From the NCBI GenBank assembly GCA_902588315.1, contig CACIOP010000005.1, forward strand, positions 22,279 to 86,278: a DNA stretch of 64,000 bases. Reading direction: 5' to 3'. The notes under the pieces were generated by a model. The model worked only from the letters and a program-made list of their open reading frames with translations, was not told where the DNA came from and searched no databases. Position 1 is the first letter of the stretch. The number at the start of each line of letters is the position of its first letter. Positions 1 to 64,000 of this stretch are shown piece after piece. Made by a program: the position numbers and the translations under genes. Source of the DNA: an uncultured Pelagibacteraceae bacterium (GTDB taxonomy: Bacteria; Pseudomonadota; Alphaproteobacteria; Pelagibacterales; Pelagibacteraceae).

Positions 1-1914
1 ATTTTGGGTTTTCAAGGAGGTTTTGTTTCAGATGTATTTTTTCAATCAATAGGCCTAGTTTCGTATCTCTTCTCATTTACTTTGATTGTAACTGGTATCA
101 ACATTATTAGAAGTAAAGAATTTTTTTTAATAATTGAAAATATATTCTTTGCAATAATTTATTGTATTTTTGGAACTTTATTTTTTGCACATTATTATTC
201 AGAAGCGTTTACTCTGTATATAAATGGCAATGGTGGCTTTATAGGTGCTTATTTAAATCAAACATTTTTAAATTCAATAATTTTAATTAATGAGTTAACA
301 TTTTATTACTTATTAATTTTTTTAATTATTTTTTTATTTTTGATCAGTATTAATTTTCATCCAAAAAAATTTTATGAATTAATTAAAAATATAAATCAAG
401 TTTTTACAAAAAAAGAAAAGAGAAATTATACTGATAAAAGTGAAGTAATCAGTGAATACATCCCTCAAGAAGAAATAAAAAATCTTATTCAAGAGGATTT
501 GCCTTTTATAAAGGCTGAGACTAAAAGTAAAAATATAAATAAATTTAAATTACCAGACTTAGATTTATTGAAAATACCTTCTAAAAAAGAGAGGGAAAAT
601 CTTGAAAAAAGTGAAACACAAGATCCTGAATTTTTAGAAAAAATTCTAAAAGATTTTGGTGTTAATGGCAATATCAAGAAAGTAAGCCATGGACCTGTAG
701 TAACTTTAAATGAATTTGAACCAGCTGCAGGTGTTAAGGTATCAAAAGTAATTAATTTATCTGATGACATTGCAAGAAATACCAGTTCAGAGTCTGCAAG
801 AATAGCTACAATACCTGGAAGCAATACTGTCGGCATTGAACTGCCAAACAATGTTAGAGAAAATGTTTATTTAAGTGAAATTTTAAACAACCCTGATTTC
901 AAAAAAAGAGACATCAAATTGCCGATCGCATTAGGAAAAAGTATTTCAGGGAAACCTATAGTCGGGGACTTATCCTCAATGCCCCATTTACTTATTGCTG
1001 GTACAACAGGGTCAGGTAAATCAGTCTGCATCAATACAATTATTTTGTCTCTTCTCTACCGACATGCTCCAGAAAAATGTAAATTTATTTTGATAGATCC
1101 AAAAATGCTTGAACTTTCAACATATGAAGGAATTCCACATTTGTTGTGCCCTGTAATAACAGAAGCGAAGAAAGCTGCTTCCGTTCTTGGTTGGGTGGTT
1201 AAGGAAATGGAGAGCAGATATAGACTTATGACTAAAGAAGGAGTTAGAAACATCGATAGCTATAATACAAAACACAAACTTCCAATGCCCTATATAGTTG
1301 TTGTTGTTGATGAAATGTCAGATTTAATGTTGGTAGCGGGTAAAGAAATTGAAAACTATATCCAAAAATTATCACAAATGGCAAGAGCGGCAGGAATTCA
1401 TATCATTATGGCTACTCAAAGACCTAGTGTTGATGTAATTACTGGAACAATTAAAGCAAATTTTCCAACAAGGATATCATTTCAAGTTACCTCAAAAATA
1501 GATAGTAGAACAATTTTGGGTGAGCAAGGAGCAGAACAATTATTAGGAAAAGGAGATATGTTATATATGTCTTCTGCTAATCGTATAGTAAGAATTCATG
1601 CTCCTTTCGTTTCAGATGGTGAAATTGAACAAATTAATAATTTTTTAAGATCACAGTCTGAGCCTGATTATGTTGATGAAATTTTAAACTTTGCAGATGA
1701 AAAGGAGATGAGTGATAACCAAGATCTAGGTGATAAAGACGAACTCTATCAACAAGCTTTAGAAATTGTAAGATCAGAAGGAAAGGCTTCCACCTCTTTT
1801 TTACAAAGAAAACTCCAAATTGGTTACAACAGAGCTGCAAGAATAATTGATATGATGGAAGCAGATGGAATTGTTAGCAAGGCCAATCACGTTGGTAAAA
1901 GAGATGTTCTGTGA
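1..1914 (+). CDS. ftsK: DNA translocase FtsK (5' end continues beyond the window)
   Basis: N-terminal TM segments, Walker A 'LIAGTTGSGKSVCIN', 'VVVVDEMSDLM', C-terminal gamma winged helix 'ASTSFLQRKLQIGYNRAARIIDMMEADGIV'. Confidence 0.95.
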   Translation: MLGFQGGFVSDVFFQSIGLVSYLFSFTLIVTGINIIRSKEFFLIIENIFFAIIYCIFGTLFFAHYYSEAFTLYINGNGGFIGAYLNQTFLNSIILINELTFYYLLIFLIIFLFLISINFHPKKFYELIKNINQVFTKKEKRNYTDKSEVISEYIPQEEIKNLIQEDLPFIKAETKSKNINKFKLPDLDLLKIPSKKERENLEKSETQDPEFLEKILKDFGVNGNIKKVSHGPVVTLNEFEPAAGVKVSKVINLSDDIARNTSSESARIATIPGSNTVGIELPNNVRENVYLSEILNNPDFKKRDIKLPIALGKSISGKPIVGDLSSMPHLLIAGTTGSGKSVCINTIILSLLYRHAPEKCKFILIDPKMLELSTYEGIPHLLCPVITEAKKAASVLGWVVKEMESRYRLMTKEGVRNIDSYNTKHKLPMPYIVVVVDEMSDLMLVAGKEIENYIQKLSQMARAAGIHIIMATQRPSVDVITGTIKANFPTRISFQVTSKIDSRTILGEQGAEQLLGKGDMLYMSSANRIVRIHAPFVSDGEIEQINNFLRSQSEPDYVDEILNFADEKEMSDNQDLGDKDELYQQALEIVRSEGKASTSFLQRKLQIGYNRAARIIDMMEADGIVSKANHVGKRDVL

Positions 1915-2462
1915 TGTTAAAATTATATTTAGTAATAATCTTCTTTGTTTTAACGTTTAATTCAAATGCAGAAATAAAAGAGAAAATTATTCAAAACCTT
2001 AAGAATATAAAAAATTTAGATTTTAAATTTGAACAAAATGTTAATGGTAAAATAGAGAATGGTAATTGTACGATAGAATATCCAAAAAAAATATTTTGTG
2101 AATATGCGAGAAGTAACAATAAAATTTTAGTTTCGAATGGAAAATCTTTAGTTGTTAAAACTATTTCTAGTTATTATCGGTATCCTTTAAAAAAAACCCC
2201 GTTGAATGTTATTTTGGATAAAAATATTCTAATCAAAAAAATTGAATCTTTAAAAGAAATAAAAATAGATAATAATCTTATTAAATTTACAATTTTAGAA
2301 AATAATAACGAAATAAATATATTTTTTGATAAACAAACGTATGATTTAATTGGTTGGCAAAATACAGACATGTATCAAAATTTTAATATTACCTTCCTTT
2401 CATCTATTAGAAAAAATAGGGTGCTGTCTAAGAATTTATTTAATATACCTGCTCAAAATTAA
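1911..2462 (+). CDS. lolA: outer-membrane lipoprotein carrier protein LolA family
   Basis: Signal peptide, 'FKFEQNVNGKIENGNCTIEYPKKIFCEY' LolA-like pattern, directly follows ftsK as in other Proteobacteria. Confidence 0.8.
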   Translation: MMLKLYLVIIFFVLTFNSNAEIKEKIIQNLKNIKNLDFKFEQNVNGKIENGNCTIEYPKKIFCEYARSNNKILVSNGKSLVVKTISSYYRYPLKKTPLNVILDKNILIKKIESLKEIKIDNNLIKFTILENNNEINIFFDKQTYDLIGWQNTDMYQNFNITFLSSIRKNRVLSKNLFNIPAQN

Positions 2463-2962
2463 ATATTTAATATTTCAGTTTTAAATATTTTCATGCCTCT
2501 TGAAATATAATTACTTAAAGCATTTTTATGATCTAAAGAACAAGTATGTACCCAAACTCGTTTGGTATTGTTTACAAAAGATTTTTTAATGGCTTCTGAC
2601 AATAAAAAGGATCCTAATTTTTTATTTTGATATTCTTCTAAAATTCCAAAATATGCAATTTCTGTTTCACTATTTTCTGAATGAAAAATTAATTCAAAAA
2701 ATCCTACTAATTCATCCTTATTTTTTAAAACATAGGAATTAACATTTTTAGAGGAAACATAATTAATCCATTTTTCTTCTGACCAAGTAAGTCTATCTAC
2801 CCACTTATGTTTTTTACCAATATTTTTATAAAAAAATTTATTTAGTTGAAAATTAATTGGATTTATTAAACTTAAAGAATAATCTTCAGAGGGTTTGTTT
2901 CCTTCGTTAAGATCTTGAAGTGAGTTAATTTCTAAGTAATTTCTTTTAACTTCTTCTGTCAC
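2459..2962 (-). CDS. GNAT family N-acetyltransferase
   Basis: 'EIAYFGILEEYQNKKLGSFLLSEAIKKSF' acetyl-CoA binding motif. Confidence 0.8.
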   Translation of the reverse strand: MTEEVKRNYLEINSLQDLNEGNKPSEDYSLSLINPINFQLNKFFYKNIGKKHKWVDRLTWSEEKWINYVSSKNVNSYVLKNKDELVGFFELIFHSENSETEIAYFGILEEYQNKKLGSFLLSEAIKKSFVNNTKRVWVHTCSLDHKNALSNYISRGMKIFKTEILNI

Positions 2963-3324
2963 TCCACCATTTTCCCCACTCGTTCACCTCCAAATAAATG
3001 AAAATGTAAATGAGGCACTTCTTGACCACCGTGATCACTAATGTTTGCTAAAGCTCTATAGCCTTTGCCTACCTCTGTTGAAATACCTAGCGTTTTAGCA
3101 ACTATATTAATACCTTTTAACAAACCAACCATTTCCTCAGAAGAAGCATTTAAACTAAAATCATCTAGATCAACATATTTTCCTTTAGGGATTACTAGTG
3201 CATGAATTTTTTTCTGAGGATTAATGTCATGAAATGATAAAACAAAATCGTCCTCATATATTTTATTACAAGGGATCTCTCCGCGTAAAATTTTTGCAAA
3301 AATGTTATTATCGTCGTAACTCAT
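2959..3324 (-). CDS. HIT family protein (HinT-like)
   Basis: 'FAKILRGEIPCNKIYEDD' and the histidine triad 'HLHFHLFGG'. Confidence 0.92.
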   Translation of the reverse strand: MSYDDNNIFAKILRGEIPCNKIYEDDFVLSFHDINPQKKIHALVIPKGKYVDLDDFSLNASSEEMVGLLKGINIVAKTLGISTEVGKGYRALANISDHGGQEVPHLHFHLFGGERVGKMVE

Positions 3325-3593
3325 TTTTTTCTTTTTTCTAGCTCTGACATGACCTCTTCAATTTTTACATCATTAGCCTCTAAATACATTAGCAAATGGT
3401 AAAATACATCTGCAGCTTCATGAATTTTATTAGAATTTTTTTCTACAGCTTCAATTAATTCATCAACTTCTTCTAAAACTTTTGCTTTACTTAATGATTT
3501 ATCTGTAAGCAACTTATTAGTATAAGAACCTTCAACAGGCAAAGATTTTCTCTCTCGTGCAAGTTTAATTAAGTTTTCTAATGTGTTAAGCAT
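3321..3593 (-). CDS. hisE: phosphoribosyl-ATP pyrophosphatase
   Basis: 'KVLEEVDELIEA...EAADVFYHLLMYLEA' MazG-like fold; his cluster context. Confidence 0.92.
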   Translation of the reverse strand: MLNTLENLIKLARERKSLPVEGSYTNKLLTDKSLSKAKVLEEVDELIEAVEKNSNKIHEAADVFYHLLMYLEANDVKIEEVMSELEKRKK

Positions 3594-3594
3594 A

Positions 3595-4350
3595 TTAAAT
3601 TCTAACAGGAATTCCTTTTGAATCCAAATACTCCTTAGCTTCTTTTACAGAATGTTTGCCATAGTGAAATATTGATGCTGCTAAAACTGCGCTTGCATTT
3701 CCTAATTTGATTCCATCTACTAAATGATCTAGATTTCCTACTCCGCCTGAAGCAATAACTGGAATATTTACCGTAGAAGATATCTTAGACATAAGTTCTA
3801 TATCATAACCAACTTGAGTACCATCCCGATCCATAGAAGTAACTAGAAGCTCGCCTGCTCCACTATCTTCCATTTTTTTTGCAAATTCTATGACATCAAT
3901 TCCAGTATTATTTCTTCCACCATGAGTAAATATTTCCCATTTGTCCACATTTTTTTTAGCATCTATCGCAACCACAATGCATTGTGACCCAAATTTTTTT
4001 GAACTTTGTTCAACTACTTCCGGATTTTGAACTGCAGCAGTATTGATTGATACTTTGTCTGCACCACAGTTCAGTAGTTTGCTGATGTCATCAACACTTC
4101 TAACACCACCTCCAACTGTCAGAGGAACAAAACATTTCTTCGATGTTTTCTCTACTACATCGTAAATAGTATCTCTATTTTCATTTGATGCAGTTATGTC
4201 TAAAAAACAAATTTCGTCTGCACCGCCGTCTGAGTAAATTTCAGCTTGTTCAACAGGATCACCTGCATCCTGCAGATCAACAAAGTTAATTCCTTTTACA
4301 ACACGGCCGTTTTTCACGTCTAAACAAGGTATTATTCTATTTTTAAGCAT
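3595..4350 (-). CDS. hisF: imidazole glycerol phosphate synthase subunit HisF
   Basis: '[23 protein letters not shown]', '[11 protein letters not shown]', '[10 protein letters not shown]'. Confidence 0.97.
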
Positions 4351-5068
4351 CTAATTCCTTAGCTAATTCATCTAATTTGATATCACCATCATAGATGGCT
4401 TTCCCTACTATGATACCTTCGATATTCTTATTATTAAATTCTTTAGCTTTTTTAATATCATCTATTGATGAAACTCCACCCGATATAATTACTGGGCAAT
4501 TGGATGTATTAGCAATCTTTGCTGTCTCTTCAAAATTAGGACTTTGCTTCATTCCATCTCTATTAATATCGGTATAAATCAACCTACTTGCACCATAATC
4601 ATTAACTTCTTTCAAATAATCTAGAGTTAATTGGTTTGAATTTTCTTTCCAACCAGAAACAGACAAATAACCATCTTTAGCATCTAAACCTAAGGCAATT
4701 TGATTTGGAAATTTTTCACAAGCTGCTTTTAAAAAATTTTTATCTTTAATAGCCGCACTACCCAAAATAACTTTTTCAACACCAGCATCAGTATACTTTT
4801 GTATACTTTCAAAATTTCTTACTCCTCCACCAATTTCTATTTTAAGATCAAATTTAGTAACTATTTCTCCAATAATGTCCAAATTTACTGTTTTACCAGT
4901 TAATGCTCCATCCAAATCAACTATGTGCAAGTTTTTAAAACCATGATCTTTGTATTTATCTGCTTGTTCAATTGGGGACATTTCATATTCAGTTTTATTG
5001 TCAAAGTCTCCTTTAACTAACCTCACACATTTTTTATCTTTAATATCTATAGCTGGGAATATTTTCAT
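4343..5068 (-). CDS. hisA: phosphoribosylformimino-5-aminoimidazole carboxamide ribotide isomerase
   Basis: '[19 protein letters not shown]', 'IEIGGGVRN', '[11 protein letters not shown]'. Confidence 0.97.
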
Positions 5069-5695
5069 TTACAAATTTATAAAATTATCAATTATTTTAA
5101 GTCCAATTTTATCACTTTTCTCAGGGTGAAATTGTGTTCCAAAAATATTTTCTTTTTCAATAGAGCAAACAATATTTGATGAATAATCAGTCGTTGCTGA
5201 TATTACATTTTTATCTTCTGGTAAAAATTCATAACTGTGAACAAAATACATGTGAGAATTATTTTCTATACCTTTAAAAATTTTACTGTCCTTAACAATA
5301 CTAATTTCATTCCAACCAATGTGAGGGAGTTTATATTTTCCATTTTGATTATCTATTTTTGATACTTTTCCAGAAATCCAACCAAGACCCTTGGTTTCTA
5401 TTTCCTCATAGCCGACGTCCGCAAACATTTGAAGTCCTACGCAAATTCCAAGAAGTGGTTTTTTTTTGTTAATTGCAAATTCACTTAATGTATCAACTAA
5501 ACCACTGATATTGTTAAGTGCATCGATACAACTCTTAAACGAACCCTGCCCTGGTAATACAACTTTATCTGAAGATTTAATCTTATTTAAATCTGAAGTT
5601 ACCTCTATATTTACCTTATCTTTAGCAACCTCTTTAAAAGAATTTATCACCGAGCTTATATTGCCCGAATTATAATCAACAATTGTGACTTTCAT
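5069..5695 (-). CDS. hisH: imidazole glycerol phosphate synthase glutaminase subunit HisH
   Basis: 'VDYNSGNISSV', 'PLLGICVGLQMF' nucleophile elbow, 'GTQFHPEKS'. Confidence 0.97.
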   Translation of the reverse strand: MKVTIVDYNSGNISSVINSFKEVAKDKVNIEVTSDLNKIKSSDKVVLPGQGSFKSCIDALNNISGLVDTLSEFAINKKKPLLGICVGLQMFADVGYEEIETKGLGWISGKVSKIDNQNGKYKLPHIGWNEISIVKDSKIFKGIENNSHMYFVHSYEFLPEDKNVISATTDYSSNIVCSIEKENIFGTQFHPEKSDKIGLKIIDNFINL

Positions 5696-5700
5696 TAAAC

Positions 5701-6291
5701 TTATAATGAGCCTTTAGTGGATGGAATGCTCTTTTTGTTTCTTGGATCCATCTCTAATGCAGCTCTTAATGATCTTGCTAAAGCTTTATAACAAGACTCA
5801 ATAATGTGGTGGCTATTGTCCCCATAAATATTTTCTATGTGCATTGTAATGCCTGCAGATTGAGAAAATGCTTGGAACCATTCTTTAAATAACTCTGTGT
5901 CCATCTCCCCAAGTTTTTCAACTTTCAATTTTACTTTCCAAATCAGATAAGGTCTGTTTGAAACATCGATAGCGACCCTTGTTAATGTTTCATCCATTGG
6001 AATAACTGTGTGAGCATATCTTTTTATTCCCACAAATTTTTTAGCAGCTTTTTTTAAAGCTTCACCAATGGCAATTCCTGTATCTTCAGTTGTATGATGA
6101 AGATCAATGTGAGTATCTCCTTTTGCTTTAACTTTTAAATCAATTAGTGAATGCTTTGATAATTGTTCAAGCATGTGGTCTAGAAAACCTATGCCAGTGT
6201 CAATTTGGTATTTACCTTTGCCGTCAATATTAACTTCAACATTGATGCTGGTTTCTTTTGTTTTTCGAGATACTTTTCCTTTTCTAGCCAT
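5701..6291 (-). CDS. hisB: imidazoleglycerol-phosphate dehydratase
   Basis: '[15 protein letters not shown]', '[12 protein letters not shown]', '[18 protein letters not shown]'. Confidence 0.97.
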
Positions 6292-6380
6292 ATATTTTTA
6301 ATGGTATACATACATAATCCAACTATATCAATATCAGTCTAAACACTTGAAGTATCAAAAATAGTTACCATTTATTAGGT

Positions 6381-6896
6381 ATGACAACAATTGTACTAGT
6401 TAGAAAAAATAATGAAGTCGTAGTTGCTGGTGATGGACAAGTCAGTATGGGAAATACTGTTGTCAAAAGTACAGCTTCAAAGGTCAGAAAGATTGAAAAA
6501 AGAGATGTGGTTGCTGGATTTGCAGGATCAACTGCTGATGCATTAACTTTATTTGAGAGATTAGAAGGTAAATTGGAAAAACATGCGGGAAATTTATCCA
6601 GAGCTGCTGTTGAATTAGCAAAAGATTGGAGAACAGATAAATACTTAAGAAGATTAGAGGCATTGATGGCTGTTGGAGATAAAAATAATAGTTATATTAT
6701 TTCTGGAACTGGGGATGTCTTAGAGCCTGAAGGAGATGTGATTGGAATAGGCTCAGGTGGTAATTACGCTTTAGCTGCAGGAAAAGTTTTAATTGAAGGT
6801 AATATGTCTGCTGAGGAAGTCGCCAAAAAAGCAATTAAGGTAGCAGCTGATATCTGTGTTTTCACAAATGATAATGTAAGAATAGAAAAAATTTAA
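6381..6896 (+). CDS. hslV: ATP-dependent protease peptidase subunit HslV
   Basis: '[27 protein letters not shown]' N-terminal Thr protease; followed by hslU. Confidence 0.97.
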
Positions 6897-8270
6897 ATGG
6901 ATAAATCAAACGTAACGCAACTGCACCCAAAGGATAAAAGTGAAAAAGAAGAAGCTTCTTTAGTAAGTTCTCTATCTCCAAGAGAAATAGTTTCAGAATT
7001 AGATAGATTCGTTGTTGGACAAAACAAAGCTAAGAGAGCTGTTGCTGTTGCATTAAGAAATAGATGGAGAAGACAAGCTCTTAAGGGTGAAATGAGAAAT
7101 GAAGTTTTACCAAAAAATATTTTAATGATTGGGCCGACAGGAGTTGGTAAAACAGAAATTTCAAGAAGATTATCAAAATTAGCTGAAGCACCTTTTGTTA
7201 AAGTCGAAGCAACAAGATTTACTGAAGTTGGTTATGTAGGAAGAGATGTTGAGCAAATTGTAAGGGACCTGATTGAGATTGCGATTTCAATGGAGAAAGT
7301 AAAAAAACGAAAAGAAGTTTTTGCACAAGCCCAAAAGGCAGCTGAGGAAAAAGTTTTAGACGCTTTGGTTGGAAAAAAAGCAAGTTTGGCAACTAGAGAA
7401 AGTTTTAGGAAAAGATTAAGAAACGGTGATTTAGATGATAATGAAATCGAAATAGCCGTAAGTGACACTGGTTCTGGTGGTGCTTCTTTTGAAATCCCAG
7501 GTATGCCAGGTGCAAATGTTGGCATGATCAACATTGGTGAAATGATTGGCAAATCAATGGGAAATAAAGAAAAAAAGAAAAAAATGACAGTAAAAGAATC
7601 TCATGAAATTTTAATTAATGATGAATCTGACAAACTAATTGAACAAGATAAAATTATTAAAGCTGCAAAACTTTCAACTGAAAATAATGGAATAGTGTTC
7701 TTAGATGAAATTGATAAAATTTCAGCAAGAACTGATAGGGTTGGAGGTGATGTTTCAAGAGAAGGTGTTCAAAGAGATTTATTACCTTTAATTGAAGGAA
7801 CGACTGTCAATACAAAACATGGTCCAATTAAGACTGATCATATCTTATTTATTGCCTCTGGAGCATTTCAGCTTGCAAAACCATCTGATTTACTTCCTGA
7901 GTTACAAGGAAGATTGCCAATTAGGGTTGAGCTTGAGGCTTTAACTAGTGAAGATTTTAAAAGAATATTAAGAGAACCTGATTTTAGTTTAATCAAACAG
8001 TATGTGGCTCTTTTAAAAACTGAGAATGTTGATCTCGAATTTTCAGATGATGGTATAGATGCGATTGCAAATATTGCATCAGAAGTAAATGCTACAATAG
8101 AAAACATTGGAGCAAGAAGATTACATACAATAATAGAAAAAATTTTAGATGATATTAGCTTTACAGCTACGGATCGTTCAGGTGAGAAAATTATAATTGA
8201 TAAGGAATATATTAATAAAAATTTAGACACTCTGGTAAAAGATACAGATCTCTCTAAGTTTATACTTTAA
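6897..8270 (+). CDS. hslU: ATP-dependent protease ATPase subunit HslU
   Basis: '[33 protein letters not shown]', Walker A '[14 protein letters not shown]', 'GRLPIRVEL'. Confidence 0.97.
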
Positions 8271-9124
8271 ATATAGTTCAATTCTATCATTTCTTTTTTA
8301 AAAGCACTTTCTAATTTATTCTTAATTTCGTATGGCAAAGTATTTTTCCAATCTCTTTTTTTTCCATATTTAAAAAAAGTTATTTTTTTTTGATCTTTAT
8401 TGTTGATTGCCTCTGGGAAGCCCTTTTCTTTCTCAAGTTTTTGTAAATTATTAAAATTAGTAGTCAACAACACATTTTCTAATTTTTTGTGATCAATTTT
8501 TATTTTTGAGTTCATAATCTTACTTAAAAACTCCAATACACTCAAAAAAATTTTTTCTGGGTTAAGCACCAAATCTTCATATTTTATTAATAAATATCTA
8601 TTGAATTTTTTAAACTCTTTCCAAGAATTATAATTATCTGACCATGATCCCATATGTGTAAGAACGTTTGTTTCAAATTTATTATAATCTTTAATTCCTT
8701 TTAGATATTTAAAAGAAACCAAGTCTTCAGCTGATTGTTTAAGTGTTGTTTCATAATGATTAGAATAAGATGTAACAACATTTCTGGGGTCTCTCACAAT
8801 ATATATGACACCTAGAGTGTTGTCTAAATTCGTAAAATGATGTCCATTTATAGAACTAAGAGTGCTGTGGGTTTTTATAAATAATAATGATTTTTTATAG
8901 TTTTTATTTATAGACTCCTGAGCTTTAATATAATTTTTAACTACCTCTTTTTCATCTGTAATATCAATACCTAAATTTTTGAATAAATTTATATGAGGAA
9001 AAAATTTAACATATTTTAATTTATCAAAATCAAATAAACCATCTTTTGTAAAAAAATAAGCTGTTAACATTGACCTTAAATAAGTATTTCCACTTTTTGG
9101 ATATGATGCTAGCCATAAAATCAT
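8267..9124 (-). CDS. sulfotransferase domain protein
   Basis: '[17 protein letters not shown]' 5'-PSB loop, '[17 protein letters not shown]' 3'-PB motif. Confidence 0.85.
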
Positions 9125-9142
9125 AATTTTAAATATAATAAA

Positions 9143-9565
9143 TTATTTTTTTTTATTTTTTTTTTTTACATATATATAAAAAGCACCTGAACCACCATCT
9201 TCTTTGTTCGCATCTGATATCTTGTTTATAAATTTCATTAAATTTTTGTTATTCATGATAAATTCGGGAACTGAATATTTTAATATTCCTAATTCTTTCG
9301 AGACATATGGATCTTTTTCATTATCAGAATGAAGGCCTTTGCCAGTTACAACAATTAATTTACTAATATTTTCTGAATACGCTTTATTTATTAATTCTTC
9401 TATTGCTCTGTTAGCATCATCTAAAGTATAACCATGAAGATCGATTGATTTAGTTCTAAATAATTTCTTTTCTTGATTTTTAAAATCTTTATCTAAAATT
9501 TTTTCTTTACTGTTAATAAATTTGTTCCAATCTTTTCTATCTTTATCTGAAATATTATTGGTCAA
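9143..9565 (-). CDS. Smr/MutS2 C-terminal domain protein
   Basis: 'SIDLHGYTLDDANRAIEELI', 'KLIVVTGKGLHS', 'GGSGAFYIYVKK'. Confidence 0.88.
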   Translation of the reverse strand: MTNNISDKDRKDWNKFINSKEKILDKDFKNQEKKLFRTKSIDLHGYTLDDANRAIEELINKAYSENISKLIVVTGKGLHSDNEKDPYVSKELGILKYSVPEFIMNNKNLMKFINKISDANKEDGGSGAFYIYVKKKNKKK

Positions 9566-10162
9566 TTATGTTAATATATTAACTAACTTCCAGTTTGGAT
9601 TAGTTGATGTAATGTCTCTTGAAAATACCCAAGTATCATAAATTTTTTTTGTTTTTTCTGGATCACCTGATATAATTTTTTTATCTTTATCTCTAATACA
9701 TGTTATAACCTCAGCAATAAAATCTACTGTAACATTTAAAATTTTACCAATATACTTGTGCTCTTTTATTGTTGCCGAATTTACTCCAATGAAAGTAATT
9801 TCTGCAAAATGTCCTCTGGAGGTTCTATCTTTGAGAGCTTGATTAAATTGATTATAGATCTCATCATTTAAAAGCGGTCTACTTGTTGTGATTTTGTTAT
9901 CGTTATCACTAAAATCAGTGATAACTGTCTCATAAGCAATTTTTGCGCCTTTAATAAATTCTTTTTGCGCCTCTTCGTTAAAATTTTCATTTATTTTTTT
10001 GGACTTGTCTTGATTTACAGTTTTTAAAACTTCCTTAAGTTGAGATGATGTTTTACCTTCAAAACCGGTTCGTTTACCCAATATTCCTCTTAGTCTAAGA
10101 AAAATAAACCCTGCAATCATAGCTAATAAAATTATATCTATGTATTCGAAACTATAATTCAT
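9566..10162 (-). CDS. Tim44/TimA-like domain membrane-anchored protein
   Basis: N-terminal TM, 'FEGKTSSQ', 'FIKGAKIAYETVITDFSDND', 'IYDTWVFSRDITSTNPNWKLVNI'. Confidence 0.85.
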   Translation of the reverse strand: MNYSFEYIDIILLAMIAGFIFLRLRGILGKRTGFEGKTSSQLKEVLKTVNQDKSKKINENFNEEAQKEFIKGAKIAYETVITDFSDNDNKITTSRPLLNDEIYNQFNQALKDRTSRGHFAEITFIGVNSATIKEHKYIGKILNVTVDFIAEVITCIRDKDKKIISGDPEKTKKIYDTWVFSRDITSTNPNWKLVNILT

Positions 10163-10220
10163 TAGTTAATAGTAATTACAATGTTGATTAATTTCAACCA
10201 GCAATTTAGATTAGAGACAA

Positions 10221-10649
10221 ATGAACTCAATTTTGTTATTTATAATTTTAGTTCCAATTATAGAGATTTACCTTTTAATTAAAGTTGGCGCTCAAATTGG
10301 AGCGATAACAACTATAATTCTAATTTTTATAACAGCAATTATTGGTGTTTATTATGCTAAATATGAGGGACTTAATACTCTCAAATCAGCTTTTGTAGAA
10401 TTAAGTAAAAATATAACACCTGCATATGAAGTTGTATCTGCTGCAGCTATTGCATTTGGAGCGTTGTTACTAATCGTTCCAGGATTTTTTACTGACTTTT
10501 TGGGTTTTACTATAATTCTTCCAATAACTAGAAAATTTTTATTCAGAAAAATCTTAAAAAACTTCAAATACGACAAACCAAAAAAAAATAATTTTATTGA
10601 TGGAGAATTTGAAGATATAGAAGACGAAAATAATGACAGAAAAATATAA
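10221..10649 (+). CDS. fxsA: FxsA family membrane protein
   Basis: 'PIIEIYLLIKVGAQIGAITTIILIFITAIIGVYYAKYEG', 'LLIVPGFFTDFLGF'. Confidence 0.85.
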   Translation: MNSILLFIILVPIIEIYLLIKVGAQIGAITTIILIFITAIIGVYYAKYEGLNTLKSAFVELSKNITPAYEVVSAAAIAFGALLLIVPGFFTDFLGFTIILPITRKFLFRKILKNFKYDKPKKNNFIDGEFEDIEDENNDRKI

Positions 10650-11055
10650 AATAATAGCTAAGTATATTAAAGATATGTCAAGCGAAACTAGAAATTTAGA
10701 AACCTATTTATTTGTTAAAGAACGTATTAGAGATTATTCACTAACTATAGATATTCAATCTAAAGCATTAAAAAATAAACATGTGGAGGTGGATACCACT
10801 CTTAAATTTGAAGACAAATCCGAAAATGAAAAAAAATCTTATTTTGAAATGACTTTTTCATCAATAGTTAAAATAAATGAAAATATAAACGAAAAAAAAG
10901 AAATACAGAAAATAATTTTAAGTGATGTTCAGGTTGAAATTTATCCAGATTTAGAAAATGCATTTGAAAGTATGCTCAATAATTCTGGCTACCCTGATAT
11001 GAAAATAGAAAAAAAAATAGATTTTGAAAAATTATATAATAATAGATTTAACTAA
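10633..11055 (+). CDS. secB: protein-export chaperone SecB
   Basis: 'YIKDMSSETRN', family-like beta pattern, location between fxsA and dnaQ. Confidence 0.8.
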   Translation: MTEKYKIIAKYIKDMSSETRNLETYLFVKERIRDYSLTIDIQSKALKNKHVEVDTTLKFEDKSENEKKSYFEMTFSSIVKINENINEKKEIQKIILSDVQVEIYPDLENAFESMLNNSGYPDMKIEKKIDFEKLYNNRFN

Positions 11056-11713
11056 AATAATTTTTTTTAAGAAATTTACTCAAATATTGTTTATGTTTTT
11101 TAAACTCTACTGATGAGGGAGTTATAATTTTTTTGAAATAAGAAACACTAATATTATCACTAATTCTGCTATTGCTTTCATTTTCTTGAAAATCTAAACT
11201 TGGTTCCTTTTGGTCTATTAAATTTATGTAAACTTTTGAAAGTAAATCGCAATCGATTAAAGCTGTATGATTAATTCTTTTTGAATTATCAATTCTATAT
11301 CGTTTACAAAGGGCATCTAAACTAACCTGAGAGCCTGGAAATTTTTCTCTTGCGATAACCAAAGTGTCAATAATTTCATTTTTAATTCTACCTTTTCCGG
11401 AAAGTAATAACTCATTGTTCAAATGCGCAAGATCAAATTCTGCATTATGGATAATTAATCTTTTGTCTTTTATAAACTCTAAAAACTCATCTTCTACTTC
11501 TTTAAATTTTTTTTGATTTAACAAAAACTCATCTGAATACCCATGAACCTTAAATGCTTTTTCAGAAACCTTCCTTTCAGGATTTAAGTAACAATGAAAT
11601 TTGTTTTTAGTGGGTATTAAATTTTCTAGTTCAATACATCCAATTTCGACAATTCTATGTCCTTCTTTAACCGAAATACCCGTGGTTTCTGTATCTAATA
11701 CTATCTCTTTCAT
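11048..11713 (-). CDS. dnaQ: DNA polymerase III epsilon subunit (3'-5' exonuclease)
   Basis: 'EIVLDTETTGISVKEGHRIVEIGCIEL' ExoI, 'IIHNAEFDLAHLNNEL', 'HTALIDCDLLSKVYINL'. Confidence 0.93.
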   Translation of the reverse strand: MKEIVLDTETTGISVKEGHRIVEIGCIELENLIPTKNKFHCYLNPERKVSEKAFKVHGYSDEFLLNQKKFKEVEDEFLEFIKDKRLIIHNAEFDLAHLNNELLLSGKGRIKNEIIDTLVIAREKFPGSQVSLDALCKRYRIDNSKRINHTALIDCDLLSKVYINLIDQKEPSLDFQENESNSRISDNISVSYFKKIITPSSVEFKKHKQYLSKFLKKNYFS

Positions 11714-12283
11714 TTATAAAATTTCATTTAATATTTTCTTTATACTCTTTTTCAAAGATTTTTTCTTGAAATTATTCTTAATGATAAAATTTGATTTTCT
11801 CCTCTTGTATAGAGAAGAAAACTGAATCATTTTAAATTTTTTTATAAGTTTATGATTGAAATTTTGTCTTTTTTTCAATCTTTTTTCTATCTCTAATCTA
11901 TTTGAATCTATAAAAATTAATATGTCATTTTTATTGTTAATTTTATTTTCTAATAACAAAGGTATATCTAATATTACTATTTTCTTATTTTTATTCTTTT
12001 TTAAAAATAGTTTTAATGACTTTTTGATCTCTAAGTGAACTACAGTAATTATTTTTTTTAAATTCACTTTATTGCTTAATATTGCTTTTGTAATTTCATT
12101 TTTATTTATTGGAAACGATGTGATATATTTGGGTAATTTTTTTTTTAATTTTTTGAAAATTTTTTTATCTTTTTTATAAAGTATAGATACTTCATGATCT
12201 GCATTAAAGACCGGATATCCAAATTTACTAGCAACATAACTTTTGCCTGAACCAATATCTCCTAAAATTCCTATTCTAATCAT
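11714..12283 (-). CDS. coaE: dephospho-CoA kinase
   Basis: 'IGILGDIGSGKSYVASKFGYPVFNADHEV', 'IVILDIPLLLEN'. Confidence 0.88.
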   Translation of the reverse strand: MIRIGILGDIGSGKSYVASKFGYPVFNADHEVSILYKKDKKIFKKLKKKLPKYITSFPINKNEITKAILSNKVNLKKIITVVHLEIKKSLKLFLKKNKNKKIVILDIPLLLENKINNKNDILIFIDSNRLEIEKRLKKRQNFNHKLIKKFKMIQFSSLYKRRKSNFIIKNNFKKKSLKKSIKKILNEIL

Positions 12284-13070
12284 TGTTTAAAATTTCAAGC
12301 ACCTCACTATTAATCTTTGGCTCTATTCCATGCCAAATTTTAAAAGCTTCAAATGCTTGGTAAACAAACATCAATTTGCCATTTTCTGTTTTGCTTCCAA
12401 GTTTTTTTGCCTCTTTTAAAAAATTAGTTTCTACAGGATTATAAATTACATCATAAAATAATTTATTATTTATAGATTTTGAAAAATTTAAATTAATTGT
12501 TTCCCCGTTTAAGCCCAGGCTGGTAGCATTTATAATAACATCAAAATCAGTTATTTCTCCCCAATCTACTATTTTTAAACTGTGAAATTGCGATTTTAAA
12601 TCTTCTGCTTTTTTTTTAGTTCTGTTGCTAATAATTATTTCAGACACATTCATTTTTTTTAAAGCAAAAATTATTGATGGCACAACTCCACCTGCGCCTA
12701 AAATAAATATTTTTTTACCTTGAATATTAAAATTCAATTCTTCTATAGCCTTGGTAAACCCAGCAATATCTGTATTATGTCCAACTAAATTGTCATTACT
12801 TAAAATTATCGTATTTACCGACTGAGTTTGCTCTGCTTCTGGACTTAATTGATCTAAATAAGGAATTACTGCTTTTTTAAATGGAACAGTGACGTTTATA
12901 CCATTTATTTTTTTTTCTTTAACCTGAGAGATTACGGATTGTATATCGCCTTTATTAATTTTTTTTCTATCATAAACAGCCTTAATGTTATTTTTTGTGA
13001 GCCAATAATTGTGAAGTTTGGGTGATAAAGAATGATCAATAGGATTTCCAATAACAAAATATTTTTTCAT
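12276..13070 (-). CDS. aroE: shikimate dehydrogenase
   Basis: 'FVIGNPIDHSLSPKLHNYWL', 'GINVTVPFKKAV', 'VGHNTDIAGF', 'ILGAGGV'. Confidence 0.95.
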   Translation of the reverse strand: MKKYFVIGNPIDHSLSPKLHNYWLTKNNIKAVYDRKKINKGDIQSVISQVKEKKINGINVTVPFKKAVIPYLDQLSPEAEQTQSVNTIILSNDNLVGHNTDIAGFTKAIEELNFNIQGKKIFILGAGGVVPSIIFALKKMNVSEIIISNRTKKKAEDLKSQFHSLKIVDWGEITDFDVIINATSLGLNGETINLNFSKSINNKLFYDVIYNPVETNFLKEAKKLGSKTENGKLMFVYQAFEAFKIWHGIEPKINSEVLEILNND

Positions 13071-13654
13071 TATAATAAACTAATATATTCTTTTATTTTT
13101 TTTACAGGCAATCCCATAATTGTATCTTCGTCCCCTTCTATGCTTGAAAACAAATTCCTGCCTTCACCTTCAATCTGATAAACATTATATGCATATAAGG
13201 CTTTATCTGTTATTTTTGATAAATAATTTCTTAGCTCATCCTCTGAAAAACTTTTCATAGTAAGTTTTGCTTTGTCAGTATAATTCCAAATCATAGAACC
13301 ATTTTTTGATAAACATACAGAGCTGATTAAAAAATGTGATTTACCATTAAGTTTTCTTAATATTTTTAATGCTTCTTCTCTATTTTTTGGTTTAGATATT
13401 ATTTCCCCCTCTAAATCTATTACACTATCTGCACCTAAAACTATATCTTCAGTTTTTTTCATACTCACCTTGTTTGCTTTTAATTCGGCTAAATTTTTGG
13501 AAATTATCTCTGGACTAGCTTTTTCCTTAATTAGACTTATCTTAATAACATCTTCATCTACATTTGATGGCTCGACAATACTTCTGATATTGTTTTTGTC
13601 TAAAATTTCTTTTCTAACTTTACTTTTAGACGCAAGAATAATTTTACTTAGCAT
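13070..13654 (-). CDS. maf: Maf family nucleotide pyrophosphatase
   Basis: 'IILASKSKVRKEIL', 'VLGADSVI', 'EIISKPKNREEALKILRKLNGKSH'. Confidence 0.92.
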   Translation of the reverse strand: MLSKIILASKSKVRKEILDKNNIRSIVEPSNVDEDVIKISLIKEKASPEIISKNLAELKANKVSMKKTEDIVLGADSVIDLEGEIISKPKNREEALKILRKLNGKSHFLISSVCLSKNGSMIWNYTDKAKLTMKSFSEDELRNYLSKITDKALYAYNVYQIEGEGRNLFSSIEGDEDTIMGLPVKKIKEYISLL

Positions 13655-14471
13655 TATTTAAATATATTTCATGAATTTTTATAATCGATGCCGCAGTTTC
13701 TTCAACAGATTTTCTTGTTACATCAATTTGTGGCCATTTATATTTCTGAAATGTTTTTTTTGCCTCCAAGACCTCTTTTCTTATATTTTCTAAATCCGTG
13801 TATTGTATGTTTTCAGTTTCTTTTAAAGAATTCATTCTGTTTTTTCTTAAATCAGCCAACCTTTCAGGCTCAGTGCTTAAACCTACTACGCAAGTCATTT
13901 TAGGGTTTTTCTTAAGTGTTTCTGGCAGCGAGTTTTCATTTACTAATGGAATATTAGATGTTTTGAATCCTTTGTTAGCCAGATAAATAGATGTTGGCGT
14001 TTTACTTGTTCTGCTGACACCAACAAGAATAATATCTGATTTATCTATATCATTTATTAAATTACCATCATCATGGTTCATCGTAAATTGAATGGCTTCA
14101 ATTCTGTCATAGTATTCCTCATTTAGTATATGTTGCCCGCTTGGTTCGTGTGTTGCCTTCTGGTTTAAAATTTTTGAGAAATTTAAAATTAAATTTCCTA
14201 ATACACCAAAACATGGAATTTTTTTGTCTTCACTTACGTTTGCTAAATATTTAGCTAAATTATTATCCACAATAGTATATAAAATTATTGCATTGGAATT
14301 TTTTTCTGCATCTTCTAAAATTTTTAAAATTTGGTTCTCCGTTCTTGTAAAAGAATAAGAATGAACCTTGTATTCTATATTTAAGAATTGAGCTTTCAGA
14401 GCTAAAAATATCCTATCTAAAGTTTCACCTGTTGAATCAGAAATTAAATATATTTGATATGTATTACTCAT
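13644..14471 (-). CDS. ppsR: pyruvate, phosphate dikinase regulatory protein (kinase/phosphotransferase, DUF299)
   Basis: 'YLISDSTGETLDRI', 'IILVGVSRTSKTPTSIYLANKGFKTSNIPLV', 'DVTRKSVEETAASI'. Confidence 0.93.
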   Translation of the reverse strand: MSNTYQIYLISDSTGETLDRIFLALKAQFLNIEYKVHSYSFTRTENQILKILEDAEKNSNAIILYTIVDNNLAKYLANVSEDKKIPCFGVLGNLILNFSKILNQKATHEPSGQHILNEEYYDRIEAIQFTMNHDDGNLINDIDKSDIILVGVSRTSKTPTSIYLANKGFKTSNIPLVNENSLPETLKKNPKMTCVVGLSTEPERLADLRKNRMNSLKETENIQYTDLENIRKEVLEAKKTFQKYKWPQIDVTRKSVEETAASIIKIHEIYLNNAK

Positions 14472-14738
14472 GAATAAATAGTTAATAAATTTGTATTATT
14501 TTAATTAAATTCCACAATTTAAAATTTTCTAAATTATCCTTGTAAAAACTGCTTTTTATTAACATTAATAATAAATAGGGTAAAACAATCCACAAAAATT
14601 AATATGATGAAAAAAGCTTCATTTTAAACAATTTTATTCCCACAACATGTTGGTAAATTGTTAATATAATGTTTATAAAAATTAATCACCTTTATTCACA
14701 AGATATACTACAACTACAATAATAAATAATACTCTTTT
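14472..14738. other. candidate chromosomal replication origin region (ppsR/hemE spacer)
   Basis: 267-bp AT-rich non-coding spacer at a minus-to-plus gene switch; DnaA-box match TTATTCACA at 14692-14700; nested dyads (AACAATTT 14627-14634 / AAATTGTT 14655-14662; CAACATGTTG 14643-14652); hemE-flanking location resembles known alphaproteobacterial origins; parS/parAB lie about 7-10 kb away. Confidence 0.5.
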
Positions 14739-15743
14739 ATGAAACCATTAAACAAAATAATAATTAACAAAGATACTTCATTTAATCCCATCTGGATAAT
14801 GAGACAAGCAGGAAGATATTTACCAGAATTTAGAGAAATAAGAAAAAAAAATCCCAATTTTATTAATTTGTGCCTAAATGATGATTTATCTTCAGAAATA
14901 ACCCTGCAACCTTTAAAAAGATTTAATTTAGATGCTGCAATAATATTTTCAGATATCTTAATGCTTCCGTATGGTTTGGGTCAAAAAGTAGAGTTTCAGA
15001 AAAATTTTGGACCAAAGTTAGGAGTATTAAATTTAAATGAAATTGCCAAGATTGACGAAATTGATTTTGTAGAAAAAATACATCGTGTATATAAGGCAAT
15101 AAAAAAAGTTAGCTCGGACAACAGTTTAACAAATAAAAATACTATTGGTTTTGTTGGTGCTCCATGGACACTATTGGTTTACATGATTAATCAACAATCT
15201 CCTAAAAAAAACTTGAAAAAAGATTTTTTTAAAGATGATTTTTTAATAAATAGAATTTTACTAATTATTGAAAAATTTTTAAAGACCCATATAAAAAATC
15301 AAATTGAAAATGGTGCAAATATAATTCAGATCTTTGATAGTTGGGCAGGTTTGTTGGAAGAAAAAGATTTGCCCAATTATGTATATTCTCCAACTTTAAA
15401 TTTGGTAAATTATGTAAAATCTTTAAATGTGCCAGTGATATGTTTTCCCAGAGAAATAAAAAATTATAAAGAGTTTTGTGATATTGTTAGACCCGATGCT
15501 GTAAGTATTGATTATAACGCAGATCCAAAAAAAATACTTAAAGATATAAAAATACCTATTCAAGGTGGCTTAGACCCGAAAATTTTATTAACAGACAAAG
15601 AAACTTTAAAAAAGGAAGCTTGTAAATATTTAGAAATTTTTCAAGATCACCCATATATATTTAATCTTGGGCATGGTATTCTTCCTGAAACAAATCCAGA
15701 AATGGTTGAAAATTTAATTAAAATTGTAAAAGATTTTAAATGA
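14739..15743 (+). CDS. hemE: uroporphyrinogen decarboxylase
   Basis: 'PIWIMRQAGRYLPEFREI', 'AAIIFSDILMLPYGLG', 'QGGLDPKILL', 'FNLGHGILPET'. Confidence 0.97.
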   Translation: MKPLNKIIINKDTSFNPIWIMRQAGRYLPEFREIRKKNPNFINLCLNDDLSSEITLQPLKRFNLDAAIIFSDILMLPYGLGQKVEFQKNFGPKLGVLNLNEIAKIDEIDFVEKIHRVYKAIKKVSSDNSLTNKNTIGFVGAPWTLLVYMINQQSPKKNLKKDFFKDDFLINRILLIIEKFLKTHIKNQIENGANIIQIFDSWAGLLEEKDLPNYVYSPTLNLVNYVKSLNVPVICFPREIKNYKEFCDIVRPDAVSIDYNADPKKILKDIKIPIQGGLDPKILLTDKETLKKEACKYLEIFQDHPYIFNLGHGILPETNPEMVENLIKIVKDFK

Positions 15744-16735
15744 TTGAAAAAAATCACCCACTTATAAAATATGGCAAAACAGGTGTTCTTATAATTAATT
15801 TAGGCACACCGGACTCTACTAATTGGTTTGATATAAGAAAATATTTAAGAGAGTTCCTTTCTGATAGACGGGTTATAGAGGTAAATCCATTAGTTTGGCA
15901 AATTATTTTGAATTTGTTTATTTTAAATTTCAGACCCTCAAAAACTGCTAAAGCTTATAAAGAAATTTGGATGAAAGATGAAAATATGTCACCACTTCTT
16001 TATTACACGAAAAAACAAAAAGAGAAAATTTCGAAAGTATTATCAAAAGAAAACATTGTTCTAGATTTTGCGATGAGATATGGAAATCCCAGCATTAAGA
16101 GTAAGATTCATACACTACATGAAATGGGTTGTGAAAAGTTAGTGATACTTCCTCTTTACCCACAATATGCTGCAGCAACAACAGCAACAGTTTGTGATGA
16201 AGTATACAGAACTTTAATGAAAATGAGGTGGCAACCGTCCTTAAAAATAATTCCTCATTACGAATCTGATCCTCTTTATATTGATGCGCTTGTTAATTCG
16301 ATTGATAAAAAAATAAAAGAAATTAATTGGAAACCAGACCTTATTATAGCTTCTTATCATGGGATACCAAAAAAATATTTTGACAAAGGTGATCCTTATC
16401 ATTGTTATTGTCATAAAACGACAAGGCTTATTTCAGAAAAATTTAGTTCAATTAAAATCAAAACTACATTTCAGTCAAGATTTGGTCCACAAGAATGGCT
16501 TCAACCATATACTGACAAGACTTTAGAAAATTTGCCTAAAGAGGGTGTTAAGAATGTCCTTACAATTTGCCCAGGGTTCGCATCTGATTGTGTAGAGACT
16601 TTAGAGGAAATACAAATTCAAGCTAAAGAAAGTTTTTTAAATTCAGGAGGAGAAAATTTTGATATGGTTCCCTGTTTAAATGATAATAGTGATCATATAA
16701 TTTTATTAAAATCCCTAATTGAAAGAAATATCTAA
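15740..16735 (+). CDS. hemH: ferrochelatase
   Basis: 'GVLIINLGTPDS', 'FLSDRRVIE', 'IASYHGIPKKYFDKGDPYHCYCHKT'. Confidence 0.97.
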   Translation: MIEKNHPLIKYGKTGVLIINLGTPDSTNWFDIRKYLREFLSDRRVIEVNPLVWQIILNLFILNFRPSKTAKAYKEIWMKDENMSPLLYYTKKQKEKISKVLSKENIVLDFAMRYGNPSIKSKIHTLHEMGCEKLVILPLYPQYAAATTATVCDEVYRTLMKMRWQPSLKIIPHYESDPLYIDALVNSIDKKIKEINWKPDLIIASYHGIPKKYFDKGDPYHCYCHKTTRLISEKFSSIKIKTTFQSRFGPQEWLQPYTDKTLENLPKEGVKNVLTICPGFASDCVETLEEIQIQAKESFLNSGGENFDMVPCLNDNSDHIILLKSLIERNI

Positions 16736-16738
16736 TAT

Positions 16739-17173
16739 ATGAATTCGTATTTATTATTTAAATCTTTACATTTAATCGCTGTTGTTTCTTGGATGGCTGG
16801 CCTTTTGTATCTTCCTAGAATTTTTGTTTACCATGTTGAAAATAAAGAAAAAAAAGAAACAACTGATGTTTTTGAGGTGATGGAAAAAAAATTATTTTTT
16901 TACATTATGCGGCCAGCAATGATTTTTACTTGGGTTTTTGGATTAGTATTAATCTATCTAAACGGAATAGACATATTCTCTCAATTATGGTTTCAAATAA
17001 AGATTGTCTTAGTAATATTATTATCAGCATATAATGATTATTTAGGAAAATGTCTTGTTGCTCTAAAAAATTCTACAAATACAAGATCTGCAAAATTTTT
17101 TAGAATAATTAACGAAATACCGACGGTTATCTTAATAATTGTTGTATTTTTAGCTATTTTTAAGCCAATCTAG
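16739..17173 (+). CDS. hemJ: protoporphyrinogen IX oxidase HemJ-type membrane protein
   Basis: 'FKSLHLIAVVSWMAGLLYLPRIFVYHVE' UPF0093 signature; follows hemE-hemH. Confidence 0.9.
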   Translation: MNSYLLFKSLHLIAVVSWMAGLLYLPRIFVYHVENKEKKETTDVFEVMEKKLFFYIMRPAMIFTWVFGLVLIYLNGIDIFSQLWFQIKIVLVILLSAYNDYLGKCLVALKNSTNTRSAKFFRIINEIPTVILIIVVFLAIFKPI

Positions 17174-17212
17174 GGTTGAAATAATAAGACCAGTATATAT
17201 ATTATTGATATC

Positions 17213-17228
17213 TGATAAGTCCTTATCA
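17213..17228 (+). promoter_or_regulatory. hairpin immediately upstream of the rho start codon
   Basis: TGATAAG-TC-CTTATCA inverted repeat ending 11 nt before the rho ATG (17240). Confidence 0.4.
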
Positions 17229-17239
17229 AAAAATTAATC

Positions 17240-18508
17240 ATGAATATTCAAGAACTAAAACTAAAATCATCTGAACAGCTTATTACACAAGCAGAGGAGC
17301 TTGGTATAGAAAATGCCAGCACATTAAGAAAGCAAGAGATACTTTTTGCTATTCTTAAGAAAGTTGCTGAAAAAGAGGAAATTACTGGCGTAGGTGTTTT
17401 GCAATTATTACAAGACGGTTTTGGTTTTCTTAGAGCAATGGAATCAAATTATTTACCGGGACCTGATGATATATATGTGAGCCCAAGTCAAATTAGAAAA
17501 TTTGGTTTAAGAACCGGAGATACAGTTGAAGGACCAGTAAGAGCTCCTAAAGAAGGAGAAAGATATTTTGCATTATTACAGGTTAGTAAAATAAATTTTG
17601 AGGAACCAGAAAAAGCTAGACACAAAATTGCATTTGATAACTTGACGCCACTATATCCAGATAAACAATTAGTCATGGAAGTTGAAACTACAAAAGTTGA
17701 AAAAAAACAAGATTTAACGCCAAGACTTATTGATCTGGTCAGCCCAATCGGAAAGGGACAAAGATCTATAATTATTTCTCCACCTAAAGCTGGTAAGACA
17801 ATGATTTTGCAAAGTATTGCAAACTCAATAGCTAAAAATTATCCAGAGTGTTACTTGATGGTATTGCTGATTGATGAGCGTCCAGAAGAAGTAACTGACA
17901 TGCAAAGAACCGTAAAAGGTGAAGTAATTAGCTCTACTTTTGACGAACCAGCTCAGAGGCACGTAGCAGTGGCTGAAATGGTTATTGAAAAAGCTAAAAG
18001 ACTAACCGAACATAAAAAAGATGTTATTATTTTGTTAGATTCTATAACACGATTAGGAAGAGCTTATAACGCTGTAATACCAAGTTCAGGTAAAGTTTTA
18101 ACAGGAGGTGTTGATGCAAATGCACTTCAGAGACCTAAAAGGTTTTTTGGAGCAGCTAGAAATATTGAAGAAGGTGGTTCATTAACGATTATTTCTACAG
18201 CTTTAATTGATACTGGAAGTAGAATGGATGAAGTTATTTTTGAAGAATTTAAAGGAACAGGTAATAGCGAAACAATACTAGATAGAAAAATTGCAGATAA
18301 AAGAATTTACCCAGCAATTGACATAACAAAATCAGGCACAAGAAGAGAAGAATTATTATTTGACAAAAATGATTTACAAAAAATGAACGTGCTTAGAAGA
18401 ATAATTGCTCCAATGGGAACCATGGATGCTATAGAGTTTATTAACTCAAAACTAAAAGACACAAAAAATAATGCTGAGTTTTTTAACTCAATGAATAAAC
18501 CCGCTTAA
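17240..18508 (+). CDS. rho: transcription termination factor Rho
   Basis: '[43 protein letters not shown]', '[11 protein letters not shown]', '[14 protein letters not shown]'. Confidence 0.98.
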
Positions 18509-18571
18509 AGAAAATCTTTCATTTCAATTTTAAGTTTTACAGAGACGTAAATTTGAAGATATAATCTTATA

Positions 18572-19939
18572 ATGACAATTTATGCTTTATCGAGTGGTCC
18601 TGGTATATCAGGTGTAGCTGTAATAAGACTTTCAGGACAAGACACCTCAAAAGTAATTCAACTTTTAACTGGTAAGGAGCCACCAAAGCCGAGAGTAGCA
18701 ACATTAAGAAAAATCAATAAAATCAACACTTCTGAGCTGATTGATGAGGGACTAATCCTTTGGTTTCCTGGCCCTGAGAGCTACACAGGCGAAGATATGG
18801 CTGAAATTCAAGTACATGGCAGCAAAGCTGTTGTGGATGCTCTGCACTCCTCTCTTTCAGATATAGAAAATTGTAGATTAGCTGAGCCAGGTGAATTTAC
18901 AAAACTAGCATTTCAAAATGGAAAAATAAATTTACTTAAAGCAGAAAGCATCGCTGATTTAATTTCGTCAGAAACAGAAATTCAAAGACAACAAGCAATT
19001 AAAATCATGAATGGAAAATCAGCAGACCAATTTAATTTTTTAAGAGAAAAACTTTTGAAAATTTTATCGCATGTTGAAGCTAAAATAGATTTTCCAGATG
19101 AGGATTTACCAAATAATATTTTAGATGAAATCAAAAACAGTTCAGATGAAGTAATAAATAAAATTAAAAAAATATTAAATGATCAAAAAGTTGGAGAAAG
19201 AATTAGAGAAGGTTTTAAGATTGCAATAGTTGGCCCCACTAATGCTGGAAAATCTAGTTTGATGAATTATTTATCAAATCGTGATGTGGCAATTGTTTCT
19301 GAAATAGCTGGAACTACTAGAGATGTAATTGAAACTCATCTTAATATAAATGGTTATCCTGTCATCATCTCCGATACGGCTGGAATAAGGGATTCAAAAG
19401 ATGAGATCGAAAAAAAAGGTATTAAATTAGCGCTTCAAAAAGCGGAGGAGTCAGACCTAAAAATAGTAGTTTTACACCCAGAAAATCTAGATTTTAAACC
19501 ATTTCTAGAGGACTCTAACTCTGAAAATACAATAGTAGTACTGAATAAATCAGATATTAAATTAGGCAAACCTCCCGGTATAGGAAATTATTTTAGGTTT
19601 AATAATTTAGGAAAAAATCTTAAAGATATAAATATTATTCATACGTCTATTAAAGAAGAAGAAAATTTAGTTGATATAATAAATGCAATCAAAGAAAAAT
19701 TAAAAAACAAGTTTATATCAAGCGATGATATTTTAATTACAAGAGAGAGACATAGGCAACATCTGCAACAGTGTTTGGATCATCTAAATAACTTTAATCA
19801 AAAAAAAGAAATCGAAGATTACGATAAAGCTGCAGAAGATTTAAGATTAGCTACAAGACATTTAGGTATGATAGTCGGAAAAGTTGATGTAGAGGAGATA
19901 TTAGGTAGTATTTTCAACGACTTTTGTATCGGCAAGTAA
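18572..19939 (+). CDS. mnmE: tRNA uridine-5-carboxymethylaminomethyl(34) synthesis GTPase MnmE
   Basis: 'TIYALSSGPGISGVAVIRLSG', 'GPTNAGKSSLMNYL', 'DTAGIRDS', C-terminal 'FCIGK'. Confidence 0.97.
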   Translation: MTIYALSSGPGISGVAVIRLSGQDTSKVIQLLTGKEPPKPRVATLRKINKINTSELIDEGLILWFPGPESYTGEDMAEIQVHGSKAVVDALHSSLSDIENCRLAEPGEFTKLAFQNGKINLLKAESIADLISSETEIQRQQAIKIMNGKSADQFNFLREKLLKILSHVEAKIDFPDEDLPNNILDEIKNSSDEVINKIKKILNDQKVGERIREGFKIAIVGPTNAGKSSLMNYLSNRDVAIVSEIAGTTRDVIETHLNINGYPVIISDTAGIRDSKDEIEKKGIKLALQKAEESDLKIVVLHPENLDFKPFLEDSNSENTIVVLNKSDIKLGKPPGIGNYFRFNNLGKNLKDINIIHTSIKEEENLVDIINAIKEKLKNKFISSDDILITRERHRQHLQQCLDHLNNFNQKKEIEDYDKAAEDLRLATRHLGMIVGKVDVEEILGSIFNDFCIGK

Positions 19940-20056
19940 TACCCTATTTTGCTTGTTTTTTGCACTTTTTTTATCAAAAAACGTTGATAAATATGGCTTA
20001 TTTAGAAAAAATTAAGCCTATCTTGTAAATTATATAATCACATATAGATTTGGTTT

Positions 20057-21928
20057 ATGAAAAATGATTTGTCATTTGATGTTGTTGTAATTGGAGGTGG
20101 TCATGCTGGATGTGAAGCTGCAGCAGCATCTGCTCGTCTTGGAGTGAACACTGCCCTATTTACCCATAAAATAGAAACTATCGGTGAGATGTCCTGCAAC
20201 CCGGCAATAGGAGGTTTGGGTAAAGGTCATTTGGTTAGAGAAATAGATGCCCTTGATGGTGTTATGGGAGATGTAGCAGACAAATCAGGTATACAATTTA
20301 GATTGTTAAATAGAAGTAGAGGGCCAGCAGTCAGAGGACCTCGAACTCAATCTGATAGATCACTTTATCGTAAATATATGCAAGAAATGTTGTTAAACTA
20401 TTGTAATTTAAGCGTTTTTTCTGATCCTGTAACTAAATTTATTTTCGATAAAAATTCGATAAGTGGATTTGAAACTAAAGAAGGTAAGAAAGTTCTATCT
20501 AACAAGATAATACTCACAACGGGGACTTTTTTAAATGGTTTGATACATATAGGTGATGAAAGAACTCCTGCTGGAAGATATGATGAAAAACCTTCTACAG
20601 GTTTGAGTGAACAATTAGCAAAATATAATTTTAAAATTGGAAGACTAAAAACCGGAACACCACCAAGGTTAGATTCAAGGACAATTAATTTTGAAAACTT
20701 AGAAGAACAATACGCAGATGACAATCCTTATTTTTTTTCATTCTTAACAAAAAAAAATTTGAACAAACAAGTGTCTTGCCGGATGACATATACAAATGAG
20801 AAGGTTCATAAAATTATAGAAAAGAATTTATCAAAGAGCGCTATGTACTCGGGTAGTATAAAAGGGGTAGGCCCAAGATATTGTCCTTCTATAGAAGATA
20901 AGATAGTAAAATTCGCAGATAAAGTTCGTCACCAGATATTTTTAGAGCCAGAAGGTCTAAATGATTACACAATTTACCCAAATGGTATATCAACATCACT
21001 TCCAGCTGAGGTACAACAAGAAATATGTAACAATATCAATGGTTTAGAGAATGTTACCATATTAAGACCAGGATACGCAATAGAATATGATTATATAGAT
21101 CCACGTGAACTATTCCTAACTCTTGAAACTAAGAAGATAAACAATCTTTATCTTGCTGGTCAAATTAACGGAACAACAGGATATGAGGAAGCTGCTGCAC
21201 AAGGCCTTATAGCTGGAATAAATGCTGCCTTGTCTGTTAAAAAATTGGAACCATTCATACTTGATAGATCTGATGCCTATATTGGAGTAATGATCGATGA
21301 TTTGGTGACTAAAGGAGTAGCTGAGCCATACCGTATGTTTACATCAAGAGCAGAATATCGATTAAGTTTGAGATCTGATAATGCTGATCAAAGATTAACC
21401 GCAAAGGGAATAGAAATTGGTCTTATAAGTAATGAGAGAAAAGCAATATATTTGAGTAAATTTGAACAAATTAGTCAAATAAATTTAAAAATGAGAAATT
21501 CTAAGATTTCACCCTCTAAAGCTGAGAAATTTGGAATAAAAATAGCAAAAGACGGAATATTGAGATCATCTAGCGAAGTTTTAACTCAAAAAGGCGTTAA
21601 TATGAGAAAAATAAGGGAAATATGGTCCGATATACCCTTTTTTAGCAAAGAAATTGATGAACAGGTAGAAATAAATGCTCATTATAGGGGATATCTAAAG
21701 AAGCAAAAAGCTGATATATTAGCATTTAAGAGGGATGAAAACCTAATTATTCCGGATAAAATTAATTATGATGGACTATCAGGTTTATCTAATGAGGTAA
21801 AAGCAAAATTTAAAGAAATAAAGCCCAAAACAATGGGTCAAGCTCTAAGAATTGATGGAATAACTCCTGCGGCTGTGTATATTTTGTTGTCACATGTTAA
21901 AAGAAAGTCTATTAAGCATATAGCTTAA
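20057..21928 (+). CDS. mnmG: tRNA uridine-5-carboxymethylaminomethyl(34) synthesis enzyme MnmG (GidA)
   Basis: '[22 protein letters not shown]', '[24 protein letters not shown]', '[26 protein letters not shown]'. Confidence 0.98.
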
Positions 21929-22572
21929 TGGATCAAGAAATTTTAAATTTTTATTCTAGAATCAATCACTTGAATGTTTCACGTGAAACATTTATGGACT
22001 TTGAAAACTATATATCCCTGATTCTTGAGAAAAATAAAAAAATCAACATAATTAGCCAAAATACAGCATCAAAAAAGGCTATAATTGACCGTCATATTAT
22101 TGATTCAGCACAAATAATTGATTTTGTTGATTTAAATAGCAATACAACCACAGATATAGGTTCAGGAGGGGGTATGCCAGGCATAATTGTGGCAATTATA
22201 CTAAAAAATATGAAAAATAATATGAATGTGCACCTTTATGAAAAAAGTTATCATAAAAGCCATTTTTTAAAAGAAGTTTCAAAAAAATTAAATTTAAACA
22301 CAAAGGTTTTTCAAAAAAATATTTTTGAAATAAAAAATTTAGAAACAGGAACGATAATGTCCAGAGCATTTAAACCAATGCCAGTAGTTTTAGAATTAGT
22401 ATATGAAAATTTTTCAAAATATAAAAATTTAATTTTCTTTATGGGTAAGAGTGGGAAAAAAATTTTTGAAAATTCCAAAAAAAATTGGGAGATGGAATAT
22501 ATAGAAAAGAAAAGTTTAACAAGTGAAGACTCATTTTTAATTAATATTAAAAAAATTAAAAAAAAAAATTAA
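21928..22572 (+). CDS. rsmG: 16S rRNA (guanine(527)-N7)-methyltransferase RsmG (GidB)
   Basis: 'LNVSRETFMDFENYISLILEKNKKINIIS', 'DIGSGGGMPGIIVAI', synteny mnmG-rsmG-parA-parB. Confidence 0.93.
   Translation: MDQEILNFYSRINHLNVSRETFMDFENYISLILEKNKKINIISQNTASKKAIIDRHIIDSAQIIDFVDLNSNTTTDIGSGGGMPGIIVAIILKNMKNNMNVHLYEKSYHKSHFLKEVSKKLNLNTKVFQKNIFEIKNLETGTIMSRAFKPMPVVLELVYENFSKYKNLIFFMGKSGKKIFENSKKNWEMEYIEKKSLTSEDSFLINIKKIKKKN
21975..21990. promoter_or_regulatory. parS centromere site (ParB binding)
   Basis: TGTTTCACGTGAAACA, a perfect 16-bp palindrome matching the parS consensus TGTTNCACGTGAAACA, inside rsmG (encodes the VSRET stretch). Confidence 0.95.
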
Positions 22573-23373
22573 ATGCAAATTATTTCAGTAATAAATCAAA
22601 AGGGTGGGGTTGGAAAAACTACTACGGTGATAAATCTTGCAGCTGGATTATCTCAAATAGGTAAAAAAATTTTAGTAATTGACCTAGATCCACAAGGGAA
22701 CGCAACAACCGGCCTGGGATTATCCAACACTGATAGTTCAACTGATACAATTTATGGAGTATTAAATGGAACAAGAGAAATTAGTGAAGTTATTAAAAAA
22801 ACACAGTTTGAAAATTTAGATATTATAACATCTAATGTAGATTTATCGGGCCTAGAAGTAGAGACGGCTGATGATAGTAACAGGGCTTTTATACTTAAGA
22901 CTAAATTAGCCGCATATTTAAACGATTCTAGTGGTTTATATGATTATGTCTTAATCGATTGCCCACCATCTTTGAGCTTATTGACAGTAATGGCACTTGT
23001 AAGCTCAAATTCACTATTGGTACCACTTCAGACAGAATTTTTTGCTTTAGAGGGTTTAACTCAACTAATGAAGACAATTGAAAGGATAAAAGTAAGTTTA
23101 AATCCAGATCTGAAAATAAGGGGTATACTTTTAACGATGTATGACAAAAGAAATAAGCTTTCCTCACAAGTTGAAAAAGAAGCAAGAGACTATTTTACTG
23201 AAAAAGTTTATTCAACCGTGATACCAAGAAATGTTAGATTGTCAGAAGCTCCTTCACACGGAATGCCAGTTTTGATTTATGACAAATCTTGTCCTGGCAG
23301 TAAATCATATTTTAGTTTTACTGATGAGTTTATAAACCAAGAGTCAACAATAGGAGCGCTGCTTAATGGATAA
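22573..23373 (+). CDS. parA: chromosome partitioning ATPase ParA
   Basis: 'MQIISVINQKGGVGKTTTVINLAAGLS', 'LVIDLDPQGNATTGLG', 'IDCPPSLSLLTV'. Confidence 0.97.
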   Translation: MQIISVINQKGGVGKTTTVINLAAGLSQIGKKILVIDLDPQGNATTGLGLSNTDSSTDTIYGVLNGTREISEVIKKTQFENLDIITSNVDLSGLEVETADDSNRAFILKTKLAAYLNDSSGLYDYVLIDCPPSLSLLTVMALVSSNSLLVPLQTEFFALEGLTQLMKTIERIKVSLNPDLKIRGILLTMYDKRNKLSSQVEKEARDYFTEKVYSTVIPRNVRLSEAPSHGMPVLIYDKSCPGSKSYFSFTDEFINQESTIGALLNG

Positions 23374-24208
23374 GATTAAAAAAGGATTAGGTCGGGGATT
23401 ATCATCGTTGATAGGAGAAACAAAAGTAGAGTCTCAAAGAAATCAACTATCGATAAGTGATCTAGTTCCCAATAAATATCAACCAAGAAAATTTTTTGAT
23501 GAATCTAGTTTAGAAGATTTAACTAATTCAATTAAAGAGAGAGGTTTAATTCAGCCCATTGTAGTAAGAAAATCTAATGATGATGCATCTAAATTTGAAA
23601 TTATTGCAGGAGAGAGAAGATGGCTTGCAGCTCAAAGAGCTGGACTTCATAATGTTCCTGTCGTTGTTACAGAGGCAGATGACCTGAAGTCTTTAGAATT
23701 TGCAATTGTAGAAAATGTTCAAAGACACGATTTGAATCCACTTGAGGAAGCACAAGGATACAAAAGATTAATTGACGAATTTTCTTATGATCAAGAAAAA
23801 GTCTCAAAATTTATTGGAAAAAGCAGAAGTCATATTTCAAATATTTTGAGACTTTTAACGTTACCTAATGATGTAATTAAATTAGTTGAAACACAAAAAT
23901 TAACTGCTGGACACGCTAAAGCTCTGGTTGGTCTTGATAATTCTAGTTTTGTAGCTGCCAAAATTATAGATAAAAAACTTTCTGTCAGACAAGCTGAAAA
24001 CTTAGTTAAAATTTTCAAAAATAAAAAACCAAAATCTCAAAAATCAAAAGATACGAATATTATTGCTCTTGAATTATCTGTTTCAAACAAAATAGGATTA
24101 AATGTTAATATACAGAATAATAAGAGAAATAAGGGTAAAATAAGTTTTGAATACAAAGACTTAGACCAATTAAATAAAATTATAGATATAATAAAAAAAA
24201 ATTATTAA
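23366..24208 (+). CDS. parB: chromosome partitioning protein ParB
   Basis: 'KKGLGRGLSSLIGE', 'NKYQPRKFFDE', 'GERRWLAAQRAGL', 'IVENVQRHDLNPLEEAQGYKRL'. Confidence 0.97.
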   Translation: MDKIKKGLGRGLSSLIGETKVESQRNQLSISDLVPNKYQPRKFFDESSLEDLTNSIKERGLIQPIVVRKSNDDASKFEIIAGERRWLAAQRAGLHNVPVVVTEADDLKSLEFAIVENVQRHDLNPLEEAQGYKRLIDEFSYDQEKVSKFIGKSRSHISNILRLLTLPNDVIKLVETQKLTAGHAKALVGLDNSSFVAAKIIDKKLSVRQAENLVKIFKNKKPKSQKSKDTNIIALELSVSNKIGLNVNIQNNKRNKGKISFEYKDLDQLNKIIDIIKKNY

Positions 24209-25191
24209 ATTTTTGAAGTAGATTTTTCTAAGATAAAATTATTTAGCAGATTCACTGAATTTTTAAAATTTTTTTTAATAATTAACTCAATATCATTTAT
24301 TTCATAAGTAAGTTTACGAATATTTTCCGGGGTCCATTTTAAAAGTTGTTGTTTTGTAATTTCTTTATCCTTCCAAAAAATTGGTGGTCTTGCGGCTAAT
24401 ATTGTTTGATCAATATTTTTATTTTTTTTAAAATCTTCAGAGAGTTTAAGTAAAACTTTTAATTTTTTTAAAAAAGTTCTTAAAATAATCATACTATCAT
24501 CATCATTGAAATTATTTTCATTAAGAATATTAATAATTTTCTTATTATTTCTTGCTAAACAGTTATTTATTAGATCATTAATACTGTGGTTTTCTGATAA
24601 ATTAACAAGTTTTGTTATAGTTTCAGTATCTAGTTTTTTATTCTTTAAAGTAAAATTATTTATTTTTTCTAGTTCATTGAAAAGCATTTCTCTATTTCCA
24701 CTACACTTGTTTACAATTATGTTGATATTATAAGAGGATATGATTATTTTTTTTTCTCTAAAATAGTCTATAGCCAACCTAGTTAGAGATTTTTCTTCAT
24801 CAGGATAAAAAGCTACAGAAATATGTTTTTTACTTTTTTCAAAAAAAGTCCTAAGTTTTGACTTTTTTTCTAAATTTTCAGAGCTAATAATTATATTAAT
24901 ATCTTTAATATTTTTATTATCAATTTCTTCTATAATTTTTAAAATTTTATCAGTTGCTCTTTTGATTATAATGTTTTTTGTATTCCCAAAAAGTGATCCA
25001 GAAAGAACACTTTCCAAAAAATTCTCTGAGTCGGTTAAAATTTCTTTTTCATCGTAATTCAAAATTTCGTCTTTATTTTTAAAAATTTTTTTAATTATTT
25101 CTTTCTTTAAACCTTCATTTTGTCCATAAAATAAAAGTAAACTATCTGGAATAAGTTTTTTTTTTTCTATTTCAAAAAATTTTACAATCAT
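24205..25191 (-). CDS. holA: DNA polymerase III delta subunit
   Basis: 'LLFYGQNEGLKKEIIKKIF', 'ILRTFLKKLKVLLKL', 'ARPPIFWKDK'; adjacent to lptE-leuS. Confidence 0.85.
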   Translation of the reverse strand: MIVKFFEIEKKKLIPDSLLLFYGQNEGLKKEIIKKIFKNKDEILNYDEKEILTDSENFLESVLSGSLFGNTKNIIIKRATDKILKIIEEIDNKNIKDINIIISSENLEKKSKLRTFFEKSKKHISVAFYPDEEKSLTRLAIDYFREKKIIISSYNINIIVNKCSGNREMLFNELEKINNFTLKNKKLDTETITKLVNLSENHSINDLINNCLARNNKKIINILNENNFNDDDSMIILRTFLKKLKVLLKLSEDFKKNKNIDQTILAARPPIFWKDKEITKQQLLKWTPENIRKLTYEINDIELIIKKNFKNSVNLLNNFILEKSTSKI

Positions 25192-25643
25192 TAAAAATTA
25201 ATCAAATTATACTCTATTTTCTCAAGTAGTATTTTCGATAAGTTTCCTTTGATTTCTCTCTCATATTTTGATTGTTCAAAGTTATCATTATTGTTATCAA
25301 TTTTAATACTTTCGGTTATTGAAACAATTTCTGATTTATCTATACTTTTTATTTCTAGATTTATATTTGCAGTTATGCTGAATTTTGTAATTTTCCCAGT
25401 CTTATCTTTTGCTATAGGAATTTTATTATAAGATGAATTTATTATTAATTTATAATTTATATTAGTTTTATTTTTTTGGTATTTTGAAAGACGTGATTTA
25501 ATGTAATTATTTATTTTTTTGTCACCATTAATTTCAATTGATGAAATTGTAAAATTTGTCTGCTTATTTTTAGAATAAATAGAGTTATAACCACATCCGA
25601 ACAGGGAAAGTATCAAAATTATTAAGAAAGTATTTCTTATCAT
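25191..25643 (-). CDS. lptE: LptE-like LPS assembly lipoprotein
   Basis: Lipobox '[10 protein letters not shown]', position between leuS and holA. Confidence 0.75.
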
Positions 25644-28183
25644 TCTTTTATTATAATGTTGATCAGCTTATTTGGAATAAATATTTTTTTCTTTATCTTC
25701 TGATTCGTTAAATATTTTGAAATATTTTTTTCTTTTTTTATCATTTCTTCAACTTCTTCTTGTTTTGTATTTCTTTCTGATTTTAATAAGCCTCTTTTTT
25801 TTCCATTTATTTGAACAACTATATTGACATATTGTTCTACTAAGAATTTTTTATCATATCTTGGCCAACTGATGTTCTTATTTATATTTAACAATTTTAG
25901 ACACTCGTTTGATAAATGAGGAATAATTGGCATCATAACAATCAGTATTTTTTCGTAGTTTAGCAAAAGAGTCTTTTTGGTATATTTTTCATTTATTTCA
26001 TTGAACAAAAATGAATATAATTCATGAAGATTAGCAATAATGACATTATAACTAAAATTATTTAATGAATCTGTCACTTTTTTTATGAATTGGTTTGTAA
26101 ATTTTGAAATTTTATCTTCCGTATCTTGTTTGTGATCTTTATTAATTTCATTTGTAATTTTTGTATTTAAATTCCAAAGTTTTTGAATAAATTTATGAGC
26201 AGATGCAATCCCTTCTTCTGACCATTGCACATCTTTTTCTGGTGGACTGTCCGATAAAATAAATAAGCGTACTGCATCAGCGCCGTAATTATCTATTATT
26301 AGTTGTGGATCAATGGTATTTTTTTTCGATTTTGACATTGATTCTGTTGGTCCAACTTTAATTTTTACTGAATGATTTTTCTTTAGAACTTTCTTACCAT
26401 CTATAATATCAATTTCATCAGGGCTCACCCATTTTCCGTTTTCATCTTTATAAGTTTCATGACAAACCATCCCTTGGGTAAATAAACCTTTAAACGGCTC
26501 ATCTAATTTAAAATTTTGATTTTTATAACTTATGGCTTTAACAAAAAATCTTGAATAAAGGAGATGAAGTATAGCATGCTCTACACCACCAATATATTGA
26601 TCTACTGGCATCCAATAATTTGAATCATCAAAATTAAATCCATAGTTTTCATTTTTTGGTGAGCAGAAGCGTAAAAAATACCAAGAGGAGTCTACAAAAG
26701 TGTCTAATGTATCAGTTTCTCTTGTATAATTTTCATTATTAATTGAAATATTTTTCCATTCAGTTTCTTGATCTAGAGGATTACCTGTTGCTTTTAGTTT
26801 TTTAATTTTTGGAAGTTCTACAGGTAGCATTTCATTGGGAACTTTTTTTGGTTTACCATTTTTGTCATAAATTATTGGGATCGGACATCCCCAATATCTT
26901 TGTCTTGAAATTCCCCAATCTTTTAAACGAAAATTTATTTTTTTTTTCCCAAGTTTATTTTTTTCCAAGTGTTCAATTGTTTTTGTGATGGATTCATCTG
27001 GGCATTTTAAGTTATTTAGGAAAGAAGAATTTGTTAAATATCCACTTCCCGTATACGCTTTATCATCTACTTTTAAAGGAACACCATTAATTTCGTTTGA
27101 TATTACAGATTTAACTTCTAATTTATATTTTCTAGCAAAATCCAAATCTCTTTGATCATGAGCCGGACATCCAAAAACAGCTCCTAATCCATAATCCATT
27201 AAAACAAAATTTGCGAAATACACTGGTACTTTATGTTGATTATTTAGTGGATTAATTGCTAATAATTCTGTTTTAAATCCAATTTTTTCAGCATTAGCTA
27301 TTGCTTCTTCTGTAGTACCAGTTTTTGAACAATTTTTTTTAAACTCATTAAATTCTTTATTATTTTCATAAAATTTTGAAATTGGATGATCAATTGAAAC
27401 TGCTAAAAAAGACATACCAAATAATGTATCTGGTCTAGTAGTAAAACATTCGATTTCATTTATTTTATTAGAATTATCAATTTTAAATTTTACTTCGCAA
27501 CCAATAGACTTTCCTAGCCAGTTTTTTTGCATGATTTTAACTTTATTTGGCCAATTATCTAAATCTTCAAGGCTTTCTAGTAATTCATTAGAAAATTTTG
27601 AGATATTAAAGAACCATTGATTCAGTTTTCTTCTTTCAACTTGAGCCCCAGATCTCCAACCCTTGCCATCTATGACCTGTTCATTAGCTAGAACTGTTTC
27701 ATCAACTGGATCCCAATTAACATACTGTTCTTTTCTATAAACCAAACCCTTATCATAAAGTTCTAAAAAAAATTTTTGTTGATGCTTATAGTACTCTGGG
27801 GTACATGTAGATATTTCTCTATCCCAATCAATTGATAACCCAAGTTGTTTTAATTGCTTTTTCATTATAGCTATATTTGTTTCTGTCCAAGTTTTTGGAT
27901 CTAAATTATTTTGTCTTGCTGCATTTTCAGCAGGCATTCCGAATGAATCCCAACCCATTGGATGTAATACGTTATAACCGTCCAAAATTTTATACCTGGC
28001 TAATACATCGCCAATCGTATAATTTCTTACGTGACCCATGTGTATCTTTCCAGATGGATAAGGGAACATCTCTAAACAATAAAATTTTTTCTTATTTTGA
28101 TCTATTTTAGTTTTAAATATTTTTTTATCAGCCCAGAAGGTCTGCCAATTTTTTTCAACTTCCTTAAAATTATATCTGTTCAC
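25640..28183 (-). CDS. leuS: leucyl-tRNA synthetase
   Basis: '[30 protein letters not shown]', '[11 protein letters not shown]'. Confidence 0.98.
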
Positions 28184-28196
28184 TTAAATTATAGTA

Positions 28197-28757
28197 TTAT
28201 GGTTTTGTAGTATCTACACTAGGATCATTATAAGGTTTAAAATTTTTATCTTTATTTTGTTTTTCATAAATTGCAGCTTTTTTGAGAATTTCTTTCATTA
28301 ATTCTTTTTTTAAACCTCCTTCTTTCTCAGAAACTGCACAATTAAAATTCTTATCACAAATTTTATAGTAAATTTTTATTGATAAAGAGTCCGATCTTAT
28401 TTCATTAGATAAAAATCTTATATTTATTTTTATAGACTCATTACTTTGGTTTTCCGAATACCAATCTGTAATAATTATTCCTCCACTGTAATTAGCAGAA
28501 GATAGAGGCATAAAATCAATTATATCTAATGAAGCTCTCCATAATTCATTTGAACTAGCAAAATCGAAGGTTCCACCTTTACTGCTTCCTATATCGCTTA
28601 TTCTGAAACCCCTGCCTTCTTCTAAGTTTCTTTTAACTCTTTCTCTTGGATCGGGAGGAAATTTTTTAGCATCAGCACCTGGCAATTTCCCACCGCATGA
28701 ATTTAAAAAAAGGAGAAACATTATTAAAAAACAAGAGTTTTTATAAAATTTGACCAT
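28197..28757 (-). CDS. DUF3576-like lipoprotein
   Basis: Lipobox 'LLFLNSCGGKLPGADAKKFPPDPRERVKRNLEEGRGFRI', adjacent to leuS. Confidence 0.75.
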   Translation of the reverse strand: MVKFYKNSCFLIMFLLFLNSCGGKLPGADAKKFPPDPRERVKRNLEEGRGFRISDIGSSKGGTFDFASSNELWRASLDIIDFMPLSSANYSGGIIITDWYSENQSNESIKINIRFLSNEIRSDSLSIKIYYKICDKNFNCAVSEKEGGLKKELMKEILKKAAIYEKQNKDKNFKPYNDPSVDTTKP

Positions 28758-28822
28758 AATTAAAGTTATTAAATTTAAATATTTAATATTTTATATCTTA
28801 TTTTCGTTAAATAGCTAAAATT

Positions 28823-28864
28823 TGTTGTAAATACTAGCTTTTTTGATGTTGCATATTTACAACA
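28823..28864. repeat. 11-bp perfect inverted repeat upstream of the porin gene
   Basis: TGTTGTAAATA (28823-28833) / TATTTACAACA (28854-28864), 20-nt spacer, in the 220-bp non-coding region before the porin. Confidence 0.85.
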
Positions 28865-28977
28865 GTTTGAGAGTAATTTGCTAAAAAAACTTAGATCTAA
28901 CAATAAAAAATAAAAAAAAATGATAAATAAGCACTGTTTATTATTAATAATTAACAATAATTAAAGGAGTAATTAAT

Positions 28978-29913
28978 ATGAACAACATTAAAAAAGTTGG
29001 ATTATCAGCTCTAGCTGGTTCTCTAGTTGCAATGTCAGTAAATGCTGCAGAAATGACAGTTACTGGTGGCGCATCAATTACTTTCGCTGATTATGGTGCA
29101 GATATTACAAACAACGCTTGGTCTTCAGGTGATGGTTTAACATTTGCAGCATCAGGTGAACTTGATAACGGTTTAACTGTATCTTCGTCATACACATTAG
29201 ACAGAGGTGTTTTAGATGACTACTCTGTATCTATCGCGACTGAAGGAATGGGAACAATTACATTCCATGGTTTAGATGGATCTTCAGCTTTAGGTGCTGT
29301 TGACGATGTTATGCCAACTGCTTATGAAGAGCCATGGTTTGGTGTAACTTCACCTTCAAAAGTTGATGGTAAAGCATACGACGATATGTTCCAGTATGTA
29401 TCTCCAACAGTTGCAGGTGCTACAGTAACATTAACTTACAATCAAGCTGACACAACTAATTCAGATGATTCATTAACTTCAATGGCGATTGCATTATCTC
29501 CAGAAGCTATTGATGGATTAACAATTGGTTATGCTACTCAGGACGATGATTCTGGTGCAGCAACGGCTCACGTAAGTGACACTACTATGTATGTTAAATA
29601 TGTATATGGTGCAGCTACATTAGGTTACCAAATGTCAGATGCTGACAGTGCTACTGATTCTTCAGATGGTGAGTCTGTAGGTTATGGTATTTCTTATGCA
29701 GTATCAGATGAATTATCTATTTCATATGGTGCGCATACTTACGAAACACCAAATGACTCTACTGATAAAGATCAAGAAGCTTCTGCGATTTCAGCTTCAT
29801 ACACTTCAGGTGGTATGACAATTTCTGCAGCTGCAGGTAGCGTTGATAACGTAGGTGGAACAGATGCTACTGACAGAGATACTTACGAGATCTCTATGTC
29901 ATTTGCATTCTAA
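28978..29913 (+). CDS. outer-membrane porin
   Basis: Signal peptide 'MNNIKKVGLSALAGSLVAMSVNAAEMTVTGGASITFADY', alternating amphipathic beta strands, C-terminal 'YEISMSFAF' ending in Phe; strong SD AAAGGAG upstream. Confidence 0.9.
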   Translation: MNNIKKVGLSALAGSLVAMSVNAAEMTVTGGASITFADYGADITNNAWSSGDGLTFAASGELDNGLTVSSSYTLDRGVLDDYSVSIATEGMGTITFHGLDGSSALGAVDDVMPTAYEEPWFGVTSPSKVDGKAYDDMFQYVSPTVAGATVTLTYNQADTTNSDDSLTSMAIALSPEAIDGLTIGYATQDDDSGAATAHVSDTTMYVKYVYGAATLGYQMSDADSATDSSDGESVGYGISYAVSDELSISYGAHTYETPNDSTDKDQEASAISASYTSGGMTISAAAGSVDNVGGTDATDRDTYEISMSFAF

Positions 29914-29935
29914 TTCATTTTAGAAGTACAAATTT

Positions 29936-29968
29936 AAAAAGGGCCCCTTCTGTAGGGGCCTTTTTTTT
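29936..29968. terminator. rho-independent terminator after the porin, possibly bidirectional
   Basis: AAAAAGGGCCCCTTCTGTAGGGGCCTTTTTTTT; GC stem GGCCCCT/AGGGGCC with an 8-T run; A-tract on the other side. Confidence 0.95.
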
Positions 29969-30497
29969 ACTCAAAGTAAGAAATCCCAGCAAACTCAAAT
30001 TTATTAATAAGCTTAAGCTTTTTTATATTATCTTTTGAAACACCACCTAAAACAATTATGTTTTTTTTAGTTAGCCTAGAAAGCAATTTGAATTTATTTA
30101 TTCCTAAATAATTTTTATTTCTTTTGAATAATGAAGATAAAACAATTTTTTCAACATTTTGGCTTTCCTTTCTTCTTATTTCCCTTAGATTGTGTGCTGA
30201 TCCTATTATTTTGAATTGTTTTTTAAAAGAATAGCTTAGGTGTTTAAAACTTTTGTTAAATGCTGGTATATAAACACCATCTAAATCAAGTTTTATTGCT
30301 AATTTTATATTGTTAGATAAAAAAAACTTTAATTTTTTTTTTTTACAGAGTTTCTTAATTTTTATAACCACACTTTCATCTATTTTTTTTGAAGAATAAT
30401 TTCTATAAATTATAGTAGTTTGTTTATCTTGTTTATTGATATTGTTTGTATCAAATTTATTTATAAAGTAATATTTTCTAATCATATTTATATGCAT
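29967..30497 (-). CDS. divergent thiamine phosphate synthase/TenI-like TIM-barrel protein
   Basis: 'FFLSNNIKLAIKLDLDGVYIPA', 'KIIGSAHNLREIRRKE', 'NIIVLGGVSKDNIKKL'; alternative start at 30485. Confidence 0.6.
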   Translation of the reverse strand: MHINMIRKYYFINKFDTNNINKQDKQTTIIYRNYSSKKIDESVVIKIKKLCKKKKLKFFLSNNIKLAIKLDLDGVYIPAFNKSFKHLSYSFKKQFKIIGSAHNLREIRRKESQNVEKIVLSSLFKRNKNYLGINKFKLLSRLTKKNIIVLGGVSKDNIKKLKLINKFEFAGISYFE

Positions 30498-31151
30498 AGT
30501 ACTGTTAAAAATTTATTAGACATTGAAAATAATATCAAAGATTATTTGGGTAAAACTACTGACGAAAATTTTCCAAAAATAATAGCAGTTTCTAAGACAT
30601 TCAAAATTGATAAAATTCTGCCTCTTGTTGACCATGGTCATTGTGATTTTGGTGAAAACAAAGTTCAGGAAGCAGTTGATAAATGGACGGAAATAAAAAA
30701 AAAAAATTCTCAAATTAGATTGCACATGATTGGAAAATTACAAACTAATAAAGTAAAATTTGCAGTAAAATTATTTGACTATATTCATTCAGTAGATAGT
30801 GAGAAATTGGCTAAAAAAATTGCAGATGAACAATTTAAATTAAACAAAAAAATTAAAGTTTTCTTGCAAGTAAATATTGCTGATGAAAATCAGAAATCTG
30901 GAATTAGTAAAAATGAATTAAATAAGTTGGTTTCATATTGTAAAGAAATTAATTTAGATTTAATTGGCTTAATGTGCATACCTCCTTTCGATGTTAACCC
31001 TGAGAGATACTTCGATGAGATGAAAGAATTAAACAAAAAATATGGCTTTGTAGAGTTAAGTATGGGGATGTCGTCAGATTATTTAAAAGCAGTAGAAAAA
31101 TCATCTACATATTTAAGAATTGGTTCTAATATTTTTGGAAAACGTATTTAG
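30492..31151 (+). CDS. YggS family pyridoxal phosphate-dependent protein
   Basis: 'KIIAVSKTFKIDKILPLVDHGHCDFGENKVQEAVDKW', 'LHMIGKLQTNKVK', 'LSMGMSSDYLKAVEKSSTYLRIGSNIFG'; start moved to the ATG at 30492. Confidence 0.92.
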   Translation: MHSTVKNLLDIENNIKDYLGKTTDENFPKIIAVSKTFKIDKILPLVDHGHCDFGENKVQEAVDKWTEIKKKNSQIRLHMIGKLQTNKVKFAVKLFDYIHSVDSEKLAKKIADEQFKLNKKIKVFLQVNIADENQKSGISKNELNKLVSYCKEINLDLIGLMCIPPFDVNPERYFDEMKELNKKYGFVELSMGMSSDYLKAVEKSSTYLRIGSNIFGKRI

Positions 31152-31642
31152 AAAATTTTTATTTTAGATTTTTTTTTAAGTATTCTAAGCATTATCAAGA
31201 AATCTTTTTCTTTTAAGGCGACACATCCAGCTGTGGGTTTATAATCTCTAGTAAGATGAATAAAAATACAGCTACCTAGGCCAACGATAGGTTTTTTAAA
31301 ATTGTACTTAATTGGAATTAGTAAATCATATTTATAATCTTTTCTTTTTAATTTCTCGTGTCTTATTTTATTATTAACTTTAATTAGTTTGTTATATTTT
31401 TTTGGAAAATGGATATCATCACACCAACCCATTTCTTTTTTAATTTCTATACATTTTAATAGAGTTAATGGTTTTTCCATGCGATCTTTCCGATAGTATA
31501 AATTTCCAATTTCAAAAACTCCTTTAGGGGTTTTTTTATCTCCCTCCTTTTTGTCGGTTGTTGAACCTTTTTTGCCAATACAGCAGGTAAATTTAAATTC
31601 GTCTATTTGAAGAGTGTGTTTATTTTTAACAAAAATTGTCAT
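31148..31642 (-). CDS. L,D-transpeptidase (YkuD) family protein
   Basis: 'KKTPKGVFEIG', 'GSCIFIHLTRDYKPTAGCVAL' HxxxxxxxSxGCxxL-like motif; start set to the ATG at 31642 (track extends to a TTG). Confidence 0.85.
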   Translation of the reverse strand: MTIFVKNKHTLQIDEFKFTCCIGKKGSTTDKKEGDKKTPKGVFEIGNLYYRKDRMEKPLTLLKCIEIKKEMGWCDDIHFPKKYNKLIKVNNKIRHEKLKRKDYKYDLLIPIKYNFKKPIVGLGSCIFIHLTRDYKPTAGCVALKEKDFLIMLRILKKKSKIKIF

Positions 31643-31654
31643 ATTCTTTTTTTT

Positions 31655-32218
31655 GTGAGTACTCAAAATTTAATAATATATAAGTTTAATGAATTATATC
31701 AAATTCTAGAAGAACTTGGTTTAGATTTAAATTTTAAGATTATTGTTGCAGAAAACGAAGAGTCTCTAAATGAAAAAATAAAAAAAATTCACAATTACTT
31801 AATTATATCTAATAAAAAATATTCAGATACTCATAATCAATTTGTTCTAAATTACACGCCAATTAATATTTTTAAATTAATCGAAAAGATAAATATTGAA
31901 TTTTTGAAATTACAATTTAACAGCCAGTCTGAAGTAATAATAAAAAATTATAATATTGATTTAAATTCAAGAGAAATGTTTAAAAATAATATTAGACTTA
32001 AGTTGACAGAAAAAGAAATAAATACAATTAATTATTTATCTAAATCAGAAAAACCAGTTAGTGTTGATGAGCTGCAACAAAAAGTTTGGAGTTATCAGTC
32101 TGATATAGAAACCCATACTGTTGAAACTCATATTTATCGATTAAGAAAAAAAATTTTAAACACATTTAATGATAAAGATTTTATAATTAGTAAAAAAAAT
32201 GGCTATCAAATCAAATAA
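31655..32218 (+). CDS. OmpR/PhoB-type winged-helix regulator with degenerate receiver domain
   Basis: C-terminal 'LKLTEKEINTINYLSKSEKPVSVDELQQKVWSYQSDIETHTVETHIYRLRKKIL...NGYQIK'; GTG start at 31655 more plausible than the track start. Confidence 0.75.
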   Translation: MSTQNLIIYKFNELYQILEELGLDLNFKIIVAENEESLNEKIKKIHNYLIISNKKYSDTHNQFVLNYTPINIFKLIEKINIEFLKLQFNSQSEVIIKNYNIDLNSREMFKNNIRLKLTEKEINTINYLSKSEKPVSVDELQQKVWSYQSDIETHTVETHIYRLRKKILNTFNDKDFIISKKNGYQIK

Positions 32219-32318
32219 AAAAAACCCTTTAGCTAAAGATTTATTTACTAAAAAGTACAAACAAAAAATAATTAAGCCTAAAAAAGGCAAGGGAAGTTTT
32301 AAAAGAAAAAAAATTTAA
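32199..32318 (+). CDS. arfA: ArfA-like alternative ribosome-rescue factor (39 aa)
   Basis: ATG...TAA of 40 codons, MAIKSNKKNPLAKDLFTKKYKQKIIKPKKGKGSFKRKKI; YKQKIIKPKKGKGSFKRKK aligns with E. coli ArfA FRQRVEKNKKGKGSYMRKG; absent from the supplied ORF track (too short). Confidence 0.85.
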   Translation: MAIKSNKKNPLAKDLFTKKYKQKIIKPKKGKGSFKRKKI

Positions 32319-32319
32319 G

Positions 32320-33249
32320 TTAAAGTCTTGCCCCAATTTGCTGTATTACTTTAGACGACATTTCAGTACCTTTTTCGAGACACTCTTTTATAGATAATTT
32401 CTTAATATACCCGTGTAAAAAACCAGCAGCAAAAAGATCACCTGCACCTGTAAGATCAATAATTTTTAGATTTTTTTGTATATCACTTTCAATAACTTTA
32501 TCACCATTAACTGCAACCGCACCTTTTTCACCTCTAGTCACAATCGTTAATTTATTAAGTTTTTTTAAAAAATTTATAACCTCATCAAAATTCTTTGCTT
32601 CAATTAAAGATGTAATTTCTTGTTCGTTAGCAAAAGTTATATCAAGTTTATTTTTTACTAAGTTTAAAAAATGCGTTTTGTGTCTATCTACGCAAAATAG
32701 ATCTGAGAGCGACATAGCAACTTTGTTTGCGTTATTTATAGCTTTATCAAATGCTTTCTTTGGTTCTCCTTCATCCCATAGGTAACCTTCTAAAAAAATT
32801 ATCTCACTTTTTTTAATTGCATCAGAACTCACATCATTTTCATTAATCTTTCCCGCAGTTCCTAGGAAAGTACACATTGTTCTTTCTGAGTCTGGAGTTA
32901 CTAAAATTAAGCAAGTTCCCGTTGGTAATTCTTCTCTCTTTTTTGAATAAAAATATTTAACATTTTCTTTTTTTAGACCTTCCTCGTATTTACTACCAAA
33001 TTCATCATCAGAAACTTTACCTATAAAACCAACTTTATCGCCAAGTTGAGATAATCCAACTATAGAGTTTGCTACCGATCCCCCTGATACAGTTTTTTCA
33101 ATTTTAAGATTTGTTAATAAATTTTTGAACTCATTTTCATCAAAGAATAATTTCATTGTACTCTTTGTAAGATTATTTTCGGTAATAAAATTTTCATCTA
33201 CTTTACAAATGACATCTACAATTGCATTTCCAATTCCTAAAATTTTCAT
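32320..33249 (-). CDS. PfkB family carbohydrate/adenosine kinase
   Basis: 'VSGGSVANSIVGLSQLGDKVGFIGKVSDDEFG', 'IIDLTGAGDLFAAGFLHGYI'. Confidence 0.93.
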   Translation of the reverse strand: MKILGIGNAIVDVICKVDENFITENNLTKSTMKLFFDENEFKNLLTNLKIEKTVSGGSVANSIVGLSQLGDKVGFIGKVSDDEFGSKYEEGLKKENVKYFYSKKREELPTGTCLILVTPDSERTMCTFLGTAGKINENDVSSDAIKKSEIIFLEGYLWDEGEPKKAFDKAINNANKVAMSLSDLFCVDRHKTHFLNLVKNKLDITFANEQEITSLIEAKNFDEVINFLKKLNKLTIVTRGEKGAVAVNGDKVIESDIQKNLKIIDLTGAGDLFAAGFLHGYIKKLSIKECLEKGTEMSSKVIQQIGARL

Positions 33250-33250
33250 G

Positions 33251-33904
33251 TTAAGCTTTTTTGGTAATAACAGGTTTTTTTCTATTTGGGTAGCAAGTAG
33301 TACATATTTTACAGCTTAAACCATAACATTCTCTTGCTTTACAATATTCTCTACCATAAAAAATTATTTGTAAATGAAGCTTGGACCAGGTTTTTTTAGG
33401 AAATATTCTTTTTAAATCTTTTTCAGTTTGAACTACATTTTTTCCATTTGTTAAACCCCATCTTTGTGCAAGTCTATGGATATGTGTATCAACGGCAAAA
33501 GCTGGATATCCAAAACCTTGAGACATCACAACACTAGCTGTTTTATGTCCTACACCAGGTAGTTTTTCAAGTTCTTCAAAAGTTTTAGGTACTTTACCCT
33601 TATGTTTTTCTAACACTTGCTTAGACATTAAATAAATACTTTTAGCTTTAATTCTAAAAATACCTATTTTCTTAATTAATTTTTCAATTTTTTTCCTTCC
33701 TAATTTTACAAAGTGTTCTGGCTTATAATATTTCGGATATATATCTTGTGTTACATTATTAACATTTAAATCAGTACATTGTGCAGAAAGCAGGACAGAA
33801 ATTAATAATGTGAAAGTATTTTTACTTTTTAAAGGAACAGGTGTTTTAGGATAAATTTTATTTAAAGTTTTAATAATTACTTTTGCTTTTTGTTTTTCAT
33901 TCAT
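33251..33904 (-). CDS. nth: endonuclease III
   Basis: HhH 'LEKLPGVGHKTASVVMS', 'AVDTHIHRLAQRWGL', 4Fe-4S cysteines 'CKARECYGLSCKICTTC'. Confidence 0.96.
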   Translation of the reverse strand: MNEKQKAKVIIKTLNKIYPKTPVPLKSKNTFTLLISVLLSAQCTDLNVNNVTQDIYPKYYKPEHFVKLGRKKIEKLIKKIGIFRIKAKSIYLMSKQVLEKHKGKVPKTFEELEKLPGVGHKTASVVMSQGFGYPAFAVDTHIHRLAQRWGLTNGKNVVQTEKDLKRIFPKKTWSKLHLQIIFYGREYCKARECYGLSCKICTTCYPNRKKPVITKKA

Positions 33905-34680
33905 TTTGAAAAGTTAAGCAAATCTCTCATAGAATATAAACCTGGTTTTTTTTTCATCAACCATTTAGAGGCAGTTAAAGCTCCATCTGAATAAAGCGCT
34001 CTATCAAAAGCTTCATGGTTCAATGTAATTATTTCTTTTCCACTGGAGAATTTCACTTCGTGTTCACCAATAATTTCACCTTTTCTAATTGAGTTAAAAT
34101 TAATTTTTTTTCCATAAGGAAAAGACTTTTTATTTAAGAATTTTTTACCAATTAAATTATATAAATTTTTATTTTTTCCATCAGCAATTCCTTTACCAAG
34201 CATCAAGGCAGTACCAGATGGATAGTCTTTTTTATGTTTGTGATGTACTTCAAATATTTTACTCAAATATTCATCATTTAGGGATTTTGATGCAATCTCA
34301 GTTAAATACATTAATAAATTTACACCTAAACTCATGTTACCTGCTTTTAGAATAGGTATTTTTTTTGAATATTTTTTAATTTGATTTTCTTGGCTTCTAG
34401 TAAATCCAGTGGTTCCAACTACCACTTTTTTCCTCAGTTTTGATGCTATCTTGATAATTTCAAGAGTACAACTTGGTACTGTGAAATCAATAATTACATC
34501 AGTTTTTTTAAAAGCTTTGACAGAATTTAACTCGGGTTTAACTCTGTTAAACGTTTTATTTATTAATCTATTTTCTGTAAGTGTAACTAGTTTAAAGTTT
34601 TTATTTTTTTTTGCAGATCTAATTAATTGCTGGCCCATCCTACCCATGCAACCAGAAATAGCTAAATTTATTTTTTTCAT
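33901..34680 (-). CDS. dapB: 4-hydroxy-tetrahydrodipicolinate reductase
   Basis: 'AISGCMGRMGQQLIRSAKK', 'VVVGTTGFT', 'EVHHKHKKDYPSGTALMLG'. Confidence 0.96.
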   Translation of the reverse strand: MKKINLAISGCMGRMGQQLIRSAKKNKNFKLVTLTENRLINKTFNRVKPELNSVKAFKKTDVIIDFTVPSCTLEIIKIASKLRKKVVVGTTGFTRSQENQIKKYSKKIPILKAGNMSLGVNLLMYLTEIASKSLNDEYLSKIFEVHHKHKKDYPSGTALMLGKGIADGKNKNLYNLIGKKFLNKKSFPYGKKINFNSIRKGEIIGEHEVKFSSGKEIITLNHEAFDRALYSDGALTASKWLMKKKPGLYSMRDLLNFSK

Positions 34681-34723
34681 TAGTATTTTTTTATTATAAT
34701 ATACATTACTTACATTAATTGAA

Positions 34724-35740
34724 ATGAATTATATTATAAAAATTATTTTTTTATTTAGCTTTTGCACTTTTGTTTTTGCTGAAGAAGCGATATTTCACAA
34801 AAATTTAAAAATCAAAAAAGACGATACTACAGTCAATGTTAAAGGTGGTTTTAAAATTATTAGAGAGCAATTTTATAAAAATTTTAAAAAAGAAAACAAT
34901 CTTGATTATAATTTTTTAGAAGTTACCAAAGAGAATCCTAGATATGGTGACACCGCTTTGAAACTCACTTTAGGAACTGGTTGTATTGGCTCAAAAGCAG
35001 ATTGTAAAAGAGCGAATGCTGAGTCAAAAAAAAGAGTTGAGATAAGTGGAAGAAAGATTGGAAAAAAAAAGGACGATAATGTATGGATGTCAATGTCACT
35101 CTTGATACCCAAAGATTTTAAATGGGGAGGAAGACTTACTATACAGCAATGGCATAACGATATAGAAGTTTATGAACCTATGTTAGAAACTGATTTAAAA
35201 AATTTTGTTGGATTAACTATGAAAAATGGGTCTAAAAAGGGATATTTTGTATTGGACAAGCCAAATAAAAATTGCTCAGCTGGCTCTGGAGATGGTTCTA
35301 CGGGCGCTAATTTTTGTATAAAAGCCTATCAGGAGTTTAAATTATTGGATTGGGATGAGTTACTAAGTCTTAAGGGAAAATGGATAGATATTATCCATAA
35401 TATTAACTTTAACTCTAATCCGGAAAAAGGTTATTTCAAAATTTGGATTAATGGTGATCTTAAAGTTGATCAGAAAGGACAAACAATTTGGAAAACCCAC
35501 GGTGATGTAGAAAAGTATTTTGGTAAAAATCGTTGGGATTTTAAGTTTGGAATTTACACAACCTCAAAAATGGCATTTAAGTTATATTTCGACGAAATTT
35601 GGATAAAAAAATCTTGTAAAGGTCTCAAATTAAAGCGACTTGGTTATAATTGTAAAAGTTTATTGAACCAAAAAGGAGGTGCAAAACCTTATGTAATTAA
35701 AGATATAAGTGGTAATCCAGCTTTGGCCGGAACCTTATAA
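34724..35740 (+). CDS. secreted polysaccharide lyase-like (heparin-lyase/glucuronan-lyase fold) protein
   Basis: Signal peptide '..FSFCTFVFAEEA'; 'VWMSMSLLIPKDF', 'TIQQWHND', 'KGKWIDIIHNINFNSNPEKGYFKIWINGDLKVDQKG', 'FKFGIYTTSKMAFKLYFDEIWI' resemble the Polysacc_lyase (PF14099) pattern. Confidence 0.65.
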   Translation: MNYIIKIIFLFSFCTFVFAEEAIFHKNLKIKKDDTTVNVKGGFKIIREQFYKNFKKENNLDYNFLEVTKENPRYGDTALKLTLGTGCIGSKADCKRANAESKKRVEISGRKIGKKKDDNVWMSMSLLIPKDFKWGGRLTIQQWHNDIEVYEPMLETDLKNFVGLTMKNGSKKGYFVLDKPNKNCSAGSGDGSTGANFCIKAYQEFKLLDWDELLSLKGKWIDIIHNINFNSNPEKGYFKIWINGDLKVDQKGQTIWKTHGDVEKYFGKNRWDFKFGIYTTSKMAFKLYFDEIWIKKSCKGLKLKRLGYNCKSLLNQKGGAKPYVIKDISGNPALAGTL

Positions 35741-35747
35741 TTTGAGG

Positions 35748-36878
35748 TTAATTTTTCCAGAAATCTTTTGCTTTTTGAAAAAATTTTTTAATACTTGGAT
35801 TTGACTTATCGTTTTCAATGTCTCTAAATTGCTCTAATAATTCTTTTTGTTTTTTATTTAAATAAACCGGTACTTCTGTTTTTACCTGAACATACAAATC
35901 CCCGAAATCACCCCGTCTCATAAATGGCATTCCTTTACCTTTTAATCTGAATTGTTTTCCATTTTGAGTTCCATCAGGAATTTTTATTTTAGCTTTTCCC
36001 CCGTCAATAGTAGGTATTTCAATGGTTGTTCCTAAAGCTGCATCAGCTAAAGAAAGAGGGAATTCAAAAAATAAATTTTCGTCTGATCTTTTAAATAAGT
36101 TATGTGAATTTACATTGATAAACAGATAAAGATCTCCTGTTGCTCCACCTCTAGTTCCAGCTTCACCTTTTCCTGCGAGCCTTATTCTTGTTCCATCATC
36201 TACACCTTTTGGAATTGTTACAGATATTCTTTTAGATGCTTGTTTTTTACCCTGACCATTACAATCATTACAAGGATTAGTAATTTCCTCACCATTTCCA
36301 TTACATTGAGGACAGGTTTGTTGAACAGTAAAGAAACCTTGATTAGATCTTATTCTGCCATTCCCACCACAATATGAACATCTATCAGGTGAATAACCAG
36401 GCTTAGATCCATTACCTTTACAAGTCCCACATTGTTCTGATGTTGAAAATTTAATATCTTGTTTTTTTCCATGATAAGCTTCTTCTAGAGAAATAGATAA
36501 ATCATACCTTAAGTCAGAACCTCTATTATTTGATTTTCTATTTCTTGAGCGTCCACCTCCTCCAAAATCTCCGAAGAAATCTTCAAAAATATCTGAAAAA
36601 TCTGCTCCGCTAAATCCACCAAAACCTCCGCCTGGTCTTCCACCACCATTTTCGAAAGCTGCATGACCAAAGTTATCGTAGTTTTGTTTCTTCTCTTTGT
36701 CTGAAAGTATCCCGTAGGCTTCACTGGCTTCTTTAAATTTTTCTTCAGCCTTTGTGTCTCCAGGATTTTTATCTGGATGATATTTAACAGCTAATTTTCT
36801 GTATGCAGATTTTAATTCGTCAGGGCTTGCGCTTTTGTTAACGCCTAGGACATCGTAATAGTCTCTTTTAGCCATCAA
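35748..36878 (-). CDS. dnaJ: chaperone protein DnaJ
   Basis: '[36 protein letters not shown]', Gly/Phe region, four CxxCxGxG-type zinc repeats. Confidence 0.98.
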
Positions 36879-36904
36879 ATTACCCCAGACAATTAAATGT
36901 CAGT

Positions 36905-38830
36905 TTAAGCGCTTTTTTCTTTATTCTCGTCTTTTACTTCTTCGAAATCAGCATCAACAACATTCTCGTCTTTTTTACCCGCATCATCTCCACCATCATC
37001 TTTTCCAGACTCAGGTTTTGCACTTTGTTGTGATTTATAGATTGCTTCTCCAAGTTTCATTGAAGCTTGAACTAAGGCCTCAGTTTTTTTCTTAATATCT
37101 TCAATATCTTCACCTTTTAAAGCTTCTTTTACAGCAGTTGATGCATCTTCAATTGCTTTTTTCTCTGCATCAGAAATTTTTGATCCATGCTCTTTTAAAT
37201 TTTTTTCAGTAGAGTGAATTAGAGTATCTGCTTGGTTTCTAACATCAACAGACTCTCTTTTCTTTTTATCTGCTTCTTTATTAGCCTCTGCATCTTTCAC
37301 CATTTTTTCAATTTCTTCATCACTTAGTCCACCTGAAGCTTGGATTTGAATTTTTTGTTCTTTACCAGTTCCTTTGTCTTTTGCAGAAACATTCACGATA
37401 CCATTAGCATCAATATCAAATGTAACTTCAATTTGAGGCACTCCTCTTGGTGCTGGTGCAATACCCACTAATTCAAAATTTCCTAAAGCTTTATTGTCAG
37501 CAGCCATTTCTCTTTCTCCTTGTAGAACTCTAATAGATACAGCTGGCTGATTGTCTTCAGCAGTTGAGAAAACTTGACTTTTTTTAGTTGGTATTGTTGT
37601 GTTTTTATCAATTAGTTTTGTAGAAACTCCTCCAAGTGTTTCGATACCAAGTGATAATGGAGTTACATCTAATAGAAGTACATCTTTAACATCACCTTGT
37701 AAAACACCCGCCTGAATAGCAGCACCCATTGCAACTACTTCATCCGGGTTTACACTTTTGTTTGGGTCTTTTCCAAAAAAGTTTTTTACTTCTTCAATTA
37801 CTTTTGGCATTCTAGTCATACCACCAACCATAACTACTTCATCAATTTCACTAGCAGTTATTCCAGCATCTTTTAAAGCTGTTTTGCATGGAGGCATCGT
37901 TCTAGCAATTAAATCTTCAACTAAAGCTTCAAGTTTTGCTCTAGTCATTTTTAAATTAATATGTTTTGGACCTGTTTTATCTGCTGTAATGAAAGGTAAA
38001 TTTATATCTGTTTGTTCAGCAGATGATAATTCTATTTTTGCTTTTTCAGCTGCTTCTTTTAATCTTTGTAAAGCAAGTTTATCTGATTTTAAATCAATTC
38101 CATTATCTTTTTTAAATTCAGAAATTAAGTAATCAACAACAGCATTATCAAAATCTTCACCACCTAAAAAAGTATCACCATTAGTTGATTTAACTTCAAA
38201 TACACCATCACCTAATTCTAAGATAGAAACATCAAATGTTCCCCCACCCAAGTCATATACAGCAATTTTTTTATTTTGTTTTTTATCTAAACCATAAGCT
38301 AGAGATGCAGCTGTTGGTTCGTTAATAATTCTTAAAACTTCTAATCCAGCAATCTTTCCAGCATCTTTTGTTGCTTGTCTTTGGGCATCATTAAAGTATG
38401 CAGGTACTGTAATTACAGCTTTTGTTACAGCTTGACCTAAATACTTTTCTGCTGTTTCTTTCATTTTTTGTAAAATGAAAGCAGATATTTGAGAGGGTGA
38501 ATATTTCTCACCTTTAGCTTCGATCCAAGCATCGCCTTTTTCAGAATTAACTATTTTAAAAGGTGCAGCTTCCACATCTTTTTTTACAGTTGGATCATCA
38601 AAATTTCTTCCAATTAATCTTTTAACTGCAAAGATAGTATTTTCTGGATTAGTAACAGCTTGTCTTTTCGCTGGTTGCCCAATTAATTTTTCATTTTCAT
38701 CTGTAAATGCTACAACAGATGGAGTAGTTCTTGCTCCTTCAGCATTTTCTAGAACCTTAGCTTGTGTACCTTCCATAATGGCAACACATGAATTTGTCGT
38801 TCCTAAGTCTATTCCAATAATTTTGCTCAT
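36905..38830 (-). CDS. dnaK: molecular chaperone DnaK
   Basis: '[19 protein letters not shown]', '[16 protein letters not shown]', '[15 protein letters not shown]'. Confidence 0.99.
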
Positions 38831-38853
38831 AATACTAATGTCTCTCTTTCGTC

Positions 38854-38881
38854 ATATAGGGTTTAAATGTGAAACTACAAG
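38854..38881 (-). promoter_or_regulatory. candidate RpoH (heat-shock) promoter of dnaK
   Basis: Minus strand CTTGTA-N14-CCCTATAT (CTTG at 38881-38878, CCCTATAT at 38861-38854), 24 nt upstream of the dnaK ATG; fits the alphaproteobacterial RpoH pattern CTTG...CYTAT.T. Confidence 0.65.
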
Positions 38882-38893
38882 TTGATCTCATAA

Positions 38894-39547
38894 TTATTTA
38901 TTTTCAGGATTTTCCTGTTTTTCCTCAGTTTTTTCCTCATTAATTGTAACTTTTTTTGACACCCCTACTAACGAGGGTCTTAGTAATCTGTCTTTTATGG
39001 TAAAGCCCTTTTGAATTTCCTGGATTATAGTTCCAGGTTCTTTTGTATCATCCTCTATTTCCATCATTGCCTGGTGAAAGTTTGGATCAAGTTTTTTGTT
39101 AAGACTATCAATTGGTTTGATGTTATTTTTTTCGAATATTGAGATTAGATCTTTTTTAATAATATCTAAATGTTCTAGTGTCTTTTTTAATGCTTCAGTT
39201 TCCTTTAACTTATCGTCACTTTCAAGAACATGTTTTGACCGATCCAAGTTATCAATCAAATTTAATGCCTCTTTGGCAAAACTATAACCACCATATTCAA
39301 AAGCATCCTCTTTTTCTTTTTCAAATCTTCTTCTTTGATTTTCCATTTCAGCAAAAGTTCTTGCCACTTTATCTTCAAGTTCAGCAATTTTTTCTTCTGG
39401 AGTTTGGTCTTTAACCTCTTCCTTAGTTTCTTGGTCTGTTTCTTTTTTATTTTCTTCGGCTAAGTTTTCTTCAGGTTTTTCAGTTTCGTTTACTGTATCC
39501 TGGTTTTGACTTTTAGAAGGGCTATTTTGGTTTTCCTCTTTTTCCAT
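38894..39547 (-). CDS. grpE: nucleotide exchange factor GrpE
   Basis: Acidic N-terminus, 'RTFAEMENQRRRFEKEKEDAFEYGGYSFAKEALNLIDNLDRS', 'GFTIKDRLLRPSLVGVSK'. Confidence 0.96.
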   Translation of the reverse strand: MEKEENQNSPSKSQNQDTVNETEKPEENLAEENKKETDQETKEEVKDQTPEEKIAELEDKVARTFAEMENQRRRFEKEKEDAFEYGGYSFAKEALNLIDNLDRSKHVLESDDKLKETEALKKTLEHLDIIKKDLISIFEKNNIKPIDSLNKKLDPNFHQAMMEIEDDTKEPGTIIQEIQKGFTIKDRLLRPSLVGVSKKVTINEEKTEEKQENPENK

Positions 39548-39583
39548 AGCCTTTTATATGGTAAGGATTTTAGTAATTTCTAG

Positions 39584-40186
39584 ATGTCTAAACAAAAAAT
39601 TTATAAATTATTAATAGGTACTAATAACAAGGGTAAATTAAGTGAAATCAAGAGTTTGTTGCCAAAAAGTATTAAAATTCATTCTACATCTGAGTTTAAT
39701 CTCAAGAGCCCAGTTGAAAATGGAAAAACATTTATAGAAAATTCATTAATTAAATCGAAATATTTTTCAAAAAAAACAGGATTAATATGCTTGGCAGATG
39801 ACTCAGGTTTAGAAATAGATTTTTTGGATAAAGATCCTGGAATTTACTCCGCAAGGTGGGGAGGAAGGCATGGAGATTTTAATAAAGCTATAAGAAGAGT
39901 TTACAGAGAGCTAAATAAAAAAGATAAATACTGGAAAAATAAAAAAATTAAAGCAAGATTTATTTGTGCACTTTCTATTTCCTACTTAAATAAAAAAATC
40001 GTTTGCGTTCTGGGAAAAGTTGAGGGTCATATTTCAGATAAACCAAGAGGAAAAAATGGATTTGGTTATGATCCAATTTTCATTCCTTTAAAAAAAAGAA
40101 AAACTTTTGGAGAGATGAAATCATCTCAAAAATATAAGATGGATCATAGATACCAAGCTTTTAAAAAAATTAGAAAATTTCTATAA
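39584..40186 (+). CDS. rdgB: RdgB/HAM1 family non-canonical purine NTP pyrophosphatase
   Basis: 'LLIGTNNKGKLSEIKSLLP', 'LADDSGLEIDFLDKDPGIYSARWGG', 'GFGYDPIFIP'. Confidence 0.96.
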   Translation: MSKQKIYKLLIGTNNKGKLSEIKSLLPKSIKIHSTSEFNLKSPVENGKTFIENSLIKSKYFSKKTGLICLADDSGLEIDFLDKDPGIYSARWGGRHGDFNKAIRRVYRELNKKDKYWKNKKIKARFICALSISYLNKKIVCVLGKVEGHISDKPRGKNGFGYDPIFIPLKKRKTFGEMKSSQKYKMDHRYQAFKKIRKFL

Positions 40187-41324
40187 GTTTTTTGTCCTCA
40201 ATTTTATAAAAATTAAGCCTGTGATTAATTTTATTATTTTTGATATCAAAAATTCCTATTTTTCCTTTGAATGAATTTTTTCTTTTAAAAATTTTACTTA
40301 AGTTTTCGGTATTTGAATTTATTGATAAATAATAAACTAAGCCTACAAGATCATAACTTAATAAAGATAAATGTGTAGGATCCTCATTAAATGCGTTAAA
40401 GTATTTTATTTTATAGTTATCAAAATTTTCTTTATTTATCGATGGATAATATAATGGCTGGATATCAGTTTCGTTTAATAAACTTTCATCAAACCATTGA
40501 TTTAAAGTTATAAAATATTTATTTTTTGGAAGTACGTCAGTATATAAAAGTGATGTAAATACACTTTTTAGACTTTCATCAAAATCTGAAATTACTACTG
40601 CATCAAAGTTTAAACCACCTAGAGTGTATCTTTTTTCAAGTCTTTTTATTTTCTTTTCTTTATTTGGATCATTTGAATTTTTCACCCGTTTTATTTCATC
40701 TTCTAAATTTTGCTTTCTTATTCTGTAGTTTGTAATCTCTTCTATTTGTTTTGTTAGTTTTGTGGGATCTGTATTATATTCATAATCTTTATAAATTTTA
40801 ATTTTTGAATTTTTCATTCCTTTTTTAACTTCAAATTCATAATCTTGTATTGGTGTTAAAAAAATAGTTCTTTGTATTTGATTAGTTTTTAAAAATTTTT
40901 TTATTGTATTAAATTGTGATGTAGAATTAATTCCAGCAGAGATTACATTTTTTGGAAGATTAAGAGTTTTATTTGTTAATGATAAAAATGTTAAATCTTT
41001 CATTTCATCTAAATAAGTTAAACTTTCATAGAACACGGGACCAATTACAACTTTTATTCCCATTTGACTTAATTCAAATGCTGATTTTAAAGTCTGGTTT
41101 GCTTTAGTTGCTGTATCTTTTGGATAGATTTCTATAAGATTATTATCAATATCTTTGACAGCTAATCCAACCGCTTTAATGATTGACTCTCCAATAGATT
41201 TATTTCCTCCTGTCATAGGTACCAACAATCCTATCTTAATTTTTTCTTGAGCATTAACTGTTGAAAAAAATAGAAAGTAAAAACTTAAAAAAATAAAATA
41301 AATAATTTTAATTAATTTGATCAT
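40170..41324 (-). CDS. penicillin-binding protein activator/LppC-like periplasmic-binding-fold protein
   Basis: Signal peptide; 'IKIGLLVPMTGGNKSIGESIIKAVGLAVKDI', 'VVIGPVFYESLTYLDEM'; adjacent to rsmI. Confidence 0.8.
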   Translation of the reverse strand: MIKLIKIIYFIFLSFYFLFFSTVNAQEKIKIGLLVPMTGGNKSIGESIIKAVGLAVKDIDNNLIEIYPKDTATKANQTLKSAFELSQMGIKVVIGPVFYESLTYLDEMKDLTFLSLTNKTLNLPKNVISAGINSTSQFNTIKKFLKTNQIQRTIFLTPIQDYEFEVKKGMKNSKIKIYKDYEYNTDPTKLTKQIEEITNYRIRKQNLEDEIKRVKNSNDPNKEKKIKRLEKRYTLGGLNFDAVVISDFDESLKSVFTSLLYTDVLPKNKYFITLNQWFDESLLNETDIQPLYYPSINKENFDNYKIKYFNAFNEDPTHLSLLSYDLVGLVYYLSINSNTENLSKIFKRKNSFKGKIGIFDIKNNKINHRLNFYKIEDKKLIEIF

Positions 41325-41358
41325 TTTGATGCTAGTATAATATTTTTTGAGCTAAATT

Positions 41359-42222
41359 ATGATCATAAAACCACAATTTAAATTAAAAGAATACGAAAAT
41401 GGTCTTTATCTGGTATCAACTCCTTTAGGTAATCTAAAAGATATAACCTTAAGAGCAATTGAAGTTTTACAGCAATCTCATTATATTTTATGCGAAGATA
41501 CTCGTGTTTCAAAAAATCTTTTAGATAAATATCAAATAAAATCAAAATTAATTTCAAATCATAAATTTAATGAAAAAAAAAATGTAATAAAAATTATTGA
41601 ATATTTGAAATCTGGAAAAATAATTTCTTTGATATCTGATGCTGGTACACCGAGTATTTCTGATCCAGGTTCAATTTTAGTTAATGAATGCGTCAATAAC
41701 GATATAAAAATATTTCCCATTCCTGGACCTTCGGCTGTTTCTGCAGCGGTTTCAATCAGTGGATTTTCAGATAAATTTATTTTTTGTGGTTTCTTTTCAG
41801 ATAAAAAACAACAATTATCTAATGAATTAAAAAAATTGTCAGAATTTGAAAATTCTTTAGTTTTTTTTATTTCTCCAAAAAAAATTAACAAAATGATACC
41901 TGAAATAAAAAAAAATTTTACTGGAAGAAAGATAGTTTTTTGTAGGGAAATAACAAAAGTTTATGAGGAATTTATTAGAAAAAATGTAGATGAATTAGAA
42001 TTATTTGAAAAAGAACCAAAAGGTGAGCTTACAGTTGTTATTTCCGATAAAAAAATAAATAAAAATATATCTGAAAAATTAAGTGAATCAGATAAGAATA
42101 TTATTAAAAAAATGATTAATAAATTATCAACTAAAGAAATTACAGATATTTTAAGTCAAACTAGTAACGTGTCGAAAAAAGAAATATATAACTATTGTTT
42201 AGTATCGAAAAATGAAAAATAA
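41359..42222 (+). CDS. rsmI: 16S rRNA (cytidine(1402)-2'-O)-methyltransferase
   Basis: 'GLYLVSTPLGNLKDITLRAIEVLQQSHYILCEDTRVSKNLL', 'LISDAGTPSISDPG', 'PIPGPSAVSAAVSISGF'. Confidence 0.96.
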   Translation: MIIKPQFKLKEYENGLYLVSTPLGNLKDITLRAIEVLQQSHYILCEDTRVSKNLLDKYQIKSKLISNHKFNEKKNVIKIIEYLKSGKIISLISDAGTPSISDPGSILVNECVNNDIKIFPIPGPSAVSAAVSISGFSDKFIFCGFFSDKKQQLSNELKKLSEFENSLVFFISPKKINKMIPEIKKNFTGRKIVFCREITKVYEEFIRKNVDELELFEKEPKGELTVVISDKKINKNISEKLSESDKNIIKKMINKLSTKEITDILSQTSNVSKKEIYNYCLVSKNEK

Positions 42223-42805
42223 ATTATTAATTTATATCTTTATAAGTTTTATTTTAAATGGATGTGTTGGAGTTGGTTCAAAAGGTCTTTTCGGTACGGG
42301 TGTTTCAGTTGCTTTGGATCCCAGAACACTTGGTACTCAAATAGATGATTCAATTATGCAAAAAAGTATAAGTGCAAAAATTTTGGCAAAAGATAAAAAA
42401 TATCTTTTAGCAGTAAAAACTAAAGTTTTAGATGGTAGAATTTTTGTAACTGGAAAAGTGGATAACCCTGAAGAAAAATTAATGATTACAAAATTAGCAT
42501 GGGAAACTAAAGGTGCCAGATCTGTAAGAAATGATATTAAAATAAAAGAAGAATTTAATTTTAAACAATCAGCAAAGGATGTTTTAATTACCTCTCAACT
42601 TAGAACTGCTATAATTGTTAATAAAAATATTAAGGCAACTAATTATCAAATAGATACTTACAAGAAGAAAATTTATATTTATGGAATTGCTTTAACCTCA
42701 GAGGAAAAAGATTTAGTTATAAGTGAAGCAAAAGAAATACTTGATGTAGAAGACGTGATTGCAAGTATAATACTTGTTGAAGATTTAAGAATTCAAAGAG
42801 AGTAA
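42212..42805 (+). CDS. BON domain lipoprotein (YraP/DolP-like)
   Basis: Lipobox-like 'LNGCVGVGSKGLFGTGVSVALDPRTLGTQIDDSIMQKSISAKI', two BON-like repeats. Confidence 0.85.
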   Translation: MKNKLLIYIFISFILNGCVGVGSKGLFGTGVSVALDPRTLGTQIDDSIMQKSISAKILAKDKKYLLAVKTKVLDGRIFVTGKVDNPEEKLMITKLAWETKGARSVRNDIKIKEEFNFKQSAKDVLITSQLRTAIIVNKNIKATNYQIDTYKKKIYIYGIALTSEEKDLVISEAKEILDVEDVIASIILVEDLRIQRE

Positions 42806-45091
42806 TTATTTTTTGTAATCAATTACTTGGGAAGAATAAGCAGCAATTGATGCTAGGTTAAGTATCTCAGATGTTGATGATCTTAAAGGTGCAATTTCTA
42901 TTGGAAGCCCAAGTCCAATTAATAATGGTCCAATAACTTTTGTATCTCCAATTGTTTTCATCAGTTTGTATGAAATTGCTGCACTATGCTGTCCAGGCAT
43001 TATTAAAATATTTGCTTTACCAACAATTTTTGCAAAGGGATATAGCTCCTCATACTCTGGATTAAGAGCAACATCAGGCTGCATATCTCCATCAAATTCA
43101 AAGTCTACTTTTCTTTCTTTTAATATCTCAACCGCGTTTCGAATATGTTTTGTTCTATTAGTAAGAGGTTGTCCAAATGTAGAGTGAGATACAAAAGCAA
43201 CTTTTGGGTCAAATCCAAAAAGTCTAACCACTCTTGCTGTGGATATTGCTATTTCAGCCATTTGTTCAGACGTAGGGTATTCATGAACGCTTGTATCACC
43301 AACAAAAATAGTTCTTCCTTTATGAACGATCATATTTAATCCAAACATAATTTCACCTTTTCTAACATCAACAACTTGCTTGATTTTTTCAAAAGAGGCA
43401 CCAAATCGTCTTGTATTACCTGTTACAGCACCATCAGCATCGCCACAGGCAACCATACTAGTAGCCCAAACAACTCTATCATTTCTGATCATTCGGTCAC
43501 AATCTCGTTCTAATAATCCCTGCTCTCTTTGTAATTTTTCAAATAAATGTTTAACGTATCTTTTTCTCTTTTCTTCATCTTTTGAATTAACAATTTCAAT
43601 GTCAAAATTTTCACTGTATCCAATATTTTTAATCTGTTCTTTAATTTTACTTTCTTTACCGACTAAAATTGGAATACCTAACTTTGAATTTTTAAATGCT
43701 ATGGCAGCTTTTAGAGTATTTTCATCTTCACCATCTGCAAAAACAATTTTTTTCTGATTTTTCTTAATAAATGAATTTATACCTTGCATGATGGTTACTG
43801 TCGGATCTAGCCTTTGTTTAAGTTGATCTTTATAAGCATCAAAATCATCTATATTTTTTCTAGCAACTCCACTATCTATAGCTGCTTTTGCTACAGCTGC
43901 TGGTATTACACTAATTAATCTTGGATCAAATGTTGATGGAATAATATAATTTTTTCCATAATGAGGTCTTTCTCCACCCATAGCTGCAACTACTTCATCA
44001 GGAACATCTTCTCTTGCAAGCTTAGCTATTGCATTAGCTGCAGCAACTTTCATTTCTTCATTTATAGTTTTGGATCTAACATCTAAAGCTCCTCGAAAAA
44101 TGTAAGGAAATCCGATTAAATTATTTACTTGATTGGGATAATCTGATCTCCCTGTTGCAACAATTGCATCATTTCTAACTTCATTAATTTCTTCTGGGGT
44201 AATTTCTGGATCAGGATTAGCACAAGCAAATATAATTGGTTTTTTTGCCATAGATTTAACCATTTCTTTTTTTAGAACACCTTTTGCAGATAATCCTAAA
44301 AAAACATCTGCACCTTTAACAGCATCTTCCAAAGTTCTATGTTTAGTTTTAACTACGTATCTAGATTTCCATTGATCAATTCCTTCAGTTCTTCCTTCGT
44401 AAATAACGCCTTTTCTGTCTAGCATTATTATATTTTCAGATTTTACTCCAGAGTTTTTAAATAACTCGGTACAAGCTTGTGCTGAAGCTCCTGCACCATT
44501 TACTACAACTTTAATTTTTTCTATTGATTTACCACAAATATCTAAAGCATTAATTAATGCTGCGGTTGTTATGATTGCTGTTCCATGTTGATCATCATGA
44601 AAAACAGGAATATCCAAAATTTCTTTTAATTTTTGTTCTATTATAAAACAATCTGGGGCTGCTATGTCCTCTAAATTTATTCCACCAAAGCTAGGTGCAA
44701 AATTTTTAATTGAATTTATGATTTCGTTTGAATCTTTACAATCAATCTCTAAGTCAATCGAATCTATATCTGCAAATCTTTTAAATAATACAGCCTTTCC
44801 TTCCATTACAGGCTTTGATGCAAGAGCACCTAAATTTCCCATACCTAATATTGCTGAACCATTACTTATTACAGCAACAAGGTTTCCTTTACTCGTGTAA
44901 TCATAAGCTGCTTCTGGATTTTCACTTATCTTTTTTACAGGAGCAGCAACTCCTGGAGAATAAGCCAAAGCGAGATCACGCTTAGTTGTCATATTTTTTG
45001 AAGAAATAATCTCAATCTTGCCAGGTTTTTTGTCTTTATGAAAATCTAAAGCTTCTTTATCTGTGTAATGATCGATTTTTGTTTTTTTCAT
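42806..45091 (-). CDS. maeB: NADP-dependent malic enzyme with C-terminal phosphotransacetylase-like domain
   Basis: 'LALAYSPGVAAPVKKI', 'HDDQHGTAIITTAALINAL', 'TGRSDYPNQVNN', PTA-like C-terminus; start moved to internal Met MKKTKIDHYTDKEAL (45091). Confidence 0.95.
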   Translation of the reverse strand: MKKTKIDHYTDKEALDFHKDKKPGKIEIISSKNMTTKRDLALAYSPGVAAPVKKISENPEAAYDYTSKGNLVAVISNGSAILGMGNLGALASKPVMEGKAVLFKRFADIDSIDLEIDCKDSNEIINSIKNFAPSFGGINLEDIAAPDCFIIEQKLKEILDIPVFHDDQHGTAIITTAALINALDICGKSIEKIKVVVNGAGASAQACTELFKNSGVKSENIIMLDRKGVIYEGRTEGIDQWKSRYVVKTKHRTLEDAVKGADVFLGLSAKGVLKKEMVKSMAKKPIIFACANPDPEITPEEINEVRNDAIVATGRSDYPNQVNNLIGFPYIFRGALDVRSKTINEEMKVAAANAIAKLAREDVPDEVVAAMGGERPHYGKNYIIPSTFDPRLISVIPAAVAKAAIDSGVARKNIDDFDAYKDQLKQRLDPTVTIMQGINSFIKKNQKKIVFADGEDENTLKAAIAFKNSKLGIPILVGKESKIKEQIKNIGYSENFDIEIVNSKDEEKRKRYVKHLFEKLQREQGLLERDCDRMIRNDRVVWATSMVACGDADGAVTGNTRRFGASFEKIKQVVDVRKGEIMFGLNMIVHKGRTIFVGDTSVHEYPTSEQMAEIAISTARVVRLFGFDPKVAFVSHSTFGQPLTNRTKHIRNAVEILKERKVDFEFDGDMQPDVALNPEYEELYPFAKIVGKANILIMPGQHSAAISYKLMKTIGDTKVIGPLLIGLGLPIEIAPLRSSTSEILNLASIAAYSSQVIDYKK

Positions 45092-45143
45092 TTCTGATAA
45101 CAATAAGTGTACAATTGGGGTAAAATTAAGACTAATATGATTT

Positions 45144-46673
45144 ATGAATTTACTTAAGTCAACAGGCACATTTGGTTTTTATACTATCATTAGTAGATTG
45201 CTGGGATATTTAAGAGATATTTTAATAGCAATTTTCCTTGGAACAGGGATGTTGGCTGATGCTTTTTTTGTAGCATTTAGAATTCCAAATACTTTTAGAA
45301 GATTGTTTGCCGAAGGAACTTTTAATGCAGCATTCGTTCCGAGTTATTCATCAGAAATCACTAAGGGGAAAAAGCAATCAAATAAATTCGCTAACGATAT
45401 TTTTAATCTCCTTTTTTTAGGGTTGTTATTTTTAACAATAATAATTGAAATTTTTATGCCCGCATTTGTTTCAATAATTGCCCCTGGATTTGTGAGTAGT
45501 TTGGAAAAAATGGAGGTAGCAATTAATTTAACAAGAATTACTTTTCCTTTTTTATTTTTTATTTGTTTGGCCTCATTTTTTTCTGCAATCCTAAATTCGC
45601 ACAATAAGTTTGCAGCTGCTGCTGCAGCTCCTATAATACTGAATATTATTTTAATTTTAGTATTAATTTTTTCAAAAAATCTAGGTGATCAGTTAGTGTA
45701 CTATTTATCTTATGGGGTTTCTTTAGCTGGTTTTTTACAATTAATATTTTTATATAAATATGTATCAAAATATTATTCACTTAAATTTAGTTTTAAATTA
45801 AAAGTAAGTAACAAAGTTAAATTCTTTTTTAAAAAACTTTTACCAAGTATTTTTTCATCAGGTGTTACTCAAATTAATATTTTAATTGGTACAATAATTG
45901 CATCGTTTCAAGCAAGTGCAGTTTCTTATTTGTATTATGCTGATAGAATTTATCAAATCAACCTAGCCATAGCTGGAATTGCAATTGGTATTGTAATACT
46001 TCCACAGCTTTCAAAATATATTCAATCTAGAAAAAAAAATAAGATTTTACTTATACAAAATAAAGCTCTAGAATTAAGTTTATTCTTAAGTCTTCCAGCT
46101 ACTATCGCTTTAATAATAGGATCAGAACAAATTATTTCCGCTTTATTTGGTTATGGATCCTTCAATGAAAGTTCAGTGAGCAACTCAAGCTTAGCCTTAT
46201 ATTATTTTGCTTTAGGTCTACCCGCTTTTGCATTGATAAAAGTTTTTTCATGCTTTTTCTTTGCAAACCATGATACTAAAACTCCATTTTATATTTCTTT
46301 GATTTCAGTATTGGTTAATATTTTTATTAGTTTGTATTATTTTAGTGAAATTGGTTTTATAATAATTCCAATAGCCACATCTATTTCATCTTGGTTTAAT
46401 TCAATATTGTTATTTTTATTTTTAAAAAATCGACAATTATTTTATTTTAACCAAATATTTTTTATTAAATTTATTAAAATAATTTTCGCATCAGTTATGA
46501 TGGGTTTATTTTTTAATTTCTTATTAAATTTTTTTCAAAATGAACTAGCATTTAATCAATCAATTAAATCTTTTTATTTAGTTTTATCTGTTATATTAGG
46601 ATTATTTTTTTATTTAATTGTGTGTTATTTCATCAAAGCTTTTCAAATGAAAGATATTAAATTAAGGTATTAA
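45144..46673 (+). CDS. murJ: lipid II flippase MurJ
   Basis: '[58 protein letters not shown]'. Confidence 0.96.
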
Positions 46674-46677
46674 TTTT

Positions 46678-47679
46678 ATGAGTAAAAAAATATTCTCTGG
46701 TGTTCAACCTACTGGTAATCTTCACCTCGGAAATTATTTAGGTGCTATAAAAAACTTTGTAGACTTAAACAATGATAAAGATAATAAATGTATTTTTTGT
46801 GTAGTTGATCTACATGCAATTACAGTAAGTCAAGATCCTAAAGAACTAAAAAATAATATCCGGGAAACAGTTGCAACCTTTGTAGCAAGTGGAATAGATC
46901 CAAAAAAAAGTATAATTTTTAATCAATCTAGAGTAGCTGCTCATTCAGAAGGAGCATGGATATTAAGTTGTGTTGCTAGAATGGGTTGGTTAAATAGAAT
47001 GACTCAATTCAAAGAAAAAGCTGGAAAAGATAAGGAGAAAGCTAGTATTGGATTATACTCTTATCCAGTTCTGATGGCGGCTGATATTCTTTTATATGAT
47101 GCTACTCATGTTCCTGTGGGTGATGATCAAAAACAACATTTGGAATTATGTAGAGATATAGCTCAAAAATTTAATAATGATTTTGGTGTAGAAAATTTTC
47201 TTCAAGTTCCAGAACCTCTAATTCAAAAAGAGTTTTCAAGAATAATGAGTTTGAAAGATGGTTCAAAAAAAATGAGTAAATCAGAATTATCAGATTTAAG
47301 CCGAATAAATTTAACAGACGACAAAGATCAAATAATAAACAAAATCAAAAAAGCAAAAACAGATCCATTGCCTATGCCACAAGATATAAAAGAGCTTGAT
47401 GAAAGATTAGAGGCAAGGAATCTTTTAGGAATTTATTCAAGCTTGACAAATTCAACATTAGAAAATTCAGTAAAAAATTTTTCAGGTAAAAATTTTTCAG
47501 AATTTAAAGAACAGTTATCTGAAGAACTTGTTAATAAAATTGAACCTATTTCTAATGAGATAAAAAAACTTTTAGAAGATAAAAAATTTCTTGATGAAAT
47601 TCTTCTAGATGGAGTTGAAAAAGCAAATATGATTGCTTCTAAAAAGATTGAAAGAATTAAAGAAATAGTAGGTTTTTAA
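46678..47679 (+). CDS. trpS: tryptophanyl-tRNA synthetase
   Basis: '[26 protein letters not shown]', '[17 protein letters not shown]', 'KKMSKSE'. Confidence 0.98.
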
Positions 47680-47731
47680 TAAAAATTAATTATCAAGTTT
47701 TAATTTTCAAAATATTCACTATATATAATTT

Positions 47732-48274
47732 ATGTTCGTGCAAACAGAAGTAACACCAAATCCAAATTCTTTGAAATTTCTTCCAGGGAAGAAAGTTTCA
47801 AATAGTGGTCCTTATGAAATTACAAATAAAGAAGATATGAAAAATGAATTAGTGAGAAATATTTTGTCAATAAATGGTGTTGAGAGTATTTTTTTAGGTC
47901 AAGATTTTATTTCAGTAAATAAGAATGAAAACATTAAGTGGGACGAAATAAAACATATCGTAATTTCTCTCATAAACGATTTTTATGCAGATGGTAAAGA
48001 ATTTGTAATTGACGAAAATGTAAAAGAAGAGGATTTGGATTTAAGCGAAATCGAGTCAAAAATTGTAAAAATTTTAGAGGAAAAAATAAGACCTGCTGTT
48101 GCTAAAGATGGTGGAGATATAAAATTTAAAGAGTTTAAGGACGGAATTGTTAAGGTACAATTACAAGGAAGTTGTTCTGGTTGTCCAAGTTCAACTATGA
48201 CTTTAAAACAGGGTGTTCAAAATCTTTTATGTCATTATTTGCCAGAGGTAAAAGAGGTCATTGCTATACAATAG
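47732..48274 (+). CDS. NifU family Fe-S scaffold/carrier protein (NfuA-type)
   Basis: 'MFVQTEVTPNPNSLKFLPGKKV', 'IRPAVAKDGGDIKFKEF', 'GSCSGCPSSTMTLKQGV'. Confidence 0.95.
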   Translation: MFVQTEVTPNPNSLKFLPGKKVSNSGPYEITNKEDMKNELVRNILSINGVESIFLGQDFISVNKNENIKWDEIKHIVISLINDFYADGKEFVIDENVKEEDLDLSEIESKIVKILEEKIRPAVAKDGGDIKFKEFKDGIVKVQLQGSCSGCPSSTMTLKQGVQNLLCHYLPEVKEVIAIQ

Positions 48275-48280
48275 TTAATT

Positions 48281-49345
48281 ATGAGAAAATTTAAAAAGTC
48301 AGGTTTTTTAAAAAATAAAGGTCTTAATATAGTTTCACGGTTTTTTTTAAGTTCTTTTATTGTAATTTCATTTTTTTATGCAGCACCAATAATAATTAAT
48401 TTTACAGATAATAATTTTAATAACAAAGAATTTACTAATAATTCAAAAAGTATTTTAAATAATACTTTAAATAAAGATAAATTAATTGACGAAGACCCAT
48501 TAGCAGATGCTGATGAGAGAGAATTATTATATGATATTTTAGAAGAGAATAATTCTGAAATTAATTTAGTCAGATATACAACATCAGAGATTGACTCATT
48601 ATTTAATGAGGTGAAATATAATTTAAAAGAAGTAAGAGATACAAAATTAGTAAAACCGATAGATATTGGTCTTTTGCCAAATGAAATTAAAAATATTGGA
48701 AACACTGCAAAAAGAAAAGATATGTTTATAAAAATTGTTCTCCCTTTAATTGTTAAGGAAAACAATAAAATTAGACTTGATAGAAAAAGATTATTCACAA
48801 TTTTAAATAAAAATAGCAACACTGATATTGAAAAAAAATGGTTAGAAAAAAAATATAAACAATACGGTGTAAGAAAAAATGATTTATCTACTTTAAAAGT
48901 AAGAATGGATGAAATACCAGTTTCATTGGCAATAGCACAAGCTGCTAAAGAAACTGGCTGGGGTACTTCAAGATTCGCTTTAAAAGGTAATGCTTTGTTT
49001 GGACAATGGACTTGGTCTGGAGAAGGATTAAAACCTAAAAATGCTGATGAAGGTAAAGATCATAAAGTAATGAAATTTCATAGCTTGCAGTTATCTGTAA
49101 GAGCATACTTAAGAAATTTAAATACACACTCAACGTATAAAAATTTAAGAAAAGCGAGAACAAAACTTAGAAATCAAAACAAACCTTTAGATAGTTTAAT
49201 TTTATCTAAATATTTAGATAAATATGCAGAAACAGGAAGTCAATATATAGAGGTTTTACAAAAAATTATTGAACAAAATAAATTAAAAGATTTTGATGAG
49301 GCGAGATTATTGCCCTCAAGCAAAGATTTAGAAAGCTTGATTTAA
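48281..49345 (+). CDS. Bax-like glucosaminidase domain protein
   Basis: 'IPVSLAIAQAAKETGWGTSRFALKGNALFGQWTWSGEG', N-terminal TM. Confidence 0.87.
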   Translation: MRKFKKSGFLKNKGLNIVSRFFLSSFIVISFFYAAPIIINFTDNNFNNKEFTNNSKSILNNTLNKDKLIDEDPLADADERELLYDILEENNSEINLVRYTTSEIDSLFNEVKYNLKEVRDTKLVKPIDIGLLPNEIKNIGNTAKRKDMFIKIVLPLIVKENNKIRLDRKRLFTILNKNSNTDIEKKWLEKKYKQYGVRKNDLSTLKVRMDEIPVSLAIAQAAKETGWGTSRFALKGNALFGQWTWSGEGLKPKNADEGKDHKVMKFHSLQLSVRAYLRNLNTHSTYKNLRKARTKLRNQNKPLDSLILSKYLDKYAETGSQYIEVLQKIIEQNKLKDFDEARLLPSSKDLESLI

Positions 49346-50403
49346 TATTTTTTAATAGGGAATTGAACCCCAAACCATCTCCATTTTCCATCATCATTCA
49401 GAGAACAATTAATTCTACCCCTCCTTGGTTTGAATGGCTCTCTAAACTCAATCGTTAAAGAGTTGTTTATAAAATTTGTTTTTGATTTTTCCCAAATATC
49501 CCCTTCATTAGAATAACAATTGATATTGGATAAATTTTTTTGCTCCTTGAAAAATTCAACTTTAAAATTTGGTGGGTTTGTGTTTTCGAATAATTGTTTT
49601 TCTTCAGGAAGCATTCTTTTATATTCAAGCGGAAAATAATTTATTATTGATCTAAATCTTTTTAATTCTCCATATTTTTCATTAATTGGAAATCTAGGTA
49701 ATTCAAATTTATCTTTATTTAGGTCAATGACCCCAGAATGTTGGCCAAAAGCATATTCGAAATTTTCTGATATATAATTTTTCATAAATTTTGAGTATTC
49801 ACCAAAAGGATATGAAAATAGACTAGGTACATAACCAAGTTCTCTAAGAAAAATTTTATTAGCTGTTTCAATATCTAATATAAAATCTTCATTGTTTATA
49901 TCTATGAGATATTCATGAGTATGAGAATGATGTCCTATATTTGCAAATTCATTACTTTCAACCTCTTTAATTTGTTCCCAAGTCATATAACCTCTTTTTC
50001 CTACAGGTTCAGTTGAAACAAATAAAATAAAAGGAATTTTATTTTCTTTTAGGTAAGGCCATGCTTCATTATAAAAAGATTCAAAAGCATCATCGATAGT
50101 TACCAGTATTTCTTTTTTTGATTTTGGTATCTTAAATTGCTCTACAAAATATTTTGGATTGTGAAAAATAAAATTTGAGCTTCTAATAATATCCATATGT
50201 TGTTTAAAAATATCCATTTTAATATTGGTAGAAGGGTATTTATTCTCATTAAAACGATGATACATTATTGATAGAATTCCTTCATCATTTGAATAGTATT
50301 TGATATTATTTTCATCTGATTTAGAACTGATATTAGAAAATAAAATAATTATGAGTAAAATGATAATAGATGTAACAGGTGAAAAAATTTTTTTAATGAT
50401 CAT
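49342..50403 (-). CDS. secreted polysaccharide deacetylase family protein
   Basis: Signal/TM N-terminus; 'SIMYHRFNE', 'EILVTIDDAFESFYNEAWPYL', 'IGHHSHTHEYL', 'SYPFGEYS'. Confidence 0.87.
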   Translation of the reverse strand: MIIKKIFSPVTSIIILLIIILFSNISSKSDENNIKYYSNDEGILSIMYHRFNENKYPSTNIKMDIFKQHMDIIRSSNFIFHNPKYFVEQFKIPKSKKEILVTIDDAFESFYNEAWPYLKENKIPFILFVSTEPVGKRGYMTWEQIKEVESNEFANIGHHSHTHEYLIDINNEDFILDIETANKIFLRELGYVPSLFSYPFGEYSKFMKNYISENFEYAFGQHSGVIDLNKDKFELPRFPINEKYGELKRFRSIINYFPLEYKRMLPEEKQLFENTNPPNFKVEFFKEQKNLSNINCYSNEGDIWEKSKTNFINNSLTIEFREPFKPRRGRINCSLNDDGKWRWFGVQFPIKKY

Positions 50404-50737
50404 TACTAATAATGATATTTATAATATTACTAAAGAGAATACTAAAATTAATTATGAAAAATTAACTTTAATTATTAATGATTTCTTAAATTCCCACGAA
50501 TTTACATTAAGAGATATAAATAAAATTTATTTAAATAGGGGTCCCGGAAGCTTTGCAGGAATTAGAAATTCACTTTCTATAGTAAAAGCATTTAATTTAA
50601 CCAATAATATTGATTACTATTGTTATAGTATTCATGATTTTAAAGGTGAAAAAGATATAAAATACGAAAATATCCCTGAATTGTGTGATAAATTTAATAT
50701 CAAAAAAAATTTGATTAACCCTATTTATTTAAGTTAA
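50351..50737 (+). CDS. tsaB: TsaB (YeaZ)-like N-terminal-domain-only protein
   Basis: 'MIIDVTGEKIFLMIITNN', 'LRDINKIYLNRGPGSFAGIRNSLSIVKAFNLTNN' matches TsaB G(x)GPGSFTGxR; only 128 aa; start set at the ATG at 50351. Confidence 0.78.
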   Translation: MSKMIIDVTGEKIFLMIITNNDIYNITKENTKINYEKLTLIINDFLNSHEFTLRDINKIYLNRGPGSFAGIRNSLSIVKAFNLTNNIDYYCYSIHDFKGEKDIKYENIPELCDKFNIKKNLINPIYLS

Positions 50738-50745
50738 AATTATTA

Positions 50746-51153
50746 ATGTCAGAAACGATAGAGCAAAAATGTATAGCAAAAGGGGTTAAATTAACCGATC
50801 AAAGAAGAATAATTGCTCAAGTAATGTCAGAGTCTACTGATCATCCGGATGTTGATGAGCTTTACAATAGAGTATCTAAAATTGATCCAAAGATAAGTAT
50901 TGCAACCGTTTATAGAACAGTAAAATTATTTGAAGAGACAGGAATATTAACAAAGCATGAGTTTAAAGGTGGAAAAGCCAGGTACGAAGAAATTAATGAA
51001 GGTCACCACGATCATTTAATTGATGTAAAGACAGGAGAAATTATAGAATTTGTAGACGATGAAATTGAGAAGCTACAAAAAAAAGTTGCAGAAAAATATG
51101 GTTACAAATTAGTAGATCATAAATTGGAACTTTATGGCATTAAAAAAAAATGA
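50746..51153 (+). CDS. fur: Fur family transcriptional regulator
   Basis: 'KLTDQRRIIAQVMSESTDHPDVDELYNRVSKIDPKISIATVYRTVKLFEETGIL', 'EGHHDHLIDVKTG'. Confidence 0.94.
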   Translation: MSETIEQKCIAKGVKLTDQRRIIAQVMSESTDHPDVDELYNRVSKIDPKISIATVYRTVKLFEETGILTKHEFKGGKARYEEINEGHHDHLIDVKTGEIIEFVDDEIEKLQKKVAEKYGYKLVDHKLELYGIKKK

Positions 51154-51154
51154 T

Positions 51155-51778
51155 ATGGAAATTGAAATTATTAAACCGTTTGGTCCATCCATAGTTAAAT
51201 TAAAACTGCCTGACAAGATTATTAATGAAATGAATATGTATACCGACCAGGTAATACATGACTCAAATAAATCAATTGAATTAAGTCATGGAAATAAATT
51301 AGTTGGTAATGTACATCAAGAAATTTTATTGCATACTGATTTTATGAAAAAAATAAAATGGGCAGAATTCTTGGCTAATGCATGCCAGCAGTGGGTAGCC
51401 AAAGAGAGAGGAAAACAATTAAAAAAATTTGAAATAATAAAAAGTTGGATCGTGAGACAATTTAAAAATGAATATAATCCAGTACATTATCACAGTGGAC
51501 ATATTTCTGGGGTAGGCTATTTAAAAGTTCCAAAAAATTTAGGATCTACAGTTCAAAAGGATAAAAAATATAATGAGAATGGTAAATTAGAACTTATTGA
51601 TGGCTCAAAAAAATTATTTTGCAAACCAATTTATACAGTAACGCCTGAAGTAGGTAGTTTTTATTTATTTCCTAATTACATGATGCATACTGTTTATCCG
51701 TTCACAGACTCTGATGAAGAAAGAAGATCTGTTTCTTTTAATGCAAAAATTGATGAAGAAGCTGCAGGAATAACATAA
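51155..51778 (+). CDS. putative 2OG-Fe(II) oxygenase
   Basis: 'NPVHYHSGHISGVGYLKVP', 'SFYLFPNYMMHTVYPFTDSDEERRSVSFNAKI' (HxS/D...H...R); start moved to 51155. Confidence 0.8.
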   Translation: MEIEIIKPFGPSIVKLKLPDKIINEMNMYTDQVIHDSNKSIELSHGNKLVGNVHQEILLHTDFMKKIKWAEFLANACQQWVAKERGKQLKKFEIIKSWIVRQFKNEYNPVHYHSGHISGVGYLKVPKNLGSTVQKDKKYNENGKLELIDGSKKLFCKPIYTVTPEVGSFYLFPNYMMHTVYPFTDSDEERRSVSFNAKIDEEAAGIT

Positions 51779-53109
51779 TGAAAAATAAAAATATTTTTAT
51801 AAAAACTTTTGGTTGTCAGATGAATGAGTATGACTCTAATAGAATATATGATTCTGTAAAAAAAATTGGATATAAAAAAATAGAAAATTATGAAGAAGCA
51901 GACTGTTATTTATTAAATACCTGTCATATAAGGGATAAAGCAAAAGAAAAAGTCTATCATGAAATAGGCAGAGTTAAAAAAATATTTAGGTTTAAAAAAA
52001 AACCATTAGTTATTATTGCAGGGTGTGTAGCTCAAGCAGAAAATGAGGAAATGCTTAAAAGAGAACCTTATATAGATCTAGTTATTGGCCCTCAAGCTTA
52101 TCATAAAATTAATGATACAATTTTAAATTACACTAAAAAAAAGAAAAAAATAGAAGAGACAGAGTTTGATGCAGTTTCTAAATTTAAATATTTAAGTAAA
52201 ATAAAAAATGAAGCTGGAAAAGTTTCATCCTTTTTAACTATTCAAGAAGGATGTGATAAGTTTTGTCATTTTTGTGTAGTCCCATATACAAGAGGACCAG
52301 AATATTCTCGACCATTTAATCAAGTTTTAGATGAAGCAAAATATTTAGCTGATAATGGTGCAAAAGAAATAATTTTACTTGGTCAAAATGTTAATGCTTA
52401 TGATAATGGAGAATACAGACTATCAGATTTAATTTTAAATATTGAAAAAATATCTGAAATTAAAAGAGTTAGATACACAACATCTCATCCAAAAGATATG
52501 ACAGAGGATTTGATTGAAGTTTATAAAACTTCTAAAAAGTTGATGCCACTTGTGCATTTACCCGTCCAAAGTGGATCTAATAAAATTTTAAACTCAATGA
52601 ATAGAAAACATACTATTGAGGAATATCTAAATACTTTTGATAAATTAAAAAAAATTAATCCAAAGATAGAATTTTCAAGTGATTTTATTATAGGTTATCC
52701 TGGAGAAGAAGATCAGGATTTTAAAGATACTTTTAATTTAATTAAAAGGGTTAAATTTATTAACTCTTTCTCTTTCGTCTTTAGCCCAAGACCTGGAACA
52801 GTAGCTGAAAATTTAGACTTAATTGAAAAAAAAATTTCCATTGAAAGATTAGAAAAAATTCAGACTATTTTATCTGAAAATCAAATACAAATGAACAACT
52901 CATTGAAGGGGAAAGTCATTGATGTTTTGGTTGAAAATTTAACTGACGATAAAAGCAAAGCTTTTGGTAGATCTGAGTATATGACATCTGTAATTTTTAA
53001 TGGTAAAAAGAATGATATTGGAAAAATAGTTCAAGTGAGAATTAAAGATAGTAATAGAAATACTTTATTCGGTGAAGTAATAACTAATTCGGATCAGAAG
53101 GTTGCATAG
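51778..53109 (+). CDS. miaB: tRNA-2-methylthio-N6-dimethylallyladenosine synthase
   Basis: 'FIKTFGCQMNEYDSNRI', radical-SAM 'GCDKFCHFCVVPYTRG'. Confidence 0.98.
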   Translation: MKNKNIFIKTFGCQMNEYDSNRIYDSVKKIGYKKIENYEEADCYLLNTCHIRDKAKEKVYHEIGRVKKIFRFKKKPLVIIAGCVAQAENEEMLKREPYIDLVIGPQAYHKINDTILNYTKKKKKIEETEFDAVSKFKYLSKIKNEAGKVSSFLTIQEGCDKFCHFCVVPYTRGPEYSRPFNQVLDEAKYLADNGAKEIILLGQNVNAYDNGEYRLSDLILNIEKISEIKRVRYTTSHPKDMTEDLIEVYKTSKKLMPLVHLPVQSGSNKILNSMNRKHTIEEYLNTFDKLKKINPKIEFSSDFIIGYPGEEDQDFKDTFNLIKRVKFINSFSFVFSPRPGTVAENLDLIEKKISIERLEKIQTILSENQIQMNNSLKGKVIDVLVENLTDDKSKAFGRSEYMTSVIFNGKKNDIGKIVQVRIKDSNRNTLFGEVITNSDQKVA

Positions 53110-53112
53110 AAT

Positions 53113-54108
53113 TTGAGTGGAATAACTAAAAAAAATATTGATCAGTCTTTAAAATTTGTTTACTCAGATAACAATTCCCTAAGCGTTATATTTCACGACA
53201 ACAATTTGTTAATGGGTGTTGTTGGGGAATTTAATAAAAATTTACAAGAATTAGAAAAAATTACAAATTGCAGCTTATATTCAAGGGGAAATTCAATTTT
53301 AATTAAATCAACACCTGAAAAGAATGAAAAAATTAAAAATGCTATTCAATTTTTAGCTAATCAGTTTATTAATAATGGAAGTATAGAGAATAAAGATATA
53401 CTTTCATCAATTGATAACTTTATGATTAATGAAAAAGTAAAAAATAATAATGTTACAGATATTATTAAAACTCCAAAAAAATCTATAATTCCTAGATCTG
53501 AAAAACAAAAAAGCTATGTGAGAGCTTTGAGGGAGAGTGATATTGTAATTTCAGCCGGGCCAGCAGGAACCGGAAAAACTTTTTTGGCAGTAGCCGTAGG
53601 CTTAACTATGCTCTTAGAAAAAAAGATTGAGAGAATTATTCTTTCAAGACCAGCTGTAGAAGCAGGTGAGCGTTTGGGATTTTTACCTGGTGATATGAAG
53701 GAAAAAGTAGACCCTTATCTAAGACCTTTATACGATTCATTATATGATCTCTTCGACTTTGAAAAAATACAAAGAATGATTGAAATTGGAGATATAGAGA
53801 TTGCACCTTTAGCTTTTATGAGAGGTAGAACTCTAAAAAATTCCTTTGCAATTTTAGATGAAGCACAAAATGCTACGGATACTCAGATAAAAATGTTTTT
53901 AACACGTATTGGAGAAAATTCTAAAATTGTTGTAAATGGTGACCCATCTCAAATTGATTTACCAAACAAAAACATGTCAGGATTAGTTCGATCAAAAGAG
54001 TTACTAGGTCATTTAAAGGAAATATCCATAGTTGATTTTGATCATTCAGATGTAGTTAGACATCCACTTGTTTCTAAAATAGTCAAAGCATACTCAAATA
54101 ATGATTAG
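53113..54108 (+). CDS. PhoH family ATPase
   Basis: 'SAGPAGTGKTFLAVAVGL', 'ERIILSRPAVEAGERLGFLPGDMKEKVDPYLRPLYD'; TTG start. Confidence 0.96.
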   Translation: MSGITKKNIDQSLKFVYSDNNSLSVIFHDNNLLMGVVGEFNKNLQELEKITNCSLYSRGNSILIKSTPEKNEKIKNAIQFLANQFINNGSIENKDILSSIDNFMINEKVKNNNVTDIIKTPKKSIIPRSEKQKSYVRALRESDIVISAGPAGTGKTFLAVAVGLTMLLEKKIERIILSRPAVEAGERLGFLPGDMKEKVDPYLRPLYDSLYDLFDFEKIQRMIEIGDIEIAPLAFMRGRTLKNSFAILDEAQNATDTQIKMFLTRIGENSKIVVNGDPSQIDLPNKNMSGLVRSKELLGHLKEISIVDFDHSDVVRHPLVSKIVKAYSNND

Positions 54109-54562
54109 TATTAATGTCTTCTCTGAGGAGAAGGCTTGGTCAAAAAGACTTAAAAATAAGGACATTTTTTTTAAAAAAATTTGTAAAGCTTTTCCAAAAA
54201 AATATAAATTTTTGAATAAAAAAGTAACCTTAACACTACTACTTTCAAATAATCAGAATATTAAAAAATTAAATAAAGTTTTTAGAAAAAAAAATAAATC
54301 TACTGATATATTATCTTTTCCATTAGATAAAAAAATAAAAATTTTAAAAAATACTTATCTTGGAGACATTATCATTAGCTATAATTATTTAGATAAACCA
54401 AGATCACAAAATTTAAAATCTTTTAAAGAAAAAGTTACTAAATTATTCATACATGGTTTTCTTCATCTTTTAGGTTTTGATCATAAAACAAATAAAGATT
54501 ATTCTAAAATGTTAAAAGAGGAAAATCTATTATTTAAATCTGTACAATCAAAAATAAATTAA
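54101..54562 (+). CDS. ybeY: endoribonuclease YbeY
   Basis: 'KKNKSTDILSFPLD', 'LFIHGFLHLLGFDH' HxxxHxxxxxH zinc motif. Confidence 0.95.
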   Translation: MISINVFSEEKAWSKRLKNKDIFFKKICKAFPKKYKFLNKKVTLTLLLSNNQNIKKLNKVFRKKNKSTDILSFPLDKKIKILKNTYLGDIIISYNYLDKPRSQNLKSFKEKVTKLFIHGFLHLLGFDHKTNKDYSKMLKEENLLFKSVQSKIN

Positions 54563-54563
54563 A

Positions 54564-56108
54564 TTGAAAAATAAATTTTATATTGAAGTAATTTATTTAA
54601 TTTTATTAGGAGTGCTTACTTCCTTAAGTTTGCCTCCATTTAATTATGTTGTAATAAATTTTTTAACTTTTAGTTTATTCTATATATTTTTAATAAAAAA
54701 AATTGAGTTTTATAAAAATAAAAGAATATTTTTTCTTTATGGTTGGTTATTTGGGTTTGGTTATTTTGTAAGTAATTTATATTGGATCTCAATATCATTA
54801 ACGTTTGATCAAAATTTTAAGTTTTTAATACCTCTTACAATAATATTAATACCTGGTTTCTTAGCCATGTTTTATGCTTTAGTTTCTTATCTATTTGTGG
54901 TTTTAAAACCAAATAATAATTTAAGCTCATTTTTTCTTTTTTCTTTAATATTTGGAATAGTAGAATTTGTGAGAGGATCAATACTCACTGGTTTCCCTTG
55001 GAATTTAATTGCTTATAGTTTCTCTAATCAAATAGAAATTTTAAACATTACATCAGTCATAGGCACATACAGCTTTAATCTTTTCTGTATTTCATTATTT
55101 ACAAGCCCATCAATATTCATTTTAAGAGAGAATAAAAAAGAAATTAGTATTTGTGTTGCATTTCTTATTACAACAATGTCATTTTATATACTTGGTTCAC
55201 AAAATTTAGAAAAATTTAATAATCAACAGATAAAAAAACTTGATTATAAAATAAGAATTTTAAGTTCAAATATAGGCATAGATAGATTTTATAATAATAT
55301 TGATCCAATAACTGCAATAGAAGAGCTAATTGAAATCAGTTCTCCTAAAAAAAATCAAAAAATAATTTTTATTTGGCCAGAAGGTATTATTCCAGGTATT
55401 TCACAAGACCAACTAAAAGAATACAAATGGTTATTTGAAAATAAATTCAACAAAAATCATTTATTAGCAATTGGGATTAATAGCAAAAAAGATGTAAATA
55501 AAACTATTAAATATTTTAATTCATTATCTATTTTTGACTATGACCTTAATGTAATAAATGCATATAACAAAATTAATCTTGTCCCTTTTGGAGAATTTTT
55601 ACCTTTTGAAAAATTATTAAAAAGTATTGGCTTAAAAACAATCACTAATGACTACCAATCATATTCAAAAGGTGAAGAAAGAAAAATAATTGATCTGAAA
55701 TATAATGATTTATCAGTTAAAATATTACCCCTTATTTGTTATGAGATAATTTATTCAGGTAAAATTTTCTCAAATAATAACTTTGATTATATTGTAAATA
55801 TTTCAGAAGATGGCTGGTTTGGTAAATCAATTGGACCAGAGCAACATTTAACTCATAGTATTTTTAGAGCGATAGAAAGTGGTAAATATGTTTTAAGGTC
55901 TGCAAATAATGGGACAACAGCAATTATTAATCCATTAGGAGTTATTGAGCAAAAAGTTGATATAAATAAATCAGGTTATATTGATTTAATTGAGTCAAGA
56001 AAAATTGAGATGACTCTATTCGCAAAGTTTGGAAATAAAATTTTTGGATTAATAATTTTATTGTATATTTTTTTAATATTTTCATTTAAGAAGCTTAGAA
56101 ATGAGTAA
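54564..56108 (+). CDS. lnt: apolipoprotein N-acyltransferase
   Basis: '[13 protein letters not shown]', '[12 protein letters not shown]', '[14 protein letters not shown]', 'ICYEIIYSG'; TTG start. Confidence 0.95.
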
Positions 56109-57270
56109 TTTAAAAAATTTTCTTTTCACTAGTGAGTCCGTTTCAGAAGGCCATCCAGACAAAGTATCTGATAGGATTTCAGATATGGTTGTTGATAGTT
56201 TTATTTCTGGAGATCCATACTCTAGAGTTGCTTGCGAAACACTAACAACAACAAATAAAGTAGTTTTAGCTGGTGAAGTTAGAGGACCAGAAATTAAAAA
56301 AGATGAATTAATTGAAAAAGTAAGAAATTGTATAAAAGATATTGGTTATGACCAAGAAGGATTTACTTGGAAAGAAGCAACAAAAATTGAAAGTCATTTA
56401 CATTCCCAATCAGCTGATATTGCTATGGGCGTAGACTCCTCTGGTAACAAAGATGAAGGAGCTGGAGATCAAGGTATTATGTTTGGATACGCATGTAATG
56501 AAACAGATGTTTTAATGCCAGCACCAATTCATTATTCTCATAAAATTTTAAGATTGATGGCGGAAGACAGAAAGTCAGGAAAGTTAAAAAATATTGAACC
56601 AGATTCAAAAAGTCAGGTAACATTTGAGTATATTGATGGAAAACCTTCAAAAGTAAAATCTGTAGTTATCTCTTCACAACATTCACCAGATGTTAATCAA
56701 TCGCAAGTCAGAGATTTACTCAGACCTTATATGTTAAAGTCTATTCCTGAAAATTTTCTTAATGGTTTTAACGAGGATGAGTTTTATGTAAATCCTACAG
56801 GAAACTTTGTAATTGGTGGTCCAGATGGAGATTGTGGTTTGACAGGTAGAAAAATTATTGTTGATACTTATGGTGGAGCCGCACCTCATGGTGGTGGTGC
56901 TTTTTCAGGAAAAGATCCGACTAAAGTTGATAGATCAGCAGCTTATGCTGCAAGATATATTGCAAAAAATGTTGTTGGTTCTAAAATTTCTGAAAAGTGT
57001 TTAATTCAGTTAGCTTATGCAATTGGCGTATCAAAACCATTATCTATTTATGTCGATTTATTTGATAACGATCTAGATAAAAATAAATTTGTTGTAGAAA
57101 AGATTAAAGAAAATTTTGATTTGAGCCCTAGAGGAATCAGAGAAATGTTGAATTTAAATAAACCAATATATGAAAAAACAGCCGCTTATGGTCATTTTGG
57201 TAGAGTACCTGAAGAAAATGGGTCATTTTCATGGGAAAAAACTGATAAAACTAACGTTTTTTCTAAATAG
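56101..57270 (+). CDS. metK: S-adenosylmethionine synthetase
   Basis: '[21 protein letters not shown]', '[12 protein letters not shown]', '[19 protein letters not shown]'. Confidence 0.98.
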
Positions 57271-57276
57271 TTTCTG

Positions 57277-57304
57277 TTGAATTAAAAAAAAACTTTACTA
57301 TATT
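57277..57304 (+). promoter_or_regulatory. candidate sigma-70-like promoter of nusA
   Basis: TTGAAT (57277-57282) - 16 bp - TATATT (57299-57304). Confidence 0.5.
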
Positions 57305-57327
57305 GCAACTACATTATTGAACTTTAC

Positions 57328-57354
57328 AAAATGGGCTTTAGCCCATTTTTTTTT
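57328..57354 (+). terminator. intrinsic terminator/attenuator in the nusA leader
   Basis: AAAATGGGC-TTTA-GCCCATTTT followed by further Ts to 57354; GGAG Shine-Dalgarno starts immediately after at 57355. Confidence 0.8.
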
Positions 57355-57369
57355 GGAGCAAACAAAATT

Positions 57370-58923
57370 ATGTTAAATAAAAGAGCAGATAAACTTGAAT
57401 TATTAAGAATTGCTGAAGCTGTAGCATTAGAAAAAGCAATTGATAAAGAACTAATTATAAGTTCTATGGAAACAGGTATTGCTAAAGCTGCAAAATCAAA
57501 ATTTGGACAGGAAAATGAAATAAAAGTTTCTATCAATAGAGACAACGGAGATATTGAGCTTTATAGAAAATTGATAATTGCCGAAAATCCTGAAAATACA
57601 AATACCGAGATAAGATTAGAGGATGCAATTAATTTAAATCAAATAAATAAAGACAAATCCATTGGTGATGAAGTATTACAGCCACTTCCTTCATTTGATT
57701 TTGGAAGAATAGCTGCGCAAACAGCAAAGCAAGTAATAAGTTTTAATGTGAGAGAGGCTGAAAGAGAGAGACAGTTTAATGATTTTATTGATAAGAAAGA
57801 CACAATTTTAAGTGGAATTATAAAGAGACTAGAATTTGGAAATGCAATTGTTGATTTAGGAAGGACTGAAGCAATAATCCAAAAAAATGAATTGATCCCT
57901 CGTGAAAACATTAAAGCAGGTGATCGTATAAAAGCTTATTGTTATGATGTCAGAAGAGAACCTAGAGGGCAACAAATATTTCTATCTAGAGCTCATCCTA
58001 AATTTATGGAAAAACTTTTCGTTCAAGAAGTTCCCGAAATCTATGATGGATTAATAGAAATTAAATCTTCTTCAAGAGATCCCGGAAGTAGAGCTAAAAT
58101 ATGTGTGAAAGCTGTTGATACTTCTTTAGACCCAGTCGGAGCATGTGTGGGTATGAGAGGTTCAAGAGTTCAAGCTGTAGTTAATGAACTTCAAGGGGAA
58201 AAAATTGATATAGTTAATTGGTCAGAGGATCCTGCTATTTTGGTTTCAAATGCGTTATCCCCTGCAGAAGTTCAAAGAGTTAACGTTGATAGTGAAAGAA
58301 AAAAACTTGATGTAATTCTTACTGAGGAAAATTTAAGCAAAGCAATTGGAAGAAGAGGTCAAAATGTAAGACTTGCAACCAAATTATTAAATTTTGAAAT
58401 TAATATAATGACAGATGCAGAGGATTCAGAGAGAAGACAATTGGAATTTAAAGAAAAAACAGAAAATTTTGTGAAAAATTTGGAGTTAGATGAAACACTA
58501 GGTCAGTTACTTGTTGCCGAGGGTTTTTCAACTATTGATGATATAAAAGATAGTTCAGCTGAAAATTTGATGAAGATCGAAGGTATAGAAGAAGACACAG
58601 CTAAAGCGTTAATAGAAAGAGCTAAGGAGTTTCACGAAAAAGATCAGGAGGATATTTCCCAGAGAATTAAGGAATTAGGTCTTGAAGATGCCTTAATTAA
58701 TTTAAAAGGATTAACTCCAGGAATGTTAGTTACACTTGGTGAGCAAAAAATTCTAAGTTTAGAGGATTTTGCAGACTTAGCATCTGATGAATTAACTGGT
58801 GGTTATGATGTAGTTAAAGGCGAGAGAGTGAAAATCCAAGGTTATCTGGAGGATTTTGCTTTATCTAAAGAAGAAGCGGATGAACTTATTATGTCTGCCA
58901 GAAACATTGTTTATAAAGATTGA
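57370..58923 (+). CDS. nusA: transcription termination/antitermination protein NusA
   Basis: 'MLNKRADKLELLRIAEAVALEKAIDKELII', 'VGACVGMRGSRVQAVVNELQGEKIDIVNWSEDP', KH domains; start moved to the ATG at 57370. Confidence 0.97.
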   Translation: MLNKRADKLELLRIAEAVALEKAIDKELIISSMETGIAKAAKSKFGQENEIKVSINRDNGDIELYRKLIIAENPENTNTEIRLEDAINLNQINKDKSIGDEVLQPLPSFDFGRIAAQTAKQVISFNVREAERERQFNDFIDKKDTILSGIIKRLEFGNAIVDLGRTEAIIQKNELIPRENIKAGDRIKAYCYDVRREPRGQQIFLSRAHPKFMEKLFVQEVPEIYDGLIEIKSSSRDPGSRAKICVKAVDTSLDPVGACVGMRGSRVQAVVNELQGEKIDIVNWSEDPAILVSNALSPAEVQRVNVDSERKKLDVILTEENLSKAIGRRGQNVRLATKLLNFEINIMTDAEDSERRQLEFKEKTENFVKNLELDETLGQLLVAEGFSTIDDIKDSSAENLMKIEGIEEDTAKALIERAKEFHEKDQEDISQRIKELGLEDALINLKGLTPGMLVTLGEQKILSLEDFADLASDELTGGYDVVKGERVKIQGYLEDFALSKEEADELIMSARNIVYKD

Positions 58924-58933
58924 GTGATGAGGT

Positions 58934-61153
58934 ATGGAAAAAAAAACAAAATTAACTATTTCAGGCTCAGCCAAAAAATCAATAAAGAATATTGAGATTG
59001 CTAAATCTCAAGGAAAAAATTCTGTAGTAATTGAAAAACAAACTGGAAAATTCTCGAGTAGAGGAGGATCATTAAGATCTAGTACGAATAAGCTAAGAAC
59101 AAACTCAACTTTCAACAGAGTAACACCATTAAAACCTTCATTTAATCCTAAATCACCCTCTATAACAAACGATTTTGAAAAGAGAAAACTAGCAGAGCAA
59201 AGAGCTACAAAGCGACTTAAAGGAGATAGTGAAAATAAAGATAGAAAAACTTTAAAAACAGGAACAAAAAAAAGAGAGCTAAAGTTAACTGTATCAAGAG
59301 CACTAAGTGATGAGATTGATGCAAAACAAAGAAGTTTAGCATCAGTAAAGAGAGCAAGACAAAAAGAAATTAAAAATGCTACAAAAGATGATACTCAAGA
59401 AAATTTAAAACCGATTAAAAGAGATGTTAATATTCCTGAAGCAATCACAGTAAGAGAACTTGCAAATAGAATGGCTGAACAATCAAGCAATGTAATTAAG
59501 TATTTATTTGGTATGGGAGTTACTGTGACTATTAATCAAACATTAGCCGCAGATACTGCGGAATTTTTAGTTAAAGAATTTGGTCATAATCCAATTAGGG
59601 AAGAGAAAGCAGAGGAAATAATACAAAAGATAAAAGCTTCAAGAACAGAAAATTTAAAAAATCGACCACCAATAGTTACCGTTATGGGTCATGTGGATCA
59701 TGGCAAAACATCAGTACTAGATGTGCTCAGAAGTGCGAACGTGGTTTCAGGAGAATTTGGTGGAATAACCCAACACATTGGAGCTTATCAAATTGAAAGT
59801 CAGGGTAATAAATTAACATTTATTGATACTCCAGGTCATGCTGCATTTACTGAAATGAGAGCAAGAGGATCAAAATTAACAGACGTAGTTGTTTTAGTAG
59901 TTGCTGCTGATGATGGAGTTAAACCTCAAACAATTGAGTCTATTAAACATGCTAAAGCTGCAAATGTTCCAATAGTTGTAGCAATAAATAAATGTGATTT
60001 ACCAGAGGCAGATACTCAGAAGATAAAAAATCAATTATTAGAGCATGAATTAATTGCTGAAGATTTATCTGGTGATACTTTAATGGTTGAGATTTCAACT
60101 AAAACAAAACAAAACTTAGATAAATTAGTAGAGTCAATAATATTACAAGCAGAGATTTTAGATCTTAAAACGGATTATGAATCTAAAGCTACAGGTATAG
60201 TTTTAGAGTCAAAAATTGACGTTGGTAGAGGTCCAGTTGCAAATATAATTGTAACAACAGGAACACTTAAGAGAGGTGATTTTTTTGTAAGTGGTTTAAA
60301 GTGGGGAAAAGTAAGGGCTATTATTAATGATAAAGGTAAAAATATTAATGAAGCATTACCATCTACTCCTGTTGAAATTTTAGGAATAAATGGTGCAGCT
60401 AAAGCTGGAGACGATTTTATTGTTCTTGATACAGAAAAAGAAGCTAAGACATTGAGTGAAAATAGAGCTCAAGAGAGCAAGGATGGAAAAAATCCAGTAT
60501 CTTTTGCAACTCAAGACTCTGCCTTTTCAGATAAATCTACTGAAGAATTAAATTTAATAATTAAATCTGATGTACATGGATCATCTGAAGCAATTAAAAA
60601 TGCAATTAGTCAAATTAAACATGATGAGGTTAAACCGAAAATAATTTTAGCAGATATTGGAATGGTAACAGAAACAGACGTTACTTTAGCCAAAGCTTCA
60701 AATGCAGTATTAATAGCTTTTAATGTTAAACCAAGTAAAGAAGCAAAAAAACTTGCTGAAAATGAGAAGATTAAAATATCTTCCTACAATATTATTTATG
60801 AAGTTTTAGACTATATTAAACAAAGAATGTCAGGATTATTGGCACCAGATGTCCAAGAGAAAATTACTGGCACTGCACAAATTTTAGAAATATTTAAAGT
60901 TTCAGGTGCAGGTAAAGTTGCTGGCTCAAAAGTAACTGAAGGAGAAATTAATAGTACTTCAGATGTAAGAATCATTAGAGATGGTACTATTATTTATACT
61001 GGAAAAGTTTCAACAATATTTAGAGAAAAAAACCAAGTTAAACAAGTAAGTGATGGTCAAGAATGTGGAATAACCGTTAAAGATTATATGGATTTTCAAA
61101 AAAATGACACAATAGAAGCATTTAGTGTTACATCTACTGAGAGGTCAATTTAA
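58934..61153 (+). CDS. infB: translation initiation factor IF-2
   Basis: 'RPPIVTVMGHVDHGKTSVLDVLRSANVVSGEFGGITQHIGAYQI', 'FIDTPGHAAFTEMRARGSKLTDVVVLVVAADDGV'. Confidence 0.98.
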   Translation: MEKKTKLTISGSAKKSIKNIEIAKSQGKNSVVIEKQTGKFSSRGGSLRSSTNKLRTNSTFNRVTPLKPSFNPKSPSITNDFEKRKLAEQRATKRLKGDSENKDRKTLKTGTKKRELKLTVSRALSDEIDAKQRSLASVKRARQKEIKNATKDDTQENLKPIKRDVNIPEAITVRELANRMAEQSSNVIKYLFGMGVTVTINQTLAADTAEFLVKEFGHNPIREEKAEEIIQKIKASRTENLKNRPPIVTVMGHVDHGKTSVLDVLRSANVVSGEFGGITQHIGAYQIESQGNKLTFIDTPGHAAFTEMRARGSKLTDVVVLVVAADDGVKPQTIESIKHAKAANVPIVVAINKCDLPEADTQKIKNQLLEHELIAEDLSGDTLMVEISTKTKQNLDKLVESIILQAEILDLKTDYESKATGIVLESKIDVGRGPVANIIVTTGTLKRGDFFVSGLKWGKVRAIINDKGKNINEALPSTPVEILGINGAAKAGDDFIVLDTEKEAKTLSENRAQESKDGKNPVSFATQDSAFSDKSTEELNLIIKSDVHGSSEAIKNAISQIKHDEVKPKIILADIGMVTETDVTLAKASNAVLIAFNVKPSKEAKKLAENEKIKISSYNIIYEVLDYIKQRMSGLLAPDVQEKITGTAQILEIFKVSGAGKVAGSKVTEGEINSTSDVRIIRDGTIIYTGKVSTIFREKNQVKQVSDGQECGITVKDYMDFQKNDTIEAFSVTSTERSI

Positions 61154-61521
61154 TGGCAGACAGAATAAGAAAATCATTGTCGCAAAGACAGTTAAGAGTA
61201 GGAGAAATGATTAAGCAGTCTTTAAGCATGATTTTTATAAGAAATGAGGCTAAGGTGCCAAATTTAGAAACAAACACTATAACTGTTACTGAGGTTAGAA
61301 TGAGTCCTGATTTAAAAATAGCTAAAGCATATGTCCTTCCGTTGGGTGGAAAAGATGCGGAGGAAACAATTAGTGTTTTAAAGGAATACTCATTTTTAAT
61401 TAGAAAAATTTTATCACAAAAAGTGGTTATGAAATTTTTACCAAAATTACTTTTTAGAAAAGATGAATCTTTTGAGTATGCGGAAAAAATAGAAAACTTA
61501 ATAAAACAAACAAATAAATAG
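61153..61521 (+). CDS. rbfA: ribosome-binding factor A
   Basis: 'SQRQLRVGEMIKQSLSMIFIR', 'TVTEVRMSPDLKIAKAYVLPLG', 'LPKLLFRKDESFEYAEKIENLI'. Confidence 0.95.
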   Translation: MADRIRKSLSQRQLRVGEMIKQSLSMIFIRNEAKVPNLETNTITVTEVRMSPDLKIAKAYVLPLGGKDAEETISVLKEYSFLIRKILSQKVVMKFLPKLLFRKDESFEYAEKIENLIKQTNK

Positions 61522-61533
61522 GAAGAAAGAGGC

Positions 61534-61782
61534 ATGAATAAAAAGTCACAAGAATTAGCAATGCACGATAAAGATACTGGATCTTCAGAGATACAGATCG
61601 CTTTGCTAACAGAGAAAATTGAAACTCTCTCTAAACATATTAAGCAATTCAAAAAGGATAAACATTCATCTGTTGGATTGTTGAGAGCGGTCAATAGAAG
61701 AAAGAAATTGTTGGAATACCTAAAGAAAAATAAAATGGATTCTTACAAAAATGTACTGTCGAAATTGAGTTTAAGAAAATAG
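61534..61782 (+). CDS. rpsO: 30S ribosomal protein S15 (truncated-looking N-terminus, short form)
   Basis: '[52 protein letters not shown]'. Confidence 0.96.
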
Positions 61783-61838
61783 AAATCAAGATAGATAGAA
61801 CGGAATGGAATGAAACGAACGAACGAAATGGAAATGAA
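61783..61838 (+). repeat. low-complexity, T-poor degenerate GAAC/GGAAT/GAAAT repeat between rpsO and pnp
   Basis: ...GATAGATAGAACGGAATGGAATGAAACGAACGAACGAAATGGAAATGAA preceding the pnp ATG. Confidence 0.85.
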
Positions 61839-63911
61839 ATGTTTAAAGTATACAAGAAGGAAATTGAAGTAGCGGGAAAGAAGATAAGTTTAGAAACAGG
61901 TAAAGTAGCAAGACAGGCAGACGGTGCAATAATCGCAACATGCGGAGAGACAGTCATACTAGCAACAGTAGTAGGAGCAAAAAAAGTAAATCCTGATATG
62001 GATTACTTTCCATTATCTGTAAATTACCAAGAAAAATATTATGCAGCTGGAAAAATTCCAGGTGGATATTTTAAAAGAGAAGCAAGACCAACTGAGAGCG
62101 AAACATTAATCTCTAGATTAATTGACAGACCAATCAGACCTTTGTTTCCAGATGAATTTAAAAATGAAGTACAGTTATTACCAACAGTAATTTCATACGA
62201 TAAAGAAAATGAACCAGATATTTTATCAATCACTGCTTCATCAGCTGCTTTAGCTATATCAGGAATGCCATTTATGGGCCCTGTAGGCGCTTCAAGAGTT
62301 GGTTTTATAGATGGAAAATATGTTTTAAATCCTTCTAAGGCAGAGTTAGAAAAATCGAAATTAGATTTAGTTGTAGCGGGTACAAAAGATGCTGTACTAA
62401 TGGTTGAGTCTGAAGCAAGAGGTTTAACAGAGGAAGAAATGTTAAATGCAGTTAAATTTGGTCATGAGGGATTTGTCCCAGTAATCGAGATGATAGAGGA
62501 TCTTGCAAAAGAATGCAGAAAACCTGAGTGGATTGTTGAAAAGAAAGATCTATCTGAGGTTAAGAAAAAACTTGAAGAAACTTTTACAGAAGATCTTAAA
62601 AAAGCTTTTGCAACAAGAGACAAACAAGATAGATCAAATCAAATTTCAGAGATTACTGATAAAGCTAAAAAGCTTTATGAGGAAGATGAAAATTACACAG
62701 ATCTTGATGTTAACAGTCAGTTAAAAAACCTTGAAAAATCAATTGTAAGAACAGACATTCTAAAAAATAAAAATAGAATTGATGGTAGAGGTTTATCAGA
62801 TGTAAGACCTATCGAATGTGAAGTTGGCGTTTTACCAAGAGCACATGGTTCTGCATTATTTACTAGAGGAGAAACCCAAGCAATTGTTGTAGCAACTTTA
62901 GGAACATCTGATGATGAACAAAGAATTGAGAGTTTAGATGGATTACAAAGAGAGAGATTTATGCTCCATTATAATTTCCCCCCTTTTTCAGTCGGAGAAA
63001 CTGGAAGAATTGGAACAGGTAGAAGAGAAATTGGTCATGGTAAATTAGCATGGAGGGCGATTAATTCTTCATTACCAACAAAAGAAGCATTTCCATACAC
63101 TTTTAGAGTAGTTTCAGAGATTACAGAGTCTAATGGTTCTTCTTCAATGGCTACTGTTTGTGGAACATCTTTAGCATTAATGGATGCTGGAGTACCAATC
63201 AAAGAGCCAGTTGCGGGTATTGCAATGGGTTTAATTAAAGAAGGTGATAATTTCAGTGTCCTTTCAGACATCCTAGGTGATGAAGATCATCTTGGTGACA
63301 TGGACTTTAAAGTTGCTGGAACTAAAGATGGAATTACTTCTCTTCAAATGGATATCAAAATCACAGGTATTACATTTGAAATTATGGAACAGGCATTAAG
63401 CCAAGCTAAAGATGGAAGAGTCCATATCTTAGGTGAAATGAATAAAGCATTATCAACTTCAAGATCTGATGTTGGTAAACACACTCCTAAAATGGAACAA
63501 ATCAATGTAGATAAAAAAGACATTGCTGCCGTAATTGGAAAAGGTGGCGCAACAATCAGAGAGATAGTAGAAAAATCAGGTGCGAAAGTAGATGTAAATG
63601 ATGAAGGTGTGGTAACAGTTGCTGCCCCTGATGAAGAGTCTAGAAACATTGCAATGCAAATGATTAAAGATATCACTGCAAAAGCTGAACTGAATAAAAT
63701 TTATTCAGGTAAAGTAATGAAGATTATGGAATTTGGTGCATTTGTTAATTTTTTAGGAAAACAAGATGGACTTGTTCACATCTCAGAACTTGCAGATAAG
63801 AGAGTTGCTAAAGTTACTGATATTGTTAAGGAAGGCGATGAGGTGAAAGTTAAAGTAATTGGTTTTGATAGAGGTAAAGTTAAACTTTCTATGAAAAGTG
63901 TTGATAAATAA
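61839..63911 (+). CDS. pnp: polyribonucleotide nucleotidyltransferase (PNPase)
   Basis: '[33 protein letters not shown]', '[28 protein letters not shown]' KH, S1 domain. Confidence 0.98.
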
Positions 63912-64000
63912 ATTTTTTAAAAATTTAAATTACACACAAATTTTAATTACTTAATATAATTTTTTTTTACTTTAATTGTTTTCATTATTGTTTAAATTCT

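Follow-up and report, generated by a model that had tools for sequence, protein, structure and literature searches.

A predicted termination attenuator abutting nusA in SAR11 bacteria as a rimP-less variant of the rimP-leader

Regulation of the operon that encodes NusA through termination of its own transcription has been reported or proposed in several bacteria. In B. subtilis, nusA is controlled by NusA-stimulated termination in the leader (PMC12288461), and in E. coli NusA regulates its own operon, with terminators found upstream of rimP (PMC6511841); the E. coli regulation is also ascribed to Bylund et al. 2011 in PMC4448216. For the S. agalactiae rimP-nusA leader, RNA-seq placed termination 31 nt after the start, and NusA feedback was proposed (PMC4448216). 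The general form of this element, the rimP-leader, was described by Naville and Gautheret in 2010 (PMC2965389); it is a short terminator that heads the nusA-infB operon, has a G-rich 5' arm and a C-rich 3' arm (GGGc...gCCC) followed by a T stretch, lacks an antiterminator and lies 4 to 130 nt before the first gene, which is rimP. In that description, RimP was considered and NusA was thought to be the best candidate regulator, while the choice between the two as reader of the leader was left open. Meyer et al. 2009, in their account of structured RNAs of Cand. P. ubique, do not mention nusA, and our literature search for Pelagibacter transcription start sites found no paper.

Here, we describe a leader in SAR11 bacteria that shares the general features listed above except for rimP as first gene, and that adjoins nusA directly. 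It was predicted from a window of 64,000 nucleotides (the whole stretch of DNA that was analysed) of an uncultured member of the Pelagibacteraceae. The relevant features are as follows.

56101..57270, plus strand: metK (S-adenosylmethionine synthetase; Pfam PF00438/PF02772/PF02773), the upstream gene in the genus of the window
57277..57282, plus strand: -35 element TTGAAT (TTGAAT or TTGAAA in 101/105 distinct genus loci)
57299..57304, plus strand: -10 element TATATT (TATATT in 98/105 distinct genus loci)
57311..57321, plus strand: partly conserved block ACATTRTTGAA at the predicted RNA start
57311..57354, plus strand: predicted terminated leader RNA of about 44 nt, its start placed 7 nt after the -10 element
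57328..57349, plus strand: terminator hairpin AAAATGGGC-TTTA-GCCCATTTT with the rimP-leader core GGGC...GCCC
57346..57354, plus strand: T9 tract, starting with four T that pair with the A4 in the 5' arm
57355..57358, plus strand: Shine-Dalgarno-like GGAG, abutting the T tract (its GG present in 92% and 97% of genus loci)
57370..58923, plus strand: nusA (517 aa; Pfam NusA_N, S1, KH_5, HHH_5), first gene of the operon
58934..61153, plus strand: infB (IF2), named from its translation and position
61153..61521, plus strand: rbfA (PF02033)
61534..61782, plus strand: rpsO (PF00312)

The gene order is thus metK, nusA, infB, rbfA, rpsO and pnp, pnp and infB being named from their translations, and the nusA of the window is 98% identical to its counterparts in named single-cell genomes of Pelagibacteraceae. 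Between metK and nusA lie 99 bases, in which the promoter is followed by 23 nt and then by the hairpin (9 bp, 4-nt loop), T9, GGAG and the ATG. The stem pairs 57328-57336 with 57341-57349 around the loop TTTA, its GGGC/GCCC core lies at 57333-57336/57341-57344, and it ends 20 nt before the nusA ATG at 57370; infB follows nusA. All elements that the original prediction had placed in 57277-57369 were found where it had put them, exact to the base, and its claim that the leader abuts nusA also held. A further ATG at 57331, inside the hairpin, lengthens the nusA frame to 530 aa in the genome of the window and is a wrong start that automatic annotation could pick; we rejected it as the nusA start, as only 74 of 101 genus loci have it in frame and as the second SAR11 family mostly has GTG GGT TAA at that place.

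Compared with the general form (PMC2965389), the SAR11 leader differs in that rimP is absent from the genome, in its AT-rich outer stem and in its fixed T9. It resembles the attenuator of the B. subtilis nusA operon in carrying a terminator in the 5' leader of a NusA-encoding operon, for which NusA dependence has been demonstrated in B. subtilis and is extrapolated in SAR11 (PMC12288461); according to PMC2965389, B. subtilis has a leader of about 180 nt with rimP first, as against about 44 nt predicted with nusA first. The S. agalactiae leader is, like that of SAR11, very short (PMC4448216), but its operon includes rimP and both its start and its end were mapped by RNA-seq, whereas the SAR11 leader is predicted and without rimP. 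The Rfam family RF01770, the rimP leader of Gammaproteobacteria, shares the operon and the idea of a terminator with the SAR11 element; the comparison with this model that the original prediction had called for gave 17.0 bits on the plus strand against a cut-off of 47, below threshold, probably because this 102-nt model describes the longer gammaproteobacterial leader. In the Rfam search of the window every family fell below its cut-off, including SAM and other known riboswitches, and a permissive search gave sub-threshold matches only. The SAR11 leader is a real rimP-less variant of the known attenuator and not a plain member of the rimP-leader class.

The reading that we favour, with reasonable though far from complete confidence, is a rimP-leader-type attenuator that heads the nusA-infB operon after deletion of rimP and through which NusA exerts negative feedback. 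RNA polymerase would start about 7 nt past the TATATT box and transcribe approximately 15-17 nt before the GGGC/GCCC hairpin and U tract; a fraction of polymerases would terminate at about 44 nt, and the rest would read through into nusA-infB-rbfA. Since NusA stimulates hairpin-dependent pausing and termination, more free NusA would lead to more termination and hence to less nusA mRNA, such that the NusA level itself would be the signal and an antiterminator would be unnecessary; the same hairpin would insulate the operon from read-through from the upstream gene. The promoter, the hairpin with its T tract, their conservation, their tie to nusA and the loss of RimP are supported by the computations. 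The start site, the termination event and the dependence on NusA are the parts of this model that we infer, NusA feedback in particular on account of the published work on B. subtilis, E. coli, S. agalactiae and the rimP-leader. In folding of the predicted 44-nt leader, the hairpin is the sole fold (-11.4 kcal/mol, z -4.3, none of 200 shuffles as good), and no antiterminator structure forms in these 44 nt.

Comparative evidence supports the attenuator reading put forward in the original prediction. The 171 SAR11 loci that had an upstream region yielded 149 distinct sequences, namely 105 from the genus of the window, 11 from other genera of the family and 33 from a second family. A GGG...CCC hairpin followed by a T tract precedes nusA in all 149 distinct loci with an intact upstream region, a count to be read with the knowledge that these loci are related by descent, that many genomes are partial and that, while most loci (the genus set, L111-L129 and L161-L180) were picked by the nusA protein, blind to the motif, loci L131-L160 came from a motif search and so carry it by construction. 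Exactly nine T are present in 147 of the 149. Within the 105 genus loci the TGGGC/GCCCA core and T9 show no variation; in the 5' arm, the A4 shows slight variation, mostly from A to G with G-U pairing preserved, and at least 27 different sequences occur in the loop. Across nusA in 100 of these genomes, fourfold-degenerate sites have a mean pairwise identity of 46%, with no invariant site among 118, and invariant runs in the nusA coding sequence reach 5 nt at most; because these sites have diverged in the same genomes, the comparison attributes the invariance of the hairpin to selection and not to recent ancestry. Within the order, 337 of 397 genomes carry the pattern TGGGN{3,6}CCCANTTTTTT, mostly in one copy and with exactly one in the genome of the window, as against about 12 genomes for the reversed control pattern, and several of the pattern-negative genomes have a close variant (GGGCTTAGGCCCTTTT, in genus g7) or are without a full nusA match. 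With approximately one copy per genome, the notion of a generic terminator motif common in the genome was rejected.

The pairing also bears on whether the conserved element acts as RNA. The core TGGGC-N4-GCCCA of AAAATGGGC/GCCCATTTT is a perfect dyad, as would suit a DNA operator for a repressor in place of an RNA hairpin, a reading that we find scarcely credible given that the gap between half-sites varies among alphaproteobacteria, that the T tract is always on one side and that U-G pairs in 11 sequences keep the RNA helix and break the DNA symmetry. When SAR11 is aligned with other alphaproteobacteria, all 65 rows keep the three G-C pairs, and the outer stem covaries among A-U, G-C and G-U (for example, from G-C to A-U in 21 sequences). 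Double-changed cells number 40 as against 14.6 in shuffles, and sliding the pairing partners drops pairing from 98% to at most 65%, counts that lean towards structure since the alignment was fitted to it and contains some opposite-strand matches.

The hairpin could also be a constitutive attenuator or insulator: an unchanging share of polymerases would pass into nusA, transcription arriving from upstream would be stopped, and NusA would exert no feedback; this agrees with a leader that consists of the hairpin and about 17 nt, with no antiterminator or ligand domain visible. We consider such an arrangement unlikely, as the invariant stem sequence and the exact T9 exceed what a generic terminator needs and as feedback by NusA has been demonstrated for B. 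subtilis nusA (PMC12288461). A control from the same genomes points the same way: the terminator of a porin gene (29938-29964) keeps its pairing, while its stem sequence, stem length and tail change among relatives, a contrast with the nusA hairpin that is indicative only because the porin locus evolves much faster. The Porin_4 gene itself lies at 28978-29964 of the window and encodes a protein with only about 33-48% identity in most relatives; apart from the nusA hairpin, its 3' terminator is the one strong intergenic intrinsic terminator that we saw in the 64 kb.

By itself, the promoter consensus is found at about the frequency expected by chance (64 sites in 14 kb as compared to 74 expected from shuffled DNA), and the claim of a promoter therefore needs comparison among loci. 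Taking the best-scoring pair of -35 and -10 elements upstream of the hairpin at each locus, we found the 16-nt spacer of the window in 101 of 105 distinct genus loci. The second SAR11 family has TTGATT-17-TATAGA/TATAAG in 32 of 33 loci, these loci being partly selected by motif. The putative promoter is thus credible through its conservation across loci, where a single sequence would be insufficient. Several positions of the ACATTRTTGAA block (57311-57321) are 89-98% conserved across the genus, and the block is not conserved in other SAR11 genera.

Because metK ends 57 nt before the stem, runs in the same direction and has no terminator in between, the hairpin could simply terminate metK at its 3' end, with a nusA promoter ahead of it by coincidence. 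This explanation is very improbable in view of the second family and of several first-family genera, where a trmB-like methyltransferase gene of about 700-750 nt (identified from its translation) lies between metK and nusA: in these loci promoter, hairpin and T9 remain directly before nusA, so the hairpin is not merely a metK terminator. In addition, both SAR11 families have a conserved promoter ahead of the hairpin. A role as metK terminator only, which the original prediction had named as the outcome that would count against it, is thus contradicted, and these arrangements support assignment of the promoter-hairpin-T9 unit to nusA and not to the upstream gene, as the attenuator model supposes.

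The history of the leader appears to be tied to that of rimP. Profile searches detected RimP_N in none of 61 SAR11 genomes, including single-contig near-complete genomes, and RimP_C in none of 20, while both domains were detected in ten control genomes; a sample of 114 genomes from across the class had RimP_N in 100. Where rimP is present, nusA follows it (30 of 30 alphaproteobacterial rimP loci), and in 23 of these 30 loci outside SAR11 a GGG...CCC hairpin with a T tract precedes rimP-nusA, approximately 50-140 nt before the RimP_N domain and typically as GTGGGC...GCCCAC followed by T's. A covariance model built from ten such alphaproteobacterial hairpins with loops of equal length and from no SAR11 sequence finds its best match in the 64-kb window at the nusA leader (E 4e-4; next 0.5), gives this site the top score genome-wide (21.3 bits vs 14.7 for the next) and ranks the nusA leader first in 10 of 10 second-family genomes searched; as unrelated terminators score equally or higher in several other SAR11 genomes, the model is not fully specific and serves as a supporting, not a conclusive, test of shared ancestry. 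These results bear out the link to rimP-nusA leaders made in the original prediction, and the simplest history would be that the leader of the window is the inherited alphaproteobacterial rimP-leader, which now abuts nusA because rimP is gone from SAR11. Retention of the leader after loss of rimP does not appear to be automatic, since, among eight further alphaproteobacteria that lack RimP and gave a nusA match, three (L214, L215 and L218) keep a comparable G-rich hairpin with a T tract before nusA, and in the remaining five none was seen there by eye. The three keepers come from other families, and rimP loss with a retained leader may have occurred more than once.

The persistence of a frozen hairpin without RimP is the one new point of general interest. 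In abundant, genome-reduced ocean bacteria RimP is gone and the leader is kept almost letter for letter, which suggests that RimP is dispensable for leader function and would argue against RimP as a required ligand or essential regulator; retention points to NusA or another retained factor as the reader. Invariance of the stem beyond pairing is unexpected for generic NusA-stimulated termination, and another factor may read the stem. Strict GGG/CCC conservation suggests sequence recognition, and NusG, a ribosomal or assembly protein or some other RNA-binding protein could accordingly be the reader, with NusA at most a general helper. We regard this as improbable, since RimP, the natural first candidate, is absent from SAR11 while the element persists and since, in the alphaproteobacteria sampled, the constant partner of the motif is the nusA operon. 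Feedback by NusA itself remains our preferred reading, and a bolder form of it can be put forward tentatively: the invariant TGGGC...GCCCA would be a hairpin recognized sequence-specifically by NusA, or by NusA with polymerase, the leader of about 44 nt would be a complete minimal autoregulator with NusA as the sole signal, and SAR11 would show, as a natural experiment, that the regulator is not RimP. With a promoter, about 17 nt, a hairpin, T9, a Shine-Dalgarno sequence and the gene, the predicted leader is among the shortest conceivable attenuators and would suit in vitro studies of hairpin sensing by NusA.

Further downstream in the operon, truB is missing between rbfA and rpsO (61521-61534 of the window), so that rpsO directly follows rbfA. 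Profile searches with TruB_N (PF01509) found no match in six genomes of the genus of the window, five of them near complete, and matches in eight of eight genomes of other SAR11 genera, which marks the absence of this tRNA pseudouridine-55 synthase, as judged from the profile, as a genus-level loss.
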